DNA from: an uncultured Prevotellaceae bacterium
GTDB taxonomy: Bacteria; Bacteroidota; Bacteroidia; Bacteroidales; Bacteroidaceae
Direction: 5' to 3'
Assembly: GCA_900318775.1 (NCBI GenBank)
Contig: ONLY01000002.1
Span: 62,001-126,000, forward strand
DNA: 64,000 nt
Positions 1-64,000 of the stretch are shown here, piece by piece. The first letter of the stretch is position 1. Each line of letters starts with the position of its first letter. Both the position numbers and the translations under genes were made by a program. Below the pieces are notes generated by a model, which saw only the letters and a list, made by a program, of their open reading frames with translations, did not search any database and was not told where the DNA came from.

Positions 1-497
1 GTGATGAGGAAAGCCACCGTGTTTTGTAGCTGTATCGTGCCGATGAAAGGCTTTTCGGTGCGCTTCAATATTTCAGTCACAGCTCCATGCAGTTTGCTGT
101 CACCGCGGCGTTTAGCGAGGATGCTCACTTTGACACGGTCGCCAGGTAATGCATGACGGGAATCCTCTTCGTGGATGGCGATGCCCACGCCCTCGTCCGT
201 ATCCACAAAGCAGCGTCCGCTGTTGGTGCGGGTGAATGTGCCTTCGGCCGTGTGGGAAATACCACCAAACAGGATGCCGCCTTCGCGGTTTTGAGTGATG
301 TAGCCTTGTTCAAGCAGTTCGTTGAGAATATCAACACAGAGCATGCGTAGTGGGTGCTTTGTGAGTCCCATCTCGCTAAAGAGGCTTTTGAGCGAGAACA
401 CGCGTCCTTTGTGATTCTCGAAAAACTCTATCACCTGCTGGGTGAGTTCGCGCTTGTTGATGCAGGACTTCATGAGTCCTTTGTTTTTCTTTCCCAT
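1..497 (-). CDS. rnr: Ribonuclease R, N-terminal part (runs off the window)
   Basis: Reading the minus strand from the ATG at 497 gives 165 codons open to the window edge. The start is MGKKNKGLMKSCINKREL, followed by a winged-helix-like N-terminal region (about residues 15-70) and an OB-fold cold-shock region in which the segment around residue 90 reads TFTRTNSGRCFVDTDEG. This is the N-terminal organisation of the RNase II/R exoribonucleases, which degrade structured RNA 3' to 5' in the cytoplasm. The RNB catalytic domain and the S1 domain lie outside the window. A -7 box TACCTTTG on the minus strand at 522-529 sits about 25 nt upstream of the start, so the gene is divergent from the epimerase. 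RNase R rather than RNase II is inferred from the extended N-terminus. Confidence 0.85.
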   Translation of the reverse strand, partial: MGKKNKGLMKSCINKRELTQQVIEFFENHKGRVFSLKSLFSEMGLTKHPLRMLCVDILNELLEQGYITQNREGGILFGGISHTAEGTFTRTNSGRCFVDTDEGVGIAIHEEDSRHALPGDRVKVSILAKRRGDSKLHGAVTEILKRTEKPFIGTIQLQNTVAFLI

Positions 498-521
498 AGA
501 GAGATTCTTCTGTTTTGTTGG

Positions 522-529
522 CAAAGGTA
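522..529 (-). promoter_or_regulatory. -7 promoter box of rnr
   Basis: The minus strand reads TACCTTTG, a match to the Bacteroidetes -7 consensus TAnnTTTG, 24 nt before the rnr ATG. No clear -33 TTTG is visible at the expected distance. Confidence 0.55.
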
Positions 530-535
530 AGGAAA

Positions 536-563
536 AGTTAGGAGTTAGGGATTAGGAGTTAAG
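536..563 (+). repeat. Heptamer tandem repeat, 4 copies
   Basis: Four consecutive 7-mers: AGTTAGG, AGTTAGG, GATTAGG, AGTTAAG. They lie between the divergent rnr and epimerase promoters. One of about ten loci in this window that share a 7-nt period. Confidence 0.75.
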
Positions 564-572
564 TTTTTTTAG

Positions 573-580
573 TACCTTTG
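573..580 (+). promoter_or_regulatory. -7 promoter box of the epimerase/PAP2 pair
   Basis: TACCTTTG matches TAnnTTTG and lies 21 nt before the ATG at 602, giving a very short leader. Confidence 0.6.
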
Positions 581-601
581 CCGCCAAAATGGGCATAAAG
601 C

Positions 602-1621
602 ATGAAAATTCTAATCACAGGTGCCAGTGGCTTCATTGGGAGTTTCCTCTGTGAGGAAAGTCTGAAGCGCGGAATGGAAACGTGGGCAGGAATGCGGGCG
701 CATTCGAGCCGGCGCTGGTTGACCGATGAGCGCCTGAAGTTTGCCACGCTCGACATGACTGATGTGGAGCGGTTGAAAGGGCAGTTGTCGGCATACAAGT
801 CAGAGATAGGCAGATGGGATGTCATCATCCATGCCGGAGGTGTGACGAAGTGTCTGAAAAGGGAAGACTTCAATCTGCACAACTATGTTTGCACCAAGAA
901 CTTGGTTGAATCCCTTCAGGCGTTGGAGATGATGCCTTCGCAGTTCCTCTATGTCAGCAGCCTCAGTGTTTTGGGACCTATCCGCGAACAGCAGAATGTG
1001 GATGGAACCTATAACGACATGTTGTCCTCGGACACGCCGGTTCCCAACACAGCCTATGGAGAGAGTAAGGTGAAGAGCGAGGCTTATCTGAAAGGCATCG
1101 AGGGCGTGACCATTTTTCGTCCCACCGGGGTATATGGTCCTCGCGAAAGAGACTATTTCATGATGGCGAAGAGCATCAAGCAACATGTTGACTTTGCCGT
1201 AGGATATAAGAAACAAGTAATTACATTTGTGTATGTGCGCGACTTGGTAGGTGCCATCTTCTCAGCTATTGGAAAGGCAGGCGTGGCAAGCGGAAAGACC
1301 TATCTGGTGAGCGATGGGCATAACTACGATAGCCGCGCTTTCAGCGATTTGATTCAAAAGGAATTGGGTGTGAAGTGCGTGCTCCACATTAAGGCTCCGT
1401 TGTGGTTGCTGAGAATCATCAGCGCCGTGGCGGAGGGCATCTCAAAACTCACCCATCAGCCCAGCACGCTGAATGGCGACAAATACCGCATCATGTGCCA
1501 GCGCAACTGGCAGTGCGACATTTCTCCGCTGAAGAAGGACTTGGGCTTCGTGCCTGAGTGGCCCTTGGAGCGCGGCGTGAAAGAGTGTATGGAATGGTAC
1601 AAGGTTAATAAATGGCTTTAA
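602..1621 (+). CDS. NAD-dependent epimerase/dehydratase family protein (extended SDR)
   Basis: This 339-residue protein is an extended short-chain dehydrogenase. A Rossmann GxxGxxG motif is at the N-terminus (G7, G10, G13, within TGASGFIGSF), a catalytic Ser lies in YVSS (residues 117-120), and YxxxK is at Y152/K156. The late part (residues 270-290) is hydrophobic, as in 3-beta-HSD-like members. It is followed after 4 nt by a PAP2 membrane phosphatase gene, so the two are surely co-transcribed from the -7 box at 573-580. That pairing points to lipid rather than sugar-nucleotide metabolism; in Bacteroides, SDR proteins of this type have been implicated in sphingoid-base reduction. The substrate is inferred, not shown. 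A general sugar epimerase is the alternative. Confidence 0.8.
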   Translation: MKILITGASGFIGSFLCEESLKRGMETWAGMRAHSSRRWLTDERLKFATLDMTDVERLKGQLSAYKSEIGRWDVIIHAGGVTKCLKREDFNLHNYVCTKNLVESLQALEMMPSQFLYVSSLSVLGPIREQQNVDGTYNDMLSSDTPVPNTAYGESKVKSEAYLKGIEGVTIFRPTGVYGPRERDYFMMAKSIKQHVDFAVGYKKQVITFVYVRDLVGAIFSAIGKAGVASGKTYLVSDGHNYDSRAFSDLIQKELGVKCVLHIKAPLWLLRIISAVAEGISKLTHQPSTLNGDKYRIMCQRNWQCDISPLKKDLGFVPEWPLERGVKECMEWYKVNKWL

Positions 1622-1625
1622 GAAA

Positions 1626-2597
1626 ATGGCATTGAAAGAATACTTTAAGAAAGACTACGAGAAGGGACTCTGGAGCATGGAGGGTCTCACGCTGATTTAC
1701 ATGGCGTTCACCACCATCCTGATAGGTATCTATTGGAGAGGTTTGGCGGCACCCGTGGACATGCTGCTGACACGTTTGCTGATGCTGGTGGCGATGGGAG
1801 CCATGTATGGAATATACCGTTGGTATCCTTGCCGTGCATTGCGTATCATCCGGGTTGTGCCTCCCTTGCTGGGGTTAATTTTCTGGTATCCGGAGACATA
1901 CGACTTCTGCTCGCAGTTGCCTTATCTCGACCATGTTTTTGCCGGAATAGACCAAACGCTCTTTGGTTGCCAGCCTGCGCTGGTGTTCAATACAGTGCTT
2001 TCCTGCACCTTCTGGAGCGAAGCCTTCAACATGGGGTATTATGCTTATTATTACATGATGGGCGCCACGCTCATTTTTTATCTGCTGTGCCGCTATCCAG
2101 AGGCAGATAAGGCGGGCTTTGTGTTCTTAGCCTCCTTTTTCCTCTTTTATTTGATTTATGAGTTTCTGCCAGTGGCTGGTCCACAGTTCTACTTCAAGGC
2201 AGTGGGCACTGAAGCTGCTGAGAAAGGGGTATTCCCTGCTGTGGGCTATTATTTCCAGACCCATACAGAGATGCTGATGCCAGAAATCAAAGGTATCTTT
2301 AGCCAGCTCGTGCTGGGTGCACAGGAAATCGGTGAACGTCCCACGGCTGCTTTCCCCAGCAGTCATGTGGGCATGAGTACGGTGACGATGCTGCTGGCGT
2401 GGCGGGCGCGGAACAAGTGGCTTTTCTGGGTCATGATGCCGCTCTATCTGCTGCTGTGCTGCGGAACGGTCTATATTCAGGCGCACTATCTCATTGATTC
2501 CATTTGTGGATTCTTTACGGCGATTCTGTTCTTTGTCCTGACCAGCAAGTTTTACAATAAGTTCTCTTCTTGCCGTGGGGCATATTGTAAATTGTAA
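1626..2597 (+). CDS. PAP2-family membrane phosphatase/phosphotransferase
   Basis: A polytopic membrane protein of 323 residues with about six hydrophobic segments. The PAP2 active site is visible as PSSH (residues 244-247) and a later H287...D291 in AHYLID, the second and third PAP2 signature blocks. The RPTAAFPSSH context resembles the inositol-phosphoryl-ceramide-synthase branch, so transfer of a phosphorylated head group to a ceramide or diacylglycerol is possible, as is simple lipid-phosphate hydrolysis. It starts 4 nt after the epimerase stop. The stop codon lies within a short 7-nt-period repeat (ATTGTAA twice, 2584-2597), so the C-terminal residues may be repeat-derived. Family certain, substrate inferred. 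Confidence 0.8.
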   Translation: MALKEYFKKDYEKGLWSMEGLTLIYMAFTTILIGIYWRGLAAPVDMLLTRLLMLVAMGAMYGIYRWYPCRALRIIRVVPPLLGLIFWYPETYDFCSQLPYLDHVFAGIDQTLFGCQPALVFNTVLSCTFWSEAFNMGYYAYYYMMGATLIFYLLCRYPEADKAGFVFLASFFLFYLIYEFLPVAGPQFYFKAVGTEAAEKGVFPAVGYYFQTHTEMLMPEIKGIFSQLVLGAQEIGERPTAAFPSSHVGMSTVTMLLAWRARNKWLFWVMMPLYLLLCCGTVYIQAHYLIDSICGFFTAILFFVLTSKFYNKFSSCRGAYCKL

Positions 2598-2604
2598 ATT
2601 CTCA
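2584..2604 (+). repeat. Heptamer tandem repeat at the PAP2 stop codon
   Basis: ATTGTAA, ATTGTAA, ATTCTCA. The PAP2 gene's stop codon is the last TAA of the second copy. Confidence 0.6.
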
Positions 2605-2620
2605 AATCGTATTCTGAAAG

Positions 2621-3394
2621 ATGACTGTCATCTATCCTTCTCCTATTTTTGGCCCGGTGCATAGCCGCCGTTTGGGCGTCTCGCTGGGCATCAACCTCTT
2701 GCCTGCCGATGGCAAGTGCTGTTCATTTGATTGCATCTATTGCGAGTGTGGGTTCAACCACGATTTTGTGCCCAAGCAGAAGATGCCGACCCGCGAGGAA
2801 GTGCGTCAAGCCCTTGAGGCTCAGCTCCGGAAGATGAAGGCCGAGGGACCTACGCCCGACGTGTTTACGTTTGCGGGCAATGGCGAACCGACGCTCCATC
2901 CTCATTTCCCCGAAATCATGGAGGACACCCTTTCCTTGCGAGACCAATATTTCCCCAACGCAAAAGTGAGTGTGCTCACCAACGCTACGCAAATCTTGCG
3001 CCAGCCGGTGTTTGATGCCTTGTGCAAAGTGGACAACAACATCTGCAAACTTGACACCATCTCGCCCGAATACATTCAGCGCATTGACCGCCCCAACGCC
3101 TCCTATGATGTGGAGAAAATCATCGGCAAACTGAAGGAGTTTGGCGACCGCTGCATTATTCAGACGATGTTCATGTGCGGAGAATATGAAGGTAAGTCGG
3201 CTGACAACACCGGTGAAGCCTTTGTGACCCCTTGGCTGAAGACCGTAGCAGAGATACGTCCTCGCGAGGTGATGATATACACGATTGACCGCGAGACGCC
3301 AACCCAAGGACTTCTGAAGGCATCGCCCGAAGTGCTGGATGCCATTGGCGCGCGAGTGGAACAATTAGGCATCCAGTGCAAGGTTGCTTATTAG
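2621..3394 (+). CDS. Radical SAM protein (COG0731-like Fe-S oxidoreductase)
   Basis: A 257-residue protein with the radical-SAM cluster motif CxxxCxxC at C34, C38 and C41 (context CSFDCIYCECG), then the GNGEPT motif (residues 86-91) that contacts S-adenosylmethionine. It resembles the small, single-domain wyosine-like/COG0731 group common in Bacteroidetes. It should bind a [4Fe-4S] cluster and cleave SAM; the substrate is unknown. The gene starts 23 nt after the PAP2 stop and may be in the same transcript. No extra C-terminal cluster domain is present. Confidence 0.8.
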   Translation: MTVIYPSPIFGPVHSRRLGVSLGINLLPADGKCCSFDCIYCECGFNHDFVPKQKMPTREEVRQALEAQLRKMKAEGPTPDVFTFAGNGEPTLHPHFPEIMEDTLSLRDQYFPNAKVSVLTNATQILRQPVFDALCKVDNNICKLDTISPEYIQRIDRPNASYDVEKIIGKLKEFGDRCIIQTMFMCGEYEGKSADNTGEAFVTPWLKTVAEIRPREVMIYTIDRETPTQGLLKASPEVLDAIGARVEQLGIQCKVAY

Positions 3395-3484
3395 CCCGCT
3401 AAGGACAGTCCTGAAGAGCCCGCAACCGCATTCCTGTGTTGCCCGCTAACGCATCGATGCTTCACGGCATAAGGAAGTCGTTCA

Positions 3485-3492
3485 TAACTTTG
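3485..3492 (+). promoter_or_regulatory. -7 promoter box of the sirtuin gene
   Basis: TAACTTTG matches TAnnTTTG. The predicted transcript start (about 3499) precedes both possible sirtuin starts (3512 and 3572). Confidence 0.5.
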
Positions 3493-3571
3493 GAATAATT
3501 ATTCATAACTTATGAATAACGAAACACCAACAGATAATCCCATCGTAAAACCTATAAAAACCATTATCAAC

Positions 3572-4276
3572 ATGAAGAACTTAGTATTCCTGACAGGTGC
3601 CGGCATGTCGGCAGAAAGCGGTATCAGTACCTTCCGCGACAGCGGTGGTCTATGGGAGCAGTATCCCGTGGAGGCAGTTGCAAGTATTGAAGGATATGAA
3701 CGTGATCCAGAACTGGTCCAGAAGTTCTACAACGAGCGTCGCCTGCAGTTGGGCAGTGTAGTGCCTAACGAGGGACACAAACTGGTGGCAAGTCTTGAGG
3801 ACAAGTTCCATGTAACCGTCATCACACAGAATGTTGACGACCTGCATGAACGTGCTGGCTCACAGAATATTATACACCTTCATGGAGAACTGATGAAGGC
3901 TACTTCGTCGCGCAATCCGAATGACCCCAACTGCATCGTCACCTTGCCCGAAGACAACCCCATCATCCGCATGGGTGACAAGGCGAAAGATGGCAGTCAG
4001 TTGCGCCCCTTTATTGTTTGGTTTGGCGAGAGTGTGCCCATGATAGAACCAGCCATTGAAAAGGTGGCAAAGGCCGATATTTTGGTGATTATCGGCACCT
4101 CGCTCAATGTCTATCCTGCCGCAGGATTGCTGAACTTCGCCAATGCGCATTGCAAGATTTACCTCATTGACCCTAAGGATGTGTCTTACAACCCGAATAT
4201 GGGCATACGCCACATCATGAAAGGGGCCAGCGAGGGAATGAAGGAACTGTGCCAAATTCTGCAGGAGGAAAACTGA
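3572..4276 (+). CDS. NAD-dependent protein deacylase, sirtuin (SIR2/CobB type)
   Basis: A 234-residue sirtuin: NAD-binding GAGMSAESGI (residues 9-18), FRD, QNVD (86-89) and catalytic H104 in LHGEL. The Y53-x-x-R56 pair in KFYNERR is the acyl-pocket signature of SIRT5/CobB-like enzymes that remove succinyl and malonyl as well as acetyl groups from lysines. The four Cys of the structural zinc site are absent: the segment after LHGEL holds a single Cys (PNC). The start at 3572 matches the usual family N-terminus; an in-frame ATG at 3512 would add 20 residues and follows the -7 box by only 19 nt. Cytoplasmic, monocistronic. Confidence 0.9.
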   Translation: MKNLVFLTGAGMSAESGISTFRDSGGLWEQYPVEAVASIEGYERDPELVQKFYNERRLQLGSVVPNEGHKLVASLEDKFHVTVITQNVDDLHERAGSQNIIHLHGELMKATSSRNPNDPNCIVTLPEDNPIIRMGDKAKDGSQLRPFIVWFGESVPMIEPAIEKVAKADILVIIGTSLNVYPAAGLLNFANAHCKIYLIDPKDVSYNPNMGIRHIMKGASEGMKELCQILQEEN

Positions 4277-4333
4277 AGAACAGAATGTGAAAACGCTGGA
4301 TATTGACCTTTTGAGGAGAAAGGGTTTCCTGTT

Positions 4334-4361
4334 TTTTTACTTTCCACTCTTCACTTTTCCC
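4334..4361 (+). repeat. Degenerate heptamer tandem repeat, 4 copies
   Basis: TTTTTAC, TTTCCAC, TCTTCAC and TTTTCCC follow one another with a 7-nt period in the gap between the sirtuin and DUF6242 genes. Confidence 0.5.
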
Positions 4362-4434
4362 CTAATTATACATTAATATAGCATAAAATCCGTTAAAATC
4401 GTCTTTAACACTTCGTTAATGCAAAAAATGTTCG

Positions 4435-4442
4435 TACTTTTG
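4435..4442 (+). promoter_or_regulatory. -7 promoter box of the DUF6242/porG-like unit
   Basis: TACTTTTG matches TAnnTTTG; TTCG at 4412-4415, 19 nt upstream, is a near match to the -33 TTTG. The predicted transcript starts near 4449. Confidence 0.55.
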
Positions 4443-4474
4443 CCGAACATTTGTATATTGGCGCATTACGAACA

Positions 4475-5824
4475 ATGAAAAAGGCTAAAATAAGATACGG
4501 GCTGTGGAGCATGGTGCTGGTGATGTTATTCTCTTTGACTTCGTGTCTGGACGACGCGAACGAGGAGACATCGCCTAATTGTGCTATCCTGTCGTTCTCG
4601 ATAGGTAGCATCACCAGCAATGTAACCGTTAAGAAATACGATGCCGCAGGGGGCGCAAAAGACACTGTGGTGGAAAGAACGATTGCTGGTAAGGAAATCT
4701 ACTTCAACATCAACCAGTTGGAAGGGCACATCTATTCGGTGGACTCTCTTCCCGTGTGGACGAACCTCAAAAGGGTGGTGCCTTCTATTGTGAGCAATGG
4801 CACCGTCTATTGGAAGTCGGAAGAGGCGGGTGGCCTTTATTATTCCGTTCGCTCAGGCGTTGATTCTCTCGACTTCTCAAAGCCACTGGAACTCCTTTGT
4901 GTGTCAACCGACGGTTCTGCACGCCGCACCTATACGGTGGATATCTATCAGCACAAGGAAAACACCGACACGCTCGAATGGAAGATGTCGGAGACGAACC
5001 TTGCTGTAACTAATATCAGCCGTACGCTCTATGCCAGCGATAAAGTGTTTGCCTTTGCCCAGAACGCAGAAGGCGATGCGGTAGTGACCGTTGCTGACAA
5101 GAAAGATAACACGGTATGGAGCGCACCAGTCACCATCCCCGTGGATGAAGCTTCGGTAGTGCTGTTCAAAAACAAATTCTATGGTCGTGGCGCTGATGGC
5201 TCTATCTACAGCGCAGACCCTGCCCAGATGGCTGCTGCATGGACAAAGGTGGGCAATCAGCAAGTGGAGCGCCTGTTGGCTGCCGACGCCAGCTACCTCT
5301 ACGCTTATGACGGTACAAGCATCATAGGTTCTTCCGACGTCGACACATGGACAGTGATGGGAACGGAAGATCTGGATATGCTGCCTGAGACAGACCTCTT
5401 CTCTGTGTCGCATCCATCAAGAACGAATGCAAACATGCAGCAGACGGTGATGGCAGGCATGAACAGCCAAAACGAGAAGAATGGTGTAGTATGGTATAAG
5501 GTTGGTTCGGTCGATGCCAGCATCAATCAGAATTGGGCTTATGTGCAGGTGACAGACGATAACTCTTATGGCCTGCCACGTCTTCAAAACTTTAGCATGA
5601 CTTATTACCACGGTGCCATTTATGCAATGGGTGCTGTGGATGGCAAATACCAGTATCTGTACTGTTCCAATGACAACGGCATCACTTGGCATCCTTTAAC
5701 GGCGAAGTATCTCATGCCGAAGGACCTCACTCCTGCTGAGGGCGTTGCACGCATCGTGGCAGTGGATGACTACCTTTGGATTGTGCAGGAAAACGGCAAG
5801 GTATGGCAAGGTTCTATACAGTAA
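4475..5824 (+). CDS. DUF6242-family lipoprotein
   Basis: A 449-residue secreted lipoprotein. From the ATG at 4475 it begins MKKAKIRYGL and has a hydrophobic stretch ending in the lipobox LTSC; cysteine at about residue 24 is the predicted lipidated residue. An upstream in-frame start at 4451 would bury the signal peptide, so 4475 is preferred. An N-terminal beta domain (about 30-165) is followed by a region with a sialidase-like Asp-box segment (SNDNGITW, near residue 405), suggesting a beta-propeller. The family is common in Bacteroidales and has no known role. Its end overlaps the porG-like gene by 22 bp, so the two are translationally linked. Confidence 0.8.
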   Translation: MKKAKIRYGLWSMVLVMLFSLTSCLDDANEETSPNCAILSFSIGSITSNVTVKKYDAAGGAKDTVVERTIAGKEIYFNINQLEGHIYSVDSLPVWTNLKRVVPSIVSNGTVYWKSEEAGGLYYSVRSGVDSLDFSKPLELLCVSTDGSARRTYTVDIYQHKENTDTLEWKMSETNLAVTNISRTLYASDKVFAFAQNAEGDAVVTVADKKDNTVWSAPVTIPVDEASVVLFKNKFYGRGADGSIYSADPAQMAAAWTKVGNQQVERLLAADASYLYAYDGTSIIGSSDVDTWTVMGTEDLDMLPETDLFSVSHPSRTNANMQQTVMAGMNSQNEKNGVVWYKVGSVDASINQNWAYVQVTDDNSYGLPRLQNFSMTYYHGAIYAMGAVDGKYQYLYCSNDNGITWHPLTAKYLMPKDLTPAEGVARIVAVDDYLWIVQENGKVWQGSIQ

Positions 5825-6474
5825 TCGTTGCGATGCTCATCTCCTGCAGCGCAGCCCTCAAGGCGGGAGCGCAAGACTTGGAGTATGCGGTGGAGCTCGG
5901 AGCAATGGGTGGCCCGGCTTTCTACATGGGCGATGCCAAGCTGAACGGGTTCTATCAGAACGTGACGATGGCTGGCGGTGCGATGGGAAGATACAACATT
6001 AATCCGCGCATGGCGCTGAAATTCGATGCCGGTTTCGGAAGCATCAAAGGAGATGCAACCAAGGAGGACAACAAGTTCCCCGCAACCAAAGGGCAGGAAT
6101 GGAGCTTCAACCACTCTCTGGTGGATGTGGGCTGCCAGTACGAACTGAACTTCTGGGGCTATGGCACCGGTAATGGCTATAAGGGACACAAACGCCTCGT
6201 GCCCTATATACAGATGGGATTGGGCTTCACCTATTGCAACGATGACCTGACCATGAACATCCCTTTGGGATTTGGCATCAAGTACAAGCTCAAGAAACGT
6301 TTGAATGTGGGTTTGGATTGGACCATGCGCCTTTCCATGAGCGACAAGCTGGACGGCATAGAAGACCCTTACCGCATCAAGAGTGGATTCATGAAGAATA
6401 AGGACAGCTATTCGTGGACGATGTTCTACATCTCCTACGACCTCTGCCCGAAATACAGAAAATGTAACAACTAA
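5803..6474 (+). CDS. porG: DUF6089 outer-membrane barrel protein, PorG-like (type IX secretion)
   Basis: A 223-residue protein with a signal peptide (MARFYTVIVAM..., cleavage near AGA-QD at residue 22) and alternating beta strands rich in Gly and aromatics, as in small outer-membrane barrels. Sequence type (ELGAMGGPAFYMGD...) and position directly before uppS and bamA match the DUF6089 protein called PorG in Porphyromonas gingivalis, an outer-membrane part of the type IX secretion system. The start at 5803 is chosen because it opens the signal peptide; it lies inside the preceding gene (22-bp overlap). PorG identity is inferred from family and synteny; the gene symbol is tentative. Confidence 0.65.
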   Translation: MARFYTVIVAMLISCSAALKAGAQDLEYAVELGAMGGPAFYMGDAKLNGFYQNVTMAGGAMGRYNINPRMALKFDAGFGSIKGDATKEDNKFPATKGQEWSFNHSLVDVGCQYELNFWGYGTGNGYKGHKRLVPYIQMGLGFTYCNDDLTMNIPLGFGIKYKLKKRLNVGLDWTMRLSMSDKLDGIEDPYRIKSGFMKNKDSYSWTMFYISYDLCPKYRKCNN

Positions 6475-6518
6475 CTTATAAGCTTAATTAGACCTATAAG
6501 CTCGATAATAGAAACGCA

Positions 6519-7274
6519 ATGTATCAAGAACAAATAGATATGACCCGAGTGCCCCGTCACGTCGCCATCATTATGGATGGCAATGGGCGTTGGGCGAAAG
6601 CGCAGGGAAAGGAACGCACCTACGGACATCAAGAGGGAGCGGAACGTGTGCATGAAATCATGGAGATGGCCGTGCGCTTGGGGTTGGACTATCTGACACT
6701 CTATACATTCTCGACAGAGAACTGGAACCGTCCCGTGTCGGAGGTGGAGGCCTTGATGGCCTTGCTGCTCAAACATCTGGAAGAGGAACTGTTCATGAAG
6801 CAGAATGCCCGATTCCGTGTGATTGGCGACACAGCACGCTTGCCTCAAGTGGTGCAGGATGCCTGTCGCCATCTGGAGGAGCGCACCAGCCACAATACGG
6901 GCACCTGCATGGTGTTGGCACTCAGCTACTCGTCAAAATGGGAAATCACTAGCGCTGTTCAGCAGATAGCAGCTAAGGCTAAGAGCGGTGCGCTGAAAGT
7001 GGAAAATATCAACGAGGAAACTATCAGCGAGCATTTGGCTACCAGCTTTATGCCCGACCCTGAGTTGATGATTCGCACTGGTGGCGAAGAGCGCTTGAGC
7101 AACTATCTCCTTTGGCAGTGTGCTTATTCGGAGTTCTATTTCACCGACACCTATTGGCCGGATTTCCACGGGGAAGACCTCTGCAAGGCCATCGTGGACT
7201 ATCAAGGCAGGCAGCGCCGCTTTGGCAAGACGGGTGAACAAGTGACTGTCCCACAAGCTGCAGAAAACAAGTAA
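6519..7274 (+). CDS. uppS: Isoprenyl transferase (undecaprenyl diphosphate synthase)
   Basis: A 251-residue cis-prenyltransferase that extends farnesyl diphosphate with isopentenyl diphosphate to make the C55 lipid carrier for peptidoglycan and surface glycans. Visible motifs are [10 protein letters not shown] (D20 the metal-binding Asp), [13 protein letters not shown] (around residue 66) and the C-terminal [15 protein letters not shown]. Length and motifs are normal for the family. It lies 44 nt after the porG-like gene and 37 nt before bamA, so the genes are probably in one transcript linking carrier-lipid supply with outer-membrane assembly. Confidence 0.95.
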
Positions 7275-7311
7275 TAACGTCACATATTATATATAATAGA
7301 AGACTCTCTAC

Positions 7312-9939
7312 ATGAGAAGATTGAAAATCACCATATTCACCTTTATCCTGCTGTTGTGTGCGTGTGTGGCCGTAGAGGCACAAGTGCAGACAAAGCCCTC
7401 TGTTGTGTATGGAAAGACACAGAAGTATGAGATTGGAGGCATCGAGGTTGAGGGTGTGAAGAACTACGAAGACTATATCCTTATTGGCTTATCAGGACTC
7501 ACCGTCGGCGAAACTGTTTCGCTGCCTGGCGAGGAAATCACCGAGGCAATCAAGCGTTACTGGAAGCACGGACTCTTCTCGTCGGTCAAAATTGAGGCCG
7601 ACAGCATCGTGGATGAGAAGGTGTATCTGAAGATTACACTGGCGATGCGCCCTCGTGTGTCTCAACTGAACATCAATGGTGTGAAGAAGTCGGAACATGA
7701 CGATTTGCAAGAGCGCATCGGATTGGTGAAGGGCAATCAGCTTACGCCTAATATGGTGGACAAGGCAAAACTCGTTATCAAGCGCTACTTCGATGAAAAG
7801 GGCTTTAAGAATGCCGTTGTGGATATCGTGCAGCGCGATGACCCGAACCAGGCCGGCCAGCTGATTGTGGATGTCAACATCGACAAGAAGGAGAAGGTGA
7901 AGGTGAACAAAATCTTCATCACTGGTAACACGCATATTGCCACAAAGAAGTTCCATGGCGGTTTCTTCTCAGGCGGTCTGCTGAAGAAGACCAACGAGAA
8001 GGGCTTCAAGAGTTTCTTCAAGACCAAGAAGTTTGTGGAGGAGAAATACGAGGAGGATAAAGACCGCGTGGTGGAGAAGTACAATGAGCTAGGCTATCGT
8101 GATGCCTACATAGATGCAGACAGCGTGGTGGACATCGGCAATAACCTCGTGAATGTTTATCTCCACATAGACGAGGGCAACAAGTACTATGTCCGCGACA
8201 TAAGGTGGGTGGGTAACACCATCTATAATACCAGCATTCTGGAAAATGTATTGGACATGAAGCGAGGCGATGTTTATAACAAGAAGCACATCCAGAAGAA
8301 GCTTCACGAGGACGACCTGGCTGTGAGCAACCTCTATTACAACGAGGGCTACGTGTTCAACCAGGTGCAGGAAGTGGAAGCGGATGTGGATGGCGATTCC
8401 ATCGATTTGGAGATCCGTATTTATGAAGGTACTCAGGCCGCCATCAATAAAATCAAAATTTACGGAAACACCCGCGTGTATGAGGAGGTGATTCGTCGAG
8501 AGCTTTTGCTCAAGCCAGGCGACTTGTTCAGCATGGATGCCTATAAGATGACGTATCAGGAGATTGCTCAGATGGGACACTTCGACCCTGAACAGATAGA
8601 CTTTAAGCCAGTGCCCGATCAGATTAATGGTACTGTTGACCTGAACCTCGGTCTTGTGCCAAAGGCAAGTGACCAGCTTGAGTTCTCGTTGGGTTGGGGT
8701 ATGACAGGCGTGATTGGTAAAGTGGGTTTGAAGTTCACGAACTTCTCCGTGCGCAATCTCTTCGGAAAGAACCGCGTTCATCGTGGCATTCTGCCCCAAG
8801 GTGATGCGCAGGAGCTGGAGTTGAGCGCTTCTACGAATGGTTCTTACTATCAGCAGTACAGTATCTCGTTCCTCGATCCATGGTTTGGACGGAAGCGCCC
8901 TAACCAGTTCTCTGTCAGCGCATTCTTCTCTCGTCAGACTGACATCAGCAGCAACTACTACAACAGCAGCTACTATAACAATTACTACTCAATGCTGTAT
9001 GGTTATGGTAACTACAACAGCAGTTACTATAACAACTACTCTAACTACTACGACCCCGACAAGTACATTGAACTGTTTGGCTTGAATATAGGCTTTGGTA
9101 AGCGTCTCACATGGCCTGACAACAACTTCCGTTTCCAGGCATCACTGGGCTACACACGCTACATGATGAAGGACTGGGAGTACTTCATTGTGCAGAACGG
9201 TAACTGCAACGACATCAATCTGACCTTGTCGCTTTCGCGTACATCTATTGATAACGGCATGTTCCCACGCCGTGGCTCACAGTTCTCCGCTTCAGTATCA
9301 GTTACGCCGCCTTATTCAAAGTTTGATGGCCTTGACTACAAAAACATGGCTACCAGCTACTATGATGCCGACTATCAGCGAGACATGAGCCGCAAGTACA
9401 GGTGGATTGAGTATCACAAGTGGAAGTTCAATTCCCGCATGTACACTCCGCTGGGTAGTGCCCGCAAGTGCTTTGTGCTGATGACCCGCTTCGACTTCGG
9501 CTTCTTGGGCAACTACAACAAGTATAAGAAGTCGCCGTTCTCTACTTTCTATGTGGGTGGTGATGGAATGTCGGGCTACTCTTCTAGCTACTACTCCGAG
9601 ACCATTGGTCTCCGTGGATATGACAACGGCGCATTGACTCAGGGCTACAATTATGGCTATGCCTATGACCGCATGACGGTTGAGCTTCGTTACCCACTCA
9701 TGCTCCAGGGTGCCACCAATATCTATGCGTTGGCCTTTATGGAAGGCGGTAATGCATGGACTGAGACCAAAAAGTTTAATCCCTTCGATATGAAACGCTC
9801 TGCAGGTATCGGTGTCCGACTCTTCCTCCCGATGGTAGGTCTGATGGGTATCGACTGGGCTTATGGCTTCGACAACATCAATGGCTCTAAGAGCTACAGT
9901 GGAAGTCAGTTCCACTTTGTGCTGGGTCAAGAGTTCTAA
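7312..9939 (+). CDS. bamA: Outer-membrane assembly factor BamA (Omp85)
   Basis: An 875-residue Omp85 protein. A signal peptide (MRRLKITIFT..., cut near VEA-Q) is followed by about five POTRA domains (residues 40-455) and a C-terminal barrel (about 460-875). The conserved loop-6 motif appears as GLRGYDNG near residue 766, and the protein ends in Phe (LGQEF), as barrel proteins usually do. It inserts outer-membrane barrels. An odd low-complexity tract of Tyr, Asn and Ser occupies about residues 544-582 in the barrel part, probably an extracellular loop. Neighbours are uppS upstream and OmpH/Skp-like chaperones downstream. Confidence 0.95.
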   Translation: MRRLKITIFTFILLLCACVAVEAQVQTKPSVVYGKTQKYEIGGIEVEGVKNYEDYILIGLSGLTVGETVSLPGEEITEAIKRYWKHGLFSSVKIEADSIVDEKVYLKITLAMRPRVSQLNINGVKKSEHDDLQERIGLVKGNQLTPNMVDKAKLVIKRYFDEKGFKNAVVDIVQRDDPNQAGQLIVDVNIDKKEKVKVNKIFITGNTHIATKKFHGGFFSGGLLKKTNEKGFKSFFKTKKFVEEKYEEDKDRVVEKYNELGYRDAYIDADSVVDIGNNLVNVYLHIDEGNKYYVRDIRWVGNTIYNTSILENVLDMKRGDVYNKKHIQKKLHEDDLAVSNLYYNEGYVFNQVQEVEADVDGDSIDLEIRIYEGTQAAINKIKIYGNTRVYEEVIRRELLLKPGDLFSMDAYKMTYQEIAQMGHFDPEQIDFKPVPDQINGTVDLNLGLVPKASDQLEFSLGWGMTGVIGKVGLKFTNFSVRNLFGKNRVHRGILPQGDAQELELSASTNGSYYQQYSISFLDPWFGRKRPNQFSVSAFFSRQTDISSNYYNSSYYNNYYSMLYGYGNYNSSYYNNYSNYYDPDKYIELFGLNIGFGKRLTWPDNNFRFQASLGYTRYMMKDWEYFIVQNGNCNDINLTLSLSRTSIDNGMFPRRGSQFSASVSVTPPYSKFDGLDYKNMATSYYDADYQRDMSRKYRWIEYHKWKFNSRMYTPLGSARKCFVLMTRFDFGFLGNYNKYKKSPFSTFYVGGDGMSGYSSSYYSETIGLRGYDNGALTQGYNYGYAYDRMTVELRYPLMLQGATNIYALAFMEGGNAWTETKKFNPFDMKRSAGIGVRLFLPMVGLMGIDWAYGFDNINGSKSYSGSQFHFVLGQEF

Positions 9940-10031
9940 GTTCATGAGTGTTTAGGGAAACCCCTTACAGAATAGGTAAAACCCCATTAAACCAAACAAT
10001 ACGGCAAGAATCCAAAAAAGCAAAAAGACGT

Positions 10032-10544
10032 ATGAAAAAGCTAATACTGACCATGACCGTGCTGCTGGCTTCTATCGCAGCCAATGCACAGAAGTTTGCC
10101 CTTGTTGACATGGAGTACATCCTTAAGAATGTGCCTGCCTACGAACGTGCCAACGAACAGCTCAACCAAGTGTCTAAGAAGTGGGAGGGCGAAGTGGAAG
10201 CCTTGCTCAACGAAGCCGAGACCCTTTATAAGAAATACCAGTCTGAATCCGTCTTTCTCTCTGATACACAGAAGACCAAGGCCGAGGAAGCTATTATGGC
10301 GAAGGAAAAAGAGGCCAGCGATCTGAAGAAAAAGTATTTCGGAAGCGAAGGGGAACTCTTCAAGAAGCGTCAGAGTCTTCTTGCTCCTATTCAGGACGAA
10401 ATCTATAACGCGGTCAAGGATATCTGTGACCAGAAAGGCTATCAGCTCGTTCTCGACCGCGCTTCAGGAGGCAGCATCATCTTCGCTTCGCCCAAGATTG
10501 ACATCAGCGAGGACGTACTCCAGAAACTGGGTTATACGCATTGA
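10032..10544 (+). CDS. OmpH/Skp-family periplasmic chaperone (first copy)
   Basis: A 170-residue secreted protein: signal peptide MKKLILTMTVLLASIAANA then QKFALVDMEYIL, the OmpH/Skp N-terminal strand, a long charged coiled coil (about 45-125), and a C-terminal strand with FASPKIDISEDV. Skp-like trimers hold unfolded outer-membrane proteins in the periplasm and hand them to BamA, which is encoded just upstream. The ATG at 10032 is chosen because it starts the signal peptide; 28 upstream in-frame codons are not protein-like. The first of three family members in a row. Confidence 0.9.
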   Translation: MKKLILTMTVLLASIAANAQKFALVDMEYILKNVPAYERANEQLNQVSKKWEGEVEALLNEAETLYKKYQSESVFLSDTQKTKAEEAIMAKEKEASDLKKKYFGSEGELFKKRQSLLAPIQDEIYNAVKDICDQKGYQLVLDRASGGSIIFASPKIDISEDVLQKLGYTH

Positions 10545-10676
10545 CCCGTATCCCGCTCTATGCACAAGGCGATTCTTCTCCTTTAGGTGTTTAGAAGGCG
10601 GCGATACCTCACAATCTCTATTAACCCTATAACTCCGAAAAGAACTAAAAACAAAAACTCAAATAACTCAACAACA

Positions 10677-11168
10677 ATGAAAAAGACTATTTTAGCCATG
10701 CTCTTGGCTCTGCCAATGACCATGTTCGCACAAAAGATTGGACACGTGAACTTTGAGACTGTAATTCAGGGCATGAGTGAGTATACTGCTGCTCAGACCG
10801 AGTTCCAGAACTTGCAGAAGCAACTCTCTGAGGAGATGCAGCGTAAGCAGACCGAGTTCCAGACAAAGAGCGAAGCCTACGATAAGGAAAAGGCAACCCT
10901 TTCTGAGACTCTTCGTGCTTATCGCGAGCAGGAGCTCCAGAAGGCTTATGAAGAGTTGTCACAGTTCGCACAGACTTGTGAGCAGGAACTTCAAAAGGTG
11001 CAGCAGACCAAGATGGGTGAGCTGCAGGAAAAGGTGCTAAAGGCTGTTCAGGAAGTGGGTGCAGCAGGTGGCTTTGCCTATATCCTTCCCGCTAACGGTG
11101 TGGCCTATGTGGGCACAAGTGCCATTGACATTACCGATCAGGTGAAAGCTAAGGTTGGCGCGAAATAA
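10677..11168 (+). CDS. OmpH/Skp-family periplasmic chaperone (second copy)
   Basis: A 163-residue paralogue of the preceding gene: signal peptide MKKTILAMLLALPMTMFA, mature start QKIGHVNFETVIQGM, then a Gln/Glu-rich coiled coil (about 45-120) and a C-terminal segment with PANGVAYVGTSAIDIT. The ATG at 10677 begins the signal peptide; upstream in-frame codons from 10587 are unlikely to be used. It lies 132 nt after the first copy. It probably works with BamA as a periplasmic holdase; whether the copies differ in clients cannot be seen. Confidence 0.9.
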   Translation: MKKTILAMLLALPMTMFAQKIGHVNFETVIQGMSEYTAAQTEFQNLQKQLSEEMQRKQTEFQTKSEAYDKEKATLSETLRAYREQELQKAYEELSQFAQTCEQELQKVQQTKMGELQEKVLKAVQEVGAAGGFAYILPANGVAYVGTSAIDITDQVKAKVGAK

Positions 11169-11412
11169 AGACTAAGGTGGCTCTTCTTCGGGTTTCCCCT
11201 TGGAGAAGGAAGGGCGGGATGAAATGTGGCAGGTAAAATGGGGGTGAAAAGCGTGGTGCTATAGCCACAAACTCTTAACATCTTGCCTATAAATCATGCT
11301 CTCCTTGGTATTGCCCTTTAAAACTTTTGCGAGCTGTGGAAAGAGCAGTACTCGTTCTGCACGCTCCCTTAGTATCGTCCTTTATAACTCCTCTCAACTT
11401 TAAAGAAGATTG

Positions 11413-11976
11413 ATGAAGAAAACACTTACATTGATAGCACTGTCTGCTTGTACTGCCTTCTTGTCAGCGCAAGAGACAGTGCTTCCTGTTTCTGCTCCGG
11501 CACCTCAGCAGGTCATCATCCAGCCCCAGCACTTCGGCTATCTGTCTTGCAACGATGTGCTGAGTGCCATGCCAGAGTATGCTCAGGCCTTGAAAAGCAT
11601 TGATGACCTCAAGAAGACCTACCAGCAAGAGATGGATCGTGCCGAGCAGGAGTTCTCCAAGAAATTTGCTGAGTACATTGACGGACAGAAGTCTTTCCCG
11701 GAGAACATTATGCTCAAGCGCCAGAAAGAGCTTCAGCAGCTTATGGAGCAGAGCATGCAGTTCAAGAAAGAAGCTCAGGAGCTGCTCGCCAAGGCTGAAG
11801 CCGAACTGATGTCTCCTGTCCGTTCGCGTCTGAACAATGCCATTACCGCTGTGGGCAAGCGTCACAACTATGCCTATGTGCTTAACACCGATGCCAACGC
11901 TTATCCCTACATTAGTGGTGAAGGTGAAGCTGAGGACTGCACCGACGCTGTGCTTGTAGAGCTCGGAATCAAGTAA
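11413..11976 (+). CDS. OmpH/Skp-family periplasmic chaperone (third, diverged copy)
   Basis: A 187-residue protein with a signal peptide (MKKTLTLIALSACTAFLSA), a Pro/Gln-rich spacer not seen in the other two copies (about 20-40), the OmpH strand FGYLSCNDVLSAMPEY, a coiled coil (about 60-130), and an acidic C-terminal tail. The ATG at 11413 is preferred to the overlapping TTG at 11410. It is separated from the second copy by 244 nt, so it may have its own promoter. A cysteine (LSCND) in the core strand is unusual. The next gene is murI. Confidence 0.8.
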   Translation: MKKTLTLIALSACTAFLSAQETVLPVSAPAPQQVIIQPQHFGYLSCNDVLSAMPEYAQALKSIDDLKKTYQQEMDRAEQEFSKKFAEYIDGQKSFPENIMLKRQKELQQLMEQSMQFKKEAQELLAKAEAELMSPVRSRLNNAITAVGKRHNYAYVLNTDANAYPYISGEGEAEDCTDAVLVELGIK

Positions 11977-12070
11977 TAACTATCATTGTTTGTGGCAGCG
12001 GAAGCAGAGACAAACATGCCTGTCCTCTGCCGAGTCGCGCCTTCACCTTAGGGAAAGCTAATTATTATCA

Positions 12071-12916
12071 TTGGGAACCATCGGAATCTTTGACTCTGGT
12101 TATGGAGGCTTAACCATACTTGACGGCATACGCAAGCGCATGCCTGAGTATGATTACATATACCTCGGTGACAATGCGCGTGCCCCCTACGGCACACGCT
12201 CCTTCGACGTGGTGTACGAGTTCACCCTTCAGGCAGTCCAGAAGCTCTTCTCTCTGGGATGCCCTTTGGTCATTCTTGGGTGCAACACCGCCTCCGCCAA
12301 GGCCCTCCGTTCCATTCAGCAGAACTATTTGCCTCGTTATGCCCCCGATCGTCGAGTGCTCGGTGTCATACGTCCTACGGCAGAAGTTGTGGGAGAGCTT
12401 TCCCATACCCGCCACATCGGGGTATTGGCCACCGAAGGCACCATCAAGTCTCAGTCATACACCCTTGAGATAGAGAAACTCCATCCTGGTGCCACTGTTG
12501 TAGGTCAAGCGTGTCCCATGTGGGTGCCTCTCGTAGAAAACAATGAGTTCGATAAGCCTGGTGCCGATTACTTCGTCAAGGATTCCCTCCAAAAGCTTCT
12601 TGCCCAAGACCCTCTCATTGACACCATCATCCTTGGCTGCACCCACTATCCCCTTCTGCTTGACAAAATCAACCAGCAGTTGGCCCAACTCTCTGCTGCG
12701 AACTCTCAACTCTCAAGCATAAAAGTCATTCCTCAAGGTCAGTACATTGCTGCCAGCCTTGAAGACTATCTTCACCGCCATCCCGAAATGGCGGAGCGTC
12801 TCACCCGTGGTGGCACCTGTCAGTATTTCACCACCGAGTCTTCCTCCAAATTCCGCGAAAGCGCCAGCCTCTTCCTTCACGATGATGTTGTGGCACAGCG
12901 TATCACGCTGATTTAG
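12071..12916 (+). CDS. murI: Glutamate racemase
   Basis: A 281-residue racemase that converts L- to D-glutamate for peptidoglycan. Both catalytic cysteines are visible: GCNTASA near residue 71 and GCTHYP near residue 188; the N-terminal GIFDSGYGGL is the family hallmark. The start must be TTG at 12071: an in-frame TAA at 12059-12061 lies just upstream and there is no ATG before the GIFDSG motif. Around residues 206-215 a 7-nt-period repeat (AACTCTC three times) is part of the coding sequence (QLSAANSQLSS), so this surface segment looks like a later insertion. Cytoplasmic. Confidence 0.93.
   Translation: MGTIGIFDSGYGGLTILDGIRKRMPEYDYIYLGDNARAPYGTRSFDVVYEFTLQAVQKLFSLGCPLVILGCNTASAKALRSIQQNYLPRYAPDRRVLGVIRPTAEVVGELSHTRHIGVLATEGTIKSQSYTLEIEKLHPGATVVGQACPMWVPLVENNEFDKPGADYFVKDSLQKLLAQDPLIDTIILGCTHYPLLLDKINQQLAQLSAANSQLSSIKVIPQGQYIAASLEDYLHRHPEMAERLTRGGTCQYFTTESSSKFRESASLFLHDDVVAQRITLI
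12687..12714 (+). repeat. Heptamer tandem repeat inside murI
   Basis: AACTCTC, TGCTGCG, AACTCTC, AACTCTC in phase with a 7-nt period within the murI coding region. Confidence 0.6.
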
Positions 12917-12928
12917 TGCCTCTCCTAA

Positions 12929-12945
12929 CCTTCCAAAGGGAAGGA
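12929..12945 (+). terminator. Small hairpin after murI
   Basis: CCTTCC and GGGAAGG form a short stem with an AAA loop just after the murI stop. No T run follows, so termination is uncertain. Confidence 0.3.
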
Positions 12946-13105
12946 GATGCAGGTGGAAGAGGCGATCCTCCTCACTATCTTCCCTTTGTCCTGCTTTTTT
13001 TTATTTCGCTTTAAACCTTTCCTTATGCCCCTCTGTCATATTAAGTGTAAGGCAATTCTCTTACTAACCAATTCATTAACAAACCCATTAACAAACACAA
13101 GCGTT

Positions 13106-13513
13106 ATGAAGAAATTCGTATTGATGATGATGGCAGTGGCATTCTCACTCGCATCATTCGCACAGCAAGGCGGTCAGCGCCGTGAGTTCAATCCAGAGTC
13201 AATGGCAACACGTCGTGCCGACCAGGTGAAGGAAGCAGCAAAGCTCAACGACGAGCAGTACAAGAAGGTGTATGACCTCTTCCTGAAGCAGGCGCAAGAG
13301 ACACAGGCCAAGATGAAGGAAGCCCAGGAGAAGGGTGAGCGTCCACAGTTCAACCGTGAGGACATGCAGAAGCAGCAGGAAGCTACCGCTGCTGCGCTGA
13401 AAGAGATTCTCACTCCCGAGCAGTACGCTGCTTATGAGAAGGCTCAGCAGGAGCGTCGCCAGCGCTTCGGACAGGGTGGTCCTGGTGGTGGCAGAGGTCC
13501 ACGCAACAACTAA
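13106..13513 (+). CDS. DUF4890 secreted protein
   Basis: A 135-residue exported protein. The ATG at 13106 opens a signal peptide (MKKFVLMMMAVAFSLASFA, cut before QQGGQ). The mature part is helical, very rich in Gln, Glu and Lys, with two helix-hairpin-like blocks (LNDEQYKKVYDLF and LTPEQYAAYEKAQ) that resemble the repeated motif of Spy/CpxP-like periplasmic proteins, and it ends in a Gly/Arg-rich tail. Function unknown; a periplasmic chaperone or stress protein is possible by analogy only. Its own terminator follows at 13560. Confidence 0.8.
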   Translation: MKKFVLMMMAVAFSLASFAQQGGQRREFNPESMATRRADQVKEAAKLNDEQYKKVYDLFLKQAQETQAKMKEAQEKGERPQFNREDMQKQQEATAAALKEILTPEQYAAYEKAQQERRQRFGQGGPGGGRGPRNN

Positions 13514-13559
13514 GCACAACACGCTGCGCCCTTTGGATGCAGCACCATAACACGACACG

Positions 13560-13600
13560 AAAGCCCATCGCAACGCCATTGCGATGGGCTTTCTTTTTTT
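13560..13600 (+). terminator. Rho-independent terminator after the DUF4890 gene
   Basis: A 14-bp stem (AAAGCCCATCGCAA paired with TTGCGATGGGCTTT) is followed by a run of T. Confidence 0.9.
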
Positions 13601-13636
13601 CTCCTTTCCGCTTTTCTCCCCCTCCTCTTTTGTCTC

Positions 13637-13751
13637 TTGTAACACTTTTTGGCGCAAGGCGTGTTACAAATGTTACACACGGTGTGTTACACTTGTAACA
13701 TAGCGTATGTAATAAATGTTACACAGGGTGTGTTGCAAAAGCTACATAAGG
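13637..13751. repeat. 23-nt tandem array of degenerate palindromes (site 1)
   Basis: Four units of exactly 23 nt (13660-13682, 13683-13705, 13706-13728, 13729-13751) and a partial fifth (13637-13659). Each carries an imperfect palindrome of the form TGTTACAnnTGTAACA, e.g. TGTTACACTTGTAACA in the second unit. A second array with the same period and core is at 61416-61553. No function is known; the spacing equals about two DNA turns. Confidence 0.8.
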
Positions 13752-14033
13752 TTCGCGGAGATTGTAATGCCGGGTAGGCTGTCAGTGTGGTGAAGTCGTG
13801 TGGGAAATGCAAGCACAGGCGCCTTTGTCTGTGTGATCGTTTCGCCTGGGTTTATACTGCTTCAGAATGAGAACTTTCTGTATCATCTTTGGCCGATAAA
13901 TTTTGATACATCGCCAAAAACTGAAAGGTTTATATTTTAGATTTTGTAACATTTTAGGTGTATCAGTTACAAAATATGCAAAAAAAAATCGCAAAATCAG
14001 CAAAATATGCGGGTGGGGGACTTGAGGGTATTG
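13752..14033. other. Intergenic stretch without a recognised gene
   Basis: No convincing protein gene. One perfect 9-bp inverted repeat (TTTTGTAAC at 13942-13950, GTTACAAAA at 13966-13974) shares the GTAAC/GTTAC core of the 23-nt array upstream. The only long ORF (minus, 13782-14003) has no family features and is rejected. Confidence 0.5.
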
Positions 14034-14062
14034 TTTGTATGGAAAGTTCTTTGCTATATTTG
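14034..14062 (+). promoter_or_regulatory. Promoter of the structured RNA candidate
   Basis: TTTG (14034-14037) and TATATTTG (14055-14062) match the -33 and -7 boxes with 17 nt between them. The predicted start falls at about 14067, the first base of a perfect hairpin. Confidence 0.6.
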
Positions 14063-14066
14063 CAAT

Positions 14067-14337
14067 GTCGCAGGGAAAACTCCTTGTGACACATTAGGGA
14101 AAACCCGGACCTTGTACAAAAGATTAAAGGACTTCGGCACTCAAGCCTCCCCGTGAGGGAATGAGCCGGAACAGAGAAATGGTAGAGCTAATAGCTTGAA
14201 AAACGACTATATTTTGCCGTGTATATGTAAATGTGATTTGATGAGGAGAGTTTGAATTCTTTCTCTGCTCATTTAGTAGACTGCGGCGGCAGGCACAAAA
14301 AGAAGCCCATCGCACAACGGTGCGTGGGCTTCTTTTT
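14067..14337 (+). ncRNA. Unidentified structured RNA candidate
   Basis: A promoter with both boxes lies directly upstream and a strong terminator closes the region, with no protein gene between. Visible hairpins: 14067-14076 with 14081-14090 (10 bp with two G-U pairs, loop AAAC); GGG-AAAA-CCC near 14097-14106; a compound stem between about 14130 and 14180 containing CTCC-CCGT-GAGG; AGCTAATAGCT; and ATGAG.AGAG with CTCT.CTCAT around 14239-14272. It shows none of the hallmarks of tmRNA, RNase P RNA, SRP RNA or 6S RNA that I know. It is followed by the minus-strand tRNA-Pro, so it is unlikely to be a long leader of pckA. RNA gene by inference. Confidence 0.5.
14297..14337. terminator. Bidirectional terminator between the RNA candidate and tRNA-Pro
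   Basis: A stem of about 17 bp (AAAAAGAAGCCCA..CGCA with TGCG..GGGCTTCTTTTT) with T runs on both strands, so it can end both the plus-strand RNA and the minus-strand tRNA. Its core AAGCCCATCGCA recurs in the terminator at 13560. Confidence 0.85.
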
Positions 14338-14412
14338 GGTCGGGATGAGGCGACTCGAACGCCCGACCCCTACGTCCCGAACGTAGTGCGCTACCAACTG
14401 CGCTACATCCCG
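14337..14412 (-). tRNA. tRNA-Pro (anticodon CGG)
   Basis: On the minus strand the acceptor arm CGGGATG pairs with CATCCCG. The anticodon arm is CTACG-TTCGGGA-CGTAG with anticodon CGG, and the T loop is TTCGAGT. The first base is C, as typical for tRNA-Pro. CCA appears encoded, overlapping the T run of the adjacent terminator. It reads proline codon CCG. Confidence 0.95.
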
Positions 14413-14445
14413 ATGCGCAATCCCTCTGCTGGAGGTTTGCAGCTG

Positions 14446-14477
14446 CAAAGGTACGGATTATAATTGATAATTGCAAA
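14446..14477 (-). promoter_or_regulatory. Promoter of tRNA-Pro
   Basis: Minus strand: TTTG (14477-14474), 20 nt, then TACCTTTG (14453-14446), about 33 nt before the tRNA 5' end. Confidence 0.7.
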
Positions 14478-14568
14478 CCAAATGTTGCAACTCTTTGCGG
14501 AAAGACCTTCTTTTGTTGGCTTTTTGTGCCGGAAGGGTGAAAAAAACATAAAATCAGTTGCGGCAGCC

Positions 14569-14599
14569 TTTGTGTACAAAGGAGAAATGCGTATCTTTG
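14569..14599 (+). promoter_or_regulatory. Promoter of pckA, consensus spacing
   Basis: TTTG (14569-14572), exactly 19 nt, then TATCTTTG (14592-14599): a full match to the Bacteroidetes housekeeping consensus. It gives a leader of about 107 nt before the ATG at 14712. Confidence 0.8.
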
Positions 14600-14711
14600 T
14601 GGCTGATTTGGCGGACTTCAATGTAGGTTTCGGTTTTTTGTGGAGTGTCCGCCAGATGCAAGCGGGTAGAAAGATTTATTATTCACATATTTTTTATAAA
14701 ACAAAAGTACT

Positions 14712-16322
14712 ATGGCATTAGATTTGACTAAGTATGGCATCACTGGTTCTACAGTGATTGCGCACAATCCTTCTTACGAGGAGCTTTACAAGGCTGAGAT
14801 CAATCCTGCTCTCGAAGGTTACGAGAAGGGCCAGGAGACTGAGCTGGGTGCAGTAAACGTGATGACTGGTATCTTCACTGGTCGTTCTCCTAAGGATAAG
14901 TACATCGTTGATAACGACGAAAGCCACAACAACGTATGGTGGACTTCTGAGGAGTACAAGAACGACAACCACCCAATGTCTGAGGATGTTTGGGCAAAGG
15001 TGAAGGAAATCGCCAAGAAGGAGCTCTCTAACAAGAACCTCTATGTAGTTGACGCATTCTGTGGCGCTAACGAGGCTACTCGTCTTGCAGTACGCTTCAT
15101 CGTGGAGGTTGCATGGCAGGCACACTTCGTTGAGAACATGTTCATCCGTCCAACAGAAGAGGAGCTGAAGAACTTCGAGCCAAACTTCGTCATCTACAAC
15201 GCTTCTAAGGCTAAGGTTGAGAACTACAAGGAACTTGGTCTGAACTCTGAGACTTGTGTTGCATTCAACACTAAGAGCCGTGAGCAGGTCATCATCAATA
15301 CTTGGTACGGTGGTGAGATGAAGAAGGGTATGTTCTCTATGCAGAACTACTACCTCCCACTCAAGGGCATCGCTTCTATGCACTGCTCTGCCAACACTGA
15401 CATGGAGGGCAAGAACACTGCTATCTTCTTCGGTCTCTCTGGTACTGGTAAGACTACTCTTTCTACCGATCCTAAGCGTCTCCTCATCGGTGACGACGAG
15501 CACGGATGGGACGACGAGGGCGTGTTCAACCTCGAGGGTGGCTGCTACGCTAAGGTGATCAACCTTTCTAAGGAGAACGAGCCAGACATCTACGGTGCTA
15601 TCAAGCGTGACGCTCTCCTTGAGAACGTGACTGTTGCTGCAGACGGCAAGATTGACTTCGCTGACAAGAGCGTGACTGAGAACACTCGTGTGTCTTACCC
15701 AATCGACCACATCAACAATATCGTGAAGAAGGTGGCTGGCAAGAGCGCTGGTCCTGCTGCAAAGAACGTTATCTTCCTTTCAGCTGACGCATTCGGCGTG
15801 CTGCCTCCAGTGTCTATCCTCACTCCTGAGCAGACTCAGTACTACTTCCTCTCTGGCTTCACTGCAAAGCTCGCAGGTACAGAGCGTGGCATCACTGAGC
15901 CAACTCCAACTTTCTCTGCTTGCTTCGGCCAGGCATTCCTCGAGCTGCACCCAACTAAGTACGCTGAGGAGCTCGTGAAGAAGATGCAGAAGAGCGGCGC
16001 TAAGGCTTACCTCGTGAACACTGGTTGGAATGGTACTGGCAAGCGTATCTCTATTCCAGATACTCGTGGTATCATCGACGCAATCCTTGACGGTTCTATC
16101 CTCAAGGCTGAGACTAAGAAGATTCCATTCTTCGACTTCGAGGTTCCAACAGCTCTTCCAAACGTGAACCCTGCAATCCTCGACCCACGCGACACTTATG
16201 CTGACGCTTCTGTATGGGAAGAGAAGGCTAAGGATCTCGCTGGCCGCTTCATCAAGAACTTCAACAAGTACACTACCAACGAAGCTGGTAAGGCTCTTGT
16301 TGCTGCTGGTCCAAAGCTCTAA
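14712..16322 (+). CDS. pckA: Phosphoenolpyruvate carboxykinase (ATP)
   Basis: A 536-residue enzyme interconverting oxaloacetate plus ATP and phosphoenolpyruvate plus CO2. In succinate-forming Bacteroidales it mainly runs in the carboxylating direction to feed the reductive branch to fumarate. The P-loop [11 protein letters not shown] spans residues 241-251, followed by the metal-binding DDEHGW segment, and TGRSPKDK (56-63) forms the substrate site. Codon choice is strongly biased (GCT, AAG, GGT, CTC), unlike the neighbours, as expected for a very highly expressed gene. It has a consensus promoter and its own terminator. Cytoplasmic, monocistronic. Confidence 0.97.
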
Positions 16323-16368
16323 GCCGAGACGGAAGTCAATAACGATATTTATTATCACTACTGATAGC

Positions 16369-16405
16369 GAAGGCGGTGCTCGAAAAAATCGGGCACCGCT
16401 TTCTT
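16369..16405 (+). terminator. Terminator of pckA
   Basis: AAGGCGGTGC pairs with GCACCGCTTT around a 12-14 nt loop, followed by TTCTT. Confidence 0.75.
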
Positions 16406-16422
16406 GTATCGCTTTTTTTGTC

Positions 16423-16430
16423 TATCTTTG
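16423..16430 (+). promoter_or_regulatory. -7 promoter box of the RNase H gene
   Basis: TATCTTTG, 20 nt before the ATG at 16451. Confidence 0.55.
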
Positions 16431-16450
16431 TAGCCATTAATACAGAGATA

Positions 16451-17149
16451 ATGGCAAAACAAAAGTTCTATGTAGTATGGGACGGAGCGGAAGACGGAGT
16501 ATACACCTCGTGGGAGGCCTGCAAGCAGGCCGTGGAGGGATTCTCCGGAGCCAAGTACCAGTCTTTTAAGACGGAAGCGGAAGCTGAAGAGGCTTTTGAG
16601 TTGGGGTATGAGAAGTATAAGGAGCAGGAGAATACGAAGAAGGCATCGCTCCAGTCCGTCTCTCCCGAAGCAAGCGGTGCAGCTCCTGCCCCTGCTGTTG
16701 CTGCTACGAAACCTGCTGAATCTTTTTCCCTTCCTCCTGCAGCCATTAATGAAGCCATCGCTGTGGACGCGGCATGCTCAGGCAATCCGGGAAAGATGGA
16801 GTACCGCGGCGTGTATCTGCGCACAGGCAAGGAGATATTCCACTATGGGCCGGTGTGGGGCACGAACAATATAGGCGAGTTCCTGGCCATTGTGCATGGC
16901 TTGGCCTTGCTGAAGCAACGCGGATTGGACACAATGCCCATCTATAGCGACAGCGTGAATGCTCAGCTGTGGGTGAAGCGCAAGAAGTGCAAGACCACGC
17001 TGGAGCGCAATGCCAAGAGCGAAGGGCTTTACCAGCTCATAGAGCGGGCTGAGAAGTGGCTTCGGGACAATGCCTACCGGAATCCCATTATCAAGTGGCC
17101 CACAGATGAGTGGGGCGAGATTCCAGCAGATTTTGGGCGAAAGCATTGA
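16451..17149 (+). CDS. Ribonuclease H, type 1, with N-terminal hybrid-binding domain
   Basis: A 232-residue protein. Residues 4-50 (KFYVVWDGAEDGVYTSWEAC) form the caulimovirus/RNase H1 hybrid-binding domain; then comes an Ala/Pro-rich linker (about 65-95) and a C-terminal RNase H domain. Catalytic acids are seen in DAACSGNPG, NIGEFLAI and YSDSVNA, with a late Asp in PADFG. It cuts RNA in RNA-DNA hybrids such as R-loops and primers. The ATG at 16451 is used because the family starts here; 25 upstream in-frame codons run through the pckA terminator and promoter. The domain order resembles eukaryotic RNase H1 and is common in Bacteroidetes. Confidence 0.9.
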   Translation: MAKQKFYVVWDGAEDGVYTSWEACKQAVEGFSGAKYQSFKTEAEAEEAFELGYEKYKEQENTKKASLQSVSPEASGAAPAPAVAATKPAESFSLPPAAINEAIAVDAACSGNPGKMEYRGVYLRTGKEIFHYGPVWGTNNIGEFLAIVHGLALLKQRGLDTMPIYSDSVNAQLWVKRKKCKTTLERNAKSEGLYQLIERAEKWLRDNAYRNPIIKWPTDEWGEIPADFGRKH

Positions 17150-17247
17150 TGTGCTTTCGTGTTTTGCAAGGTGGGAACGCAACCGAAGCGAATGGCTGAC
17201 GAACATCGGTGAATAAAAAGCACTAAAAAAAGTCATGCATCATGTTC

Positions 17248-17261
17248 CTAACTCCTAACTT
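17248..17261 (+). repeat. Heptamer repeat, 2 copies
   Basis: CTAACTC then CTAACTT, just before the promoter of the next gene. It is the complement of the AGTTAGG type seen at 536-563. Confidence 0.5.
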
Positions 17262-17266
17262 TTCAC

Positions 17267-17274
17267 TATCTTTG
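17267..17274 (+). promoter_or_regulatory. -7 promoter box of the saccharopine-dehydrogenase-family gene
   Basis: TATCTTTG, 32 nt before the ATG at 17307. Confidence 0.55.
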
Positions 17275-17306
17275 TCCCCAAATCAATAACTACACATATC
17301 TAATAT

Positions 17307-18548
17307 ATGGGAAAAGTTCTTATCATCGGTGCAGGAGGCGTAGCCTCGGTGGCTGCACATAAGGTCGCACAGAACAGCGACGTGTTTACGGATATCATGA
17401 TTGCCAGCCGTACGGAATCAAAGTGCAAGGCGCTGGCTAAAGCGATAGAAGACAAAGGACTGGTGCCGAAGGGCAGTATAAAGACAGCGCAAGTGGACGC
17501 TGACAATGTGCCTGAGCTGGTGGCGCTCTTCAACAGCTACAAGCCCGACCTCGTGATGAACCTGGCATTGCCTTATCAGGACTTGACCATCATGGAGGCT
17601 TGCCTGCAAAGCGGTGTGAGCTATCTGGACACAGCAAACTATGAGCCAAAGGATGAAGCACACTTCGAATACTCATGGCAGTGGGCGTTCAAGGAGCGTT
17701 TTGAGCAGGCTGGCCTGACCGCCATTCTCGGTTGCGGCTTCGACCCTGGCGTGACGAGCATCTATACAGCGTATGCCGCTAAGCATCACTTCGACGAGAT
17801 TCAGTATCTGGACATCGTGGACTGCAACGCTGGCGACCACCATAAGGCGTTTGCCACAAACTTTAACCCAGAAATCAACATCCGCGAGATCACCCAGAAG
17901 GGTCTCTATTGGGAGAATGGTCAGTGGGTGGAGACGGAGCCATTGGAGATTCACCAGCCATTGAACTATCCGGAGATTGGCCCTAAGGAGTCTTATCTGC
18001 TGCACCATGAGGAGATAGAATCGCTGGTGAAGAATTACCCCACCATCAAGCGTGCCCGCTTCTGGATGACGTTTGGCGAGCAGTACCTTAAGCATCTTGA
18101 CGTGATTCAGAACATCGGCATGAGCCGCATTGACGAGATAGAGTACACCGCAGAGGCTGCTGACGGCAGTGGTCCAGTGAAGGTGAAAATTGTTCCTCTG
18201 CAGTTCTTGAAGGCTGTGCTGCCTAATCCACAAGACTTGGGCGAGAACTATGAAGGCCAGACCTCTATCGGTTGCCGCATCCGTGGCATCAAAGACGGCA
18301 AGGAGCGCACTTACTATGTGTATAACAACTGCTCGCACCGTGCTGCCTACGAAGAGACGGGCATGCAGGGCGTGAGCTACACGACGGGTGTGCCTGCCAT
18401 GATTGGCGCAATGATGTTCATGAAGGGCCTCTGGAAGCGTCCTGGCGTGTGGAACGTGGAAGAGTTTGACCCAGATCCATTCATGGAGCAGCTGAACAAG
18501 CAGGGTCTGCCTTGGCACGAAATCTTTGACGGCAATTTGGAACTTTAA
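17307..18548 (+). CDS. Saccharopine dehydrogenase family protein, probable carboxynorspermidine synthase
   Basis: A 413-residue NAD(P)-dependent enzyme. The Rossmann motif GAGGVASVAA lies at residues 8-17; GCGFDPGVTSIY (around 142) and the long C-terminal domain fit the LYS9-like branch that includes carboxynorspermidine/carboxyspermidine dehydrogenase. These enzymes condense aspartate semialdehyde with diaminopropane or putrescine, the alternative spermidine route used by many Bacteroidales. A true lysine-pathway saccharopine dehydrogenase is less likely, as bacteria of this group use the diaminopimelate route. The partner decarboxylase gene is not in the window. RecA follows after 75 nt. 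Confidence 0.8.
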   Translation: MGKVLIIGAGGVASVAAHKVAQNSDVFTDIMIASRTESKCKALAKAIEDKGLVPKGSIKTAQVDADNVPELVALFNSYKPDLVMNLALPYQDLTIMEACLQSGVSYLDTANYEPKDEAHFEYSWQWAFKERFEQAGLTAILGCGFDPGVTSIYTAYAAKHHFDEIQYLDIVDCNAGDHHKAFATNFNPEINIREITQKGLYWENGQWVETEPLEIHQPLNYPEIGPKESYLLHHEEIESLVKNYPTIKRARFWMTFGEQYLKHLDVIQNIGMSRIDEIEYTAEAADGSGPVKVKIVPLQFLKAVLPNPQDLGENYEGQTSIGCRIRGIKDGKERTYYVYNNCSHRAAYEETGMQGVSYTTGVPAMIGAMMFMKGLWKRPGVWNVEEFDPDPFMEQLNKQGLPWHEIFDGNLEL

Positions 18549-18623
18549 GCGGAATGGCGTTGAGCAAAAGAGGGTTCGAATATCAGAAGAATCTTTTGTC
18601 TCATCCTTATAAACAAGATAATT

Positions 18624-19694
18624 ATGGCAAAAGAGACTAAAGAGGCAAATCTGACGCCTCAGCAGCAGAAGATGAAGGCGCTTCAGGCTGCAATGGAAAA
18701 GATAGAGAAGAACTTCGGTAAAGGCGCCATCATGAAGATGGGCGAGGAGAACATTGAGCACATCGATGTGATTCCATCGGGTTCTATTGGGCTGAACGCT
18801 GCGCTGGGCGTAGGCGGTTACCCCAAGGGCCGTATCATCGAGATATTCGGCCCCGAATCATCAGGTAAGACCACATTGGCGATTCATGCGATTGCCGAGT
18901 GCCAGAAGTCGGGAGGCATTGCTGCCTTCATTGACGCAGAGCACGCTTTTGACCGCTTCTATGCCGAGAAGTTGGGCGTGGATATTGACAACCTTCTTAT
19001 TAGCCAGCCAGATGACGGTGAACAGGCCTTGGAGATTGCAGACCAGCTCATCCGTTCCAGCGCGGTTGACATCATTGTGATTGACTCTGTGGCTGCTTTG
19101 ACACCTAAGGCAGAGATTGAGGGCGACATGGGTGAGAATAAGGTAGGTCTGCATGCTCGTCTGATGAGTCAGGCGCTTCGCAAACTGACCGGCACTATCA
19201 ACAAGACCAACACCACGTGCATTTTCATTAACCAGTTGCGTGAGAAGATTGGTGTCATGTTCGGTAACCCTGAGACCACAACGGGTGGTAATGCCCTGAA
19301 GTTCTATGCTAGTGTGCGCATTGATGTGCGCAAGAGCACTCCGATCAAGAATGGCAATGAGATATTGGGTAACCTTACGAAGGTGAAGATTGTGAAGAAT
19401 AAGGTGGCTCCTCCATTCCGTCGCTGCGAATTCGACATCATGTATGGCGAAGGAATCAGCAAGAGTGGCGAGATTGTTGACATGGGTGTAGCTGCGGGCA
19501 TCGTTACTAAAAGCGGCAGCTGGTTTAGTTATGAAGGCACTCGTCTGGCACAAGGACGTGATGCTACCAAGCAGCTCATGATAGACAACCCTGAACTGGC
19601 CGAGGAAATCGAAAAGAAGATTATGGCTAAGATTGCAGGTAAGGACTACGTGCCATCATCAAGCGACGATACCGAAGAGCCACAGGCAGAATAG
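18624..19694 (+). CDS. recA: Recombinase A
   Basis: A 356-residue RecA: Walker A GPESSGKT at residues 76-83, Walker [11 protein letters not shown] near 150, the DNA-binding loop region ([10 protein letters not shown]..., [21 protein letters not shown]), and an acidic C-terminal tail (DDTEEPQAE). It forms the filament for homologous recombination and DNA-damage signalling. No LexA-type operator could be recognised upstream. A hairpin after the stop suggests the transcript ends before the YitT gene. Confidence 0.98.
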
Positions 19695-19718
19695 GAAATA
19701 TTCCGTTAAATACATACG

Positions 19719-19756
19719 ACAAGCTCCGGGATGCCATACGGCATTCTGGAGCTTGT
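19719..19756 (+). terminator. Hairpin after recA
   Basis: ACAAGCTCC.GGATGCC and GGCAT.C.GGAGCTTGT pair around ATAC. The T run is poor, so it is a weak terminator or processing stem. Confidence 0.6.
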
Positions 19757-19780
19757 TGGCTATAAAAGAAAAACTTACAG

Positions 19781-20680
19781 ATGCAAAAGATTCGTATTGA
19801 TTGGAGAAATGAGGTGGAAGACTACCTCTTCATTACGTTGGGACTGCTCCTCTATGCTGTGGGGTGGACCGTTTTTCTGTTGCCTTATGAGATTCCGTCG
19901 GGGGGGCTGACGGGTGTGAGTGCCCTTATATATTATGTGACTGGTTTGGAGATGCAGGTGACTTATCTTATTGGCAACGTATTCCTGTTGTTGTGTGCCA
20001 TGAAGATACTGGGCCTCAAGTTCTGTCTAAAGACCATTTATGCTGTGCTGATGCTCACCTTCTTCTTGTGGGGTATGCAGCGTCTGTTGCTGGCTCAAGA
20101 GGGAGAAGGAGCAACGCATCTGCCTCGCTACTTGGGGGATGACCAAGGGCTCATGGCTGTCATATTCGGCTCCTCGCTTTGTGGCATGGGTTTGGCTCAG
20201 TGTTTCTTGCATCAAGGCAGCACCGGTGGTGTGGATATTATTGCAGCAGTGGTGAACAAGTACCGTCATGTGAGCTTGGGCCGTATGTTGCTTTATGTGG
20301 ATATTTTCATTGTTAGTGCATCTTATCCTCTTCTGCATGACTGGCAACGACTGGCCTTTGGCTTTGTTGATATGTTTGTATGCAACATGGTGCTTGACTA
20401 TGTGATGAACTATGTGCAGCAGTCGGTGCAGTTCTTCATCATCACTAAGAACCCTCAAGAGATTTATGAAGGCATCAGCAAGGAACTGGATCGTTCAGCC
20501 ACTCTCTTGCCCGGCACAGGCTGTTATAGCCAACAGCCTGTCAGCGTGTTGATGGTGGTGGCCAAAAAGAACCAGTCGGTAGCGCTTTTCCGGTTGGTTA
20601 AGGCGATAGACCCCACAGCCTTCATCTCACAGACAAAGGCCGAAAGTGTGTATGGCGAAGGGTTTGAAAAGTTGAAATGA
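19781..20680 (+). CDS. YitT family membrane protein
   Basis: A 299-residue protein with five to six hydrophobic segments in the first 200 residues, the family motif LPYEIPSGGLTGVSALIYY (residues 33-51), STGGVDIIAAV (about 148), and a C-terminal soluble DUF2179 domain (about 220-299) ending ISQTKAESVYGEGFEKLK. YitT proteins are inner-membrane proteins of unclear function, possibly transporters. It converges with mutS, their ends 14 nt apart with no room for a separate terminator. Confidence 0.88.
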   Translation: MQKIRIDWRNEVEDYLFITLGLLLYAVGWTVFLLPYEIPSGGLTGVSALIYYVTGLEMQVTYLIGNVFLLLCAMKILGLKFCLKTIYAVLMLTFFLWGMQRLLLAQEGEGATHLPRYLGDDQGLMAVIFGSSLCGMGLAQCFLHQGSTGGVDIIAAVVNKYRHVSLGRMLLYVDIFIVSASYPLLHDWQRLAFGFVDMFVCNMVLDYVMNYVQQSVQFFIITKNPQEIYEGISKELDRSATLLPGTGCYSQQPVSVLMVVAKKNQSVALFRLVKAIDPTAFISQTKAESVYGEGFEKLK

Positions 20681-20694
20681 CGAGTTACTGTTGG

Positions 20695-23322
20695 TTATCG
20701 GCCCGCTACGATTTTCTTAATCTCATTCAGTTTGTTCAAGGCTTCTAAGGGTGTAAGGCCATTAATGTCGAGGTTGAGAATCTCGTCACGTATCTGGCAA
20801 AGGACGGGGTCGTCTAATTGGAAGAAACTCAATTGCACTCCGCTCTTGCTTACGGTCTGTATGTTTTCTGTCTTAGGACGACTGATGCCATCCCCCGAGT
20901 TGTTGGCTTCCAATTCTTTCAGCACTTGTTCTGCACGTTTCACCACGTTGGGAGCCATGCCAGCAATCTTCGCTACATGGATACCAAATGAGTGTTCGCT
21001 ACCACCAGGCACCAGCTTGCGCATGAAGATGACTTTGCCGTTCACTTCTTTCACGCTGACGTTGAAGTTCTTGACTCTCGGCATCATCTTCTCCATTTCG
21101 TTCAGTTCATGGTAGTGTGTAGCAAAGAGTGTCCGCGCATGTGCTTGGGGGTTCTCATGGATATGCTCCACGATAGCCCATGCGATGGAGATACCGTCGT
21201 ATGTTGACGTGCCGCGTCCCAGTTCGTCGAAGAGTACCAAAGAACGGGCGCTCAGGTTATTTAGGATGCTGGCTGCTTCATTCATCTCGACCATGAAGGT
21301 GGATTCACCCATAGAGATGTTGTCCGAAGCGCCTACACGTGTGAAGATTTTATCCGTCAGGCCGATTCTGGCGCTGTCGGCCGGAACAAAACTCCCAATC
21401 TGCGCCATGATGGTGATGAGTGCGGTCTGTCGCAGCAAAGCCGACTTACCAGCCATGTTAGGGCCTGTCAGAATGATGATTTGCTGCTTGTCGGAATCGA
21501 GGTAAAGGTCGTTGGCCACATATTCTTCACCCACGGGCATCTGTCGTTCAATCACGGGATGACGTCCTTGCTTGATGTCGATAATGAGGCTCTCATCCAC
21601 AACGGGGCGGTTGTATCGGTATTCTTTTGCTGCCAAGGCAAAGGACAAGAGGCAGTCCATCTGGCCAATCAGCGAAGCGTTTTGTTGAATCTGCGGAATG
21701 TAGTTAGCAGCATCTATTACCAAGTCGTTGAACAGACGCATCTCGAGCGAGAGAATCTTCTCCTCTGCCCCAAGGATCTTTTCCTCATATTCCTTCAGTT
21801 CTTGAGTGATGTAGCGTTCCGCCTGTGTCAGTGTCTGTTTGCGAATCCATTCCTGTGGCACAAGGTCCTTGTAAGTGTTGCGCACTTCCATGTAATAGCC
21901 GAACACGTTGTTGAAGCCAATCTTCAGGCTTTGAATGCCCGTAGCCTCAATTTCCCGTTGTTGGATTTGCAGTAGATAATCTTTCCCCGAGTAGGCGATG
22001 TTCCTTAGTTCATCCAGTTCTGCGTTCACGCCATTAGCAATCACGCCTCCTTTGTTGACCAGTATTGGCGGTGATGGATTCAGTTCTTTCTCGATGCGTT
22101 CACGCAGAGGGATGCAGGCATCCAGACGTTCGCCCAAATTGTGGAGGCTTTCGCTGTTTGTCTGCATACAGAGTTCCTTGATGGGCTCTATCGCCTTCAG
22201 CGCCACCATCAGCTGCACCATTTCGCGTGGGTTCACGCGTCCTACGGCCACCTTGCTTGCAATGCGTTCGAGGTCGCCAATCTGGTGCAGCAATTCCTCG
22301 ATGCTGTCGCGCAGTTCAGGCTCACGGAAGAAGTGTTCCACCACATTCTGCCGTTCCGTAATCGCCTTCACGTCCTTGAGGGGGAAGACGACCCATCGGC
22401 GCAGCATTCGGGCACCCATTGGACTTACAGTTTTGTCGATGACAGACAATAGGCTATTGCCTCCTTCGTTCATCGTGCCCAATAGTTCGAGACTCCTCAC
22501 TGTGAATTTATCCATCCTCACATAGCGGTTCTCCTCAATCTGTCTGATGCTCCGTATGTGTGAGATGTGTGTGTGTTGAGTCTGTTCCAAATAGAAGAGA
22601 ATAGCGCCAGCGGCAATCACGCCGTTCTTCAAGTGCTCCACGCCATATCCCTTCAAGTTCTTGGTGCCGAAGTGTGTAAGAAGCTTCTTCTTTGCTGCTT
22701 CGTCGGTATAAATCCAATCATCCAGCTCGAACGTGAAGAAGCGTCCTCCGAAATTTCCTTCGAACATGCCTCTTTTCCCGCGTTCAAAGAGCACCTCCTT
22801 GGGAGCAAAATTCGCCAGCAGCTTGTCCACGTAGTCTGTTGTGCCCTCGGCACAGAGGAACTCGCCTGTGGAGATGTCAAGCAAGGCAATGCCGCACGAA
22901 GACTTGCCCAGATGGATGGACGCTAAGAAGTTGTTCTCCTTAGTGCTCAACACATTGTCTGCCATTGCCACACCTGGTGTCACCAGTTCTGTGATGCCTC
23001 GCTTTACCAGCTTCTTGGTCAGTTTAGGGTCTTCCAGCTGGTCACAGATGGCCACTCGCTTTCCTGCTCGAATAAGTTTGGGAAGATAAGTGTCCAGGGC
23101 GTGGTAGGGGAATCCTGCCATCGCTGTTCCGCTGGCCGACGTCCCAGCCACGCTGCTGCGCTTTGTCAGGGTGATGCCCAAGATTTCTGCCGCTACCGTT
23201 GCGTCTTCGTTATACGTTTCATAGAAATCTCCGCAACGGAACAAGAGCAACGCATCGGGATGCTTTGCCTTCAGGTCGTAGAACTGTTTCATCATGGGCG
23301 TCAATGCCCCTTTCTTCTCCAT
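20695..23322 (-). CDS. mutS: DNA mismatch repair protein MutS
   Basis: An 875-residue MutS1-type protein. The N-terminal mismatch-recognition domain contains the GDFYETY loop (Phe-x-Glu, residues 31-37), then connector, lever and clamp domains, an ATPase with Walker [14 protein letters not shown] (about 617-629) and Walker [17 protein letters not shown], and the ATHYHEL switch. It binds mismatches and recruits MutL. Length is normal. It lies 62 nt downstream of the DUF5686 gene on the same strand and may be co-transcribed. Confidence 0.97.
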
Positions 23323-23384
23323 AGGTGTTATAGGGTAGCTAAGTGTAGTAGCAGTAGATATGCTTTCTATTAAATTATAATGTT

Positions 23385-25928
23385 TTAGAACGTGAAGTCG
23401 ATGGCAAAGCGCACACCGTCTTTGTGGAGCTTATCGCCTCCGTAGATATCAGGCATGTCGTTGTAACTCAATCGGCGTACATACTGCACGGTGATAATCT
23501 TGAAGATGTTGCTGATGCCCACCGAAAGTTCCATGTATGGCTTGTCGCCCATGACGAATGACGTAGGATGTCCGTCTCGGGTAGGGAAGCGCAGCAGTTC
23601 ATTATCGTTCGTTCTGATATAGGGGTTGTTCTTATCGGTCAAGTGTCCGTAGAGCATCTTGAAGCCAATGTATTCACGCAGTTTCATCTTTTTCAGCAGG
23701 GGAACACGGTTCAGAATCTTGCCACCGAAGTTCCAGTTGATGAGTAGCGCTGCATAGCGGTCGTTGAGGAACTCCATATTGCGCAGCATGTTGAACGACC
23801 ACCCGTCGAATTGCACGAAATAAGAGAGGTTCGACTGTGGGGTGAAGAGCATGGGGAAAGGAACCTTGTTCCATTGTGCACCGCCCTTTAGGTAGGTGTC
23901 GATGTAACCGCATGCTCCGGGCAACCAAAATCTCTTGAAGATAGTGGCTTCCGTGATGTTATAGTTGTATTGTCCGCCCAAGAAGCCATTGATACCCATT
24001 GTGTGTTCGAGAGTGAAGACTGGAGCATCATGATTGACGGGCAAACGCTGTTGCTTGCTGTTCATGAAAGTCTCGCCTGGTGCATAGCGGAAGCCGAACT
24101 TGATGTCGCTGGTCTTGATGTTGGGCAGCTTCGTTCCGTCTCCATTGCGCATGTATACGAGCTTTCCTGTTGGTGTGAGTTTTGAGTGGTCCAGCGCCAG
24201 CGACCATGAGGCGTTGCCAGAGGTCTCATACAGATAGTTCAGTTTGACGTCATTCACATACATCATCTGGTCCACCTTGCTCGTCTTGAACGAGCTGTAC
24301 ATGTTATTCTTGTCGGTGCCGGAATACTTATCTACAGGCGACATGTCGTCATACATGTAGCTGGCCGTGATGCTGCGGCGTGGAAATTCATGCGCCATGT
24401 ACTTTTTCTTGTTGAAGGAATATTCCACTTCGCCTTTGTATTTCCATTTAGCATCTTTTGTGCCATAAGCACCATAGCCTCTTACAAAGAGGTGAGGCGA
24501 GAGGTTGCCGGTTGTTTGCAAGCTACCTTGGTAGCGCATGCCATCAATGTCGTTGTATGATACGATTGAGTTCAGCGGAATGAAGTCAATCTTATTGGGT
24601 TTGGGAGTTAGCTCAACAGAGTTTTCCACCACTGCTGTGAGCAGAAATTTCCAGAAGCCGCCGAGGTTTTCGCTGATGTTGTCCACTGCCTTGCCCAGAT
24701 TGTCCTCCGACTTGCTCAGTGGCACAGGTCGGATAGATGCCCAATAGGTGGAATCCCGGAACTCTGCGTCCTTCATGACTAAATCCATTTGTGGCGACTT
24801 GAAGGCCTTCTGGTCTGTGATGGGGGCAAAACTATAGTTATTGTATTCGGTGTAGCGCTGTCCTTGGAACTTCAGAGCGCCATACAAACCGCTTAATTCT
24901 ACAATCATGTTGTCCACTTTCACCACGCGTTCACCTGTGGGGAGGGTCATGAAGTCTTGAATCACCATCAAGTTATCCACAAAGTTCACGCCCGAACGCT
25001 TGGGCACGTTCAGCACAGCGCGCTTCACTTGGTTCAGTTTGTCATCCGTAATGTAGAGATGTCCTGCAAAACCGAAGTCCTGCGTGTTGTTAGGCAAGAA
25101 CACCACATCGATGCAACGTTCGTCGTCCACCATCAAGGTGTCCTGGATGTAGTAGTGATAGAAGCCGATGGCCTCGCTGGTGGAGATAGGGCTGATGAAG
25201 GGGTGCTGCAAGAGGCGCACATTGTCCTTGTAGATGTCCACGTCGGTAAAGATGTCCTTTACCAGGTTTGTAATCATGTCACCCGACGAGAGCATCGTTT
25301 GGAAACCATCATTTCGTTTAGCGTGCACGGTGGTCTTTGTTGCCTTGGGGTTCTTTCGGTAGTTCTCTTCCGAAACGGTCTCCTCCACCAAGATAGGGAT
25401 AATCAGTTTACCTGTCTCAGGGCAAACTTCGGCCAGCAATGTGTCCTTGGTGTTTTCCAGGTCGTTGCGCGAGAAGACTCTCTTCTCGTACTTGTCAAAA
25501 TGGTAATAATCCTTCTCCTTGATGTCGCTCAGCTTTTTGTTGGCAATCACTTTGCGCATGAGGTCAACCGCAGGGTTGTTCTTGCGTTTGTAGTGGATTT
25601 TAGTTTTCTTCACCACTACTTCTCCCAGCATGATGTCGTCGCTGTACATCTTGATGGTGCTGTGGATTTCCTCTCTGCCTCTCTGCACGGTCACCGTCAC
25701 GGGCTTATATCCCAGATAAGTGATTTCGAATTTGTTGTAATTGTCCAGGATGGGCAGCACAAAGTTACCGTCCATGTCGGTTGAACGTCCCTCAGATGTG
25801 CCGATGTATTTCACGGCTGCATAAGGGATGGGCTCGCCTGTAGCGCCATCAAGTACTTGACCATAAAACTGGGCCTTTGTGACGAGGGCACAAAGGGCGA
25901 ACAAAAGGGATAAGGATATTTTACGCAT
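23385..25928 (-). CDS. DUF5686 family outer-membrane protein with carboxypeptidase-like regulatory domain
   Basis: An 847-residue protein: signal peptide ([19 protein letters not shown]), a CarboxypepD_reg-like beta domain (about 20-105; [19 protein letters not shown]), then the long DUF5686 region and a C-terminal beta-barrel-like part ending [10 protein letters not shown] with terminal Phe. The architecture resembles TonB-linked proteins but no plug domain is seen. The family is widespread in Bacteroidetes; a role in surface assembly or transport is possible but not established. A hairpin separates it from gpmI upstream. Confidence 0.85.
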
Positions 25929-25939
25929 GATAAAGAGTT

Positions 25940-25969
25940 GAAGAATTGGGGAGCGCCCCCCAATTCTTC
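25940..25969 (-). terminator. Hairpin after gpmI
   Basis: A perfect 12-bp stem (GAAGAATTGGGG with CCCCAATTCTTC) with a 6-nt loop, located 14 nt after the gpmI stop on the minus strand. The following T run is weak, so readthrough into the DUF5686 gene is possible. Confidence 0.65.
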
Positions 25970-25982
25970 AAATTTGTTTAAA

Positions 25983-27518
25983 TTAATCGTTGATAAGGCA
26001 CTTGCCTGTCATTTCCTTAGGCTGCTCCAGACCCATGATGTGGAGAATGGAAGGAGCCACGTCGGCCAGCACACCGTTCTGCACTTTGGCATTCTTGTTC
26101 TCGGTCACGTAGATGAACGGAACAGGATTGAGTGAGTGAGCGGTGTTAGGAGTGCCGTCTGCGTTCAGTGCGTTGTCTGCATTTCCGTGGTCTGCGATGA
26201 TGATGGTTTCGTAATCCATGCTCTTGGCAGTCTCCACCACCTCATTCACGCACTGGTCGATGGCTTTCACGGCTGCCTCAATAGCAGGATAAACACCTGT
26301 GTGGCCCACCATGTCGCCGTTGGCGAAATTCACGACAATCCAGTCGTACTTGTTTTCCTTGATGGCAGCAACGAGCTTGTCCTTCACCTCGAAGGCCGAC
26401 ATCTCTGGCTTCAAGTCGTAGGTGGCCACCTTAGGTGAGTTCACCAGGATGCGGTCCTCGCCTTCGAACGGTTCCTCGCGTCCGCCGTTGAGGAAGAAGG
26501 TCACGTGTGCATACTTCTCAGTTTCTGCTGTGTGCAGCTGCTTCAGGCCCTTGCTGGCGATGTATTCGCCGAGGGTGTTCTCTACGTTCTCCTTGGGGAA
26601 GAGGATGTGCACGCCTGTGAATGAAGCGTCGTATGGAGTCATGCAGTAGTACTGGAGGTTAGGGATGGTCTTCATGCCCTGCTCTTCCATATCCTGCTGA
26701 GTGAGAACGACTGTGAGCTCCTTGGCGCGGTCGTTGCGGTAGTTGAAGAAGATGACCACGTCGCCTTCCTTGATGCGTCCGTCCACGTTGCAGTTGATGA
26801 GTGGCTCCATGAACTCGTCGGTGTTCTTGTGCTCCTCGGTGTGAGAGTCATAGCATGACTGCACACCTTCCACCATGTCGGCAACCTCGCGGCCCTTGCC
26901 GTTCACGAGCTGGTCGTAAGCCACTTTGATGCGGTCCCAGCGCTTGTCGCGGTCCATTGCGTAGAAGCGGCCAATGATAGAGGCGATGGCGCCAACGCCC
27001 ACCTCGTCGATGTGCTTCTGCAAGTCGGCGATGAAGCCCTTACCAGACTTGGGGTCTGTGTCGCGTCCGTCCATGAAACAGTGAACGTAGCAGTTCTCAA
27101 CGCCATACACCTTGGCGATGTCGATGAGTTTCAGAATGTGGTCGAATGAAGAGTGCACACCGCCCGTTGAAGTCAGGCCCATCAAGTGCACGCTCTTGCC
27201 GTTGGCCTTTGCGTAGCCGTATGCAGATTTGATTTCAGGATTCTCCAGAATGGAGTTGTCAGCGCAGGCGCGGTTAATCTTCACCAAGTCCTGATACACG
27301 ATGCGTCCAGCGCCGATATTGAGGTGTCCCACCTCCGAGTTGCCCATCTGTCCATCGGGGAGACCTACGTTCTCGCCCGAAGCCTGTAACTGAGAGTTTG
27401 GATAGTTTGCGTTCAAGTAGTCCATGTAAGGAGTTGGTGTCTGCGAAATCACGTCACCCTTTCCTTTGTCACCGATTCCCCAACCGTCGAGAATCATCAG
27501 AAGTGCTTTTTTTGCCAT
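25983..27518 (-). CDS. gpmI: 2,3-bisphosphoglycerate-independent phosphoglycerate mutase
   Basis: A 511-residue metalloenzyme of glycolysis and gluconeogenesis interconverting 3- and 2-phosphoglycerate. The alkaline-phosphatase-fold signature is visible: [10 protein letters not shown] (D11), nucleophile S61 in [21 protein letters not shown] (about 124-134), and the C-terminal metal ligands in [10 protein letters not shown] and [11 protein letters not shown]. Length matches the family. The promoter is the minus-strand TAACTTTG at 27600-27607, giving a leader of about 75 nt. Confidence 0.97.
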
Positions 27519-27599
27519 AGTTTCTGTCTGTTTTTTTATAATTGATTATTGATGTAGATATTGCGTGTCCTTCTTGTGTGCTATGCACACATTAGGGCG

Positions 27600-27607
27600 C
27601 AAAGTTA
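27600..27607 (-). promoter_or_regulatory. -7 promoter box of gpmI
   Basis: TAACTTTG on the minus strand, 81 nt before the gpmI ATG. A second box of the same type on the plus strand (27704-27711) serves the divergent GSCFA gene. Confidence 0.55.
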
Positions 27608-27703
27608 CGAAAAAGAAGTGAAAAGAAGTCTGCAAACGAGGAAAATGTGAATGCTTTGCCCCACTTTTAGGTGCGTTGGATGATATGGTTTGCTGAAAAG
27701 CTG

Positions 27704-27711
27704 TACCTTTG
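27704..27711 (+). promoter_or_regulatory. -7 promoter box of the GSCFA gene
   Basis: TACCTTTG ends only 8 nt before the ATG at 27720, so the mRNA would start at or almost at the start codon. Confidence 0.55.
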
Positions 27712-27719
27712 TATCTGAA

Positions 27720-28670
27720 ATGGAACTGATGACACGCATAGACATTCCAGTTTCGGAGTGGAAGATAAAGGCTGGCGCCAAGGTGTTGCTGGTGGGCTCG
27801 TGCTTTGCTGATGAGATAGGAGAGAAGATGAAGCGAGGAGGTTTTGAGGCGATGGTGAACCCATTTGGCACGCTGTACAATCCGGCCAGCATTGCCGCCA
27901 GTTTGCTGAGGAGCATCAGCGAGAAAGAAGTGGAGCTGCCTCGAGTGGAGCAAAGTGGCGCTTCCTGCACCTCTGAACCGATGTCGTCGACGTCGGTCGG
28001 TCGATGTCGACGAGGTCGGTCAACCGATGTCGACGACGTCGTTTTTGAGGATGCGAGTGGCGTGTGGCATTCGTGGATGCACCACAGCAGTTTTTCCTCG
28101 CCCGATGTGGCCACGCTGGTGGAGCGTATCAATAGTGCCACCCATCGTGTGGCAGACTTCCTTCGCCAGGCGGATGTGCTGATTGTCACGCTGGGCACAG
28201 CCATCATCTACCGCATGAAGGAGAGTGGCATGCTGGTGGCTAACTGCCATAAACAGCCCGACAGTCTCTTTGTGAGGGAGCGGATGAACACTTACGACAT
28301 CGTTGACCAGTGGCAGATGCTTTTACAGCTGCTGGAGAGCGTGAATCCCAAGCTCAAGGTCATCTTCACCGTGAGCCCTATCCGCCACAAGCGTGATGGC
28401 TATCATGTGAACCAGCTTTCAAAGGGCGTCTTGCTGCAAGCCGTGGATGAGATGGGAGTGGAGTATTTCCCCTCCTACGAAATCATGATGGACGAGCTGC
28501 GTGACTACCGCTTCTATGCCGATGACATGATTCATCCTTCCGAAAAGGCGGTGGAGTACATTTGGCGACGGTTCCAGGATACCTATATGGACAGTAAGAC
28601 CAAAGATGCGGTGGCGAAGGCCACAAAGGAGTGGACACGCCAGCAGCATAGGCAAATAGTTGACAGTTAA
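27720..28670 (+). CDS. GSCFA domain protein with an inserted palindromic element
   Basis: A 316-residue protein with the family-naming motif GSCFADEIG (residues 27-35), NPFGTLYNP (about 48-56), LIVTLGTA and the late DDMIHPSE segment, typical of the GSCFA family (SGNH-hydrolase-like, no known substrate). Between residues 80 and 110 an Arg/Ser/Asp-rich stretch interrupts the usual domain and coincides with a 92-bp palindromic repeat (27959-28050) that is 80% identical to an intergenic copy at 46482-46573. The insertion keeps the frame, so the gene is likely intact. An alternative start is ATG 27729. The stop lies in a 7-nt-period repeat. The next gene, murF-alr, starts 14 nt on. Confidence 0.85.
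   Translation: MELMTRIDIPVSEWKIKAGAKVLLVGSCFADEIGEKMKRGGFEAMVNPFGTLYNPASIAASLLRSISEKEVELPRVEQSGASCTSEPMSSTSVGRCRRGRSTDVDDVVFEDASGVWHSWMHHSSFSSPDVATLVERINSATHRVADFLRQADVLIVTLGTAIIYRMKESGMLVANCHKQPDSLFVRERMNTYDIVDQWQMLLQLLESVNPKLKVIFTVSPIRHKRDGYHVNQLSKGVLLQAVDEMGVEYFPSYEIMMDELRDYRFYADDMIHPSEKAVEYIWRRFQDTYMDSKTKDAVAKATKEWTRQQHRQIVDS
27959..28050 (+). repeat. 92-bp palindromic element, copy A (inside the GSCFA gene)
   Basis: 74 of 92 positions match the copy at 46482-46573 with no gaps; most differences are transitions. The core is three tandem imperfect palindromes of about 21 nt around ACCGAYRTCG and CGAYRTCGGT, bounded by CCTCTRAAC and its near-complement TTTTGAGG. Confidence 0.9.
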
Positions 28671-28671
28671 A
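28658..28671 (+). repeat. Heptamer repeat at the GSCFA stop codon
   Basis: AGTTGAC then AGTTAAA, followed by a slipped GAGTTAA. The TAA stop of the GSCFA gene lies inside. Confidence 0.45.
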
Positions 28672-28684
28672 GAGTTAAAGAAAT

Positions 28685-31144
28685 ATGTACACGATTGATG
28701 AGATTGCGCAAGTAATTGGCGCACAGAGAAGAGGAACAGCAGCGGCTACCATCAACTGGCTGTTGATTGACAGTCGAAGCCTGTGTTTTCCTGATGAGAC
28801 ACTATTCTTTGCCTTAAAGACGGAGAAAAACGACGGACATAAGTATATCGAGGAACTGTATAGACGAGGCGTGAGGAACTTTGTAGTGGAGGACATCCCT
28901 CTTCCTGTATCTTCGATGGCAGCGGGTGCGCTGGGAGGCTGCAACTTCCTGGCTGTGAAGTCGCCTCTGCAAGCTTTGCAAGACCTTGCGGCCTATCATC
29001 GCAGTAAGCTGAACATCCCGGTTATTGGCATCACAGGTTCAAATGGAAAGACCACCGTGAAGGAGTGGCTGTATCAGTTGCTGTCGCCCGACTTCAACGT
29101 GTGCCGTTCGCCCCGCAGCTACAACAGTCAGGTGGGTGTGCCGCTGAGCGTGTGGCTCATCAGTCCCCACAATGATGTGGCCATTATCGAGGCAGGCATC
29201 TCTCAACCGGGCGAAATGGCCAAGCTGGAGCGTATCGTAAAGCCCACCATCGGCGTCATGACCAATCTGGGTGCGGCACATCAGGAGAACTTCCTGAGTT
29301 ACGACATCAAGTGCGCAGAGAAGATGCAGCTGTTTCAGAACAGCCAGAAGGTGGTGCTGAATACCGACAACGTGACGGTGCTGCATGCTGCAGAAGCGCT
29401 GCCCGAGTGCGTTGAGCGTGTAAAGTTGGAGGTGCGGAATGTGGAGAAGGAGAACGACCGCGCGATTGTCCACTTTGAGTATCAAGGAAGTGCGGGGCAG
29501 TACACGATTCCATTCATTGACGACGCTTCCATCGAGAATTCCATTACATGCTTCTCGACCATCCTCACCTTGGGGATGGGGCTTTCGCTGGAGGCCTTGT
29601 GTGGGCGCATGAGCAAGCTGGAGCCTGTGGCCATGCGACTGGAAGTAAAGGCCGGCAAGAATGGCTGCACTTTGATTAATGATTCATACAATTCGGATGT
29701 GCAGTCGCTGGACATCGCGCTAGACTTCATGTGCCGTCGCCCTGAGACGAGAAAACAGCACAGAACATTGATTCTGAGCGATATATTGCAGAGTGGAGAA
29801 TCCTCTAAAAGCCTTTATTCACGCGTGGCACAGATGGCAGCATCGAGGGGTATTGAGAAAGTGATAGGTGTGGGTGAGGAACTGAGTGCTTGTGCCGATT
29901 ATTTCCCGATGGAACACTATATGTTCCGTACGACAGAGGCCTTGATTCGCAGCGAGGAGTTCAACGCATTGAGTAATGAGTTTATCTTGATTAAGGGCGC
30001 GCGCCAGTTCCGTTTCGACAAGGTGAGCGACCTGCTGACACTGAAGGTGCACCAGACTATTCTGGAGGTTAATCTCAATGCCCTTGTCAACAACGTGCGC
30101 TATTACCGCCGCTTCATGAATCCGGAGACAAAGATGGTGTGCATGGTGAAGGCGAGCGGATACGGTGTGGGTTCGTTGGAAACGAGCAAGACGCTGCAGG
30201 ATAACGGTGTGGATTATCTGGCTGTGGCTGTGGCCGACGAGGGCGCAGACCTCCGCGAGGCGGGCATCACGGCCAATATCATGATTATGAATCCAGAAAC
30301 CACCTCGTTCAAGATGCTCTTCGACTATCGCTTGGAGCCAGAGGTATTCAGCTTTGACTTGCTGGAACAGCTGATACATGCCGCAGAAAAAGAGGGCATT
30401 ACCAATTTCCCCATCCACATCAAGCTCGACACCGGCATGCACCGTTTGGGCTTCAATCCACAGACGGAGATGCCTCGTCTCATCGAACGGCTGCAGCGTC
30501 AGACAGCCTTGGTCCCTTGCTCAGTGTTCAGCCACTTTGTGGGCAGCGATGGCGATGAGTTTGATGCTTTCTCACGTCAGCAGTTCAAACTCTACGATGA
30601 GGCCAGCCGGCAACTGCAAGCGGCTTATCCGCACAAGATTATCCGTCACATCTGCAATTCTGCCGGTATCGAGCACTTCCCCGAATACCATCTTGATATG
30701 GTCCGATTAGGCTTGGGCCTATATGGCATCAATGCGCGCAACAACCAAATTCTGAACAACGTGGCTACGCTGAAGACAACGATTCTGCAGATTCGTGATG
30801 TCCCTAAGGGTGACAGCATAGGCTATTCGCGTCGCACCATCTTGGAGCGCGACAGCCGTATTGCCGCCATTCCTATTGGTTATGCCGATGGACTGAACCG
30901 TCACTTGGGCAATCGTGGGTGCTATTGCCTTGTGAACGGTCAGAAAGCTGACTATGTGGGCAATATCTGCATGGATGTGTGCATGATTGATGTGACGGGT
31001 ATCGATTGTAAGGAAGGCGACCAAGTGGAGATTTTTGGAGACCATCTGCCTGTGACGGTGCTTAGCGATGCTTTAGGGACAATTCCATACGAGGTGCTCA
31101 CCTGCATTAGCAACAGGGTGCAGCGAGTGTATGTTCAAGAATAA
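28685..31144 (+). CDS. Bifunctional MurF ligase / alanine racemase
   Basis: An 819-residue fusion. The N-terminal half (about 1-450) is UDP-MurNAc-tripeptide:D-Ala-D-Ala ligase with the Mur-ligase ATP motif GITGSNGKTTVKEW (about 115-128). The C-terminal half (about 455-819) is a fold-type III PLP alanine racemase with the cofactor lysine in MVKASGYGVG (near residue 488), HIKLDTGMHRLGF, and the catalytic Tyr segment SIGYSRRT. It both makes D-Ala and adds D-Ala-D-Ala to the wall precursor. The fusion is known in Bacteroidetes. The 14-nt gap to the GSCFA gene suggests one transcript. Confidence 0.95.
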   Translation: MYTIDEIAQVIGAQRRGTAAATINWLLIDSRSLCFPDETLFFALKTEKNDGHKYIEELYRRGVRNFVVEDIPLPVSSMAAGALGGCNFLAVKSPLQALQDLAAYHRSKLNIPVIGITGSNGKTTVKEWLYQLLSPDFNVCRSPRSYNSQVGVPLSVWLISPHNDVAIIEAGISQPGEMAKLERIVKPTIGVMTNLGAAHQENFLSYDIKCAEKMQLFQNSQKVVLNTDNVTVLHAAEALPECVERVKLEVRNVEKENDRAIVHFEYQGSAGQYTIPFIDDASIENSITCFSTILTLGMGLSLEALCGRMSKLEPVAMRLEVKAGKNGCTLINDSYNSDVQSLDIALDFMCRRPETRKQHRTLILSDILQSGESSKSLYSRVAQMAASRGIEKVIGVGEELSACADYFPMEHYMFRTTEALIRSEEFNALSNEFILIKGARQFRFDKVSDLLTLKVHQTILEVNLNALVNNVRYYRRFMNPETKMVCMVKASGYGVGSLETSKTLQDNGVDYLAVAVADEGADLREAGITANIMIMNPETTSFKMLFDYRLEPEVFSFDLLEQLIHAAEKEGITNFPIHIKLDTGMHRLGFNPQTEMPRLIERLQRQTALVPCSVFSHFVGSDGDEFDAFSRQQFKLYDEASRQLQAAYPHKIIRHICNSAGIEHFPEYHLDMVRLGLGLYGINARNNQILNNVATLKTTILQIRDVPKGDSIGYSRRTILERDSRIAAIPIGYADGLNRHLGNRGCYCLVNGQKADYVGNICMDVCMIDVTGIDCKEGDQVEIFGDHLPVTVLSDALGTIPYEVLTCISNRVQRVYVQE

Positions 31145-31159
31145 AGACAAGGGGCTGCC

Positions 31160-32503
31160 TCAGAACTGGAAATAGATGAAGCTGACGGGTTCACCGCCAA
31201 ACAAGACGGTGGCGATGAAGAGCAGAAGATAGCAGCTGATGCGCACCCATTGTGAGGATTGCCATCCATGTTCTTTCCATTGGAAAGGGTGGGTGGCATT
31301 TTTCATGCGCCATTCAGCCAGCACCAGCAGGGCGATGAGGAACAAGGGCATGCGGCTGCAAGACGTGGATGACAGCAGAGACAGGTCAAACATGCCCTTT
31401 AAATAGTCGAAGGCCATCGTCACATTCTCAGCCCGAAAGAACACCCAGCCAATGGCAACGAACAAGAAGGCGAGCCGCTTGACGGGCAGGCGGTAGATGA
31501 GGGCATGATAGGCTCCCCATAGCACGAATGTCCAGTTGCTGCCGTGCCACAAACCGCTCAGCAGAAAGACGGCCAGCATGTTCAGTTGCTTTCGAAGGGT
31601 TCCTTTCCGATTTCCGCCTAATGGAATATAGACGTAGTCCTTGAACCAGCCCATCAGTGTGATGTGCCATCGTCTCCAAAACTCTTGCATAGACGTGGCG
31701 AAGTAAGGCTTGTTGAAGTTTTGCGAGATGTGGATGCCTAAAAGCTTGGCGGAACCGATGGCCATGTCGCTGTAGCCGGAGAAATCACCATATATCTGAA
31801 AGGTGAAATAGATGGCACCTAACCATAAGGTGGGCAGACCGACGGTGTTGTAGTTGGCGAAGACATAGTCTACCTGAGTGGCGCAATTGTCGGCCAACAG
31901 CATCTTCTTTGCCAATCCCCACAGAATGAGACGCATGCCGTCGGTGGCCTGTTGACTGTCGAAATGCCGTTGCCGGTCGAATTGAGGCAATAGATTGCGC
32001 CCTCGTTCGATGGGGCCTGCCACTAGTTGGGGAAAGAAACTGATGAAAGTCATGAACTGCATCAGCGAACGCGTGGGAGTGAGATCGCGTCGGTAGCAGT
32101 CGAAAACATAGCCTGAGAGTTGGAAGGTGTAGAAACTGATGCCTACGGGCAGGATGATGTGGAGGGTGGGCACATCGGCTTTCAAGCCTAAGCCTGCCAA
32201 TACAATAGCGAGATTCTCTGTAAAGAAGTTGAAATATTTGAATACGCCTAACACACCGAAGTTCAGCGCTAATGCCAGCGACAACCACGCTTTGCGGTGA
32301 CCTTTCTGCATGGCGTGAACGAACAAGAAGTTCAGCAGGCAGGTGCCTACCATCAGCGCCAGGCATGGAACACTCCACCAACCATAGAACACCATGCTGG
32401 CCAGCAGAACGATGGCGTTCTGCTGCCGCTTGTTCCGTGCGCCCCAATAGAGCATGAAGACAATGGGGAGGAAGAGGAGGTATGTTAATGTGTTGAAGAG
32501 CAT
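31160..32503 (-). CDS. MBOAT family O-acyltransferase (AlgI-like)
   Basis: A 447-residue polytopic membrane protein with about ten hydrophobic segments, the MBOAT signature RRWHITLMGWFKDYVYIPLGG (around residues 270-290) and the catalytic His in SGLWHGSNWTF (near 314). Such proteins move an acetyl or other acyl group across the inner membrane to modify polysaccharides. The gene overlaps the preceding SGNH-like gene by 19 bp, the typical MBOAT plus SGNH partnership. It is the last gene of a three-gene minus-strand operon starting with the GT2 at 34265. The acyl group and acceptor glycan are not shown by the sequence. Confidence 0.9.
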   Translation of the reverse strand: MLFNTLTYLLFLPIVFMLYWGARNKRQQNAIVLLASMVFYGWWSVPCLALMVGTCLLNFLFVHAMQKGHRKAWLSLALALNFGVLGVFKYFNFFTENLAIVLAGLGLKADVPTLHIILPVGISFYTFQLSGYVFDCYRRDLTPTRSLMQFMTFISFFPQLVAGPIERGRNLLPQFDRQRHFDSQQATDGMRLILWGLAKKMLLADNCATQVDYVFANYNTVGLPTLWLGAIYFTFQIYGDFSGYSDMAIGSAKLLGIHISQNFNKPYFATSMQEFWRRWHITLMGWFKDYVYIPLGGNRKGTLRKQLNMLAVFLLSGLWHGSNWTFVLWGAYHALIYRLPVKRLAFLFVAIGWVFFRAENVTMAFDYLKGMFDLSLLSSTSCSRMPLFLIALLVLAEWRMKNATHPFQWKEHGWQSSQWVRISCYLLLFIATVLFGGEPVSFIYFQF

Positions 32504-33402
32504 GAGGTGTGGTTGAGGTGGTCTTTGAGAATGTGGGTCAGCTTGGCTGCACCATATTGGTTGAGGTGGTCGGAGTCGTAAAAGTCATCGTCTGTGAAGC
32601 GTGGGTCGGCTTCCAGGTTAAGGTATTCAATGTTGGGGTAGTCGCGTTGTAGCTTATGGAGCAGTTGTTTATTCTTGGCTACTTGACGTGGGTCCTCATA
32701 CTTCCGAAATTCGGTTGTCACAGGGGTGTTGAGTAGAAGGACTTTAATGCCTCTTTCCTTACAAAAATCGAATATTTGGCGCAGGAAGCCTTCGTTGAGA
32801 TGAAGAATCTCTTCGTTGTGGTAGGTGTTGCCCTCTGCGCGTCGTTGCCCATTGTTCCAGTTGGAGGGGCGTGTTTCTCGTCGGGCGGTGGTGCCCCATC
32901 CTTGCTCGTCACACTTGTCATATAGAGGGTTGATGGTGGAAGCGAGCCTGTCCATGACCCACTTGGGGTGAAGGACTTCGAGGTTGTAGGTGCTGAAACG
33001 TGAGTGGATGTCGCAATCCATGTAGATGCGGTAGCGTATAGCCCAGACGTCCATGTGAGGTTGGCTCTCAAGGTCTTCCCATGCCTGGAAATAGTCGAAG
33101 TCGAGAATGAGAGTCTGCAGGCTGTCCAGAGGATAGTGGTGCAAGAGGTAGTTGTCGTATCGGTAGGATTGGCTGTCGAATGCGAGGTTGAAAGCGTCTT
33201 TTCCCATCTGAGAAGTGCGGATACCGTACAGGTTATGGCTGTGTCCCAGCACGAGTGTCTTCACTTGCCGCGAATGCTGCAACATCCACTGGTGCTTGTT
33301 GCGGGCATCGTTGGGTAAGTTCTCCAACCATACTTCTACAGCTACCATCAGTGCTAGCAGGGGTAACACGAAAAGAAGGATTTTTGTAAGAAAGTGTTTC
33401 AT
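32485..33402 (-). CDS. SGNH-hydrolase-like partner of the MBOAT acyltransferase
   Basis: A 305-residue protein anchored by an N-terminal hydrophobic segment (about 5-24), so its domain faces the periplasm. The nucleophile block is VLGHSHNLYG (S55, residues 51-60), and DSDHLNQYG near the C-terminus supplies the Asp/His pair. This is the organisation of AlgJ/AlgX- and DHHW-type acetyl transferases that act with MBOAT proteins. The start at 33402 overlaps the GT2 stop by 4 bp (ATGA); upstream in-frame codons inside the GT2 gene are not used. The role is inferred from the motif and the 19-bp overlap with the MBOAT gene. Confidence 0.75.
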   Translation of the reverse strand: MKHFLTKILLFVLPLLALMVAVEVWLENLPNDARNKHQWMLQHSRQVKTLVLGHSHNLYGIRTSQMGKDAFNLAFDSQSYRYDNYLLHHYPLDSLQTLILDFDYFQAWEDLESQPHMDVWAIRYRIYMDCDIHSRFSTYNLEVLHPKWVMDRLASTINPLYDKCDEQGWGTTARRETRPSNWNNGQRRAEGNTYHNEEILHLNEGFLRQIFDFCKERGIKVLLLNTPVTTEFRKYEDPRQVAKNKQLLHKLQRDYPNIEYLNLEADPRFTDDDFYDSDHLNQYGAAKLTHILKDHLNHTSCSSTH

Positions 33403-34265
33403 GGTTCTTGCCCTTTCAGAGTAGCGTAGTATCCCAGTTTGTAAACGGAGAAAAGAAACAAAGAGGGCTGTGCCGAGAGCAAGTTCCGACGTAAAAGAGG
33501 ACGAAGAATGCGGAATCCTCCTCGGAGTGCCCAGCCCCATGCTTTATACTTGTCATAGATGCGCGTGAGCGTGATGTGCTCACCGATATCATGGCGGAAT
33601 TGGAACGCTGCCCGTAGCGCTTCTTCTGTCTTCTCTATAAAGATGGCGTTTGTTTCAAAGTCTTTGTTCCCCAAAGGATTGTCAATGCTCGTGATGGTGT
33701 ATCCAGCGGCTTTCAGGTCGAGCCCAAACTGCACATCCTCAAAGCCATAATGGCGGTAACGTTCATCGAACCGAACTTGGTCGGTCACTTGCCTGCTGAT
33801 GAGGAAACAGAATGAACGGAATTGTTCGCTGATGCAGCCATGTTGGGCTTCATAAGCCTTCTCATACTTCCATCGGAGTGTTCTTGTTGGGTCGGGGCAG
33901 GTGTTGGGAGTTTGAATGCCGCCACACACAACATCGTGTGTTTGTCCTGCTTGCCAATATCGTTGAAGGAAATCTTTCCTTACTACTTTGCCGTCGGCAT
34001 CCATCAAGAGCAATACGTTGCCTTTCGAAGCGTCTATCAGCACGTTTCTAATAGCCGAGCGCCCAACATTTTCCTTTCTGATGAGGTGGTGGCAGTGGCT
34101 CAATTCCTCTATCTTGTGATTGGCGATGATGCTCACTTGCGAGCGGCTTCCATCTTCGGCTACTAGAATCTCGTAAGGAATACCCAACTCTTCCGCTTGA
34201 TTGTGCAGATCAGCTACTAATTGGTAGCACGTATAATCTCGTGTGGGGATAAGGATGGAAAGCAT
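33399..34265 (-). CDS. Glycosyltransferase family 2
   Basis: A 288-residue GT2 enzyme: MLSILIPTRDYTCY at the N-terminus, the nucleotide-sugar acid motif in VAEDGSRS, the DxD-like LLLMDADG, and a late FEDVQFGLDL acidic motif. The start at 34265 is chosen because the minus-strand -7 box TATCTTTG at 34283-34290 would lie inside a longer reading frame, leaving an 17-nt leader. It heads the operon with the SGNH and MBOAT genes, so it probably adds a sugar to the glycan that they acylate. Cytoplasmic face of the inner membrane; donor unknown. Confidence 0.88.
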   Translation of the reverse strand: MLSILIPTRDYTCYQLVADLHNQAEELGIPYEILVAEDGSRSQVSIIANHKIEELSHCHHLIRKENVGRSAIRNVLIDASKGNVLLLMDADGKVVRKDFLQRYWQAGQTHDVVCGGIQTPNTCPDPTRTLRWKYEKAYEAQHGCISEQFRSFCFLISRQVTDQVRFDERYRHYGFEDVQFGLDLKAAGYTITSIDNPLGNKDFETNAIFIEKTEEALRAAFQFRHDIGEHITLTRIYDKYKAWGWALRGGFRILRPLLRRNLLSAQPSLFLFSVYKLGYYATLKGQEP

Positions 34266-34282
34266 ACCTTTGTTTTGAAGCA

Positions 34283-34290
34283 CAAAGATA
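34283..34290 (-). promoter_or_regulatory. -7 promoter box of the GT2/SGNH/MBOAT operon
   Basis: TATCTTTG on the minus strand; it decides the GT2 start at 34265. Confidence 0.6.
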
Positions 34291-34366
34291 GGAAAGAATT
34301 GGGAAATGGGTGTTAGGAAAGGGGAATTATTTGCCATTCAGTTTATTTTTCGGCGAAAAAGTAACA

Positions 34367-34394
34367 ATTCCTCATTCCTCATTCTTCTTTCCTC
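34367..34394 (+). repeat. Heptamer tandem repeat, 4 copies
   Basis: ATTCCTC, ATTCCTC, ATTCTTC, TTTCCTC between two divergent glycosyltransferase genes, directly upstream of the plus-strand -7 box. Confidence 0.75.
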
Positions 34395-34406
34395 ATGAAT
34401 AATCAC

Positions 34407-34414
34407 TATCTTTG
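34407..34414 (+). promoter_or_regulatory. -7 promoter box of the GT2/GT4 pair
   Basis: TATCTTTG, 24 nt before the ATG at 34439. Confidence 0.6.
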
Positions 34415-34438
34415 TCACAACACATGCGAGTATGCCAT

Positions 34439-35368
34439 ATGAATATTCTCTTGTCTTTCATCATCCCTGCCTACAATGCAGAGCCATACCTCAAGGAGTG
34501 TCTGGACAGCATTGCGCGTCTGGATATGCGAGGGCGCAGACATGAAATCATTGTGGTGAACGATGGTTCCACGGATGGCACGGCTGACATATTGCGAGAA
34601 TATGTACAGGAGCATACAGAAGTACAAGTCATCACACAAGAGAATCGTGGCTTAAGTGCCGCTCGCAACGCAGGAATGCAAGTAGCAGAGGGAGAGTACA
34701 TCTGCTTCGTGGATGCCGATGATCGTTTGTTTGCCGCTAAAGTTCCTGTGGAGATGTTGGAAAAGCATCAGGCGGATATTTTTAGTGTCAATGCGTTGCA
34801 GGCAGACTATGTGGGCAGGCGGAGTCCTTACCGTCGTTATGTGCCACCGTATGAGCTGTTGATGCCAGCACGTCTGTTTATGCAAGGGCGCAACTTGATG
34901 CCGTGCGTTTGGAGTTATCTGTGGCGCACGGCTTTTCTGCGTGAGGCACAGCTTTCCTTTGTGGAAGGCATGTATCATGAGGACGAGGATTTCACGCCAA
35001 GGGCTTTTGCTCAGGCCCAGACATTCATGGCCTTGAAGGTGGATTGGTATGAACGGAGGTTGCATGCTGAGAGCATTACTACAACGGCTAATAAGACTGT
35101 TCAGCAGCAGAAGATTCGAGATATGGTTAGGGCTTTGCGGCATCTTGAAGAATTGGCTATGGATTCTTCAGAACTTCGTTCTTGTTTGCAGTACAAACTG
35201 GACTATCTGGCAGTAGATACCCTTCGTATGCTGCTTCGTCAGCATCACTCATGTACCTTTCGGCGTGAAATAGTGAAAGAACTGAAAGCAATGGGCTATT
35301 TCCCGCTCCGGTGGCATAGTGAGTGGAAATATGTCTTCTTCAATATATTTACCCGGCTGGTGCTGTAG
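34439..35368 (+). CDS. Glycosyltransferase family 2
   Basis: A 309-residue GT2: LLSFIIPAYNAEPYLKECL at the start, VVNDGSTDGT (about 39-48), QENRGLSAARNAG, and the DxD motif in CFVDADDRLF. An acidic EDEDF near residue 180 fits the catalytic base. ATG 34439 is preferred to ATG 34424 (only 9 nt after the -7 box); a TTG at 34412 lies within the promoter box itself. It is followed after 21 nt by a GT4 gene on the same strand. Probably part of cell-surface glycan synthesis. Confidence 0.88.
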   Translation: MNILLSFIIPAYNAEPYLKECLDSIARLDMRGRRHEIIVVNDGSTDGTADILREYVQEHTEVQVITQENRGLSAARNAGMQVAEGEYICFVDADDRLFAAKVPVEMLEKHQADIFSVNALQADYVGRRSPYRRYVPPYELLMPARLFMQGRNLMPCVWSYLWRTAFLREAQLSFVEGMYHEDEDFTPRAFAQAQTFMALKVDWYERRLHAESITTTANKTVQQQKIRDMVRALRHLEELAMDSSELRSCLQYKLDYLAVDTLRMLLRQHHSCTFRREIVKELKAMGYFPLRWHSEWKYVFFNIFTRLVL

Positions 35369-35389
35369 TTCCTAAGTCTTGTATTGCCT

Positions 35390-36523
35390 ATGCATATATT
35401 AGAGATACCTTCCTTCTTCCCTCCTCATGGCGGACTTTTCGCATTGGAGCAAGCGCGGGCCTTGCAGGCGCAGGGCAATACGGTGCGTATGTTGGCTTCT
35501 GTGCAGTTAGGCATGTCGGTGGATGGAGTTTTCTATTGGAAGGCTCGCCGGGGAAGATGGTGGAAGGAGCAGGACGGAGTGGAAGTGTACCGTACATTCA
35601 TGCGGGCATTCCCTTGTTGTATTCGTCCCAACCAAGAGCGATGGTGTCGCATTGTGGAGGAGATGTACGGAGAGTATAAGCAGCTGTATGGAAAGCCTGA
35701 TGTCCTGCATGCTCATTGCTGTCAGTGGGCTGGTGTGGCAGCGTGGAGAATTGCCAAGAAAGAAGGCATTCCTTTCTTTATCACTGAGCATCTTCCGTCA
35801 GGAATCTTTGAGGCTAATTATGGGAAAGGCTGGAAGAGGGCACCGTGGGCACGCTTGTTGCTGAAGGACACTTATGCACATGCCACCCGCGTGATTCCTG
35901 TGTCAGCAGAGCTGGTGGACGACTTGGCTCCGCTCTTTGGCAAGGACTATGCGTATACGCCCATTTCTAATATTATAGATGTGGATTTCTTTGCTTTCCG
36001 CTCTCGAGAGCCAAGAACGGACAGGCCGTTCCGCTTTTGCTGCCTGGCCATTGGCGACATCTACCGCAAGGGCTATGATGTTCTTGCTGAAGCAATGAAG
36101 GGTATGGACGGAATAGAGCTGCATATAGCAGGGAATGGCTCAGACTGCGATGCGATGCGTGCATTGTTTGCAGATGTGCCGAACGTCTTTTTTCATGGTG
36201 CTTTAGATAAAGCAGGTGTGCGTGACCTCCTTTATCGTTCTGATGCCCTTGTGCTTGCTTCGCGGAGTGAAGCACAGGGCCTGGTTATCATGGAGGCTAT
36301 CAGCACTGGCATTCCCGTTGTGACAACAGATATTATACCTCGGAATGCTTTGCAGGAAGGCGCTTGTTTGATTGCTGCTGTTGGCGATGCTATTTCGTTG
36401 CGCCAGCAGATGCAAGAAGTGATGTCAGTTGAGTTTAATCCTCAATGGCGCGATGAGTTAAGAGAGCGGGTTGCTCCCGAAGTGATTGCTCGGCAAATCA
36501 TGCAAGTCTTCAGTCAAGGCTAA
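35390..36523 (+). CDS. Glycosyltransferase family 4
   Basis: A 377-residue GT-B enzyme. The N-terminal acceptor domain starts MHILEIPSFFPPHGGLF; the C-terminal donor domain has the EX7E motif (SRSEAQGLVIMEAIS, around residues 293-307) and GNGSDCDAM. ATG at 35390 is preferred to the TTG two codons earlier. It probably forms an operon with the upstream GT2. Its last 14 bp overlap the end of the convergent fucosyltransferase gene. Confidence 0.88.
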   Translation: MHILEIPSFFPPHGGLFALEQARALQAQGNTVRMLASVQLGMSVDGVFYWKARRGRWWKEQDGVEVYRTFMRAFPCCIRPNQERWCRIVEEMYGEYKQLYGKPDVLHAHCCQWAGVAAWRIAKKEGIPFFITEHLPSGIFEANYGKGWKRAPWARLLLKDTYAHATRVIPVSAELVDDLAPLFGKDYAYTPISNIIDVDFFAFRSREPRTDRPFRFCCLAIGDIYRKGYDVLAEAMKGMDGIELHIAGNGSDCDAMRALFADVPNVFFHGALDKAGVRDLLYRSDALVLASRSEAQGLVIMEAISTGIPVVTTDIIPRNALQEGACLIAAVGDAISLRQQMQEVMSVEFNPQWRDELRERVAPEVIARQIMQVFSQG

Positions 36524-37400
36524 TCCATCCCTTTGCCAGCAGAGCATCTTCTGGATCAGGGTACAGTTGGGGATTGAACCAATGGCTGGGGATGATGACG
36601 AACTTGTCAGGGTTCGGGTTCAAGTAAGCGCCCCACCAGCTGTACGTGCTATTTGCGATGATGTTGTGCTTGCAGATGCTCATAAGCTGCATGTCGAAGT
36701 GATTACCCCATCCTGTGGTAATCCCTGTTCCTATACACTCACAGTATTCAGGAAGATGCTTCTTCACCCACTCTGGATTATCGGTGAAGACGTAGAAGCG
36801 TGGATCTTTTAAGTGCTGCTTCATGTACTCAATGGCATGTATGTAGTAGCTCTCTGGACAAGTGTTGTGGAAGTATGTGAGGGCTGAGTAGTCCTTGCCC
36901 TTGCGTACATGAATAGCCACCGACTCTTCACCGGCAAGCTTCTGAGCCAGCTCTGCATAAGGTGAGTTAGGTTCGAAGGGAACAAACTGAAGGTCCTTTC
37001 GAATGCGTTCCTCCAGTTGCTCTACCATGTCGGCACGTTGGAAGAAGCCGATGATATAGGGGCGTTTGCGCAGTTCTTCTTCGGTCGGCAGTCGGAATGT
37101 GGAATTATTCATTCTCCACCACACTCGACTGGCATGAGGTACGTGACGACGGACTCTAGAGATCAGGTCGCGGCCTCCTCCATAGTACTTGATGGTCCAT
37201 GCTGACGCTTCCTCTATCTTAGCGTTGGGGAAGATTCGTTGCCAATCCACTTTTTCGTGGGCATGGAAGATTCGGTAGCTGGAGCTGTCCATCCTAGCCT
37301 TGTAGCCCTTCTGCTGTAGGTAGAGGTAGTAGGCGTATTGGAACATGCGGTTAGCCAAGCCCGAATGGAGGCGGATAACGATTTCGTGTTTGATATTCAT
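36510..37400 (-). CDS. Glycosyltransferase family 11 (alpha-1,2-fucosyltransferase-like)
   Basis: A 296-residue protein with the GT11 hallmarks: GLANRMFQYA (residues 14-23) and HVRKGKDY (164-171, the H-x-R-x-G donor-binding motif), plus STYSWWGAYLNP near the C-terminus. GT11 enzymes use GDP-fucose to make Fuc-alpha-1,2-Gal linkages. The ATG at 37400 overlaps the stop of the upstream GT2 by 4 bp. It is the last gene in a chain prmC, porZ, GT2, GT11 on the minus strand. Confidence 0.88.
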   Translation of the reverse strand: MNIKHEIVIRLHSGLANRMFQYAYYLYLQQKGYKARMDSSSYRIFHAHEKVDWQRIFPNAKIEEASAWTIKYYGGGRDLISRVRRHVPHASRVWWRMNNSTFRLPTEEELRKRPYIIGFFQRADMVEQLEERIRKDLQFVPFEPNSPYAELAQKLAGEESVAIHVRKGKDYSALTYFHNTCPESYYIHAIEYMKQHLKDPRFYVFTDNPEWVKKHLPEYCECIGTGITTGWGNHFDMQLMSICKHNIIANSTYSWWGAYLNPNPDKFVIIPSHWFNPQLYPDPEDALLAKGWISLD

Positions 37401-38419
37401 GAGTCTTGTCCGTTCTTGAAAGGGAAAATGTTTCTTAAGCCAAGGGCGCATGTCCACAGAACGGGCATGCTTGTAGCGAACAGGATGAGTTTCGCCTTTG
37501 TGTTGAAGCGAGTGTGCCAGTCTTTCTTGTACTGGATGGCTTCTGTGCGTAGTTCCTTGTTGTGGATGCGGAAGGCATGCATCAGCAGGGCATAGATGCG
37601 GTATTCAAAGTAGTGCTCTAAACGCTTGTCCTCTATGTGGAAAGTCTGACAGAGGTCATAGTTCAGTTGCGTCGTGCTCTTGACGAAGCGGAATTGCTTA
37701 GTCTCCTCTTGTGTGTTGGAGATGGTCTTCCCTCCTACGCTGTAGTAAAGTGTCGGTTCGTTGAGGTAGGCCACTTTCCCTGCTTTTGCCAGCATGAAGC
37801 ACACTTGTACGTCTTCGCATCCATAGGTCTTGTTGCGGAAGAACTCTGTGTAATGTTGGTACGCATTGAGAATTACCTCCGCTCTGTACAACGCTGTGCA
37901 GAGATGGATGACAGGACGTTCCAATTGGGTGAGAATGGGCACCAAAAGCTGTTGGCCGTCTACTATTTCCATTTCGCCTGTTGGCGTGTGGAGGCATGGG
38001 TGCGGGTGCGGAGCGAAGCTCTCTCCTGTGGTAGCATTCCGATGCCGGTAGTCTGTGTGCACGAGTGTTACCTCGGGGTGAGCCTCCATGATGCGCAGTT
38101 CCTTCTCCAGTTTCTCGGGGTCGCTCCATTCGTCGTCACCTGCACAGTCAGCAATGTATTGTCCTTGTGCGGCAAGTAGACAATCGAAATAGTTGTCGAT
38201 GATGCCCTTGTTCTGGGCATTTGCCTTCAGCCGGATGGATTCAGGGTAGCGTTCAGCGTATTGTCGGCACACATCGAGGGTGTGGTCTGTTGAGCAGTCT
38301 TCGCCCACGATGATTTCCACTGGCAGGTGACACTGCTGCCGCAGGATGCTATCCAGCGTTCGTGCGATGGTGCCTTCTTGGTTGTAGGCACAGACGATGA
38401 CAGAAATTAGTTCCTTCAT
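37397..38419 (-). CDS. Glycosyltransferase family 2
   Basis: A 340-residue GT2 with LISVIVCAYNQEGTIARTL at the N-terminus, VGEDCSTDHT (about 39-48), and ADCAGDDEW as the DxD-like metal site; a CEDVQV motif near residue 205 is the probable base. The ATG at 38419 overlaps the porZ stop by 4 bp (ATGA) and its own stop overlaps the fucosyltransferase start in the same way, so translation of the three is coupled. Substrates not visible. Confidence 0.88.
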   Translation of the reverse strand: MKELISVIVCAYNQEGTIARTLDSILRQQCHLPVEIIVGEDCSTDHTLDVCRQYAERYPESIRLKANAQNKGIIDNYFDCLLAAQGQYIADCAGDDEWSDPEKLEKELRIMEAHPEVTLVHTDYRHRNATTGESFAPHPHPCLHTPTGEMEIVDGQQLLVPILTQLERPVIHLCTALYRAEVILNAYQHYTEFFRNKTYGCEDVQVCFMLAKAGKVAYLNEPTLYYSVGGKTISNTQEETKQFRFVKSTTQLNYDLCQTFHIEDKRLEHYFEYRIYALLMHAFRIHNKELRTEAIQYKKDWHTRFNTKAKLILFATSMPVLWTCALGLRNIFPFKNGQDS

Positions 38420-40458
38420 GGGTGGACGATGAGGATTTTGGCGCAAGCCCCCTTGTTGCCTTCTTCATCCGTGCAGAGAGCATAATAGATGCCCGATGTG
38501 ACGCGTCGTCCGCTCTGCATACAGCCGTCCCATGAGAACTCGCCACCTATGCTGGTGCCTTCTGCCACCAGCTTGCCGGCAGCACTCACAATCTTCACAT
38601 TCGAGTTCATCATCAGTCCAGTGATGTGTACCTTGCCATGATAGTCGGGGCGAACGGGGTTGGGATATACCTTGAGGTTGCTGTTGCTCATTGATGAGGC
38701 AGGGTCGGTAGCATCGCCTTTGAAGGAACAGAGCCCTTTGGTCGTGGCGATAAACACTTCGCCAGTTTGCCCATTGATGGCGATGTCGTTGATTTCGTTG
38801 CTGATAAGAGGGCTGTTGGTAGCGGTGAAATGCTCAATTGTTTCCATGCCATCGGCGCTGAGCAGATACACGCCGTCATCCACTGTGCCAATCCATTTGC
38901 GGTTGCCGCCGTCAAGGGTGATGCACTTCACGCTAACCCCGTTCATCAAGTAGTCGGCCAGACCGCTCCCGTCATTCCGTGGCACTTTGAGCTGGCTCAG
39001 GTATGCGTTGTTGTTAAAGATGGACGCAGGTTCTTCGCACACGAAAAGTCCGAGGTTGGTACCAATCCAAATGTTCCCTTCTAATGTCTCTTGGATACAA
39101 TATACAAAGGTGGGGTTGTAGGCCACGCCGTCTTGGTTCTGGAATGAGGTGATGAACTTGTAGTGGTCGTCCGCAGTATTGTCGATGGTGCCGTTCGTAT
39201 TCATCACGAGGATGCCAGCAGCACGGGTGCCGTTGGCGTCGCGTCGGCTGTTAGCCCACATCCATCCGCGTTGGTCAAAGATAATGTGGTCGAACGTAGT
39301 GTTTCCGCTGAGTTCAGCATAGGGGAGCTCAGCCCATGTGCCATCCTTTTTGAGGATGCGCACGATGACGTCACACTCGTTGTTCATCATCCACAGGTTG
39401 CTGTTGGCGTCGAAAGCCAGTGCAGTCACACGCACGTAGTTCTGTGGGTTTCTGCTGTCGGGAAGAATGCTGGTCAGGGGCGAGTTGTCGTAGGTGTAGT
39501 GGTTCTTCAGTTTGTAGTTCTGAAACTCGTAGATGCCGCTGCGCATTGTTCCCAGCCAGTGGTGCTCCGAATCGTTCGGGTCCTGCACGATATCTGTCAC
39601 GTTCATGTAGGTGTTATTGCCCACCAGAGCGATAGGCTCCTCCTCGTCGAAGGCCGTCCATCGTCCATTCTCGTATTTCATGGCAGTGCCTGGATAGTTC
39701 ACGTTAGGGTAGTAGAAGTTGCCTCCAGCCACCAGCAGGCGGTTGCCTTGCATATTGAGTTTATAGGTATAGTTGCGAATAGGGGAGTCTGGCACAATGT
39801 CCTTCACCTGTTCCAGCCATTTTTCAGCCGCTTCCTGCTCATCCTTCGTGGGGCCGAACGTGACGCTTCCTGCGCTGACTGTAGTCCAGTTGGCTGCATC
39901 CAGCAGGTTCTTGCTGCGGTCACCCTCTTTCACCCCGTTTTCAGTGTTGGCATAGAGTTTGCCGTCCACCAGTGTGGCGGCTTTCACCTTGCTGCCGAAG
40001 GTGTAGAAGTTCTCGAAGTAGCCATCCTTCAGGTCAACTACTGCCAGACCCTCGTTGAGGCTGATGAGTGCCTCTTCCCCCACCACCTTGAGTTCGTTGA
40101 TGGTCTTGTCACCGAGCGATTTGCTTTTCAAGTCCGACAAGTTCCAGCGGGTGCTGTTCATGCCAATCAGGTCAATATTGCCATTGTCGTAGAGCACCAC
40201 CAACCGCTTGAGTGGGGCAGAGTAGGCGATGTCGTAGATGCCGAAGTCACTCAAGGCGCTCGTCTTGTCGTAAGCCTGCAGCAGTTGGTCTTCTGTATCG
40301 TAGCTGTACAGGCCGCCTTGGGCAAGGACGAAGATGCGTGAGTCTGTCTTCACGGCCTTGGTCGCTCCGTGATAAGAAGCGTATATAGTCCAGTCGTTGG
40401 CTTGTACGCCGAGGGCGCCAATCCAGCAGGAGAGTAAGATGAAAAGTAGTTTCCTCAT
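38416..40458 (-). CDS. porZ: PorZ-like surface beta-propeller protein of type IX secretion
   Basis: A 680-residue exported protein: signal peptide (MRKLLFILLSCWIGALGVQA), then repeated beta-propeller blades (patterns such as GGLYSYDTEDQ, GNRKWIGTVDDGVYLLS) and a C-terminal type A sorting domain of the type IX system (NLKVYPNPVRPDYHG... ending AKILIVHP). The length and layout match PorZ of Porphyromonas gingivalis, a surface protein that works with the PorU sortase and binds the anionic LPS to which cargo is attached. Identity is inferred from architecture. Its 4-bp overlap with a glycosyltransferase gene is notable. Confidence 0.8.
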   Translation of the reverse strand: MRKLLFILLSCWIGALGVQANDWTIYASYHGATKAVKTDSRIFVLAQGGLYSYDTEDQLLQAYDKTSALSDFGIYDIAYSAPLKRLVVLYDNGNIDLIGMNSTRWNLSDLKSKSLGDKTINELKVVGEEALISLNEGLAVVDLKDGYFENFYTFGSKVKAATLVDGKLYANTENGVKEGDRSKNLLDAANWTTVSAGSVTFGPTKDEQEAAEKWLEQVKDIVPDSPIRNYTYKLNMQGNRLLVAGGNFYYPNVNYPGTAMKYENGRWTAFDEEEPIALVGNNTYMNVTDIVQDPNDSEHHWLGTMRSGIYEFQNYKLKNHYTYDNSPLTSILPDSRNPQNYVRVTALAFDANSNLWMMNNECDVIVRILKKDGTWAELPYAELSGNTTFDHIIFDQRGWMWANSRRDANGTRAAGILVMNTNGTIDNTADDHYKFITSFQNQDGVAYNPTFVYCIQETLEGNIWIGTNLGLFVCEEPASIFNNNAYLSQLKVPRNDGSGLADYLMNGVSVKCITLDGGNRKWIGTVDDGVYLLSADGMETIEHFTATNSPLISNEINDIAINGQTGEVFIATTKGLCSFKGDATDPASSMSNSNLKVYPNPVRPDYHGKVHITGLMMNSNVKIVSAAGKLVAEGTSIGGEFSWDGCMQSGRRVTSGIYYALCTDEEGNKGACAKILIVHP

Positions 40459-40474
40459 ATTACGAATAACGATG

Positions 40475-41353
40475 TTATAGCGGCTTTATTGCTTTGATCA
40501 TGCGGTCGTTGCCAAAGCAGTCTTGCCGCAGTTCCACATGGCGATACCCCAATGTTTCCAGCATGGCTACAGTCTCTGCACCGAAGCGCCTGTTGATTTC
40601 GAAGTAGAGTGCTCCGTCCTTGCGTAGCAGCTCAAGTCCCAGCTCGCCTATCCTGCGGTAGAAGAGGAGCGGGTCGTTGTTAGGGACGAACAAGGCGAGG
40701 TGCGGCTCATGCTCCAGCACGTGGCGCTCCATCCCTTGTGCCTCTTCCTCGCAGATGTAAGGAGGGTTGGAGACGATGCAATTGTACGAATTGCGAGGCA
40801 TGTTCTGCGGATTGATGGGTGCGAGCACATCCACTTGGTGGAACGCCACCTGCACGTTGTTGTGTGCGGCATTCTCTTGAGCGATGTGTAGGGCTGTGGG
40901 GCTGATGTCCCATGCGTCCACCTCCGCCTTCTTTAGTTGCTTGGCCAGGGCGATGGCAATGCAGCCAGAGCCAGTGCCGATGTCGAGACAGTTGACAGTT
41001 GACAATTGACGGTTGGCAGTTGGCTGCAGGGAATCCTTCACAATCCATGCCACCAGTTCCTCGGTCTCGGGCCGTGGAATAAGCACGCCGGGGGCAACGC
41101 GGAAAACCATGCCGCAGAAATCAGCTTCGCCCAGCGCGTATTGCACGGGGGTGCCTTGCGCCACCTGTGCCGCCATATCAAGGGCTTGCAATTCTTGGGG
41201 CGTAGGTGCGGTGCCTTCCAGCCCTGTCAGCACGTCGGTGGTGGTCATGCCACACACCTTTTCCATCAGCAACAGAGCGATAGCTTTGGCCTCGTAGGGG
41301 TCTATACCGCTCTGCACCAACAGCGTCTTCATGTCGCTGTACGTTTTGTTCAT
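40475..41353 (-). CDS. prmC: Peptide chain release factor N5-glutamine methyltransferase
   Basis: A 292-residue PrmC/HemK: an N-terminal helical domain, SAM-binding LDIGTGSGCIAIALA (from residue 123), and the catalytic SNPPYI motif (about residue 190) that methylates the GGQ glutamine of release factors. The start MNKTYSDM matches the family. A -7 box TACTTTTG (41358-41365) ends 4 nt before the ATG, so the mRNA may be leaderless. Residues 111-122 (PTANRQLSTVNC) are encoded by five 7-nt repeats, an insertion between the helical and catalytic domains. PorZ follows after 16 nt. Confidence 0.93.
   Translation of the reverse strand: MNKTYSDMKTLLVQSGIDPYEAKAIALLLMEKVCGMTTTDVLTGLEGTAPTPQELQALDMAAQVAQGTPVQYALGEADFCGMVFRVAPGVLIPRPETEELVAWIVKDSLQPTANRQLSTVNCLDIGTGSGCIAIALAKQLKKAEVDAWDISPTALHIAQENAAHNNVQVAFHQVDVLAPINPQNMPRNSYNCIVSNPPYICEEEAQGMERHVLEHEPHLALFVPNNDPLLFYRRIGELGLELLRKDGALYFEINRRFGAETVAMLETLGYRHVELRQDCFGNDRMIKAIKPL
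40988..41022 (-). repeat. Heptamer tandem repeat inside prmC, 5 copies
   Basis: On the plus strand ACAGTTG, ACAGTTG, ACAATTG, ACGGTTG, GCAGTTG, all in phase at 7 nt. It encodes residues about 111-122 of PrmC. Confidence 0.8.
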
Positions 41354-41357
41354 GTTG

Positions 41358-41365
41358 CAAAAGTA
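41358..41365 (-). promoter_or_regulatory. -7 promoter box of prmC/porZ operon
   Basis: TACTTTTG on the minus strand, ending 4 nt from the prmC start codon; GTTG at 41386-41389 (minus) is a possible -33 element. Confidence 0.55.
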
Positions 41366-41397
41366 CGCAAATTCTCTTATCCTTGCAACAGCGAGAC

Positions 41398-41442
41398 AAA
41401 AAAAAGTGGCGGGCACCCATCCGGATGCCCGCCACCTTTTAT
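41398..41442 (-). terminator. Terminator of the left giant paralogue
   Basis: On the minus strand GGTGGCGGGCA pairs with GTGCCCGCCAC, followed by a run of eight T. It is related in sequence to the terminator of the right paralogue at 50219-50254. Confidence 0.85.
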
Positions 41443-41466
41443 TTAGTATATGTTGTTAGTCCTCGT

Positions 41467-44400
41467 TTATTTGAGACGCTGACCAGCAATGTTAAACAGT
41501 TCGTTGTTCTTGAAGATAACGAAGGTCTTGCCCTTCAGGAACTTGCCATTAGCCTTCACAGGAGCATTCTCTTCAATACCGTCGATTTCAACAGGAGTAG
41601 CCTCCTTGCTGCTCTCAGTACCGTAGTACCAGAGGCGGTAGTTGTCGGCCTTGAAGAAGGTCTCGTTTGGATTAGCAGTTTCGTTACCAACCAATTCAGT
41701 AGAAGTTGTAATAGTCACTTCGGTGTCTTCGTCGAGGATGAAGATAAATTCTGCATTTGTGGCCTTGCCCTTCTCGTTCTGGTTGACGAAAGTAGTCAAG
41801 TCGTCATTGATACCGAAGTTCAAGATGTGGCTTGGGAATGTAGCGAGAGCGGCCTCCAGTTTGTATGTACCAGCAGGCAGGATGCCGATGTTCTGTGACA
41901 ACCAGAGCTTGCCACCCTCCACTGCGCCGTTAGCCCATGTGTTGAATACGTATGTACCTTCATTCAAGTCGATGGTGTAGGTTGCATTAGAGTTCTCATA
42001 AACCTTAGTGTCATTACCAGAGTTGTAAGTCCAACCAGTCAGGTCACCAGTCTCGAAGCTTGGGTTAGTGATACGCTTAGTGAAATCAACAGGTTCAGTG
42101 TCAGAAGCGCCAGCATAGTCAGGAGTGTTGAGCTGGTCAATCAGCTTCTTGATATCTGCAATAGCAGCATTTACTTCTTCAACGCTAAGTGCTCTGTTGA
42201 CAATGTTGTCTTCATTTGCGTCTCTATAGTCAGTTGCAGCATCGATGGCAGTGCTGTTGTCTGAATCATCAGAAGCATCGGACAATGCGCTCAGTTGGGT
42301 GTCAACTTCAGTGTAAGCGGCCACAGATTTCTCTGCGTAAACGATAGCATCCTCAATTGCCTTCAGGAGAGCTTCGCCTGCACCTTCGGCATCACCGAGT
42401 TCATCAGCATTCTTCTTCAATGTCTCATACCCGTCAGTAACATCCGTACCAACGTATCCTTCGTTCTCATCAATGTAAGTCTTCAACTCACCCAGCTTCT
42501 GGTTGATAGCAATCAGATAAGCGTTGTTGCCAGAGCCGAGGTATTTCAGCTGGAAGTTGTCGAAGATAACCCAGTTATGGTCGTTTGCGCACTTCACACC
42601 TACAGTCACGTCAGCAGTCTCAGTCAGAGAGATGTTGAGTGTAGTGGTGTAGTCTGGATATTCGTTGCCTTCAGTTGTGTGGTTGAAGTGGTAGTTCGCA
42701 CCAGTCATGCTGTTTGGAACAAACCCGCCATCAATCTGAGAATCCTTTTGCCAGCCACCATTGTCATACAGTGATGTTGCAGTTGGATATGCATTAATCA
42801 AAGGAAGAAGAGAAGTCTGCTCCTCCTCGTTGATGATAGCGTAGAGAGCGCCTTCGTTCTTAGAACCGTCGTCACAGCGGGTGAAGCCTTGGCAAGTGAA
42901 CTGATACAGGCCTGCAGGCATGTTGTACACTGTCTGAGACATTGTGAAGATGTTGTGAAAGCGTTCAGCGTTACCTGATGCCAGAACGTTCTCATCGTCA
43001 CCAAGTGTGTTGTCTTTATCAACACCACCCCATACAGGTGAAACACCAGTAGTTTCCCAGCCAGAGAAGTCCTTGTCGAAGTTAGGGTTCTTAATCATGA
43101 AGGTGATGTCGTCGCCAGGCTCCAAGTATTCAGATACATAGTCATTGATGGTCTTCGTGAGCAAAGCAGGAAGAACTTCGATTTCCGCAATGGTGTATGT
43201 GCCGTCGGTATAGGCATCGCTCCAGTCGCTCAGGAAGTCGCCGAATGCTTCAGCGATGCCGCTGAACTTTGTGCCGTCGAATTCCTCAATTCTCTCATTT
43301 GCTTCATTGCGCAGCGCATCGAAATCCTCGTATGCTTTGATAGACTTCTCCAGCTGTGCCACAGCAGCTTCCAATGCAGCCTTAGCTGCAATGTAGTCGC
43401 CACCGTTTTCAGAAATGGAAGCAGCGCTGCTATATGCGTCGGAGTATCCAGTTTTGTCGCCAGTATATGCAACGTAATCATCCAAATCCTCTGGGTCATA
43501 CTTCTCAGCAATTAACGCCATGTAGTCGTCCAGCAGCACCTTGTCTGGGTCGTCAGAAACCGGACCGTAGTAGTAGAGCTTCAGGTTGTCCATAGCAATC
43601 CAGTTAGCTGGAGCCTTAGCCTCTGCACTGCCGATGACGCGCAGGCCGAGTGTCATAGCGCCACCAGTGTGGATGAAGGTGAAGTCGAAGTGCTCTGGTA
43701 TGCCGTCGCCTGTTGCCATAGGAGTGAAATATTCCTTGCCGTCAGCTGATGCCTTGGCGAAGAGCTGCACGTCATCTGGAAGTGCATTGCCCCACTGGTA
43801 GCGGGCAATCACGTCAACCGCCAGCATGTACTTACCAGCAGGAAGGCTTGGCACTGTCTGTGTGATAGAACCGTCGCCCAGATAGTTCGGAGCGCTATTT
43901 TCCTTCCATGCTTCGATAAACTTCTCAATTTTTACCTCACCATTGGTGTATGGCTGATTAGCCTGATAGCCAATGTTGGTGGCTTCCTTGGTCTTGGCTG
44001 TCCAAGTGATGTCCCAGCCATTAGCGTTGCCATCGCTGAAGTCATTGTTGGTGAACACGCCAGATACATCGTTCGCCTCACCTTCAACAATATCCTCGAA
44101 GTATTCCTTGATTTCCACCCAGCGGCCCTTGTCATAAGCAGAGTCAGCTGCCTTGTTCAGCTCTTCTGTAGTGCTCTCTGTGTTGTTGTACACAGCGTAC
44201 TCGTCAGCAAGATCAGAAGCTTCAATGCCATTGTTGAGTGCATATTCAATCTTCTCTTTCAGGTTCACAGCTGCTGCATAGCGCTGTTGTGCAGGAACAT
44301 ACACATTGTTGTATTCTTCCACAGACACAAAACGCCACTCGTCCCAGAATTCTGCGCCATCAGGGAATGCCTTCTCTGCATCCTGAGCTTCGCCGTCAAT

Positions 44401-44994
44401 CATTGGAACGTAGATGAAGTCGGGGTCGTAGAAGTAGCAGCGAGTGTTGGGAGTCTCTCCAACGCAAGTTGATGCCACACCCCATGTGCCTGGCTCTGGA
44501 ATGCCAGGATTGAGTTGCTGTTCAGTGTCTGGATGTTTCGAGGTGTCCTCACCCACGCCAGTGTTGGTGATTTTGTAGCTGCCGTTTTCTTGCTTGGTGA
44601 ACACCCACTGGTCTGTGCCAGGGTAGCTGTCATTGCCTGTTGCATTGCCAGCGTCCACCCACTGTGCGTTCCAAGAATTGGCTGCAACATACAACCATTT
44701 GTTCTTGTTTGTGTACGCAGCAGGGAAGCAGCTCAAGTTGTATTTGCCTTCTGCCAAAGCTTTGATACGGACAGAGTCGCCCTTCTCTGCGACTGATGCG
44801 CGAGTGTTCCAGTCGTTGTGACCAGCGAGGAAGCCTTTCGCGCCTACATTGTAGAGAAACTGTGTGGTCTCGCCATCATCCGCCATATCGACGAAGTTGG
44901 TCACCACTGGCTTTTCCCACGTTGCCGTGAAACTCTGTGCAAACGAGACTGTGCTCATGAGCGCAGAAGCCAAGAAAAGTAGAGTTTTCTTCAT
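41467..44994 (-). CDS. Giant secreted multi-domain protein, left paralogue
   Basis: A 1175-residue exported protein of unknown function. Signal peptide MKKTLLFLASALMSTVSFA; an N-terminal beta domain (about 20-230); then three jelly-roll, carbohydrate-binding-like modules (about 330-480, 650-860 and 1000-1130) recognisable by repeats of the type NGWDITW, QTVPSLPAGKYML, and ANWIAMDNLKLYYYG. They are separated by acidic three-helix linkers (FIVAR-like). The C-terminus NELFNIAGQRLK is a motif often seen at the ends of Prevotella exported proteins; it is not a type A sorting domain. It is a full-length paralogue of the protein at 46632 and divergent from it, sharing a 45-bp leader identical in inverted orientation. 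Glycan binding is inferred only. Confidence 0.8.
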   Translation of the reverse strand: MKKTLLFLASALMSTVSFAQSFTATWEKPVVTNFVDMADDGETTQFLYNVGAKGFLAGHNDWNTRASVAEKGDSVRIKALAEGKYNLSCFPAAYTNKNKWLYVAANSWNAQWVDAGNATGNDSYPGTDQWVFTKQENGSYKITNTGVGEDTSKHPDTEQQLNPGIPEPGTWGVASTCVGETPNTRCYFYDPDFIYVPMIDGEAQDAEKAFPDGAEFWDEWRFVSVEEYNNVYVPAQQRYAAAVNLKEKIEYALNNGIEASDLADEYAVYNNTESTTEELNKAADSAYDKGRWVEIKEYFEDIVEGEANDVSGVFTNNDFSDGNANGWDITWTAKTKEATNIGYQANQPYTNGEVKIEKFIEAWKENSAPNYLGDGSITQTVPSLPAGKYMLAVDVIARYQWGNALPDDVQLFAKASADGKEYFTPMATGDGIPEHFDFTFIHTGGAMTLGLRVIGSAEAKAPANWIAMDNLKLYYYGPVSDDPDKVLLDDYMALIAEKYDPEDLDDYVAYTGDKTGYSDAYSSAASISENGGDYIAAKAALEAAVAQLEKSIKAYEDFDALRNEANERIEEFDGTKFSGIAEAFGDFLSDWSDAYTDGTYTIAEIEVLPALLTKTINDYVSEYLEPGDDITFMIKNPNFDKDFSGWETTGVSPVWGGVDKDNTLGDDENVLASGNAERFHNIFTMSQTVYNMPAGLYQFTCQGFTRCDDGSKNEGALYAIINEEEQTSLLPLINAYPTATSLYDNGGWQKDSQIDGGFVPNSMTGANYHFNHTTEGNEYPDYTTTLNISLTETADVTVGVKCANDHNWVIFDNFQLKYLGSGNNAYLIAINQKLGELKTYIDENEGYVGTDVTDGYETLKKNADELGDAEGAGEALLKAIEDAIVYAEKSVAAYTEVDTQLSALSDASDDSDNSTAIDAATDYRDANEDNIVNRALSVEEVNAAIADIKKLIDQLNTPDYAGASDTEPVDFTKRITNPSFETGDLTGWTYNSGNDTKVYENSNATYTIDLNEGTYVFNTWANGAVEGGKLWLSQNIGILPAGTYKLEAALATFPSHILNFGINDDLTTFVNQNEKGKATNAEFIFILDEDTEVTITTSTELVGNETANPNETFFKADNYRLWYYGTESSKEATPVEIDGIEENAPVKANGKFLKGKTFVIFKNNELFNIAGQRLK

Positions 44995-45030
44995 AAAAGT
45001 TAGTAATTAAGAAATTAGTTAAACAATAAC
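44986..45030 (-). repeat. 45-bp inverted repeat, left arm
   Basis: Identical over 45 of 45 bases, in inverted orientation, to 46596-46640. It covers the leader and the first three codons of the left paralogue. The outer end holds GTTA-TTGTT-TAAC, a small dyad that could be a recombination core. Confidence 0.95.
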
Positions 45031-45352
45031 ATTATTAATATATATTAGAATATTATATTATTGCGATTAGTTCCCGTTATTAATTAGCCTTTTAGGTCGT
45101 ATCTATAAAGATACACTCTTCGCACGTCCACATACCGCTTGTTGCGGATTGCAGAAAGAGATTTTTCGGCGGTAAAGATATATGAATAAAAGGAAATGAC
45201 CAAGTGTTTTTCCATAAAAACGAAGTGAAAAGATAAAAAAAGTGAGAATTGACAAGATTATCCGCTGAGTTTGAAAACACTAAGTGCTTGTTTTGGAAAA
45301 AGAATATAGCTTGTCGGTAATGATTGGAGCAAGAGGGAAGAATACCCCTTTT
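45031..45352. other. AT-rich intergenic region between the left paralogue and the recombinase gene
   Basis: No protein or RNA gene recognised. It must contain the promoter of the left paralogue: a near match TATCTTTA lies on the minus strand around 45103-45110. The stretch 45031-45060 is almost pure A/T. A weak stem around AACACTAAGTGCTT (about 45278-45291) may end the recombinase transcript. Confidence 0.5.
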
Positions 45353-46456
45353 CTACCGCAACACTCGTTGCAAGTCATTGAGAATGGTACACAGTTTCAC
45401 CTCGGCATACATCTGTGTGGTGCGCACACTGCTATGTCCCAGCAATGCTTGCACCGTTGTGATGGGCACTCCCTTGCTCAACAGCTGAGTGGCGAAGGTA
45501 TGTCTGGCTGTGTGGAAGGTAATCCGCTTCTTAATGCCAGCCTCTTCTGCAATCCGTCTCAATTGCTTGTTGGTCTGCGTGTTGCAGGGAATGGGAGGAT
45601 GTGGCCCCATATCGCCCAGCAGTTGGGTGAGGGGTGTGATGGGCAATGATACCTTCTGCTTTGTCTTTTGCATCCTGAGTTCTATCCATAATACATCGCC
45701 TTTTTTGCAGAAATGCTCCTTCCCAAGACGCGTATAGTCAGAATAGCGCAACCCTGTATGGCAACAGAAAAGGAAGGCATCTCTCACGTGGGGGAAGATA
45801 GTTACCTTGGCCATGCGCTCCATTTCCTCTTTCGATAGTGTGGCGTGTTCCCGTTTTTCCATATGGCGCCTGAAGCATTTCAATGTCACAATGCCAGAAT
45901 CCACGAGATGGAGTCTGACGGCTTCGCCCAGAATGCTCCTGAGGTGGTGGAAGTGCTTAGCAATTGTATTAGGATTGTTTCCCCGAGTGTGCAGATAGCG
46001 TTCAAAATCAGCAAGCACTGGCTCGTCTATTTCGTGCAGTGACAGGGGACGAAAGCTATGTAATGCACGTGCTGTGCTGAGCAGGTTGCACTTAGTGCTT
46101 TGTGCATGGTTGGATGTTGACAGCATGTCCTTTACAAAATCGATGAACTTTGGAGATTCCGACTTCCACCTGTATCCATTACGGAGATGCTGCAATGTAG
46201 GTTCCATGCCGCTTCGCCATGCCTCCACCTCTATCCGTTGCAGTTTCATGAGCTGTTCCGCCAGCATGCCGTTCAGCATCATGGCATCGTGGCGGTTCAC
46301 TACCTCGCATTGTCTCCATTCTGACGGTTTGATATAAATGCCCGTACTGAAATAACACTTCTTTCCGTCTTGATAGGCTTCTATTTGCACCAAAGCCTCT
46401 CCCATCGCGTTGAGCGACTTTTTCCGGTTGTGAATGAAACGGTACTTGATTTTCAT
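45353..46456 (-). CDS. Tyrosine recombinase (site-specific integrase/invertase)
   Basis: A 367-residue Bacteroidales-type tyrosine recombinase. The N-terminal arm-binding domain (about 1-95) and SAM-like core-binding domain (about 100-190) precede the catalytic domain with R237 (TGLRYSD), Lys in KTKQKVSLP (264-268), H315-x-x-R318 (FHTARHTF), H341 (LLGHSS) and nucleophile Y350 (TTQMYAEV): all six catalytic positions are present. There are no phage or conjugation genes nearby, so it is a lone recombinase, like the invertases that flip promoters in Bacteroides. It lies between divergent paralogues whose starts form a 45-bp inverted repeat. Its -7 box is 7 nt from the ATG. Confidence 0.92.
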
Positions 46457-46463
46457 TTTTTAC

Positions 46464-46471
46464 CAAAGGTA
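46464..46471 (-). promoter_or_regulatory. -7 promoter box of the recombinase gene
   Basis: TACCTTTG on the minus strand, 7 nt from the ATG at 46456, so the transcript would be almost leaderless. The upstream promoter region lies in the palindromic element at 46482-46573. Confidence 0.6.
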
Positions 46472-46481
46472 CGACTTTTCC

Positions 46482-46573
46482 CGCTTCCTGCACCTCTAAA
46501 CCGACATCGACGACATCGGTCGACCGACATCGTCGACATCGGTTCACCGACATCGTCGACGTCGGTTTTGAGG
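46482..46573 (+). repeat. 92-bp palindromic element, copy B (upstream of the recombinase)
   Basis: Same length and orientation as copy A at 27959-28050, 80% identical. Three tandem imperfect palindromes (ACCGACATCG and CGACATCGGT types). It lies between the divergent recombinase and right-paralogue genes. Confidence 0.9.
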
Positions 46574-46595
46574 GGGGAAAGTTAAATTGTCATTA

Positions 46596-46640
46596 GTTAT
46601 TGTTTAACTAATTTCTTAATTACTAACTTTTATGAAGAAA
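46596..46640 (+). repeat. 45-bp inverted repeat, right arm
   Basis: Perfect inverted match to 44986-45030. Here the dyad at its outer end is longer: TTAGTTA-TTGTT-TAACTAA (46593-46611), two 7-bp arms around a 5-nt spacer, resembling a tyrosine-recombinase core site. Confidence 0.95.
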
Positions 46641-49600
46641 GCTTTACTTTTTCTCTCTTCCATGTTGGTAGGTGCAGCAGCATTTGCTCAGGAGTTCACG
46701 GCAGTATGGCCCAGCATGCCAGTGCCCGAGTTCACTACATTTGCTGTAGAGCAGGAATGCTACCTTTGGAATGTGGGTGCTGGCGGCTTCTACATCAACC
46801 ACCAGGGCCCCAGCGCAGCGCCTTATTGGGGATCACGCGCTACAGTGAATAACACTGTGGGTACCAAAGTGAAATTTACCCAAACGAATCCTGGAGACAT
46901 TAACGAGACGAGCTCATTTGAAGCAGAGCCCAATGCCTATCTCTTTGTCAGTTATGTGACGTCGCAAAAGGAGAATAAGTGCACCTTCTCTGACGCTTGG
47001 GACGGCGTTTGGACCGATAACAACACGAACACAAATCGCTATTTTGACATCGTGCCTAGTGGCAACTACATCAAGATTCAGCCTAATGTGGAGTTGCAGA
47101 ACGGAAAGACGGACGGAATGTTTCTGGGTGTTCGTGGTGAAGATCCTAACATGCTGATCTATCTGTATGATAAGACCCCTGGCCGCATCAGCGAAACAGA
47201 GCCATTCTATGCCGAGTGGGCAGCTGTGAGCGCAGATGCTTATGATACATGGTACGCTGCTCGTAATGGTGAAGAAAGCAAGAAAGTGTATGCAAACTAT
47301 GTGGCTTCAGAAAACCTGAAGGCCGAAATCCTCACTGCTCAGGAGAAGGGGTTCACAGCTGCCAGCCTTGCTGACTACTATGCTGTGTACAACAATCTGG
47401 AAAGCACTGTTGAAGAAATGAATGCAGCTAAGCAGGCTGTGTGGGAAAAATGGCGCTGGGAGGAAATCAAAGACCTCTTTGACGAAGGCAACATCACCGT
47501 GGGTGAGGCAAATGATGTTTCAGATGCTTTCATCAACAACGACTTCGATGAGGGAGATGAGACCAATGGGGCCGTTAAGAATACAAGAGGCTGGGACATC
47601 ACCTTCCAGTCTGGTGTGAATGCAGCAAACATCGGTTACAACTACAATATAGGTACAGTGGAGATTACCCACCCTGTGACGGGCGAGAAAGTGCTGGGTT
47701 TGATTAACACCTATGAGCTGCCTGAAGGCGGCGAGGAAACAGCCTTCCTCTCTAAGTTCATCGAGGCATGGAGAGATGCTAAGGATCCTCTTGGCGAAGG
47801 CTCTATCACACAGACAATCCCTAACTTGCCAAAGGGTAAGTATGTTTTGGGTGTGGATGCCAACGCTTGTAACCAGAGCAACGCCAACGATGTGGATAAT
47901 GTGCAGCTCTTTGCCAGAGCATCCCTCACAGGTCAAGAGTATTTCACAACTGTCAGCACGCCCGATGAGAATAACCGTCCAAGGCACTTCGAGTTCAACT
48001 TCATCCACGCTGGTGGCTCCATGACTTTGGGCTTCCGTGTCACCGACAAGGAGAAAGCCACTAATCCTGCTAACTGGATTGCTATGGATAACTTGAAACT
48101 CTACTTCTATGGCGACGAGGGAATGGATCCTGACCAGTATCAGCTGGGTAATCTTATTGAGGACCTGAAGGCGAAGCAGGACCCTGACGATCTGGAGTCT
48201 GTAGCGGCATACACAGGCGCCAAGACTGGCTACGAAACGGCTATGGGAACAGCAGAAGATGTCTATGAGAACGGTGGCGATTTCGTGCAGGCACAGACAG
48301 ATCTGCAGGCGGCATACGATGCACTGGTTGCTTCGATTGCAGACTATAAGAACTTTGCTTCCTTCCTGGAGCAGGCCGATGAGCGCGTGCTTGACTTCGA
48401 AGGCACACCATTCGAGACATCTGTAGGCGAACCGCTTTCCGATCAAGTGGGCCTGTGGCACGACGCATACGACGATGAGAAATATACGAAGGAAACAATT
48501 GATGGTCTTGCAAGTGCTCTTGCAAAGGCTGTGGCAGACCTCTTCCCAACAACATTGAATAAGGGTGATGACCTGACTGCATTTATCGCCAACGCTGGCT
48601 TTGACCGTGGCTTCTACGGCTGGACATCTGTTGATGCTACACCTGCATGGGGAGGCACCATCATGGAGAAAGACGGAGAAGGCAACGTGACCTACAAGAC
48701 GAGCAACACAGTAGAAGGCTGCGAGCCTATCGAGTCTGGTTGCGCAGAGGTGTTCCAGAAAGCGTTCTCTATGTCTCAAACATACAAGGGACTGCCTGCT
48801 GGTGTATATCAGCTCAGAGCTCAGATTTTCGAGCGCAACGACAACAACAAGACAGACGGAGAAACCTTCCTCTATGCAATGGTAGGTGACGAGGAACAGA
48901 AGCAGGTCGCTCCATTCATTGATAAATATGCAACAGACGAGAGACTGTTCGTTTTGAACGAAGAAGCTTGGGGAACAGATATCGAGACCACAGGAGGCAG
49001 CGGCAAGTATATTCCAAGAAACATGGAGGGTGCCAACTACCACTTCGCTCACACAACCGAAGGCAATGAACTGCCAGACTACACGGTGACTCTGAACATT
49101 GTGCTTGACAAGGCAAGCGACGTGGAGTTCGGTGTGAAGAACACTTCGGGTGGCGACTGGGTCATTTTCGACAATTTCCAGCTGATTTACTTGGGTGAAG
49201 ACCTCAGCGTATATCTGATTCCTGTTAACGAAAAGTTGACCGAGCTGTCTCAGTTCGTCGAGGAGAATGAGGATAACGTTGGCACAGATGTGAAAGATGA
49301 CCTTGGAGTACTGACTGATGGTGTTGCTGATCTCCAAACCAAAGAAGATTGCGCGGCATACATCAAGACTATCGAAGATGCGATTGCATATGCCAAGAAC
49401 TCTGTGAAGTTCTATGCAGAGGCTGATGATCTCGTAAGCCAGTTGGAGACCGCCAAGGATGAGGTGGACGCTAACCCAACTGCTGCCGATGATACAAAAT
49501 CTTATCTGGAAGAAGTATCTGACCCCATCAGCAACAGAGAGCTGACTGTGGCAGAACTGGAGGAGGTCATCGCAAAGTGCAAGGTGCTCCTTACAGCCCT

Positions 49601-50201
49601 CTTGCTCCCTGAAAACTTCAACTCAGCCACTGACGAGAACGGCATTGACATCACGAAGGTGATTGTTAACCCAAGCTTCGAGGAGAAGATGACTGGTTGG
49701 ACAAACTCCGGCACCATCGCTGCATGGGAACAGACGAATAAGCTGTTTGATAATCAGCAGGGTGATATCTACTGTGAGTGCTATCACAAGGATGGCTCCA
49801 TCGATGTCAACCAGACGATTCCTGCTCTGCCTGCAGGTACTTACGAGCTGAATGCAGCTATCTCTTCACAGGCGACAGACTGCAAGCTCTATGCAAACGA
49901 CGCTGCTTATGATGTTCCTGCTAATGCTTCGGGTCGTTACTCTGTATTCTTTGCTCTTGAAAAGGTAAGCGATGTGACTTTTGGCGTCAGCTGGACGGAT
50001 AAGGGTGGCTTCTGGAATGCGCTGGATGACTTCAAACTTACATACTACGGTACGGAGAGCCAGAAAGTGGAAGTGGAAGAGATTAGCGTTCCTGCTGCCG
50101 ACGAAAACGCTCCTCTGTACAACCTCGCTGGCCAGCGTGTGAACAAGAACTACAAGGGCTTCGTGGTGAAGAAGGGACAGACTTTCTACAACAACAAGTA
50201 A
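46632..50201 (+). CDS. Giant secreted multi-domain protein, right paralogue
   Basis: A 1189-residue exported protein, similar along its whole length to the left paralogue at 41467. Signal peptide MKKALLFLSSMLVGAAAFA; N-terminal beta domain (about 20-210; YLWNVGAGGFYINHQGPSA); three jelly-roll modules (about 300-500, 650-860, 1010-1140) with QTIPNLPKGKYVLG and NWIAMDNLKLYFYG type signatures; helical acidic linkers between them; C-terminus NLAGQRVNKNYKGFVVKKGQ, a common Prevotella end motif that differs from the left paralogue's end. Function unknown; surface glycan binding is inferred from fold type. No clear -7 box is visible upstream, so its transcription in this orientation is uncertain. 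Confidence 0.8.
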   Translation: MKKALLFLSSMLVGAAAFAQEFTAVWPSMPVPEFTTFAVEQECYLWNVGAGGFYINHQGPSAAPYWGSRATVNNTVGTKVKFTQTNPGDINETSSFEAEPNAYLFVSYVTSQKENKCTFSDAWDGVWTDNNTNTNRYFDIVPSGNYIKIQPNVELQNGKTDGMFLGVRGEDPNMLIYLYDKTPGRISETEPFYAEWAAVSADAYDTWYAARNGEESKKVYANYVASENLKAEILTAQEKGFTAASLADYYAVYNNLESTVEEMNAAKQAVWEKWRWEEIKDLFDEGNITVGEANDVSDAFINNDFDEGDETNGAVKNTRGWDITFQSGVNAANIGYNYNIGTVEITHPVTGEKVLGLINTYELPEGGEETAFLSKFIEAWRDAKDPLGEGSITQTIPNLPKGKYVLGVDANACNQSNANDVDNVQLFARASLTGQEYFTTVSTPDENNRPRHFEFNFIHAGGSMTLGFRVTDKEKATNPANWIAMDNLKLYFYGDEGMDPDQYQLGNLIEDLKAKQDPDDLESVAAYTGAKTGYETAMGTAEDVYENGGDFVQAQTDLQAAYDALVASIADYKNFASFLEQADERVLDFEGTPFETSVGEPLSDQVGLWHDAYDDEKYTKETIDGLASALAKAVADLFPTTLNKGDDLTAFIANAGFDRGFYGWTSVDATPAWGGTIMEKDGEGNVTYKTSNTVEGCEPIESGCAEVFQKAFSMSQTYKGLPAGVYQLRAQIFERNDNNKTDGETFLYAMVGDEEQKQVAPFIDKYATDERLFVLNEEAWGTDIETTGGSGKYIPRNMEGANYHFAHTTEGNELPDYTVTLNIVLDKASDVEFGVKNTSGGDWVIFDNFQLIYLGEDLSVYLIPVNEKLTELSQFVEENEDNVGTDVKDDLGVLTDGVADLQTKEDCAAYIKTIEDAIAYAKNSVKFYAEADDLVSQLETAKDEVDANPTAADDTKSYLEEVSDPISNRELTVAELEEVIAKCKVLLTALLLPENFNSATDENGIDITKVIVNPSFEEKMTGWTNSGTIAAWEQTNKLFDNQQGDIYCECYHKDGSIDVNQTIPALPAGTYELNAAISSQATDCKLYANDAAYDVPANASGRYSVFFALEKVSDVTFGVSWTDKGGFWNALDDFKLTYYGTESQKVEVEEISVPAADENAPLYNLAGQRVNKNYKGFVVKKGQTFYNNK

Positions 50202-50218
50202 TCCCTATACATTGATAT

Positions 50219-50254
50219 AAAAAGTGGCGGACACTCATTGTGCCCGCCACTTTT
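50219..50254 (+). terminator. Terminator of the right giant paralogue
   Basis: AAAAGTGGCGG.CAC pairs with GTG.CCGCCACTTTT around TCATT. It also resembles the left paralogue's terminator. The stem is symmetrical enough to serve the convergent flavoprotein gene too. Confidence 0.85.
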
Positions 50255-50332
50255 ATATTGATGGGGTTAGCGCTATGGCTTTGTGGAGCTAAAAGCGCTA
50301 TGTGTATGATGGCTTTGGAGTTGCTTAGCCCT

Positions 50333-51505
50333 TCAGTACGCCTGTATTCCCCGTGCCACAGCGTAAGCGGTGGTCCATGCGGCCTGGAAGTTGAATCCGC
50401 CCGTCACACCATCGATGTCGAGCACTTCGCCGGCATAGAAAAGGCGTGGGGTGGTCTTGGACTCCAGCGTGGATTTGTCTACCGTGTCGAGCGGAATGCC
50501 GCCACAGGTGACAAACTCGTCTTTGTAGGGACTGCGGCCAACTATCTGGTAGTTGTCGTTGGTGAGCAGGTTGACCAGACGGTTGATGCCTTTCTTGCCT
50601 ACCTCGCCACAACGGCGGCCTTGGAGCTGGGCTTTGTCCAAAAGATAGGACCACAGGCGGGCTTGCAGGCCGTAGGGGTGGAGATTGTCAATGAGTTTGG
50701 CTGTGTTCTGCTCCAGAAGTGTGGTGAGGTGTGGGCGTACGGCCTCGACGTTGGTTTCGCCTGTCCAGTTGACGCACAAAGGTGACTGGTAATGCAGCTC
50801 GGCCAAATGTCGGGCGGCATAGCTGGAGAGTCTCAGGATGGCTGGACCGCTCATGCCCCAATGGGTGATGAGTAGCGGACCTTGGGCACGGAAGGTCGTG
50901 GCGGGAAGATGGACAATGGCATGGTCCACCACCAATCCTTGCAGGGCGGTGAGAAGGGAGTCTTTGACCGTAAAGGTGAAAAGGCTGGGCACACAGCCCT
51001 CTCGGTGGGGTGTGCCGCCACAGGTAACCGCCACGAAGTCGAACTCTGACAGCAGAGCCTCGGGATTCTCCACTTTAGTGCCTCGTTGCAGTTTCACACC
51101 GTGCTTCTTGGCTTCGCGCAGGAAGCAGTCGATGATGGCATGGCTGTCTTGCGCGGCAGGAAAGACGCACTGGTCTTCCTGCACGTTGAGGGGCACGCCA
51201 TGGGCTTCGAACCACTGGTAGGCATCATCGGGACCGAACTGCTTGAAGAGCCGTTTGAGCAGGGTAGCGCCACGCGGATAGACTTGCCGCAGGTCGGTCA
51301 CCTCGGCAAAGGTGTTGGTGCAGTTGCAGCGTCCTCCGCCTGATATCTCCACCTTGGCAAGCACCTTGCGCTGCTGCTCGAAGATAGTGACATCGAGGTT
51401 GGGAATCAGCTCCTTGGCGTTGATGGCCAAGAAGAACCCTGCTGCACCGCCACCGATGATGGCGAGAGAGGGGCTGTTACTGTTTTGCGCGTTCGAGTGC
51501 GACAT
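50333..51505 (-). CDS. NAD(P)/FAD-dependent oxidoreductase, HI0933/BaiN-like
   Basis: A 390-residue flavoprotein: dinucleotide motif IIGGGAAGFFLAI near the N-terminus, the family signature KVEISGGGRCNCTN (about 50-63), and the C-terminal FAD motif FYAGEVLDIDGVTGGFNFQ. This family (HI0933-like) includes BaiN, implicated in reduction of bile-acid intermediates in Clostridium, but most members have unknown substrates. The ATG at 51505 is preferred; it lies inside the SulP gene (29-bp overlap). It is convergent with the right giant paralogue. Confidence 0.88.
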   Translation of the reverse strand: MSHSNAQNSNSPSLAIIGGGAAGFFLAINAKELIPNLDVTIFEQQRKVLAKVEISGGGRCNCTNTFAEVTDLRQVYPRGATLLKRLFKQFGPDDAYQWFEAHGVPLNVQEDQCVFPAAQDSHAIIDCFLREAKKHGVKLQRGTKVENPEALLSEFDFVAVTCGGTPHREGCVPSLFTFTVKDSLLTALQGLVVDHAIVHLPATTFRAQGPLLITHWGMSGPAILRLSSYAARHLAELHYQSPLCVNWTGETNVEAVRPHLTTLLEQNTAKLIDNLHPYGLQARLWSYLLDKAQLQGRRCGEVGKKGINRLVNLLTNDNYQIVGRSPYKDEFVTCGGIPLDTVDKSTLESKTTPRLFYAGEVLDIDGVTGGFNFQAAWTTAYAVARGIQAY

Positions 51506-53156
51506 TGATGTTAGGACAGATGTTTTCCTCGCCGAGGAGCTCGTTGAAGCCGTTCTTGGCGAGCACACCGTGTACATAGTCGTTCACGCCAGAGAGAATA
51601 ATCTTAATGCCTTCCTTCTCTGACATGCCAATGAGGCTCTGCAGGTTGTGCATGCCGGTGGAGTCGATGAAGGGCACCTTGCGCATGCGGATAATGCGCA
51701 CCTTGGGACGCTTCTTCATACGCACCATGACTTCCTCAAACTTGTTGGCTATGCCAAAGAAGTAAGGACCATTGATTTCGTACACTTCCACATCCTCGGG
51801 GATGGTGAGGTGCTCGATGTTTGGATTCTCGGCCAGGTCGGTCTCGGCAGTTGGGTCAATCTCGTCGTCGTCGGTGAGCACGCTGACTTGGGTGGTCTCA
51901 GCCATGCGGCGCATGCAGAGCAGGCAAGCAAGCATGAGACCCACCTCGATGGCGATGGTGAGGTCGAAGATGACCGTGAGGCCAAAGGTAAGCCAAAGCA
52001 CGATGATGTCGCTCTTGGGGTTGTGCATCATCTCACGGATGGTGCGCCAGCCGCTCATGTTGTAGCTGACCACCACGAGCACGCCTGCCAGACACGCCAT
52101 AGGGATGTACTTGGCGTAAGGCATCAGGAAGAAGTATATCAAGAGAAGCACAATGGCATGAATGATGCCCGCGATTGGGGTGCGGCCACCATTGTTGATG
52201 TTGGTCATGGTACGGGCGATGGCGCCTGTAGCGGGAATGCCGCCGAAGATAGGGCTGATGACGTTGGCAATGCCTTGGCCAATGAGCTCTTGGTTGGAGT
52301 CGTGCTTGTGGCCAATGATACCGTCGGCGACGGTAGCGGAAAGAAGGCTCTCAATGGCACCCAGCACAGCGATGGTCAAAGCGGGAGAGAGGAGACCCTT
52401 GAGATTGTCCCAGCTGAGTGTGGGCACATCGGCTTCGGGCAGAGAAGGGTTGATTTCAAAGCGGTCGCCGATGGTGTCAACGTGGATGCCGAAGTATTGG
52501 GCCATGATGATGCCGGCCACGGTCATGACAATGAGGGCCACGAGCGAACCGGGCACTTTCTTGCTGACGAGGGGTGTGCAGGCGATGATGACCACCGATA
52601 GGATGCCTACCGCAGCGGTGGCAATATCGACAGTGCCGAAGTGCTGGAAGTAGCAGATCCACTTCTCGATGAAGTCGGCAGGCACACTGCCTTCGATGTG
52701 GAGACCAAGAAGGTCTTTCACCTGGGTGGAGAAGATGGTAAGTGCAATACCGCTGGTGAAGCCCACGATGATAGGGTAGGGTATGTAGCGGATGATGGTG
52801 CCGAGGCGCAGGACTCCGAGCAGAATCAGGAAGAGACCTGCCATGACGGTGGCGATGGCCAAGCCCGTGAGACCGTACTGCTGGATGATGCCGTAGATGA
52901 TGATGATGAAGGCTCCTGTGGGACCGCCTATCTGCACACGGCTGCCGCCAAAGGCGCTGATGGCAAAGCCTGCAATGATGGCTGTGAGGATGCCTTTCTC
53001 GGGCGACACGCCTGAAGCAATGCCGAAAGCGATGGCAAGTGGAAGGGCAACAATGCCCACGATGATGCCGGCCATGAGGTCGGCCATGAACTTCTGTTTG
53101 TTGTAGTCTTTGAGTGTGTAGAACAACTCGGGTTGAGAAGGACGAAATCTCTTCAT
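51477..53156 (-). CDS. SulP family anion transporter with STAS domain
   Basis: A 559-residue inner-membrane protein: N-terminal cytoplasmic segment, 10-14 hydrophobic segments with the SulP signature (ADLMAGIIVGIVALPLAIAFG, about 25-45), the GATGA-like ATGAIARTMTNINNGGRTP region (about 315), and a C-terminal cytoplasmic STAS domain (about 440-559; PFIDSTGMHNLQSLI). SulP proteins carry sulfate, bicarbonate or dicarboxylates; the substrate cannot be told here. The downstream flavoprotein gene overlaps its end by 29 bp. Confidence 0.92.
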   Translation of the reverse strand: MKRFRPSQPELFYTLKDYNKQKFMADLMAGIIVGIVALPLAIAFGIASGVSPEKGILTAIIAGFAISAFGGSRVQIGGPTGAFIIIIYGIIQQYGLTGLAIATVMAGLFLILLGVLRLGTIIRYIPYPIIVGFTSGIALTIFSTQVKDLLGLHIEGSVPADFIEKWICYFQHFGTVDIATAAVGILSVVIIACTPLVSKKVPGSLVALIVMTVAGIIMAQYFGIHVDTIGDRFEINPSLPEADVPTLSWDNLKGLLSPALTIAVLGAIESLLSATVADGIIGHKHDSNQELIGQGIANVISPIFGGIPATGAIARTMTNINNGGRTPIAGIIHAIVLLLIYFFLMPYAKYIPMACLAGVLVVVSYNMSGWRTIREMMHNPKSDIIVLWLTFGLTVIFDLTIAIEVGLMLACLLCMRRMAETTQVSVLTDDDEIDPTAETDLAENPNIEHLTIPEDVEVYEINGPYFFGIANKFEEVMVRMKKRPKVRIIRMRKVPFIDSTGMHNLQSLIGMSEKEGIKIILSGVNDYVHGVLAKNGFNELLGEENICPNINVALERAKQ

Positions 53157-53169
53157 GCTTACTGTTCTT

Positions 53170-53916
53170 TTACTTTTTAATGAATGCTCTGAATATAAAC
53201 CAAATATGTTGTGCGATGGCCGTGAAGCAACCGTAGTGCTTGGCCATTATCCTGAATCTTTCCTTGAGTGATGCCTTGTGATTGGCAGTGGTCATGCCTT
53301 CTGCCAGATAGTCGGCAAGTGGCTCTTTGACGTAACGGTTGCTCATGCCGCGTCGTGCGCCTTCTTTCATGCAGCGGATGCACCAGTCGAAGTCGGCGGA
53401 AAAGCGGTACTGCAAGTCGTAGGGGAGGGCTATCTCACGGTTAACGTAGAATGCCTGGTGGCACACCAGCATGCCCTCTTTGAAAGAGCGCCATGTGAGA
53501 TGCTCGGGGGGCGTGAGACGACGGTTGCGCAGGAAGTGCCCGTTGGCATCAACAATGTGGGTGTCACCGTAGAGAATGGCAGGCATGGTGCCTGTAGACT
53601 TGTCTGCTTTGCAGGTTGCCGCAATGTGTGCCAAGGTCTCTTTGCTGTGCAGAGTGTCGCCCGCATTGAGAAAGCACAGGTAGTCGCCGGTGGCAAGGCG
53701 GAGGCCTTTGTTCATGGCATCATAGAGGCCCTTGTCTGGCTCGCTGTGCACGATGGCGTGCGGGTAGCGGCGGGCTATCTCCAGCGTGTTGTCCTTCGAG
53801 GCACCGTCGATGATGAGGTGCTCAATGTGGGGATAGGTCTGCTGCGCCACACTCTGCAGGGTGCGCTCGAGAGTGGACTCGGCATTGTAGGTGACGGTAA
53901 TGATGCTGAACTTCAT
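53170..53916 (-). CDS. Glycosyltransferase family 2
   Basis: A 248-residue GT2 of the WcaA-like group: MKFSIITVTYNAESTLERTL, IDGASKDNT (about 38-46), SEPDKGLYDAMNKG, and the metal motif FLNAGDTL. A compact enzyme typical of capsule or LPS assembly. The start at 53916 matches the family N-terminus. It lies 60 nt after the GT4 gene on the same strand and 13 nt before the SulP gene, so the four genes may form one unit. Confidence 0.88.
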   Translation of the reverse strand: MKFSIITVTYNAESTLERTLQSVAQQTYPHIEHLIIDGASKDNTLEIARRYPHAIVHSEPDKGLYDAMNKGLRLATGDYLCFLNAGDTLHSKETLAHIAATCKADKSTGTMPAILYGDTHIVDANGHFLRNRRLTPPEHLTWRSFKEGMLVCHQAFYVNREIALPYDLQYRFSADFDWCIRCMKEGARRGMSNRYVKEPLADYLAEGMTTANHKASLKERFRIMAKHYGCFTAIAQHIWFIFRAFIKK

Positions 53917-53976
53917 GTGCGCTATAGAAATGATAATGGCTTGCAAGACTTATAGAATCCAATGGGACGACAAGTC

Positions 53977-55221
53977 TTACAGGCTTTCGTAAACTTCAAT
54001 GTATTGGCGGGCTACGGCGTTCTCGCTGTAGTGGGTCACCACCTTCGTGCGTGCTTGATGGCTCAAGGTGGCATAGTCGGCCGAGAGAGTCCAAAGGATG
54101 CCGTTGGCAAAGTCCTGAGCGTCTTTGTAACGGGCAACGTAGCCTGTCTCTTGATGGTCAATCATCTCGGGGATGCCGCCTACGTTGAAGCCCACGCAAG
54201 GGATGCCGCAGGAGAGCGCCTCCATGATGGTGTTGGGTAAGTTGTCCTGCAGAGATGGGGTCACGTAGATGTCAACGGCGTTGTAGAGCTGCACCATCTT
54301 CTGCGGGTCGCTCACGTAGCTGATAGGAATCATGCTGAAGGGCACTTGGTCGCGCACGGCTTCTGCTTGACCGCCCACAACTACAATCTCCATGCGCTGG
54401 ACAATGTCGGGGTGCGCTTGTTTCAGCAGCTGCAAGGCTTCCACCAGATAGCGGAATCCTTTGCGCTCGTCGGTGATGCGCTGGCAACCAAAGAGCAGCA
54501 AACGCTTGTCGGTTGGCAACTGGAAGGCTTTGCGTGCCTCTGTCTTGTCAAGCGGCTTGAAGAGATCTGTGTCAATGGCGTTCGGTATGCTGATGACTTG
54601 ATGCCCTTCGGTGAGCTTCGATTTACGTGCTAGAGATGCCATCCACTCGCTGCAGCCTACAAACGTAAGATGTGCGGAATGGTAGAGGTGCTCTTTCTGG
54701 CGGAAGAGGCGTTGAGCCATGTCGCCCAACAGACTGCCGCCTTGCTGTTCGCAGTGGTGGCAGAGGGTGGTGTACTTCTCGCAGCTGCCTGAATAGTGGC
54801 AGATGCCTGTGAAGTACCATTGGTCGTGCATGGTGATGACCACGGGCTTGCCTGCCTGCAAGATGTGGCGCAGTCCCGTTATGGAGAGGAATCCTTGATT
54901 GACCCAATGCAGGTGGATGACATCGGCACGCTGGAACTCTTGTGTCTGCGTGATGTCGATGCCTGTGTTGGCAATGTCCACCAAAAAGAGACGCTTGCGG
55001 CTGAAGCCATTGCCCACGAAGATGCACAGGCGCTCCCATAGGAAACGGAGCATATGAGCCCAACTGGAGCCTGCCGAGGCCACGGTGAGATGGTCGGTCT
55101 GTTTGTCGCGTACCAACATGCGTGCCTTGACACCATTCTTCTTCAAGGCTTTCATCAATCGGTTGGCAGCGATGGCGGCTCCGCCGATTCGCTCGGATGT
55201 GTTGATAATAAGGACTCTCAT
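53977..55221 (-). CDS. Glycosyltransferase family 4
   Basis: A 414-residue GT-B enzyme: MRVLIINTSERIGGAAIAANRL at the N-terminus, HLHWVNQGFLS (about 100-110), MHDQWYFTGIC, and the donor-domain motif SLQDNLPNTIMEALSCG (EX7E variant with Asn/Glu). A cluster of Cys/His (CHYSGSCEKYTTLCHHC, about 141-157) is a feature of a GT4 subgroup. The promoter box TAACTTTG (minus, 55237-55244) ends 15 nt before the ATG. Confidence 0.88.
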   Translation of the reverse strand: MRVLIINTSERIGGAAIAANRLMKALKKNGVKARMLVRDKQTDHLTVASAGSSWAHMLRFLWERLCIFVGNGFSRKRLFLVDIANTGIDITQTQEFQRADVIHLHWVNQGFLSITGLRHILQAGKPVVITMHDQWYFTGICHYSGSCEKYTTLCHHCEQQGGSLLGDMAQRLFRQKEHLYHSAHLTFVGCSEWMASLARKSKLTEGHQVISIPNAIDTDLFKPLDKTEARKAFQLPTDKRLLLFGCQRITDERKGFRYLVEALQLLKQAHPDIVQRMEIVVVGGQAEAVRDQVPFSMIPISYVSDPQKMVQLYNAVDIYVTPSLQDNLPNTIMEALSCGIPCVGFNVGGIPEMIDHQETGYVARYKDAQDFANGILWTLSADYATLSHQARTKVVTHYSENAVARQYIEVYESL

Positions 55222-55236
55222 AAGTCAAAAATCGTA

Positions 55237-55244
55237 CAAAGTTA
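55237..55244 (-). promoter_or_regulatory. -7 promoter box of the GT4 gene
   Basis: TAACTTTG on the minus strand, 15 nt from the start codon at 55221. Confidence 0.55.
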
Positions 55245-55318
55245 CGCTTTTTTGCCTACACGGAGGAATTTTCGGGCATTTTCTTCGTTTAGGGCTTGGA
55301 AGTTCATGGGAAATGCCT

Positions 55319-55326
55319 TACCTTTG
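55319..55326 (+). promoter_or_regulatory. -7 promoter box of tRNA-Asn
   Basis: TACCTTTG; CTTG at 55295-55298, 20 nt upstream, is a possible -33 element. The tRNA begins 30 nt downstream. Confidence 0.65.
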
Positions 55327-55355
55327 CAACGCATTCCACTAAAGGAAAGCAATCT

Positions 55356-55429
55356 GCTTCAGTAGCTCAGTTGGTTAGAGCACATGACTGTTAATCATGG
55401 GGTCGTTGGTTCAAGCCCATCCTGAAGCG
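55356..55429 (+). tRNA. tRNA-Asn (anticodon GTT)
   Basis: The acceptor arm GCTTCAG pairs with CTGAAGC, discriminator G. D arm GCTC/GAGC. Anticodon arm CATGA-CTGTTAA-TCATG with anticodon GTT; T loop TTCAAGC. CCA is not encoded. One mismatch is present in the T stem (GTTGG with CCATC). Confidence 0.95.
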
Positions 55430-55433
55430 CAAC

Positions 55434-55472
55434 AAGAGAGAGGGGAGTCAACGCTGACTCCCCTCTCTCTTT
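55434..55472 (+). terminator. Terminator of tRNA-Asn
   Basis: A perfect 17-bp stem (AAGAGAGAGGGGAGTCA side) with loop ACGC, followed by TTTAT. Confidence 0.9.
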
Positions 55473-55706
55473 ATAGTACAATTCCCTCTATATTATATTG
55501 TATGTGTTCCCTTGTTTATTATCGGCTCCTTGCTTGTTGACTAAATGCATGATGCCTGCTGAGCAAGCCGTCGTGATGTTACCGGGCAATCCACTTCGTA
55601 GTTATCGGGCAATCCATTAGCCTCTTTTTTTAAGCTTGCATAAATTCCATGCTGAGGGGAAAAGGAGAATGTGCGGGTGTCACGATTGATACCTCTGCAG
55701 CGGCCC

Positions 55707-57191
55707 TTACATCTTCTTCCAGAAGTTTGTGGTGAAGAGGATAATGATGGGGAAAATCTCAAGACGGCCAATGAGCATAAGGAAAGAGCATACCCATTTA
55801 GCAAGAGGGCTTAGGATGGCCCAAGAGTGTACAGGACCATAGTAGCCCATGCCTGGTCCCACGTTGCTGATGCTTGACATGGCTATGCCAAAGGCTTCGT
55901 AGTAATCGAAGTTGGGATGCACATTGTTGGGGTCAACGCCACTTAGGGCCAAGATGAATGCTCCCAGGAAGAGGGCGCAGACAAAAAGAGCGACAAAGCC
56001 AAGAAGAGTCTGCACCACGCTGTTGGGAATGATGTTGCCGTTCATTCGTACAGGAGTGATGGCGCGGGGATGAAGAATGTGGGTGAACTCATTCTTCAGC
56101 ACCCGGTAGATGATGCTGAGGCGCACGCACTTGAAGCCACCGCTGGTGCTGCCTGAACACGCGCCTGCGAACATAACAAAGAGCAGGACGGGCATGAGTT
56201 GGACGGGCCAGAGCGTGTAATCGACAGTGGCCAATCCTGTGGTGGTCTGCAGGGAGATGACGGTGAAGAGGCTGTGGCGAATTGCATCCTCGATGTCGTG
56301 GATGGGGTCGTTGAGCGCCAAGAAAAGGGCACAGAGGCACGATGCTCCCAGCACGATGATGATATAGGCCTTGAGTTCAGCATCGCTGAAGAACTTCTTC
56401 ACCTTTCCTTTTAGCATCGTATAGTATATTAATGTGTAGTTGATGCCAGACACAAACATGAAGAAGATGAGCACATACTCAATAGCAGGCGAGTGGTAGA
56501 GGTCTCCCAGCAGGTCGGAGTGGGTGCCGTAGCCGCCCGTTGCAGTGGTGCACATCGAGTAGTTGATGGCATCGAATGTCGGCATTCCGCAGATGACGAG
56601 TGCCAAGATGCAGAGGATGGTGAGCCCCACATACACGCCGCCGATCCAGCGCACCGCCATAGAGATGCGGGGGTGCACCTTGTTGTGCATAGGGCCTGTT
56701 GCCTCGGCAGCAAAGAGCTTTACTTCGCCCACGCCGAAAGCCGGCAAAATAGCGATGGTGAAGAACACGATGCCGATGCCTCCAATCCATTGGGTGAGGC
56801 TGCGCCAGAAGAGGAGGCCGCGCGGCATGACATCTATATTGTCGATGATGGTGGCGCCAGTGCTGGTGAAGCCCGACATGGTCTCGAAGAAAGCGCTGGA
56901 AACGTCGGTGACATGGCCGTCAAACAGGAAAGGCAGCATGCCGATGAAGGTAAAGAGCACCCATACGGAAGAGACAACGATGTAACCATCCTTGCGCCCC
57001 ATCTTCTTGCCTGCGTTTTTGCTGGCAAGCACGCCGATGCAGCCCAGCAGCAAGGCGATGGCGATAGGCAGAGAGAAAGCTTTCACGCCTTCGCCGTAAA
57101 TCCAGCACACCACCTGGCACAGCATCATCAGTCCCGCCTCAATGAAGAGGAGGAATCCCATGACCTTTGCGATGAGTTTCCAGTTAACCAT
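55707..57191 (-). CDS. trkH: Potassium uptake protein TrkH
   Basis: A 494-residue inner-membrane potassium-translocating subunit with about ten hydrophobic segments and repeated M-P-M pore motifs: SGFTSTGAT (about 107-115), TATGGYGTH, TTTGLATVD and the last SNVGPGMGYYG. It needs TrkA as gating partner. Its ATG overlaps the trkA stop by one base (TAATG), so translation is coupled. Last gene of the dxs-trkA-trkH operon; the following 234 nt up to the tRNA terminator contain no recognised gene. Confidence 0.95.
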   Translation of the reverse strand: MVNWKLIAKVMGFLLFIEAGLMMLCQVVCWIYGEGVKAFSLPIAIALLLGCIGVLASKNAGKKMGRKDGYIVVSSVWVLFTFIGMLPFLFDGHVTDVSSAFFETMSGFTSTGATIIDNIDVMPRGLLFWRSLTQWIGGIGIVFFTIAILPAFGVGEVKLFAAEATGPMHNKVHPRISMAVRWIGGVYVGLTILCILALVICGMPTFDAINYSMCTTATGGYGTHSDLLGDLYHSPAIEYVLIFFMFVSGINYTLIYYTMLKGKVKKFFSDAELKAYIIIVLGASCLCALFLALNDPIHDIEDAIRHSLFTVISLQTTTGLATVDYTLWPVQLMPVLLFVMFAGACSGSTSGGFKCVRLSIIYRVLKNEFTHILHPRAITPVRMNGNIIPNSVVQTLLGFVALFVCALFLGAFILALSGVDPNNVHPNFDYYEAFGIAMSSISNVGPGMGYYGPVHSWAILSPLAKWVCSFLMLIGRLEIFPIIILFTTNFWKKM

Positions 57192-58573
57192 TACTTGAAG
57201 TACTTATCCAGTTTTCGTAGTGTTCCGCTGACGCAGAAGACCACAACCTTGTCGCCAGCCTGCAGTTGGGTGGCACCGCTGACGAGCATAGACTTGCCGT
57301 CGCGCGACATGCCGCCGATGTTCATGCCGAAAGGAAGGCAGAGGTCCATCACCTTCTTCTTGGTCACCTTCGAGTCGGGCTTGACGATGAACTCGGCCAC
57401 GTCGGCCTTGCCGATAGTCAGCATCTTCACGTTATCCACATCGCCCTTCAGCAACATGCGGTAGATGTGGCTGGCGGCAATCATCTTCTTGTTGATGATG
57501 GTGCCGATGTCGAGGTCGTTAGCCATGTCGAAGTAGTCGAGGTTCTCCACTTGCGCAATCGTTTTGCGGATGCCTCGTCGTCGTGCGGCCACACAGGCCA
57601 GAATGTTCTGTTGGTCATTGTCTGTCAGGGCAATGAGTGCCTCGGTGCTGCCATACCCCTCGTCGTTGAGCAGGTCCATGTCGTAGCCTTCTCCTTGCAG
57701 AATCATCGTCTTGGGAGCTACGAGCGATGGCAGTTGCTCGGTGCGTGCGGGGTTGGACTCAATGATCTTCACGTTGTTGTGCAGGGGTGCGAGTGTCCAG
57801 CTGGCACGCACAGAGAGTTTCCCGCCTCCAATGATGAGGCTGTTCTTCACTGAAGGGTAGTCATCCTTGCCTGTGAGGTGGCGGATGATGGGCAGGTTGT
57901 CCTTGGTAGTCATGAAGAACACCAGATCGCGCGGCAGAATCCGCTCATCGCCGTGCGGGCTGATGGTCTCGTCGTCGCGTCGGATGGCCACCACATGAAA
58001 GCTGTGGCCATGCGCCCTGCCAATTTCCTTCAGCGTGTGGCCTACCAGCTTGTTTTCTTTATTGCTGATTTCCCGCTCATCCTTGGGGTTTGCGTCGTGC
58101 ATCTTCACGCTGAGCAGCAGGAGCTCGCCGCCGTTGAACTCCCACAGTTGGCGCACCCAGCTGTAGCGCGAGCTGGCAGCAATGTCTTCGGCAGCCAGCA
58201 GTTCGGGATAAATCAGCGACTCCACGCCCATGCTCTTGAAGTACTCCAAGTTCTCGGGCTTCATATATTCGTAGTTGTCCACACGCGCAACAGTCTTCTT
58301 GGCGCCCAGTTGCTTGGCCAGCATGGCGCACGTGAGGTTCTCGCTCTCGTTGGGTGTGACGGCAATGAAGAGGTCGGCGCGGTTCACTTCGGCATCTTTC
58401 AACCCCGCGATGGATGTGGGTTGTCTCACCAGCGTCATGATGTCCAGCTCGTTGCTCCATCGGGCGAGCTTGCTTTCGTTGGCATCAATCAGCACAACGT
58501 CTTGGTTGTCGTTTGACAACATGCGGGCCAAGTGTGTGCCCACGGCGCCTGCGCCAGCAATGACTATCTTCAT
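57191..58573 (-). CDS. trkA: Trk system potassium transporter TrkA
   Basis: A 460-residue cytoplasmic regulator with two RCK modules. The first NAD-binding motif is [14 protein letters not shown] (residues 3-16) and the second half has [12 protein letters not shown] (about 249-260); each half ends in a TrkA-C domain (about 140-220 and 375-460). It binds nucleotides and gates TrkH. The start overlaps the dxs stop by 4 bp (ATGA), and the stop overlaps the trkH start by one base. Confidence 0.95.
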
Positions 58574-60504
58574 TTCAATTCATTTGTTAGTTTGTCCAAC
58601 ACTTCTGCAATTCCTTCAGCATCAGTACCACACTGGTGGCGAAGCTGTGCCACCGTTCCGTGCATCACGAAGTGGTCGGGGAGACCAATGCGGTGTACGG
58701 GAACTTGATAGCCGTGATCGGAGAAGAATTCCAGCACAGCGCTTCCCAATCCGCCGGCAATGACGCCGTCTTCTACGGTGACCACCTGCTGGAAGTTCTG
58801 TCCCACTTCGTGCAGAATGTCTTCGTCGAGGGGCTTGAGGAAACGCATGTCGTAGTGTGCAATATGCAGAGGCTGTGCCGCATGGGCGTTCAGCCACTTC
58901 AGTTCTGTAATTGAGATGGCCTTCTCTGCCTCCACGCCCAAAGGCCCGAGACTCAGCACGGCAATGCCCTTTCCGTCTTTCAGTTTCCGGCCCTTGCCCA
59001 CAGGAATCTCTTCCAGTTCGCATCGCCAGTCCACCGTGTTGCCGCATCCTCGTGGGTAGCGAATCACGAATGTGCCCTTGTTGGGCAGTTGGGCTGTGTA
59101 CATCAGTCGTCGCAGCTCCGGCTCGTTCAGAGGCGAAGCGATGGTCAGGTTGGGGATGGGGCGCAGGAAAGCGAGGTCGAACGCTCCGTGGTGTGTGGAG
59201 CCGTCTTCTCCCACCAGTCCGGCGCGGTCCAGGCAGAGCACCATGTTGAGCCGCATCGTGGCGGCATCGTGGATGATGTTGTCGTAGGCGCGCTGCATGA
59301 ACGACGAGTAGATGTTGCAGAAAGGCATCATCCCGTCCTTGGCCAGACCTCCCGAGAAGGTGACAGCATGACCCTCGGCAATGCCCACGTCGAACACACG
59401 GTCAGGCATAGCGTTCATCATGATGTTCATCGAGCAGCCCGTCGGCATGGCCGGTGTGATGCCCACAATCTTTGGGTTTTGTTGGGCCAGCTCGAGAAGC
59501 GTTGTGCCAAACACGTCCTGAAACTTGGGCGGGCGTGGCTTTCCGTCGTGATTCACGATGCGTTCGCCTGTGTCGGGGTCAAACTTGCCTGGAGCATGCC
59601 AGATGGTGGCGTCTTCCTCGGCAGGTGCGTAGCCGTATCCTTTGGTGGTGTGGATGTGCAGGAGCTTGGGCCCCTTCATCTCCTTGATGGCTTGCAGGAT
59701 GCGCACCAGTTCCACCACATCGTTACCCTCGGCAGGACCGAAGTAGCGGATGTCCATTCCTTCGAAGATGTTCTTCTGGCGTGTCAGCACCGACTTCAGA
59801 CTGTTGGTGAAGCGGATGAGTCCCTTTCGTCGTTTCTCCGTGAGGATGCCCCAGTTGAAGAGCTTCCTTGACAAGCGATATCGGATGCGGTTGTAGGTAG
59901 AGTTCGTGGTGAGCTGCAGCAGGTATTTGCGCATGCCGCCCACGCTGTGGTCGATGGACATGTCGTTGTCGTTCAGCACAATCAGCATGTCGTTGGGCGT
60001 GGTGGCAGTGTTGTTGATGCCTTCAAAGGCCAGGCCGCCGCTCATCGCGCCGTCGCCAATCACGGCCACCACTTTCCGGTCTTCCTTGTTCAGCCGAGCC
60101 GCCACTGCCATGCCCAATGCCGCTGAGACGGAGTTGCTGGCATGTCCGCAGCAGAAGGTGTCGTATTCACTTTCGTCTGGATGGGGGAAGGGCTTCAGAC
60201 CGTTCAGCTTGCGGTTGGTGCAGAACCGGTCACGTCGTCCTGTGAGTATCTTATGTCCGTATGCTTGATGTCCTACATCCCACACGATGCGATCATAGGG
60301 TGTGTTGAACACGTAATGCAGCGCCACCGTCAGCTCCACCACGCCCAGGCTTGAGGCCAAATGGCCCGGATTCATTGCCAATTCTTCAATGATATCCCGC
60401 CTCAATTCATCGCATACTGCAGGCAACTCCTTCACTTTCAACTGGCGCAAGTCTGCAGGGTAATCAAGTTTCGTGAGATATTTATATTGAGTATTATCTC
60501 CCAT
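58570..60504 (-). CDS. dxs: 1-deoxy-D-xylulose-5-phosphate synthase
   Basis: A 644-residue thiamine-diphosphate enzyme that starts the MEP isoprenoid route from pyruvate and glyceraldehyde 3-phosphate. The N-terminal transketolase-like domain carries [16 protein letters not shown] (about 75-90) and the cofactor motif GDGAMSGG (about 151); the pyrimidine-binding domain has [12 protein letters not shown] (about 425), and a C-terminal domain follows. It feeds UppS and quinone synthesis. It heads the operon dxs-trkA-trkH, with a TACTTTTG box 20 nt upstream. Confidence 0.97.
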
Positions 60505-60523
60505 AATTCATGTTAAAAACATG

Positions 60524-60531
60524 CAAAAGTA
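60524..60531 (-). promoter_or_regulatory. -7 promoter box of the dxs-trkA-trkH operon
   Basis: TACTTTTG on the minus strand; the leader would be about 13 nt. Confidence 0.6.
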
Positions 60532-60669
60532 GGTATTTTCTTCGTCACAGACTCTAAAAAAGGTGAAAATCTTTCGTTATGGGGCACTATATTATCCCAT
60601 AAGGTGAAAAGTTTGTTCTAAATGTCGCCTTTTTGTTAAAAAGTGATACGAGATAAGAAGAAAAGGCTT

Positions 60670-60677
60670 TACCTTTG
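60670..60677 (+). promoter_or_regulatory. -7 promoter box of the small outer-membrane protein gene
   Basis: TACCTTTG, giving a leader of about 100 nt that contains two small stems (CCCC-ATGGA-GGGG and AACC-TGACGT-GGTT). It is one of the longest leaders in the window. Confidence 0.6.
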
Positions 60678-60784
60678 TACCGCTACCCCATGGAAGGGGA
60701 TTCCGAAAACCTGACGTGGGTTAATTGATAAAGTGTTAAAAAAAAGAGTAGGAACAAGAGTTAATTAAATTACAATTAAGCACT

Positions 60785-61348
60785 ATGAAAAAAATTCTTT
60801 TGGCTGCATTCGTTGCAGTAGCGTCTCTCACAGCTAACGCCCAGATTTGGGTAGGTGGTGAACTCGGTTACAACGTTGAAAGAGAAAGTAATGATGGAAC
60901 CACTACTTACAAGGAACACGAATTCACATTCGCTCCTGAGATTGGTTACAAACTCAATGACAAGTTTGATGTTGCTGTTGCCTTGAACTTCTCTCATGAT
61001 GATGACGAGTACCGCGAAGAAGGCGATACTCATACCTATAGCAATAACAGCTTCTCTATCAATCCTTACATCCGTTACTCCTTCTACAAGGCTGGTAAGT
61101 TCTCTGCATTTGTTGACGGTGGCTTCAAGTATGGTTTTACTCACTACTGCGGTGATGATGAGAACCGTATCAACTGGGGTATCAACGTTCGCCCAGGTAT
61201 TGCATACGCTTTGACTGAGAAGGTTGGTCTCGTTGCTCATGTTGGTAAGGTTGGTTGGGATTATTCTAAGAAAGATGAGAATAAGACTAACGAATTCGGT
61301 TTCAACATCTACAACAACATTTCTTTCGGTGCATACGTAAACTTCTAA
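60785..61348 (+). CDS. Small outer-membrane beta-barrel protein
   Basis: A 187-residue protein: signal peptide MKKILLAAFVAVASLTANA, then about eight alternating strands (WVGGELGYNVERE, HEFTFAPEIGYKL, FDVAVALNFSH, FSINPYIRYSFY, FSAFVDGGFKYGF, WGINVRPGIAYAL, VGLVAHVGKVG, NISFGAYVNF) ending in Phe: an OmpA/OmpX-like eight-stranded porin-family barrel. Codons are biased towards GGT, GCT and GTT, suggesting high expression. Monocistronic with its own promoter and terminator. Function unknown. Confidence 0.88.
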   Translation: MKKILLAAFVAVASLTANAQIWVGGELGYNVERESNDGTTTYKEHEFTFAPEIGYKLNDKFDVAVALNFSHDDDEYREEGDTHTYSNNSFSINPYIRYSFYKAGKFSAFVDGGFKYGFTHYCGDDENRINWGINVRPGIAYALTEKVGLVAHVGKVGWDYSKKDENKTNEFGFNIYNNISFGAYVNF

Positions 61349-61377
61349 TTCGGAAGAAGTTAAAAACGATAATCATA

Positions 61378-61407
61378 AAGGTCGGCAGCGAGTCTGCCGG
61401 CCTTTTT
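61378..61407 (+). terminator. Terminator of the outer-membrane protein gene
   Basis: AAGG.CGGCAG pairs with CTGCCGGCCTT around CGAGT, followed by a T run. Confidence 0.9.
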
Positions 61408-61415
61408 TGTTGCCG

Positions 61416-61553
61416 TTTGTAACAGTCTTGAAAACGTCTGTGTAACGTTTGTAACACACCGTGTGTTACAAACGTTACATGCCATGTGTTACAAATGTAA
61501 CATAGGCTGTGTGACATATGTAACATGCGGTAGTGTTACATTTCTATTCAGGG
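61416..61553. repeat. 23-nt tandem array of degenerate palindromes (site 2)
   Basis: Six consecutive 23-nt units (61416, 61439, 61462, 61485, 61508, 61531). The best, at 61485, contains TGTTACAAATGTAACA, a palindrome with two 7-nt half-sites. Same unit length and core as the array at 13637-13751, and like it directly downstream of a strong terminator. Confidence 0.8.
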
Positions 61554-61670
61554 CGCTTTGTTTTCCTTCCTTCGTCGTTGTGGATTGTCATTTTGTGGGT
61601 TCCCCTTCCGAAAAGCGCTGCACAGCATAAAAAAAAGGGGTTGAACCCCTCTTGTCCCAAAATAAATCAG

Positions 61671-61678
61671 TACCTTTG
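61671..61678 (+). promoter_or_regulatory. -7 promoter box of metG
   Basis: TACCTTTG, 28 nt before the ATG. A small stem (AGGGG-TTGA-ACCCCT type) lies around 61635-61650, just upstream. Confidence 0.6.
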
Positions 61679-61705
61679 CAAACTGTATAGTAATCAATCA
61701 GAAAC

Positions 61706-63772
61706 ATGGAACAAAAGAATTTCAAGAGAACAACGGTGACGGCAGCGCTGCCATACGCCAACGGACCTGTGCATATTGGTCACTTGGCTGGAGTGTATGT
61801 GCCCGCCGACATCTATGTAAGATACTTGCGACTGAAGGGACGTGAGGTGATGTTTGTGTGTGGTAGTGATGAGCATGGTGTGCCTGTGACGATTCGTGCG
61901 AAGAAGGAGGGATGCACCGTGCAGGACGTGGTGGACCGCTACAACGGCATCATCAAGAAGTCCTTTGCTGATTTTGGCATCAGCTTCGATATTTTCAGCC
62001 GCACCACCAGCAAGACGCATCATCAGTTTGCCGCTGACTTCTTCAAGAAGCTCTACGATGACGGCAAATTTGTGGAAATTACCTCGGAACAGTTCTATGA
62101 CGAGGAGACGAAGCAGTTCCTCACTGACCGCAACATCAAGGGCGAGTGCCCACGCTGCCACGCGGAGGGCGCATACGGCGACCAGTGCGAGAAGTGTGGC
62201 GCAACACTCTCTCCCGAAGAACTTATCAATCCGGTGAACGCTATCAACGGCAATCCGCTGGTGAAGAAGGCCACCAAGCACTGGTACTTGCCGCTTGACC
62301 AGTATCAGGGTTGGCTTGAGGACTGGATTCTGAAGGGGCATCCCGAATGGCGCAGCAATGTGTATGGCCAGTGCAAGAGCTGGTTGGACGGAGGGCTGAA
62401 GCCTCGTGCTGTGACACGCGACCTCGACTGGGGCATCCCTGTGCCCGTGGAAGGTGCTGAGGGCAAGGTGCTCTATGTGTGGTTTGATGCCCCCATCGGC
62501 TACATTTCCAACACGAAGGAACTCTGTGAGAACGAGCCCGAGAAGTGGGGCACCTGGCAGAAATGGTGGCAGGACGAGGAGACTCGTCTGATTCACTTCA
62601 TCGGCAAGGACAACATCGTGTTCCACTGCATCGTGTTCCCATCGATGCTGAAGGCTCACGGTGACTACATCCTGCCCGACAATGTGCCCAGCAACGAGTT
62701 CCTGAATCTGGAGGGCAACAAGATTTCTACTTCAAAGAACTATGCCGTTTGGCTCAACGAATATCTGGAAGAGCTTCCAAACCGCCAGGACGAGCTTCGC
62801 TATGTGCTCACAGCCAATGCGCCCGAGACCAAGGACAACGACTTCACTTGGGCTGATTTCCAGGCGCGTTGCAACAACGAGCTGGTGGCTGTATATGGCA
62901 ACTTCGTGAATCGCGCTCTGCAACTCACGCAGAAATATTATGATGGCATCGTGCCTGAGTGCGGCGAGCTGACCGACACTGACAAGGCTACTCTTGCTGA
63001 GTTTGCATCGGTGAAGGACAACGTGGAGAAACTCATCGAGGGCTTCAAGTTCCGCGAGGCACAGAAGGAGGCAATGAACCTGGCCCGCATCGGCAACAAG
63101 TACATCGCTGACGAAGAGCCTTGGAAGGTCATCAAGACCGACCCTGAGCGTGTGAAGACCATCATCTACATCTCTCTGCAGCTCACAGCCAATCTGGCCA
63201 TCGCGTTTGAACCATTCCTGCCTTTCTCTTCAGCTAAGCTCCGCGACATGATTAACATGGAGACTCTTAACTGGGAAGACCTCGGCAAGACTGACCTGCT
63301 GCCTGCTGGCAAGCAACTCGGCAAGCCAACTCTCCTCTTCTCAAAGATTGAGGACGAGACCATCAAGTTCCAGACCGACAAGCTGGAGGCTACCATCAAG
63401 GCCAACGAGGCAGCTAATGCAGAGGTGGCTCCCGTGAAGGAGACTGTGGCATTTGACGATTTCACAAAACTCGATATCCGTGTGGCTACCGTGCTGGAAT
63501 GCGAGCGCGTGCCCAAGATGAAGAAGCTCCTGAAGTTCAAGCTGGACGATGGTACACCCAAGGGACGCACCATCGTGAGCGGCATCGCTCAGTGGTATGA
63601 GCCAGAGCAGTTGGTGGGCAAGCAGGTGCTCTTCATTGCCAACTTGGCTCCACGTGAGTTCAAGAACGGACTTGTGAGCGAGGGCATGATTCTCTCTGCC
63701 GAGAACTACGACGGCACCATCAGTGTGACGACGGTAGAGAAGCCTGTAAAGGGCGGCAGCCAGGTATGCTAA
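61706..63772 (+). CDS. metG: Methionyl-tRNA synthetase
   Basis: A 688-residue class I synthetase charging tRNA-Met. HIGH motif as PVHIGHLA (H23-H26), a zinc-binding knuckle CPRC...CEKCG (about 148-165), the KMSKS equivalent as GNKISTSKN (about 336-344, KISTS variant as in the E. coli type), an anticodon-binding helical domain, and a C-terminal tRNA-binding OB domain (about 580-688; [14 protein letters not shown]) that dimerises the enzyme. Length normal. The next gene starts 38 nt on. Confidence 0.97.
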
Positions 63773-63810
63773 TTGGCACGCACGCTGAATGATTTTTTTG
63801 ACAGAAGGGC

Positions 63811-64000
63811 ATGAAAAAGAAGACGGTCGGCACATGGACGCTTTTCATCGTTGTTGGAGCACTGGTGATATGGTGCGCCACCCGTTGGAGAGTGTGGTTT
63901 CACAATCCGGAAGAAGCGCCGTATGTGCCTGCTGAAGTGCCTGCGAGAGTGCTGCTGACGTTTGGCGATGAGGACGGGCTGCACAGCCGCAATGTCAGTT
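63811..64000 (+). CDS. Membrane-anchored protein, 5' part (runs off the window)
   Basis: 63 codons are visible from the ATG at 63811: a short Lys-rich start (MKKKTVGTWTLF), one hydrophobic segment (about 10-26), then a soluble region (PAEVPARVLLTFGDEDGLHS RNVS). The RVLLTFGD...SRNVS pattern resembles the fibronectin-like domain before purple-acid-type metallophosphatases, but too little is present to be sure. Same strand as metG, 38 nt downstream. Confidence 0.6.
   Translation, partial: MKKKTVGTWTLFIVVGALVIWCATRWRVWFHNPEEAPYVPAEVPARVLLTFGDEDGLHSRNVS

Follow-up and report, generated by a model that had tools for sequence, protein, structure and literature searches.

A short segment between two divergent giant genes of an uncultured Prevotellaceae bacterium is, with good probability, a promoter-flip switch of the SusC-invertase kind that serves giant secreted proteins built of modules resembling carbohydrate-binding modules (CBMs). 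The segment lies in a window of 64,000 nucleotides, by which the whole stretch of DNA analysed is meant (locus on contig C25 of genome G000; numbered G, C and L handles denote genomes, contigs and loci, whereas plain L and R denote the left and right paralogue). A tyrosine recombinase would invert about 1.6 kb containing its own gene. L and R each have an AGTT-N7-AACT core in the 5' leader, the two standing in inverted orientation, and it is at these cores that strands would be exchanged. As both start codons are downstream of their core, a flip would leave both proteins intact and swap the upstream regions alone. The repeat, the enzyme, the core, the co-variation of the cores, the family context and a decayed relative are all read directly from the sequence. 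The features of the locus are as follows (window positions).

41467..44994, minus strand: left paralogue L, 1175 aa, signal-peptide-like start
44986..45030, no strand: left copy of the 45-bp inverted repeat, spanning the L leader and first codons
45017..45031, minus strand: left core TGTT-ATTGTTT-AACT (read toward L), 23-37 nt 5' of the start codon
45106..45113: second candidate -7 element, L-side end
45173..45180, minus strand: candidate -7 element TATCTTTA, L-side end, 5 of 6 consensus positions, weak alone
45353..46456, minus strand: tyrosine recombinase, 367 aa, all six catalytic residues
46464..46471, minus strand: candidate -7 element TACCTTTG of the recombinase's own promoter (shuffle p 0.04)
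46493..46573, no strand: dispersed hairpin element, three 23-bp palindromic units
46595..46609, plus strand: right core AGTT-ATTGTTT-AACT (read toward R), 23-37 nt 5' of the start codon
46596..46640, no strand: right copy of the 45-bp inverted repeat, spanning the R leader and first codons
46632..50201, plus strand: right paralogue R, 1189 aa, 43% identical to L

The inverted repeat and its core

The preliminary description of this DNA reported that the starts of two divergent paralogues form a perfect 45-bp inverted repeat around a lone tyrosine recombinase, and this is borne out: 44986-45030 is the reverse complement of 46596-46640 at 45 of 45 bases, L and R are divergent and complete with both reading frames open, and the single complete recombinase gene is the only gene recognised between the inverted cores. 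Past the first codons the coding sequences diverge, as had been stated, with agreement at 30 of 51 bases over codons 4-20. The same leader standing before many unrelated genes had been named as grounds for abandoning the idea of an inversion. This was not found in the bacterium's own genome, because a 41-base piece of the repeat (at up to 3 mismatches; 0 places in the reversed control) and a 25-base piece of the leader occur at these two places only; a 20-base piece has one extra place, with 3 mismatches (C5:13737).

A dyad at the outer end of the repeat (TTAGTTA-TTGTT-TAACTAA at the right copy) had been likened to a recombinase core. The dyad is real, but it is better described as a 15-nt AGTT-N7-AACT motif at the recombinase-side end of the repeats, and this motif is likely to be the site of the recombinase. 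The left window core has one arm mismatch (TGTT-), and the spacer ATTGTTT is identical in both window cores. A related locus in genome G015 has two cores reading AGTT-ATCGTTC-AACT, inside a 21-bp exact inverted pair (AGTTATCGTTCAACTAATCTT) around its recombinase gene; four other places in that genome match the 18-nt pattern at up to 3 mismatches, each with 3. The core spacer therefore varies between the two genomes yet matches within each, and a spacer altered alike in both copies is what a site-specific recombinase would need.

The greater conservation of the leader relative to the genes, also part of the preliminary description, is partly a trait of the genus: the leader TTGTTTAACTAATC... 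recurs at homologous genes of G029, G035, G017 and G014, in whose loci no recombinase was found. These four loci favour an explanation in which strong selection keeps the leader alike in both genes, and the recombinase, unrelated to it or inactive, just happens to lie nearby. However, their leaders are without the AGTT-N7-AACT core, the cores track the enzyme or its remnant apart from one likely fossil in G006 and one chance-like match, the spacers co-vary, and the right core of G015 lies outside any assembled gene leader, all of which makes this explanation improbable. When 16 regions upstream of homologous genes were compared, six contained a core with at most one mismatch (window L, window R, G034 L, G015 L, G006a and G015 R2) and the other ten had none. 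The match in G015 R2, probably due to chance, has an unrelated spacer and one mismatch in its arms. In G006, where no recombinase was found in the locus, AGTT-GGCGTTC-AACT stands 94 nt before the paralogue in a region homologous to the right end of the G015 segment (score 95 vs 38 for the best of 500 shuffles), and this core is likely a fossil.

The window also contains a dispersed hairpin element, at 46493-46573 and again at 27977-28043, composed of three 23-bp palindromic units of the ACCGACATCGTCGACATCGGT type. Its family has 52 matches in the genome (at up to 3 mismatches, two strands) vs 1 in the reversed control, some places being counted twice because the units are palindromic, and the RNA fold of 46485-46595 reaches -52.5 kcal/mol (z -6.8). 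The element is a REP-like repeat of the lineage. It is present also in G034 and absent at the corresponding place in G015, so it is not needed for a switch; dispersed through the genome as it is, it was rejected as a switch part.

Recombinase relatives and related genomes

The recombinase has Arm-DNA-bind_5, SAM_5 and Phage_integrase domains, and the catalytic residues named earlier (R237, H315, R318, H341 and Y350) are all present, to which K264 can be added. Arm-binding, SAM-like and catalytic domains are also typical of the integrases of mobile elements, and on this ground the locus could be read as the remnant of such an element, with the recombinase as integrase and the repeats as attachment sites. 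An element integrase would be accompanied by direct att repeats around carried genes; the cores here are inverted, and no other gene was recognised between them. Moreover, the enzyme occupies the same place in two species at 66% identity, and many of its relatives lie between SusC-type genes. The mobile-element reading was rejected for its inverted repeats, the lack of anything carried and the conserved place, and is very improbable.

The enzyme is homologous over its full length to those of 15 SusC-type loci (35-39% identity). Out of 399 genomes drawn from the same bacterial family, 74 matched the recombinase alignment at E <= 1e-40, and 37 matches were examined, comprising 28 made into loci (L090-L117) and nine picked from the remainder. 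An inverted repeat of at least 16 bp lies within 1.5 kb of the recombinase relative in 16 of the 28 loci, 15 of which have a complete SusC-type start on one side and a headless SusC-type gene running from the core on the other. Seven flanking proteins from 5 loci were tested against Pfam; all of them have the Plug domain, and the four whose starts are complete have CarbopepD_reg_2 as well. As in the window, the exact repeat starts at the core and extends toward the genes in 13 of these 15 SusC-type loci.

Two other genomes, congeners of each other, resemble the window in arrangement. G347 has two divergent SusC-type genes, both complete, with the core in their leaders; this is the layout of the window with other cargo. 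G183, the sixteenth repeat locus, also has its core in a leader and shows the left half of the G347 layout, its contig stopping within the first codons of the right SusC-type gene; Plug and CarbopepD_reg_2 are present in the three complete genes of G347 and G183. The contigs of G183:C23 (L149) and G015:C80 (L069) stop in the right core or repeat or about 200 nt past it. Such contig ends are what an assembler might produce if both orientations were present, and are no proof of it. Taken together, enzyme and core go with the SusC-locus invertases, the variant features being the cargo and the leader-borne core, the latter shared with G347.

A core pair, defined as inverted, with at most one arm mismatch per core and identical spacers, flanking the recombinase gene, is present around 23 of the 37 relatives (1 of 4000 in shuffled flanks) and in 26 of 40 loci when the window, G015 and G034 are added. 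The motif was derived from some of the same loci; among 20 loci whose cores had not yet been seen, 7 were positive. The 14 relatives with no such pair include loci with cut flanks, L157 and L158 of the window's own genus, and L131, in which a 110-bp repeat lies outside the scanned range. Among these 14 are also the six best-scoring relatives outside the genus (G318, G267, G278, G255, G164 and G084; loci L125-L129 and L095, elsewhere given as L090-L095), and these enzymes may act on remote sites. In L151 (G111:C23), a 170-bp exact inverted repeat (7481-7650 and 8956-9125) lies tightly around the recombinase relative, with cores AGTT-GCGCCCC-AACT within the repeat.

Closer to the window, a scan of genome contigs, from which near records may be left out, gave a single relative. 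This is the G015 contig JAFUYM010000009.1, from a roe-deer rumen assembly labelled 'Bacteroidaceae bacterium' and belonging to the same genus as the window. Its recombinase (66% identical over 367 residues) has the same position, with PrmC, PorZ and an L paralogue next to it. By synteny, paralogues flank the recombinase on both sides, L on C80 and two on C77, which starts 153 bp 5' of a plus-strand paralogue followed by a second paralogue and then an HI0933 gene. The right core is not within the assembled leader of the first C77 paralogue.

In G034, L is 91% identical to window L and the upstream region is kept, with the recombinase cut down to approximately residues 300-367. Both cores persist with one arm mismatch each, and the right core runs into the last codons of R and the region downstream, R itself being missing. 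This is most simply read as a decayed switch whose ancestor had R and lost it by a deletion starting in the core.

The reading as site-specific inversion is thus supported by the core co-variation, the SusC-type relatives with the same core and the decayed G034 locus. A comparison of orientation among sister genomes had been proposed as a check, mixed orientation being the expected support. In this comparison the window, G034 and G015 have identical orientation relative to L, with no flipped allele (3 of 3). This uniformity, along with the decay of G034 within the lineage, would suit a once-active switch that is now fixed, inversion being rare or silent and the repeat being kept by selection on the leader and by gene conversion. 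Such a fixed state is unlikely, given the full-length recombinase with six catalytic residues, the identical spacers and the open frames of both genes.

Gene conversion has also to be considered as the main activity at the repeat, which would then serve as a hot spot that homogenises the leaders with no switching. In the paralogue tree L pairs with its G034 counterpart and R, on a long branch, falls with G044 and G008 (98/99), yet over the repeat the leaders of the two window genes do not differ. (The gap between paralogue and HI0933 gene is about 0.5 kb in G044, and about 2.3 kb, with extra sequence, in G008:C11 (L072), 7152-9501.) Furthermore, one position is T in both window genes but C in G034 and in the eight other relatives that bear the leader motif (G015 R1, a ninth relative, is without a recognisable motif). 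The shared T fits homogenisation, as weak evidence from one site only. A pure hot spot leaves the spacer-matched cores and the family context unexplained, and homogenisation is itself compatible with inversion; conversion with no switching is accordingly quite improbable.

A more specific form of the promoter-flip reading is that the conserved leader of about 40 nt itself became the recombination site, so that one stretch would provide the recombinase core and also the expression leader of either gene. Flips would then swap promoters, and repeated flips would keep the leaders identical while the proteins drift. This we put forward tentatively, at somewhat less than an even chance.

Promoters and the proteins they would serve

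The -33 element of promoters in this group is TTTG. The -7 consensus is given as TAnnTTTG in PMC4747536. The L-side end of the segment in G015 bears a full outward match, TTTG-N20-TACCTTTG, 161 nt from the left core (shuffle p 0.005), and no comparably good promoter was found at the right end (p 0.28). In the window, TATCTTTA stands 150 nt from the L core and does not outscore shuffles (p 0.7), and no promoter match was found on the R side (p 0.97); G034 gave a similar scan (p 0.64 at the L end, 0.95 at the right end). The distance from the candidate promoter to the start codon is about 190-200 nt in the window and G015. At homologous genes of relatives lacking the switch, a full promoter match stands about 140 nt 5' of the start codon in G029 and G017 (p 0.015 each), only the -7 element is a full match in G044 and G008, and no promoter match was found in G035, G014 and G006a.

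The proposal that one promoter could drive either gene is plausible and partly supported, with a clear one-ended promoter in G015 and a weak candidate in the window. With an outward promoter at the L end in G015, and probably also in the window, L would most likely be ON and R OFF in the assembly, and inversion would reverse this. The SusC-type loci would point the other way. In these loci the complete gene is at the 5' end of the recombinase in 15 of 15 cases, and G347 (p 0.015) and G183 (p 0.01) have a promoter at one end only, the recombinase's 5' end, which is opposite to that of G015; by analogy, this side would make R rather than L the gene that is ON. Neither end reached p < 0.05 in any of the 9 further loci scanned (best 0.085), so one-ended promoters are confined to three loci, and L as the ON gene here is no more than the better guess. 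Three points we infer: inversion takes place, the promoter sits at the L end, and the two genes alternate in expression.

Both proteins have signal-peptide-like starts. The model of L comprises a beta N-terminal part followed by three units of a helical bundle and a CBM-like jelly roll (mean pLDDT 74, pTM 0.42). A profile of 11 homologues matches CBM61 2xom, the galactan-binding TmCBM61 (E 8.9e-9), and weakly a porphyran-binding module chain (E 0.017); a fold comparison recovers both as well (TM to target 0.65-0.75). The top whole-chain Foldseek matches are not meaningful globally (TM ~0.11, rmsd >20 A); single jelly rolls match better. These matches suggest a secreted glycan-binding role. Domain model searches found no TonB-receptor domain in L or R, which sets them apart from SusC-type targets. 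Their C-termini (e.g. LYNLAGQRV...) look like the tails of type IX secretion system (T9SS) substrates, but no T9SS family model matched either protein; T9SS secretion is not claimed. A literature search joining T9SS, phase variation and invertible promoter returned nothing, which does not imply absence in print.

Counted against the promoter-flip switch are the uniform orientation in three of three genomes, the weak window promoter, the promoter side in relatives, the 14 of 37 relatives without a core pair and the partly genus-wide leader identity. On balance the preliminary description was right in its observations and mostly right in its interpretation. If the switch is real, cells of one strain would display either giant secreted protein, with possible effects on glycan binding and on phage or host contact, and under the leader-as-site form the range of SusC-type switching would come to include alternative secreted proteins with multiple CBM-like units. 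The recombinase family is found here beside cargo other than nutrient-receptor genes, AGTT-N7-AACT with a free but matched spacer offers a testable core for it in many genomes, and G034 is a natural decayed derivative usable as a control.

Comparison with known systems

At the sapA locus of Campylobacter fetus, an invertible promoter segment is flanked by divergent homologues that encode surface proteins and have conserved 5' ends, a layout like that proposed for the window. Inversion at sapA depends on RecA and the segment contains transport genes, in contrast to the dedicated tyrosine recombinase of the window. The Hin switch of flagella likewise governs alternative surface proteins with the recombinase inside the segment, but its alternative genes are not a divergent pair around it. 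The window would resemble this Salmonella system in its invertible fragment, as described in PMC11868660, and differs in that Hin is a serine recombinase.

Closer parallels are found in Bacteroides. The S-layer promoter of BT1927 in B. thetaiotaomicron is similar to the proposed switch in that promoter inversion controls a surface protein, but as described in PMC12548429 it turns one gene ON or OFF, whereas the window has two alternative genes. The intergenic shufflon at region EE of B. fragilis is like the proposed switch in that inversion puts alternatives under one promoter; it differs, by the account in PMC5729914, in having several gene pairs 3' of the invertible promoter, as opposed to two genes with a promoter presumed to lie inside the flipping segment. 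In the SusC/SusD shufflons of the same species the invertase Tsr0667 controls alternative surface proteins (Nakayama-Imaohji 2009, via PMC4747536). The window would share this inversion-controlled choice, although its targets are not SusC/SusD. Finally, the SusC-locus invertases have their core inside the coding sequence, whereas in the window the core lies in the 5' leader and both genes are complete, so that no headless silent gene is needed.
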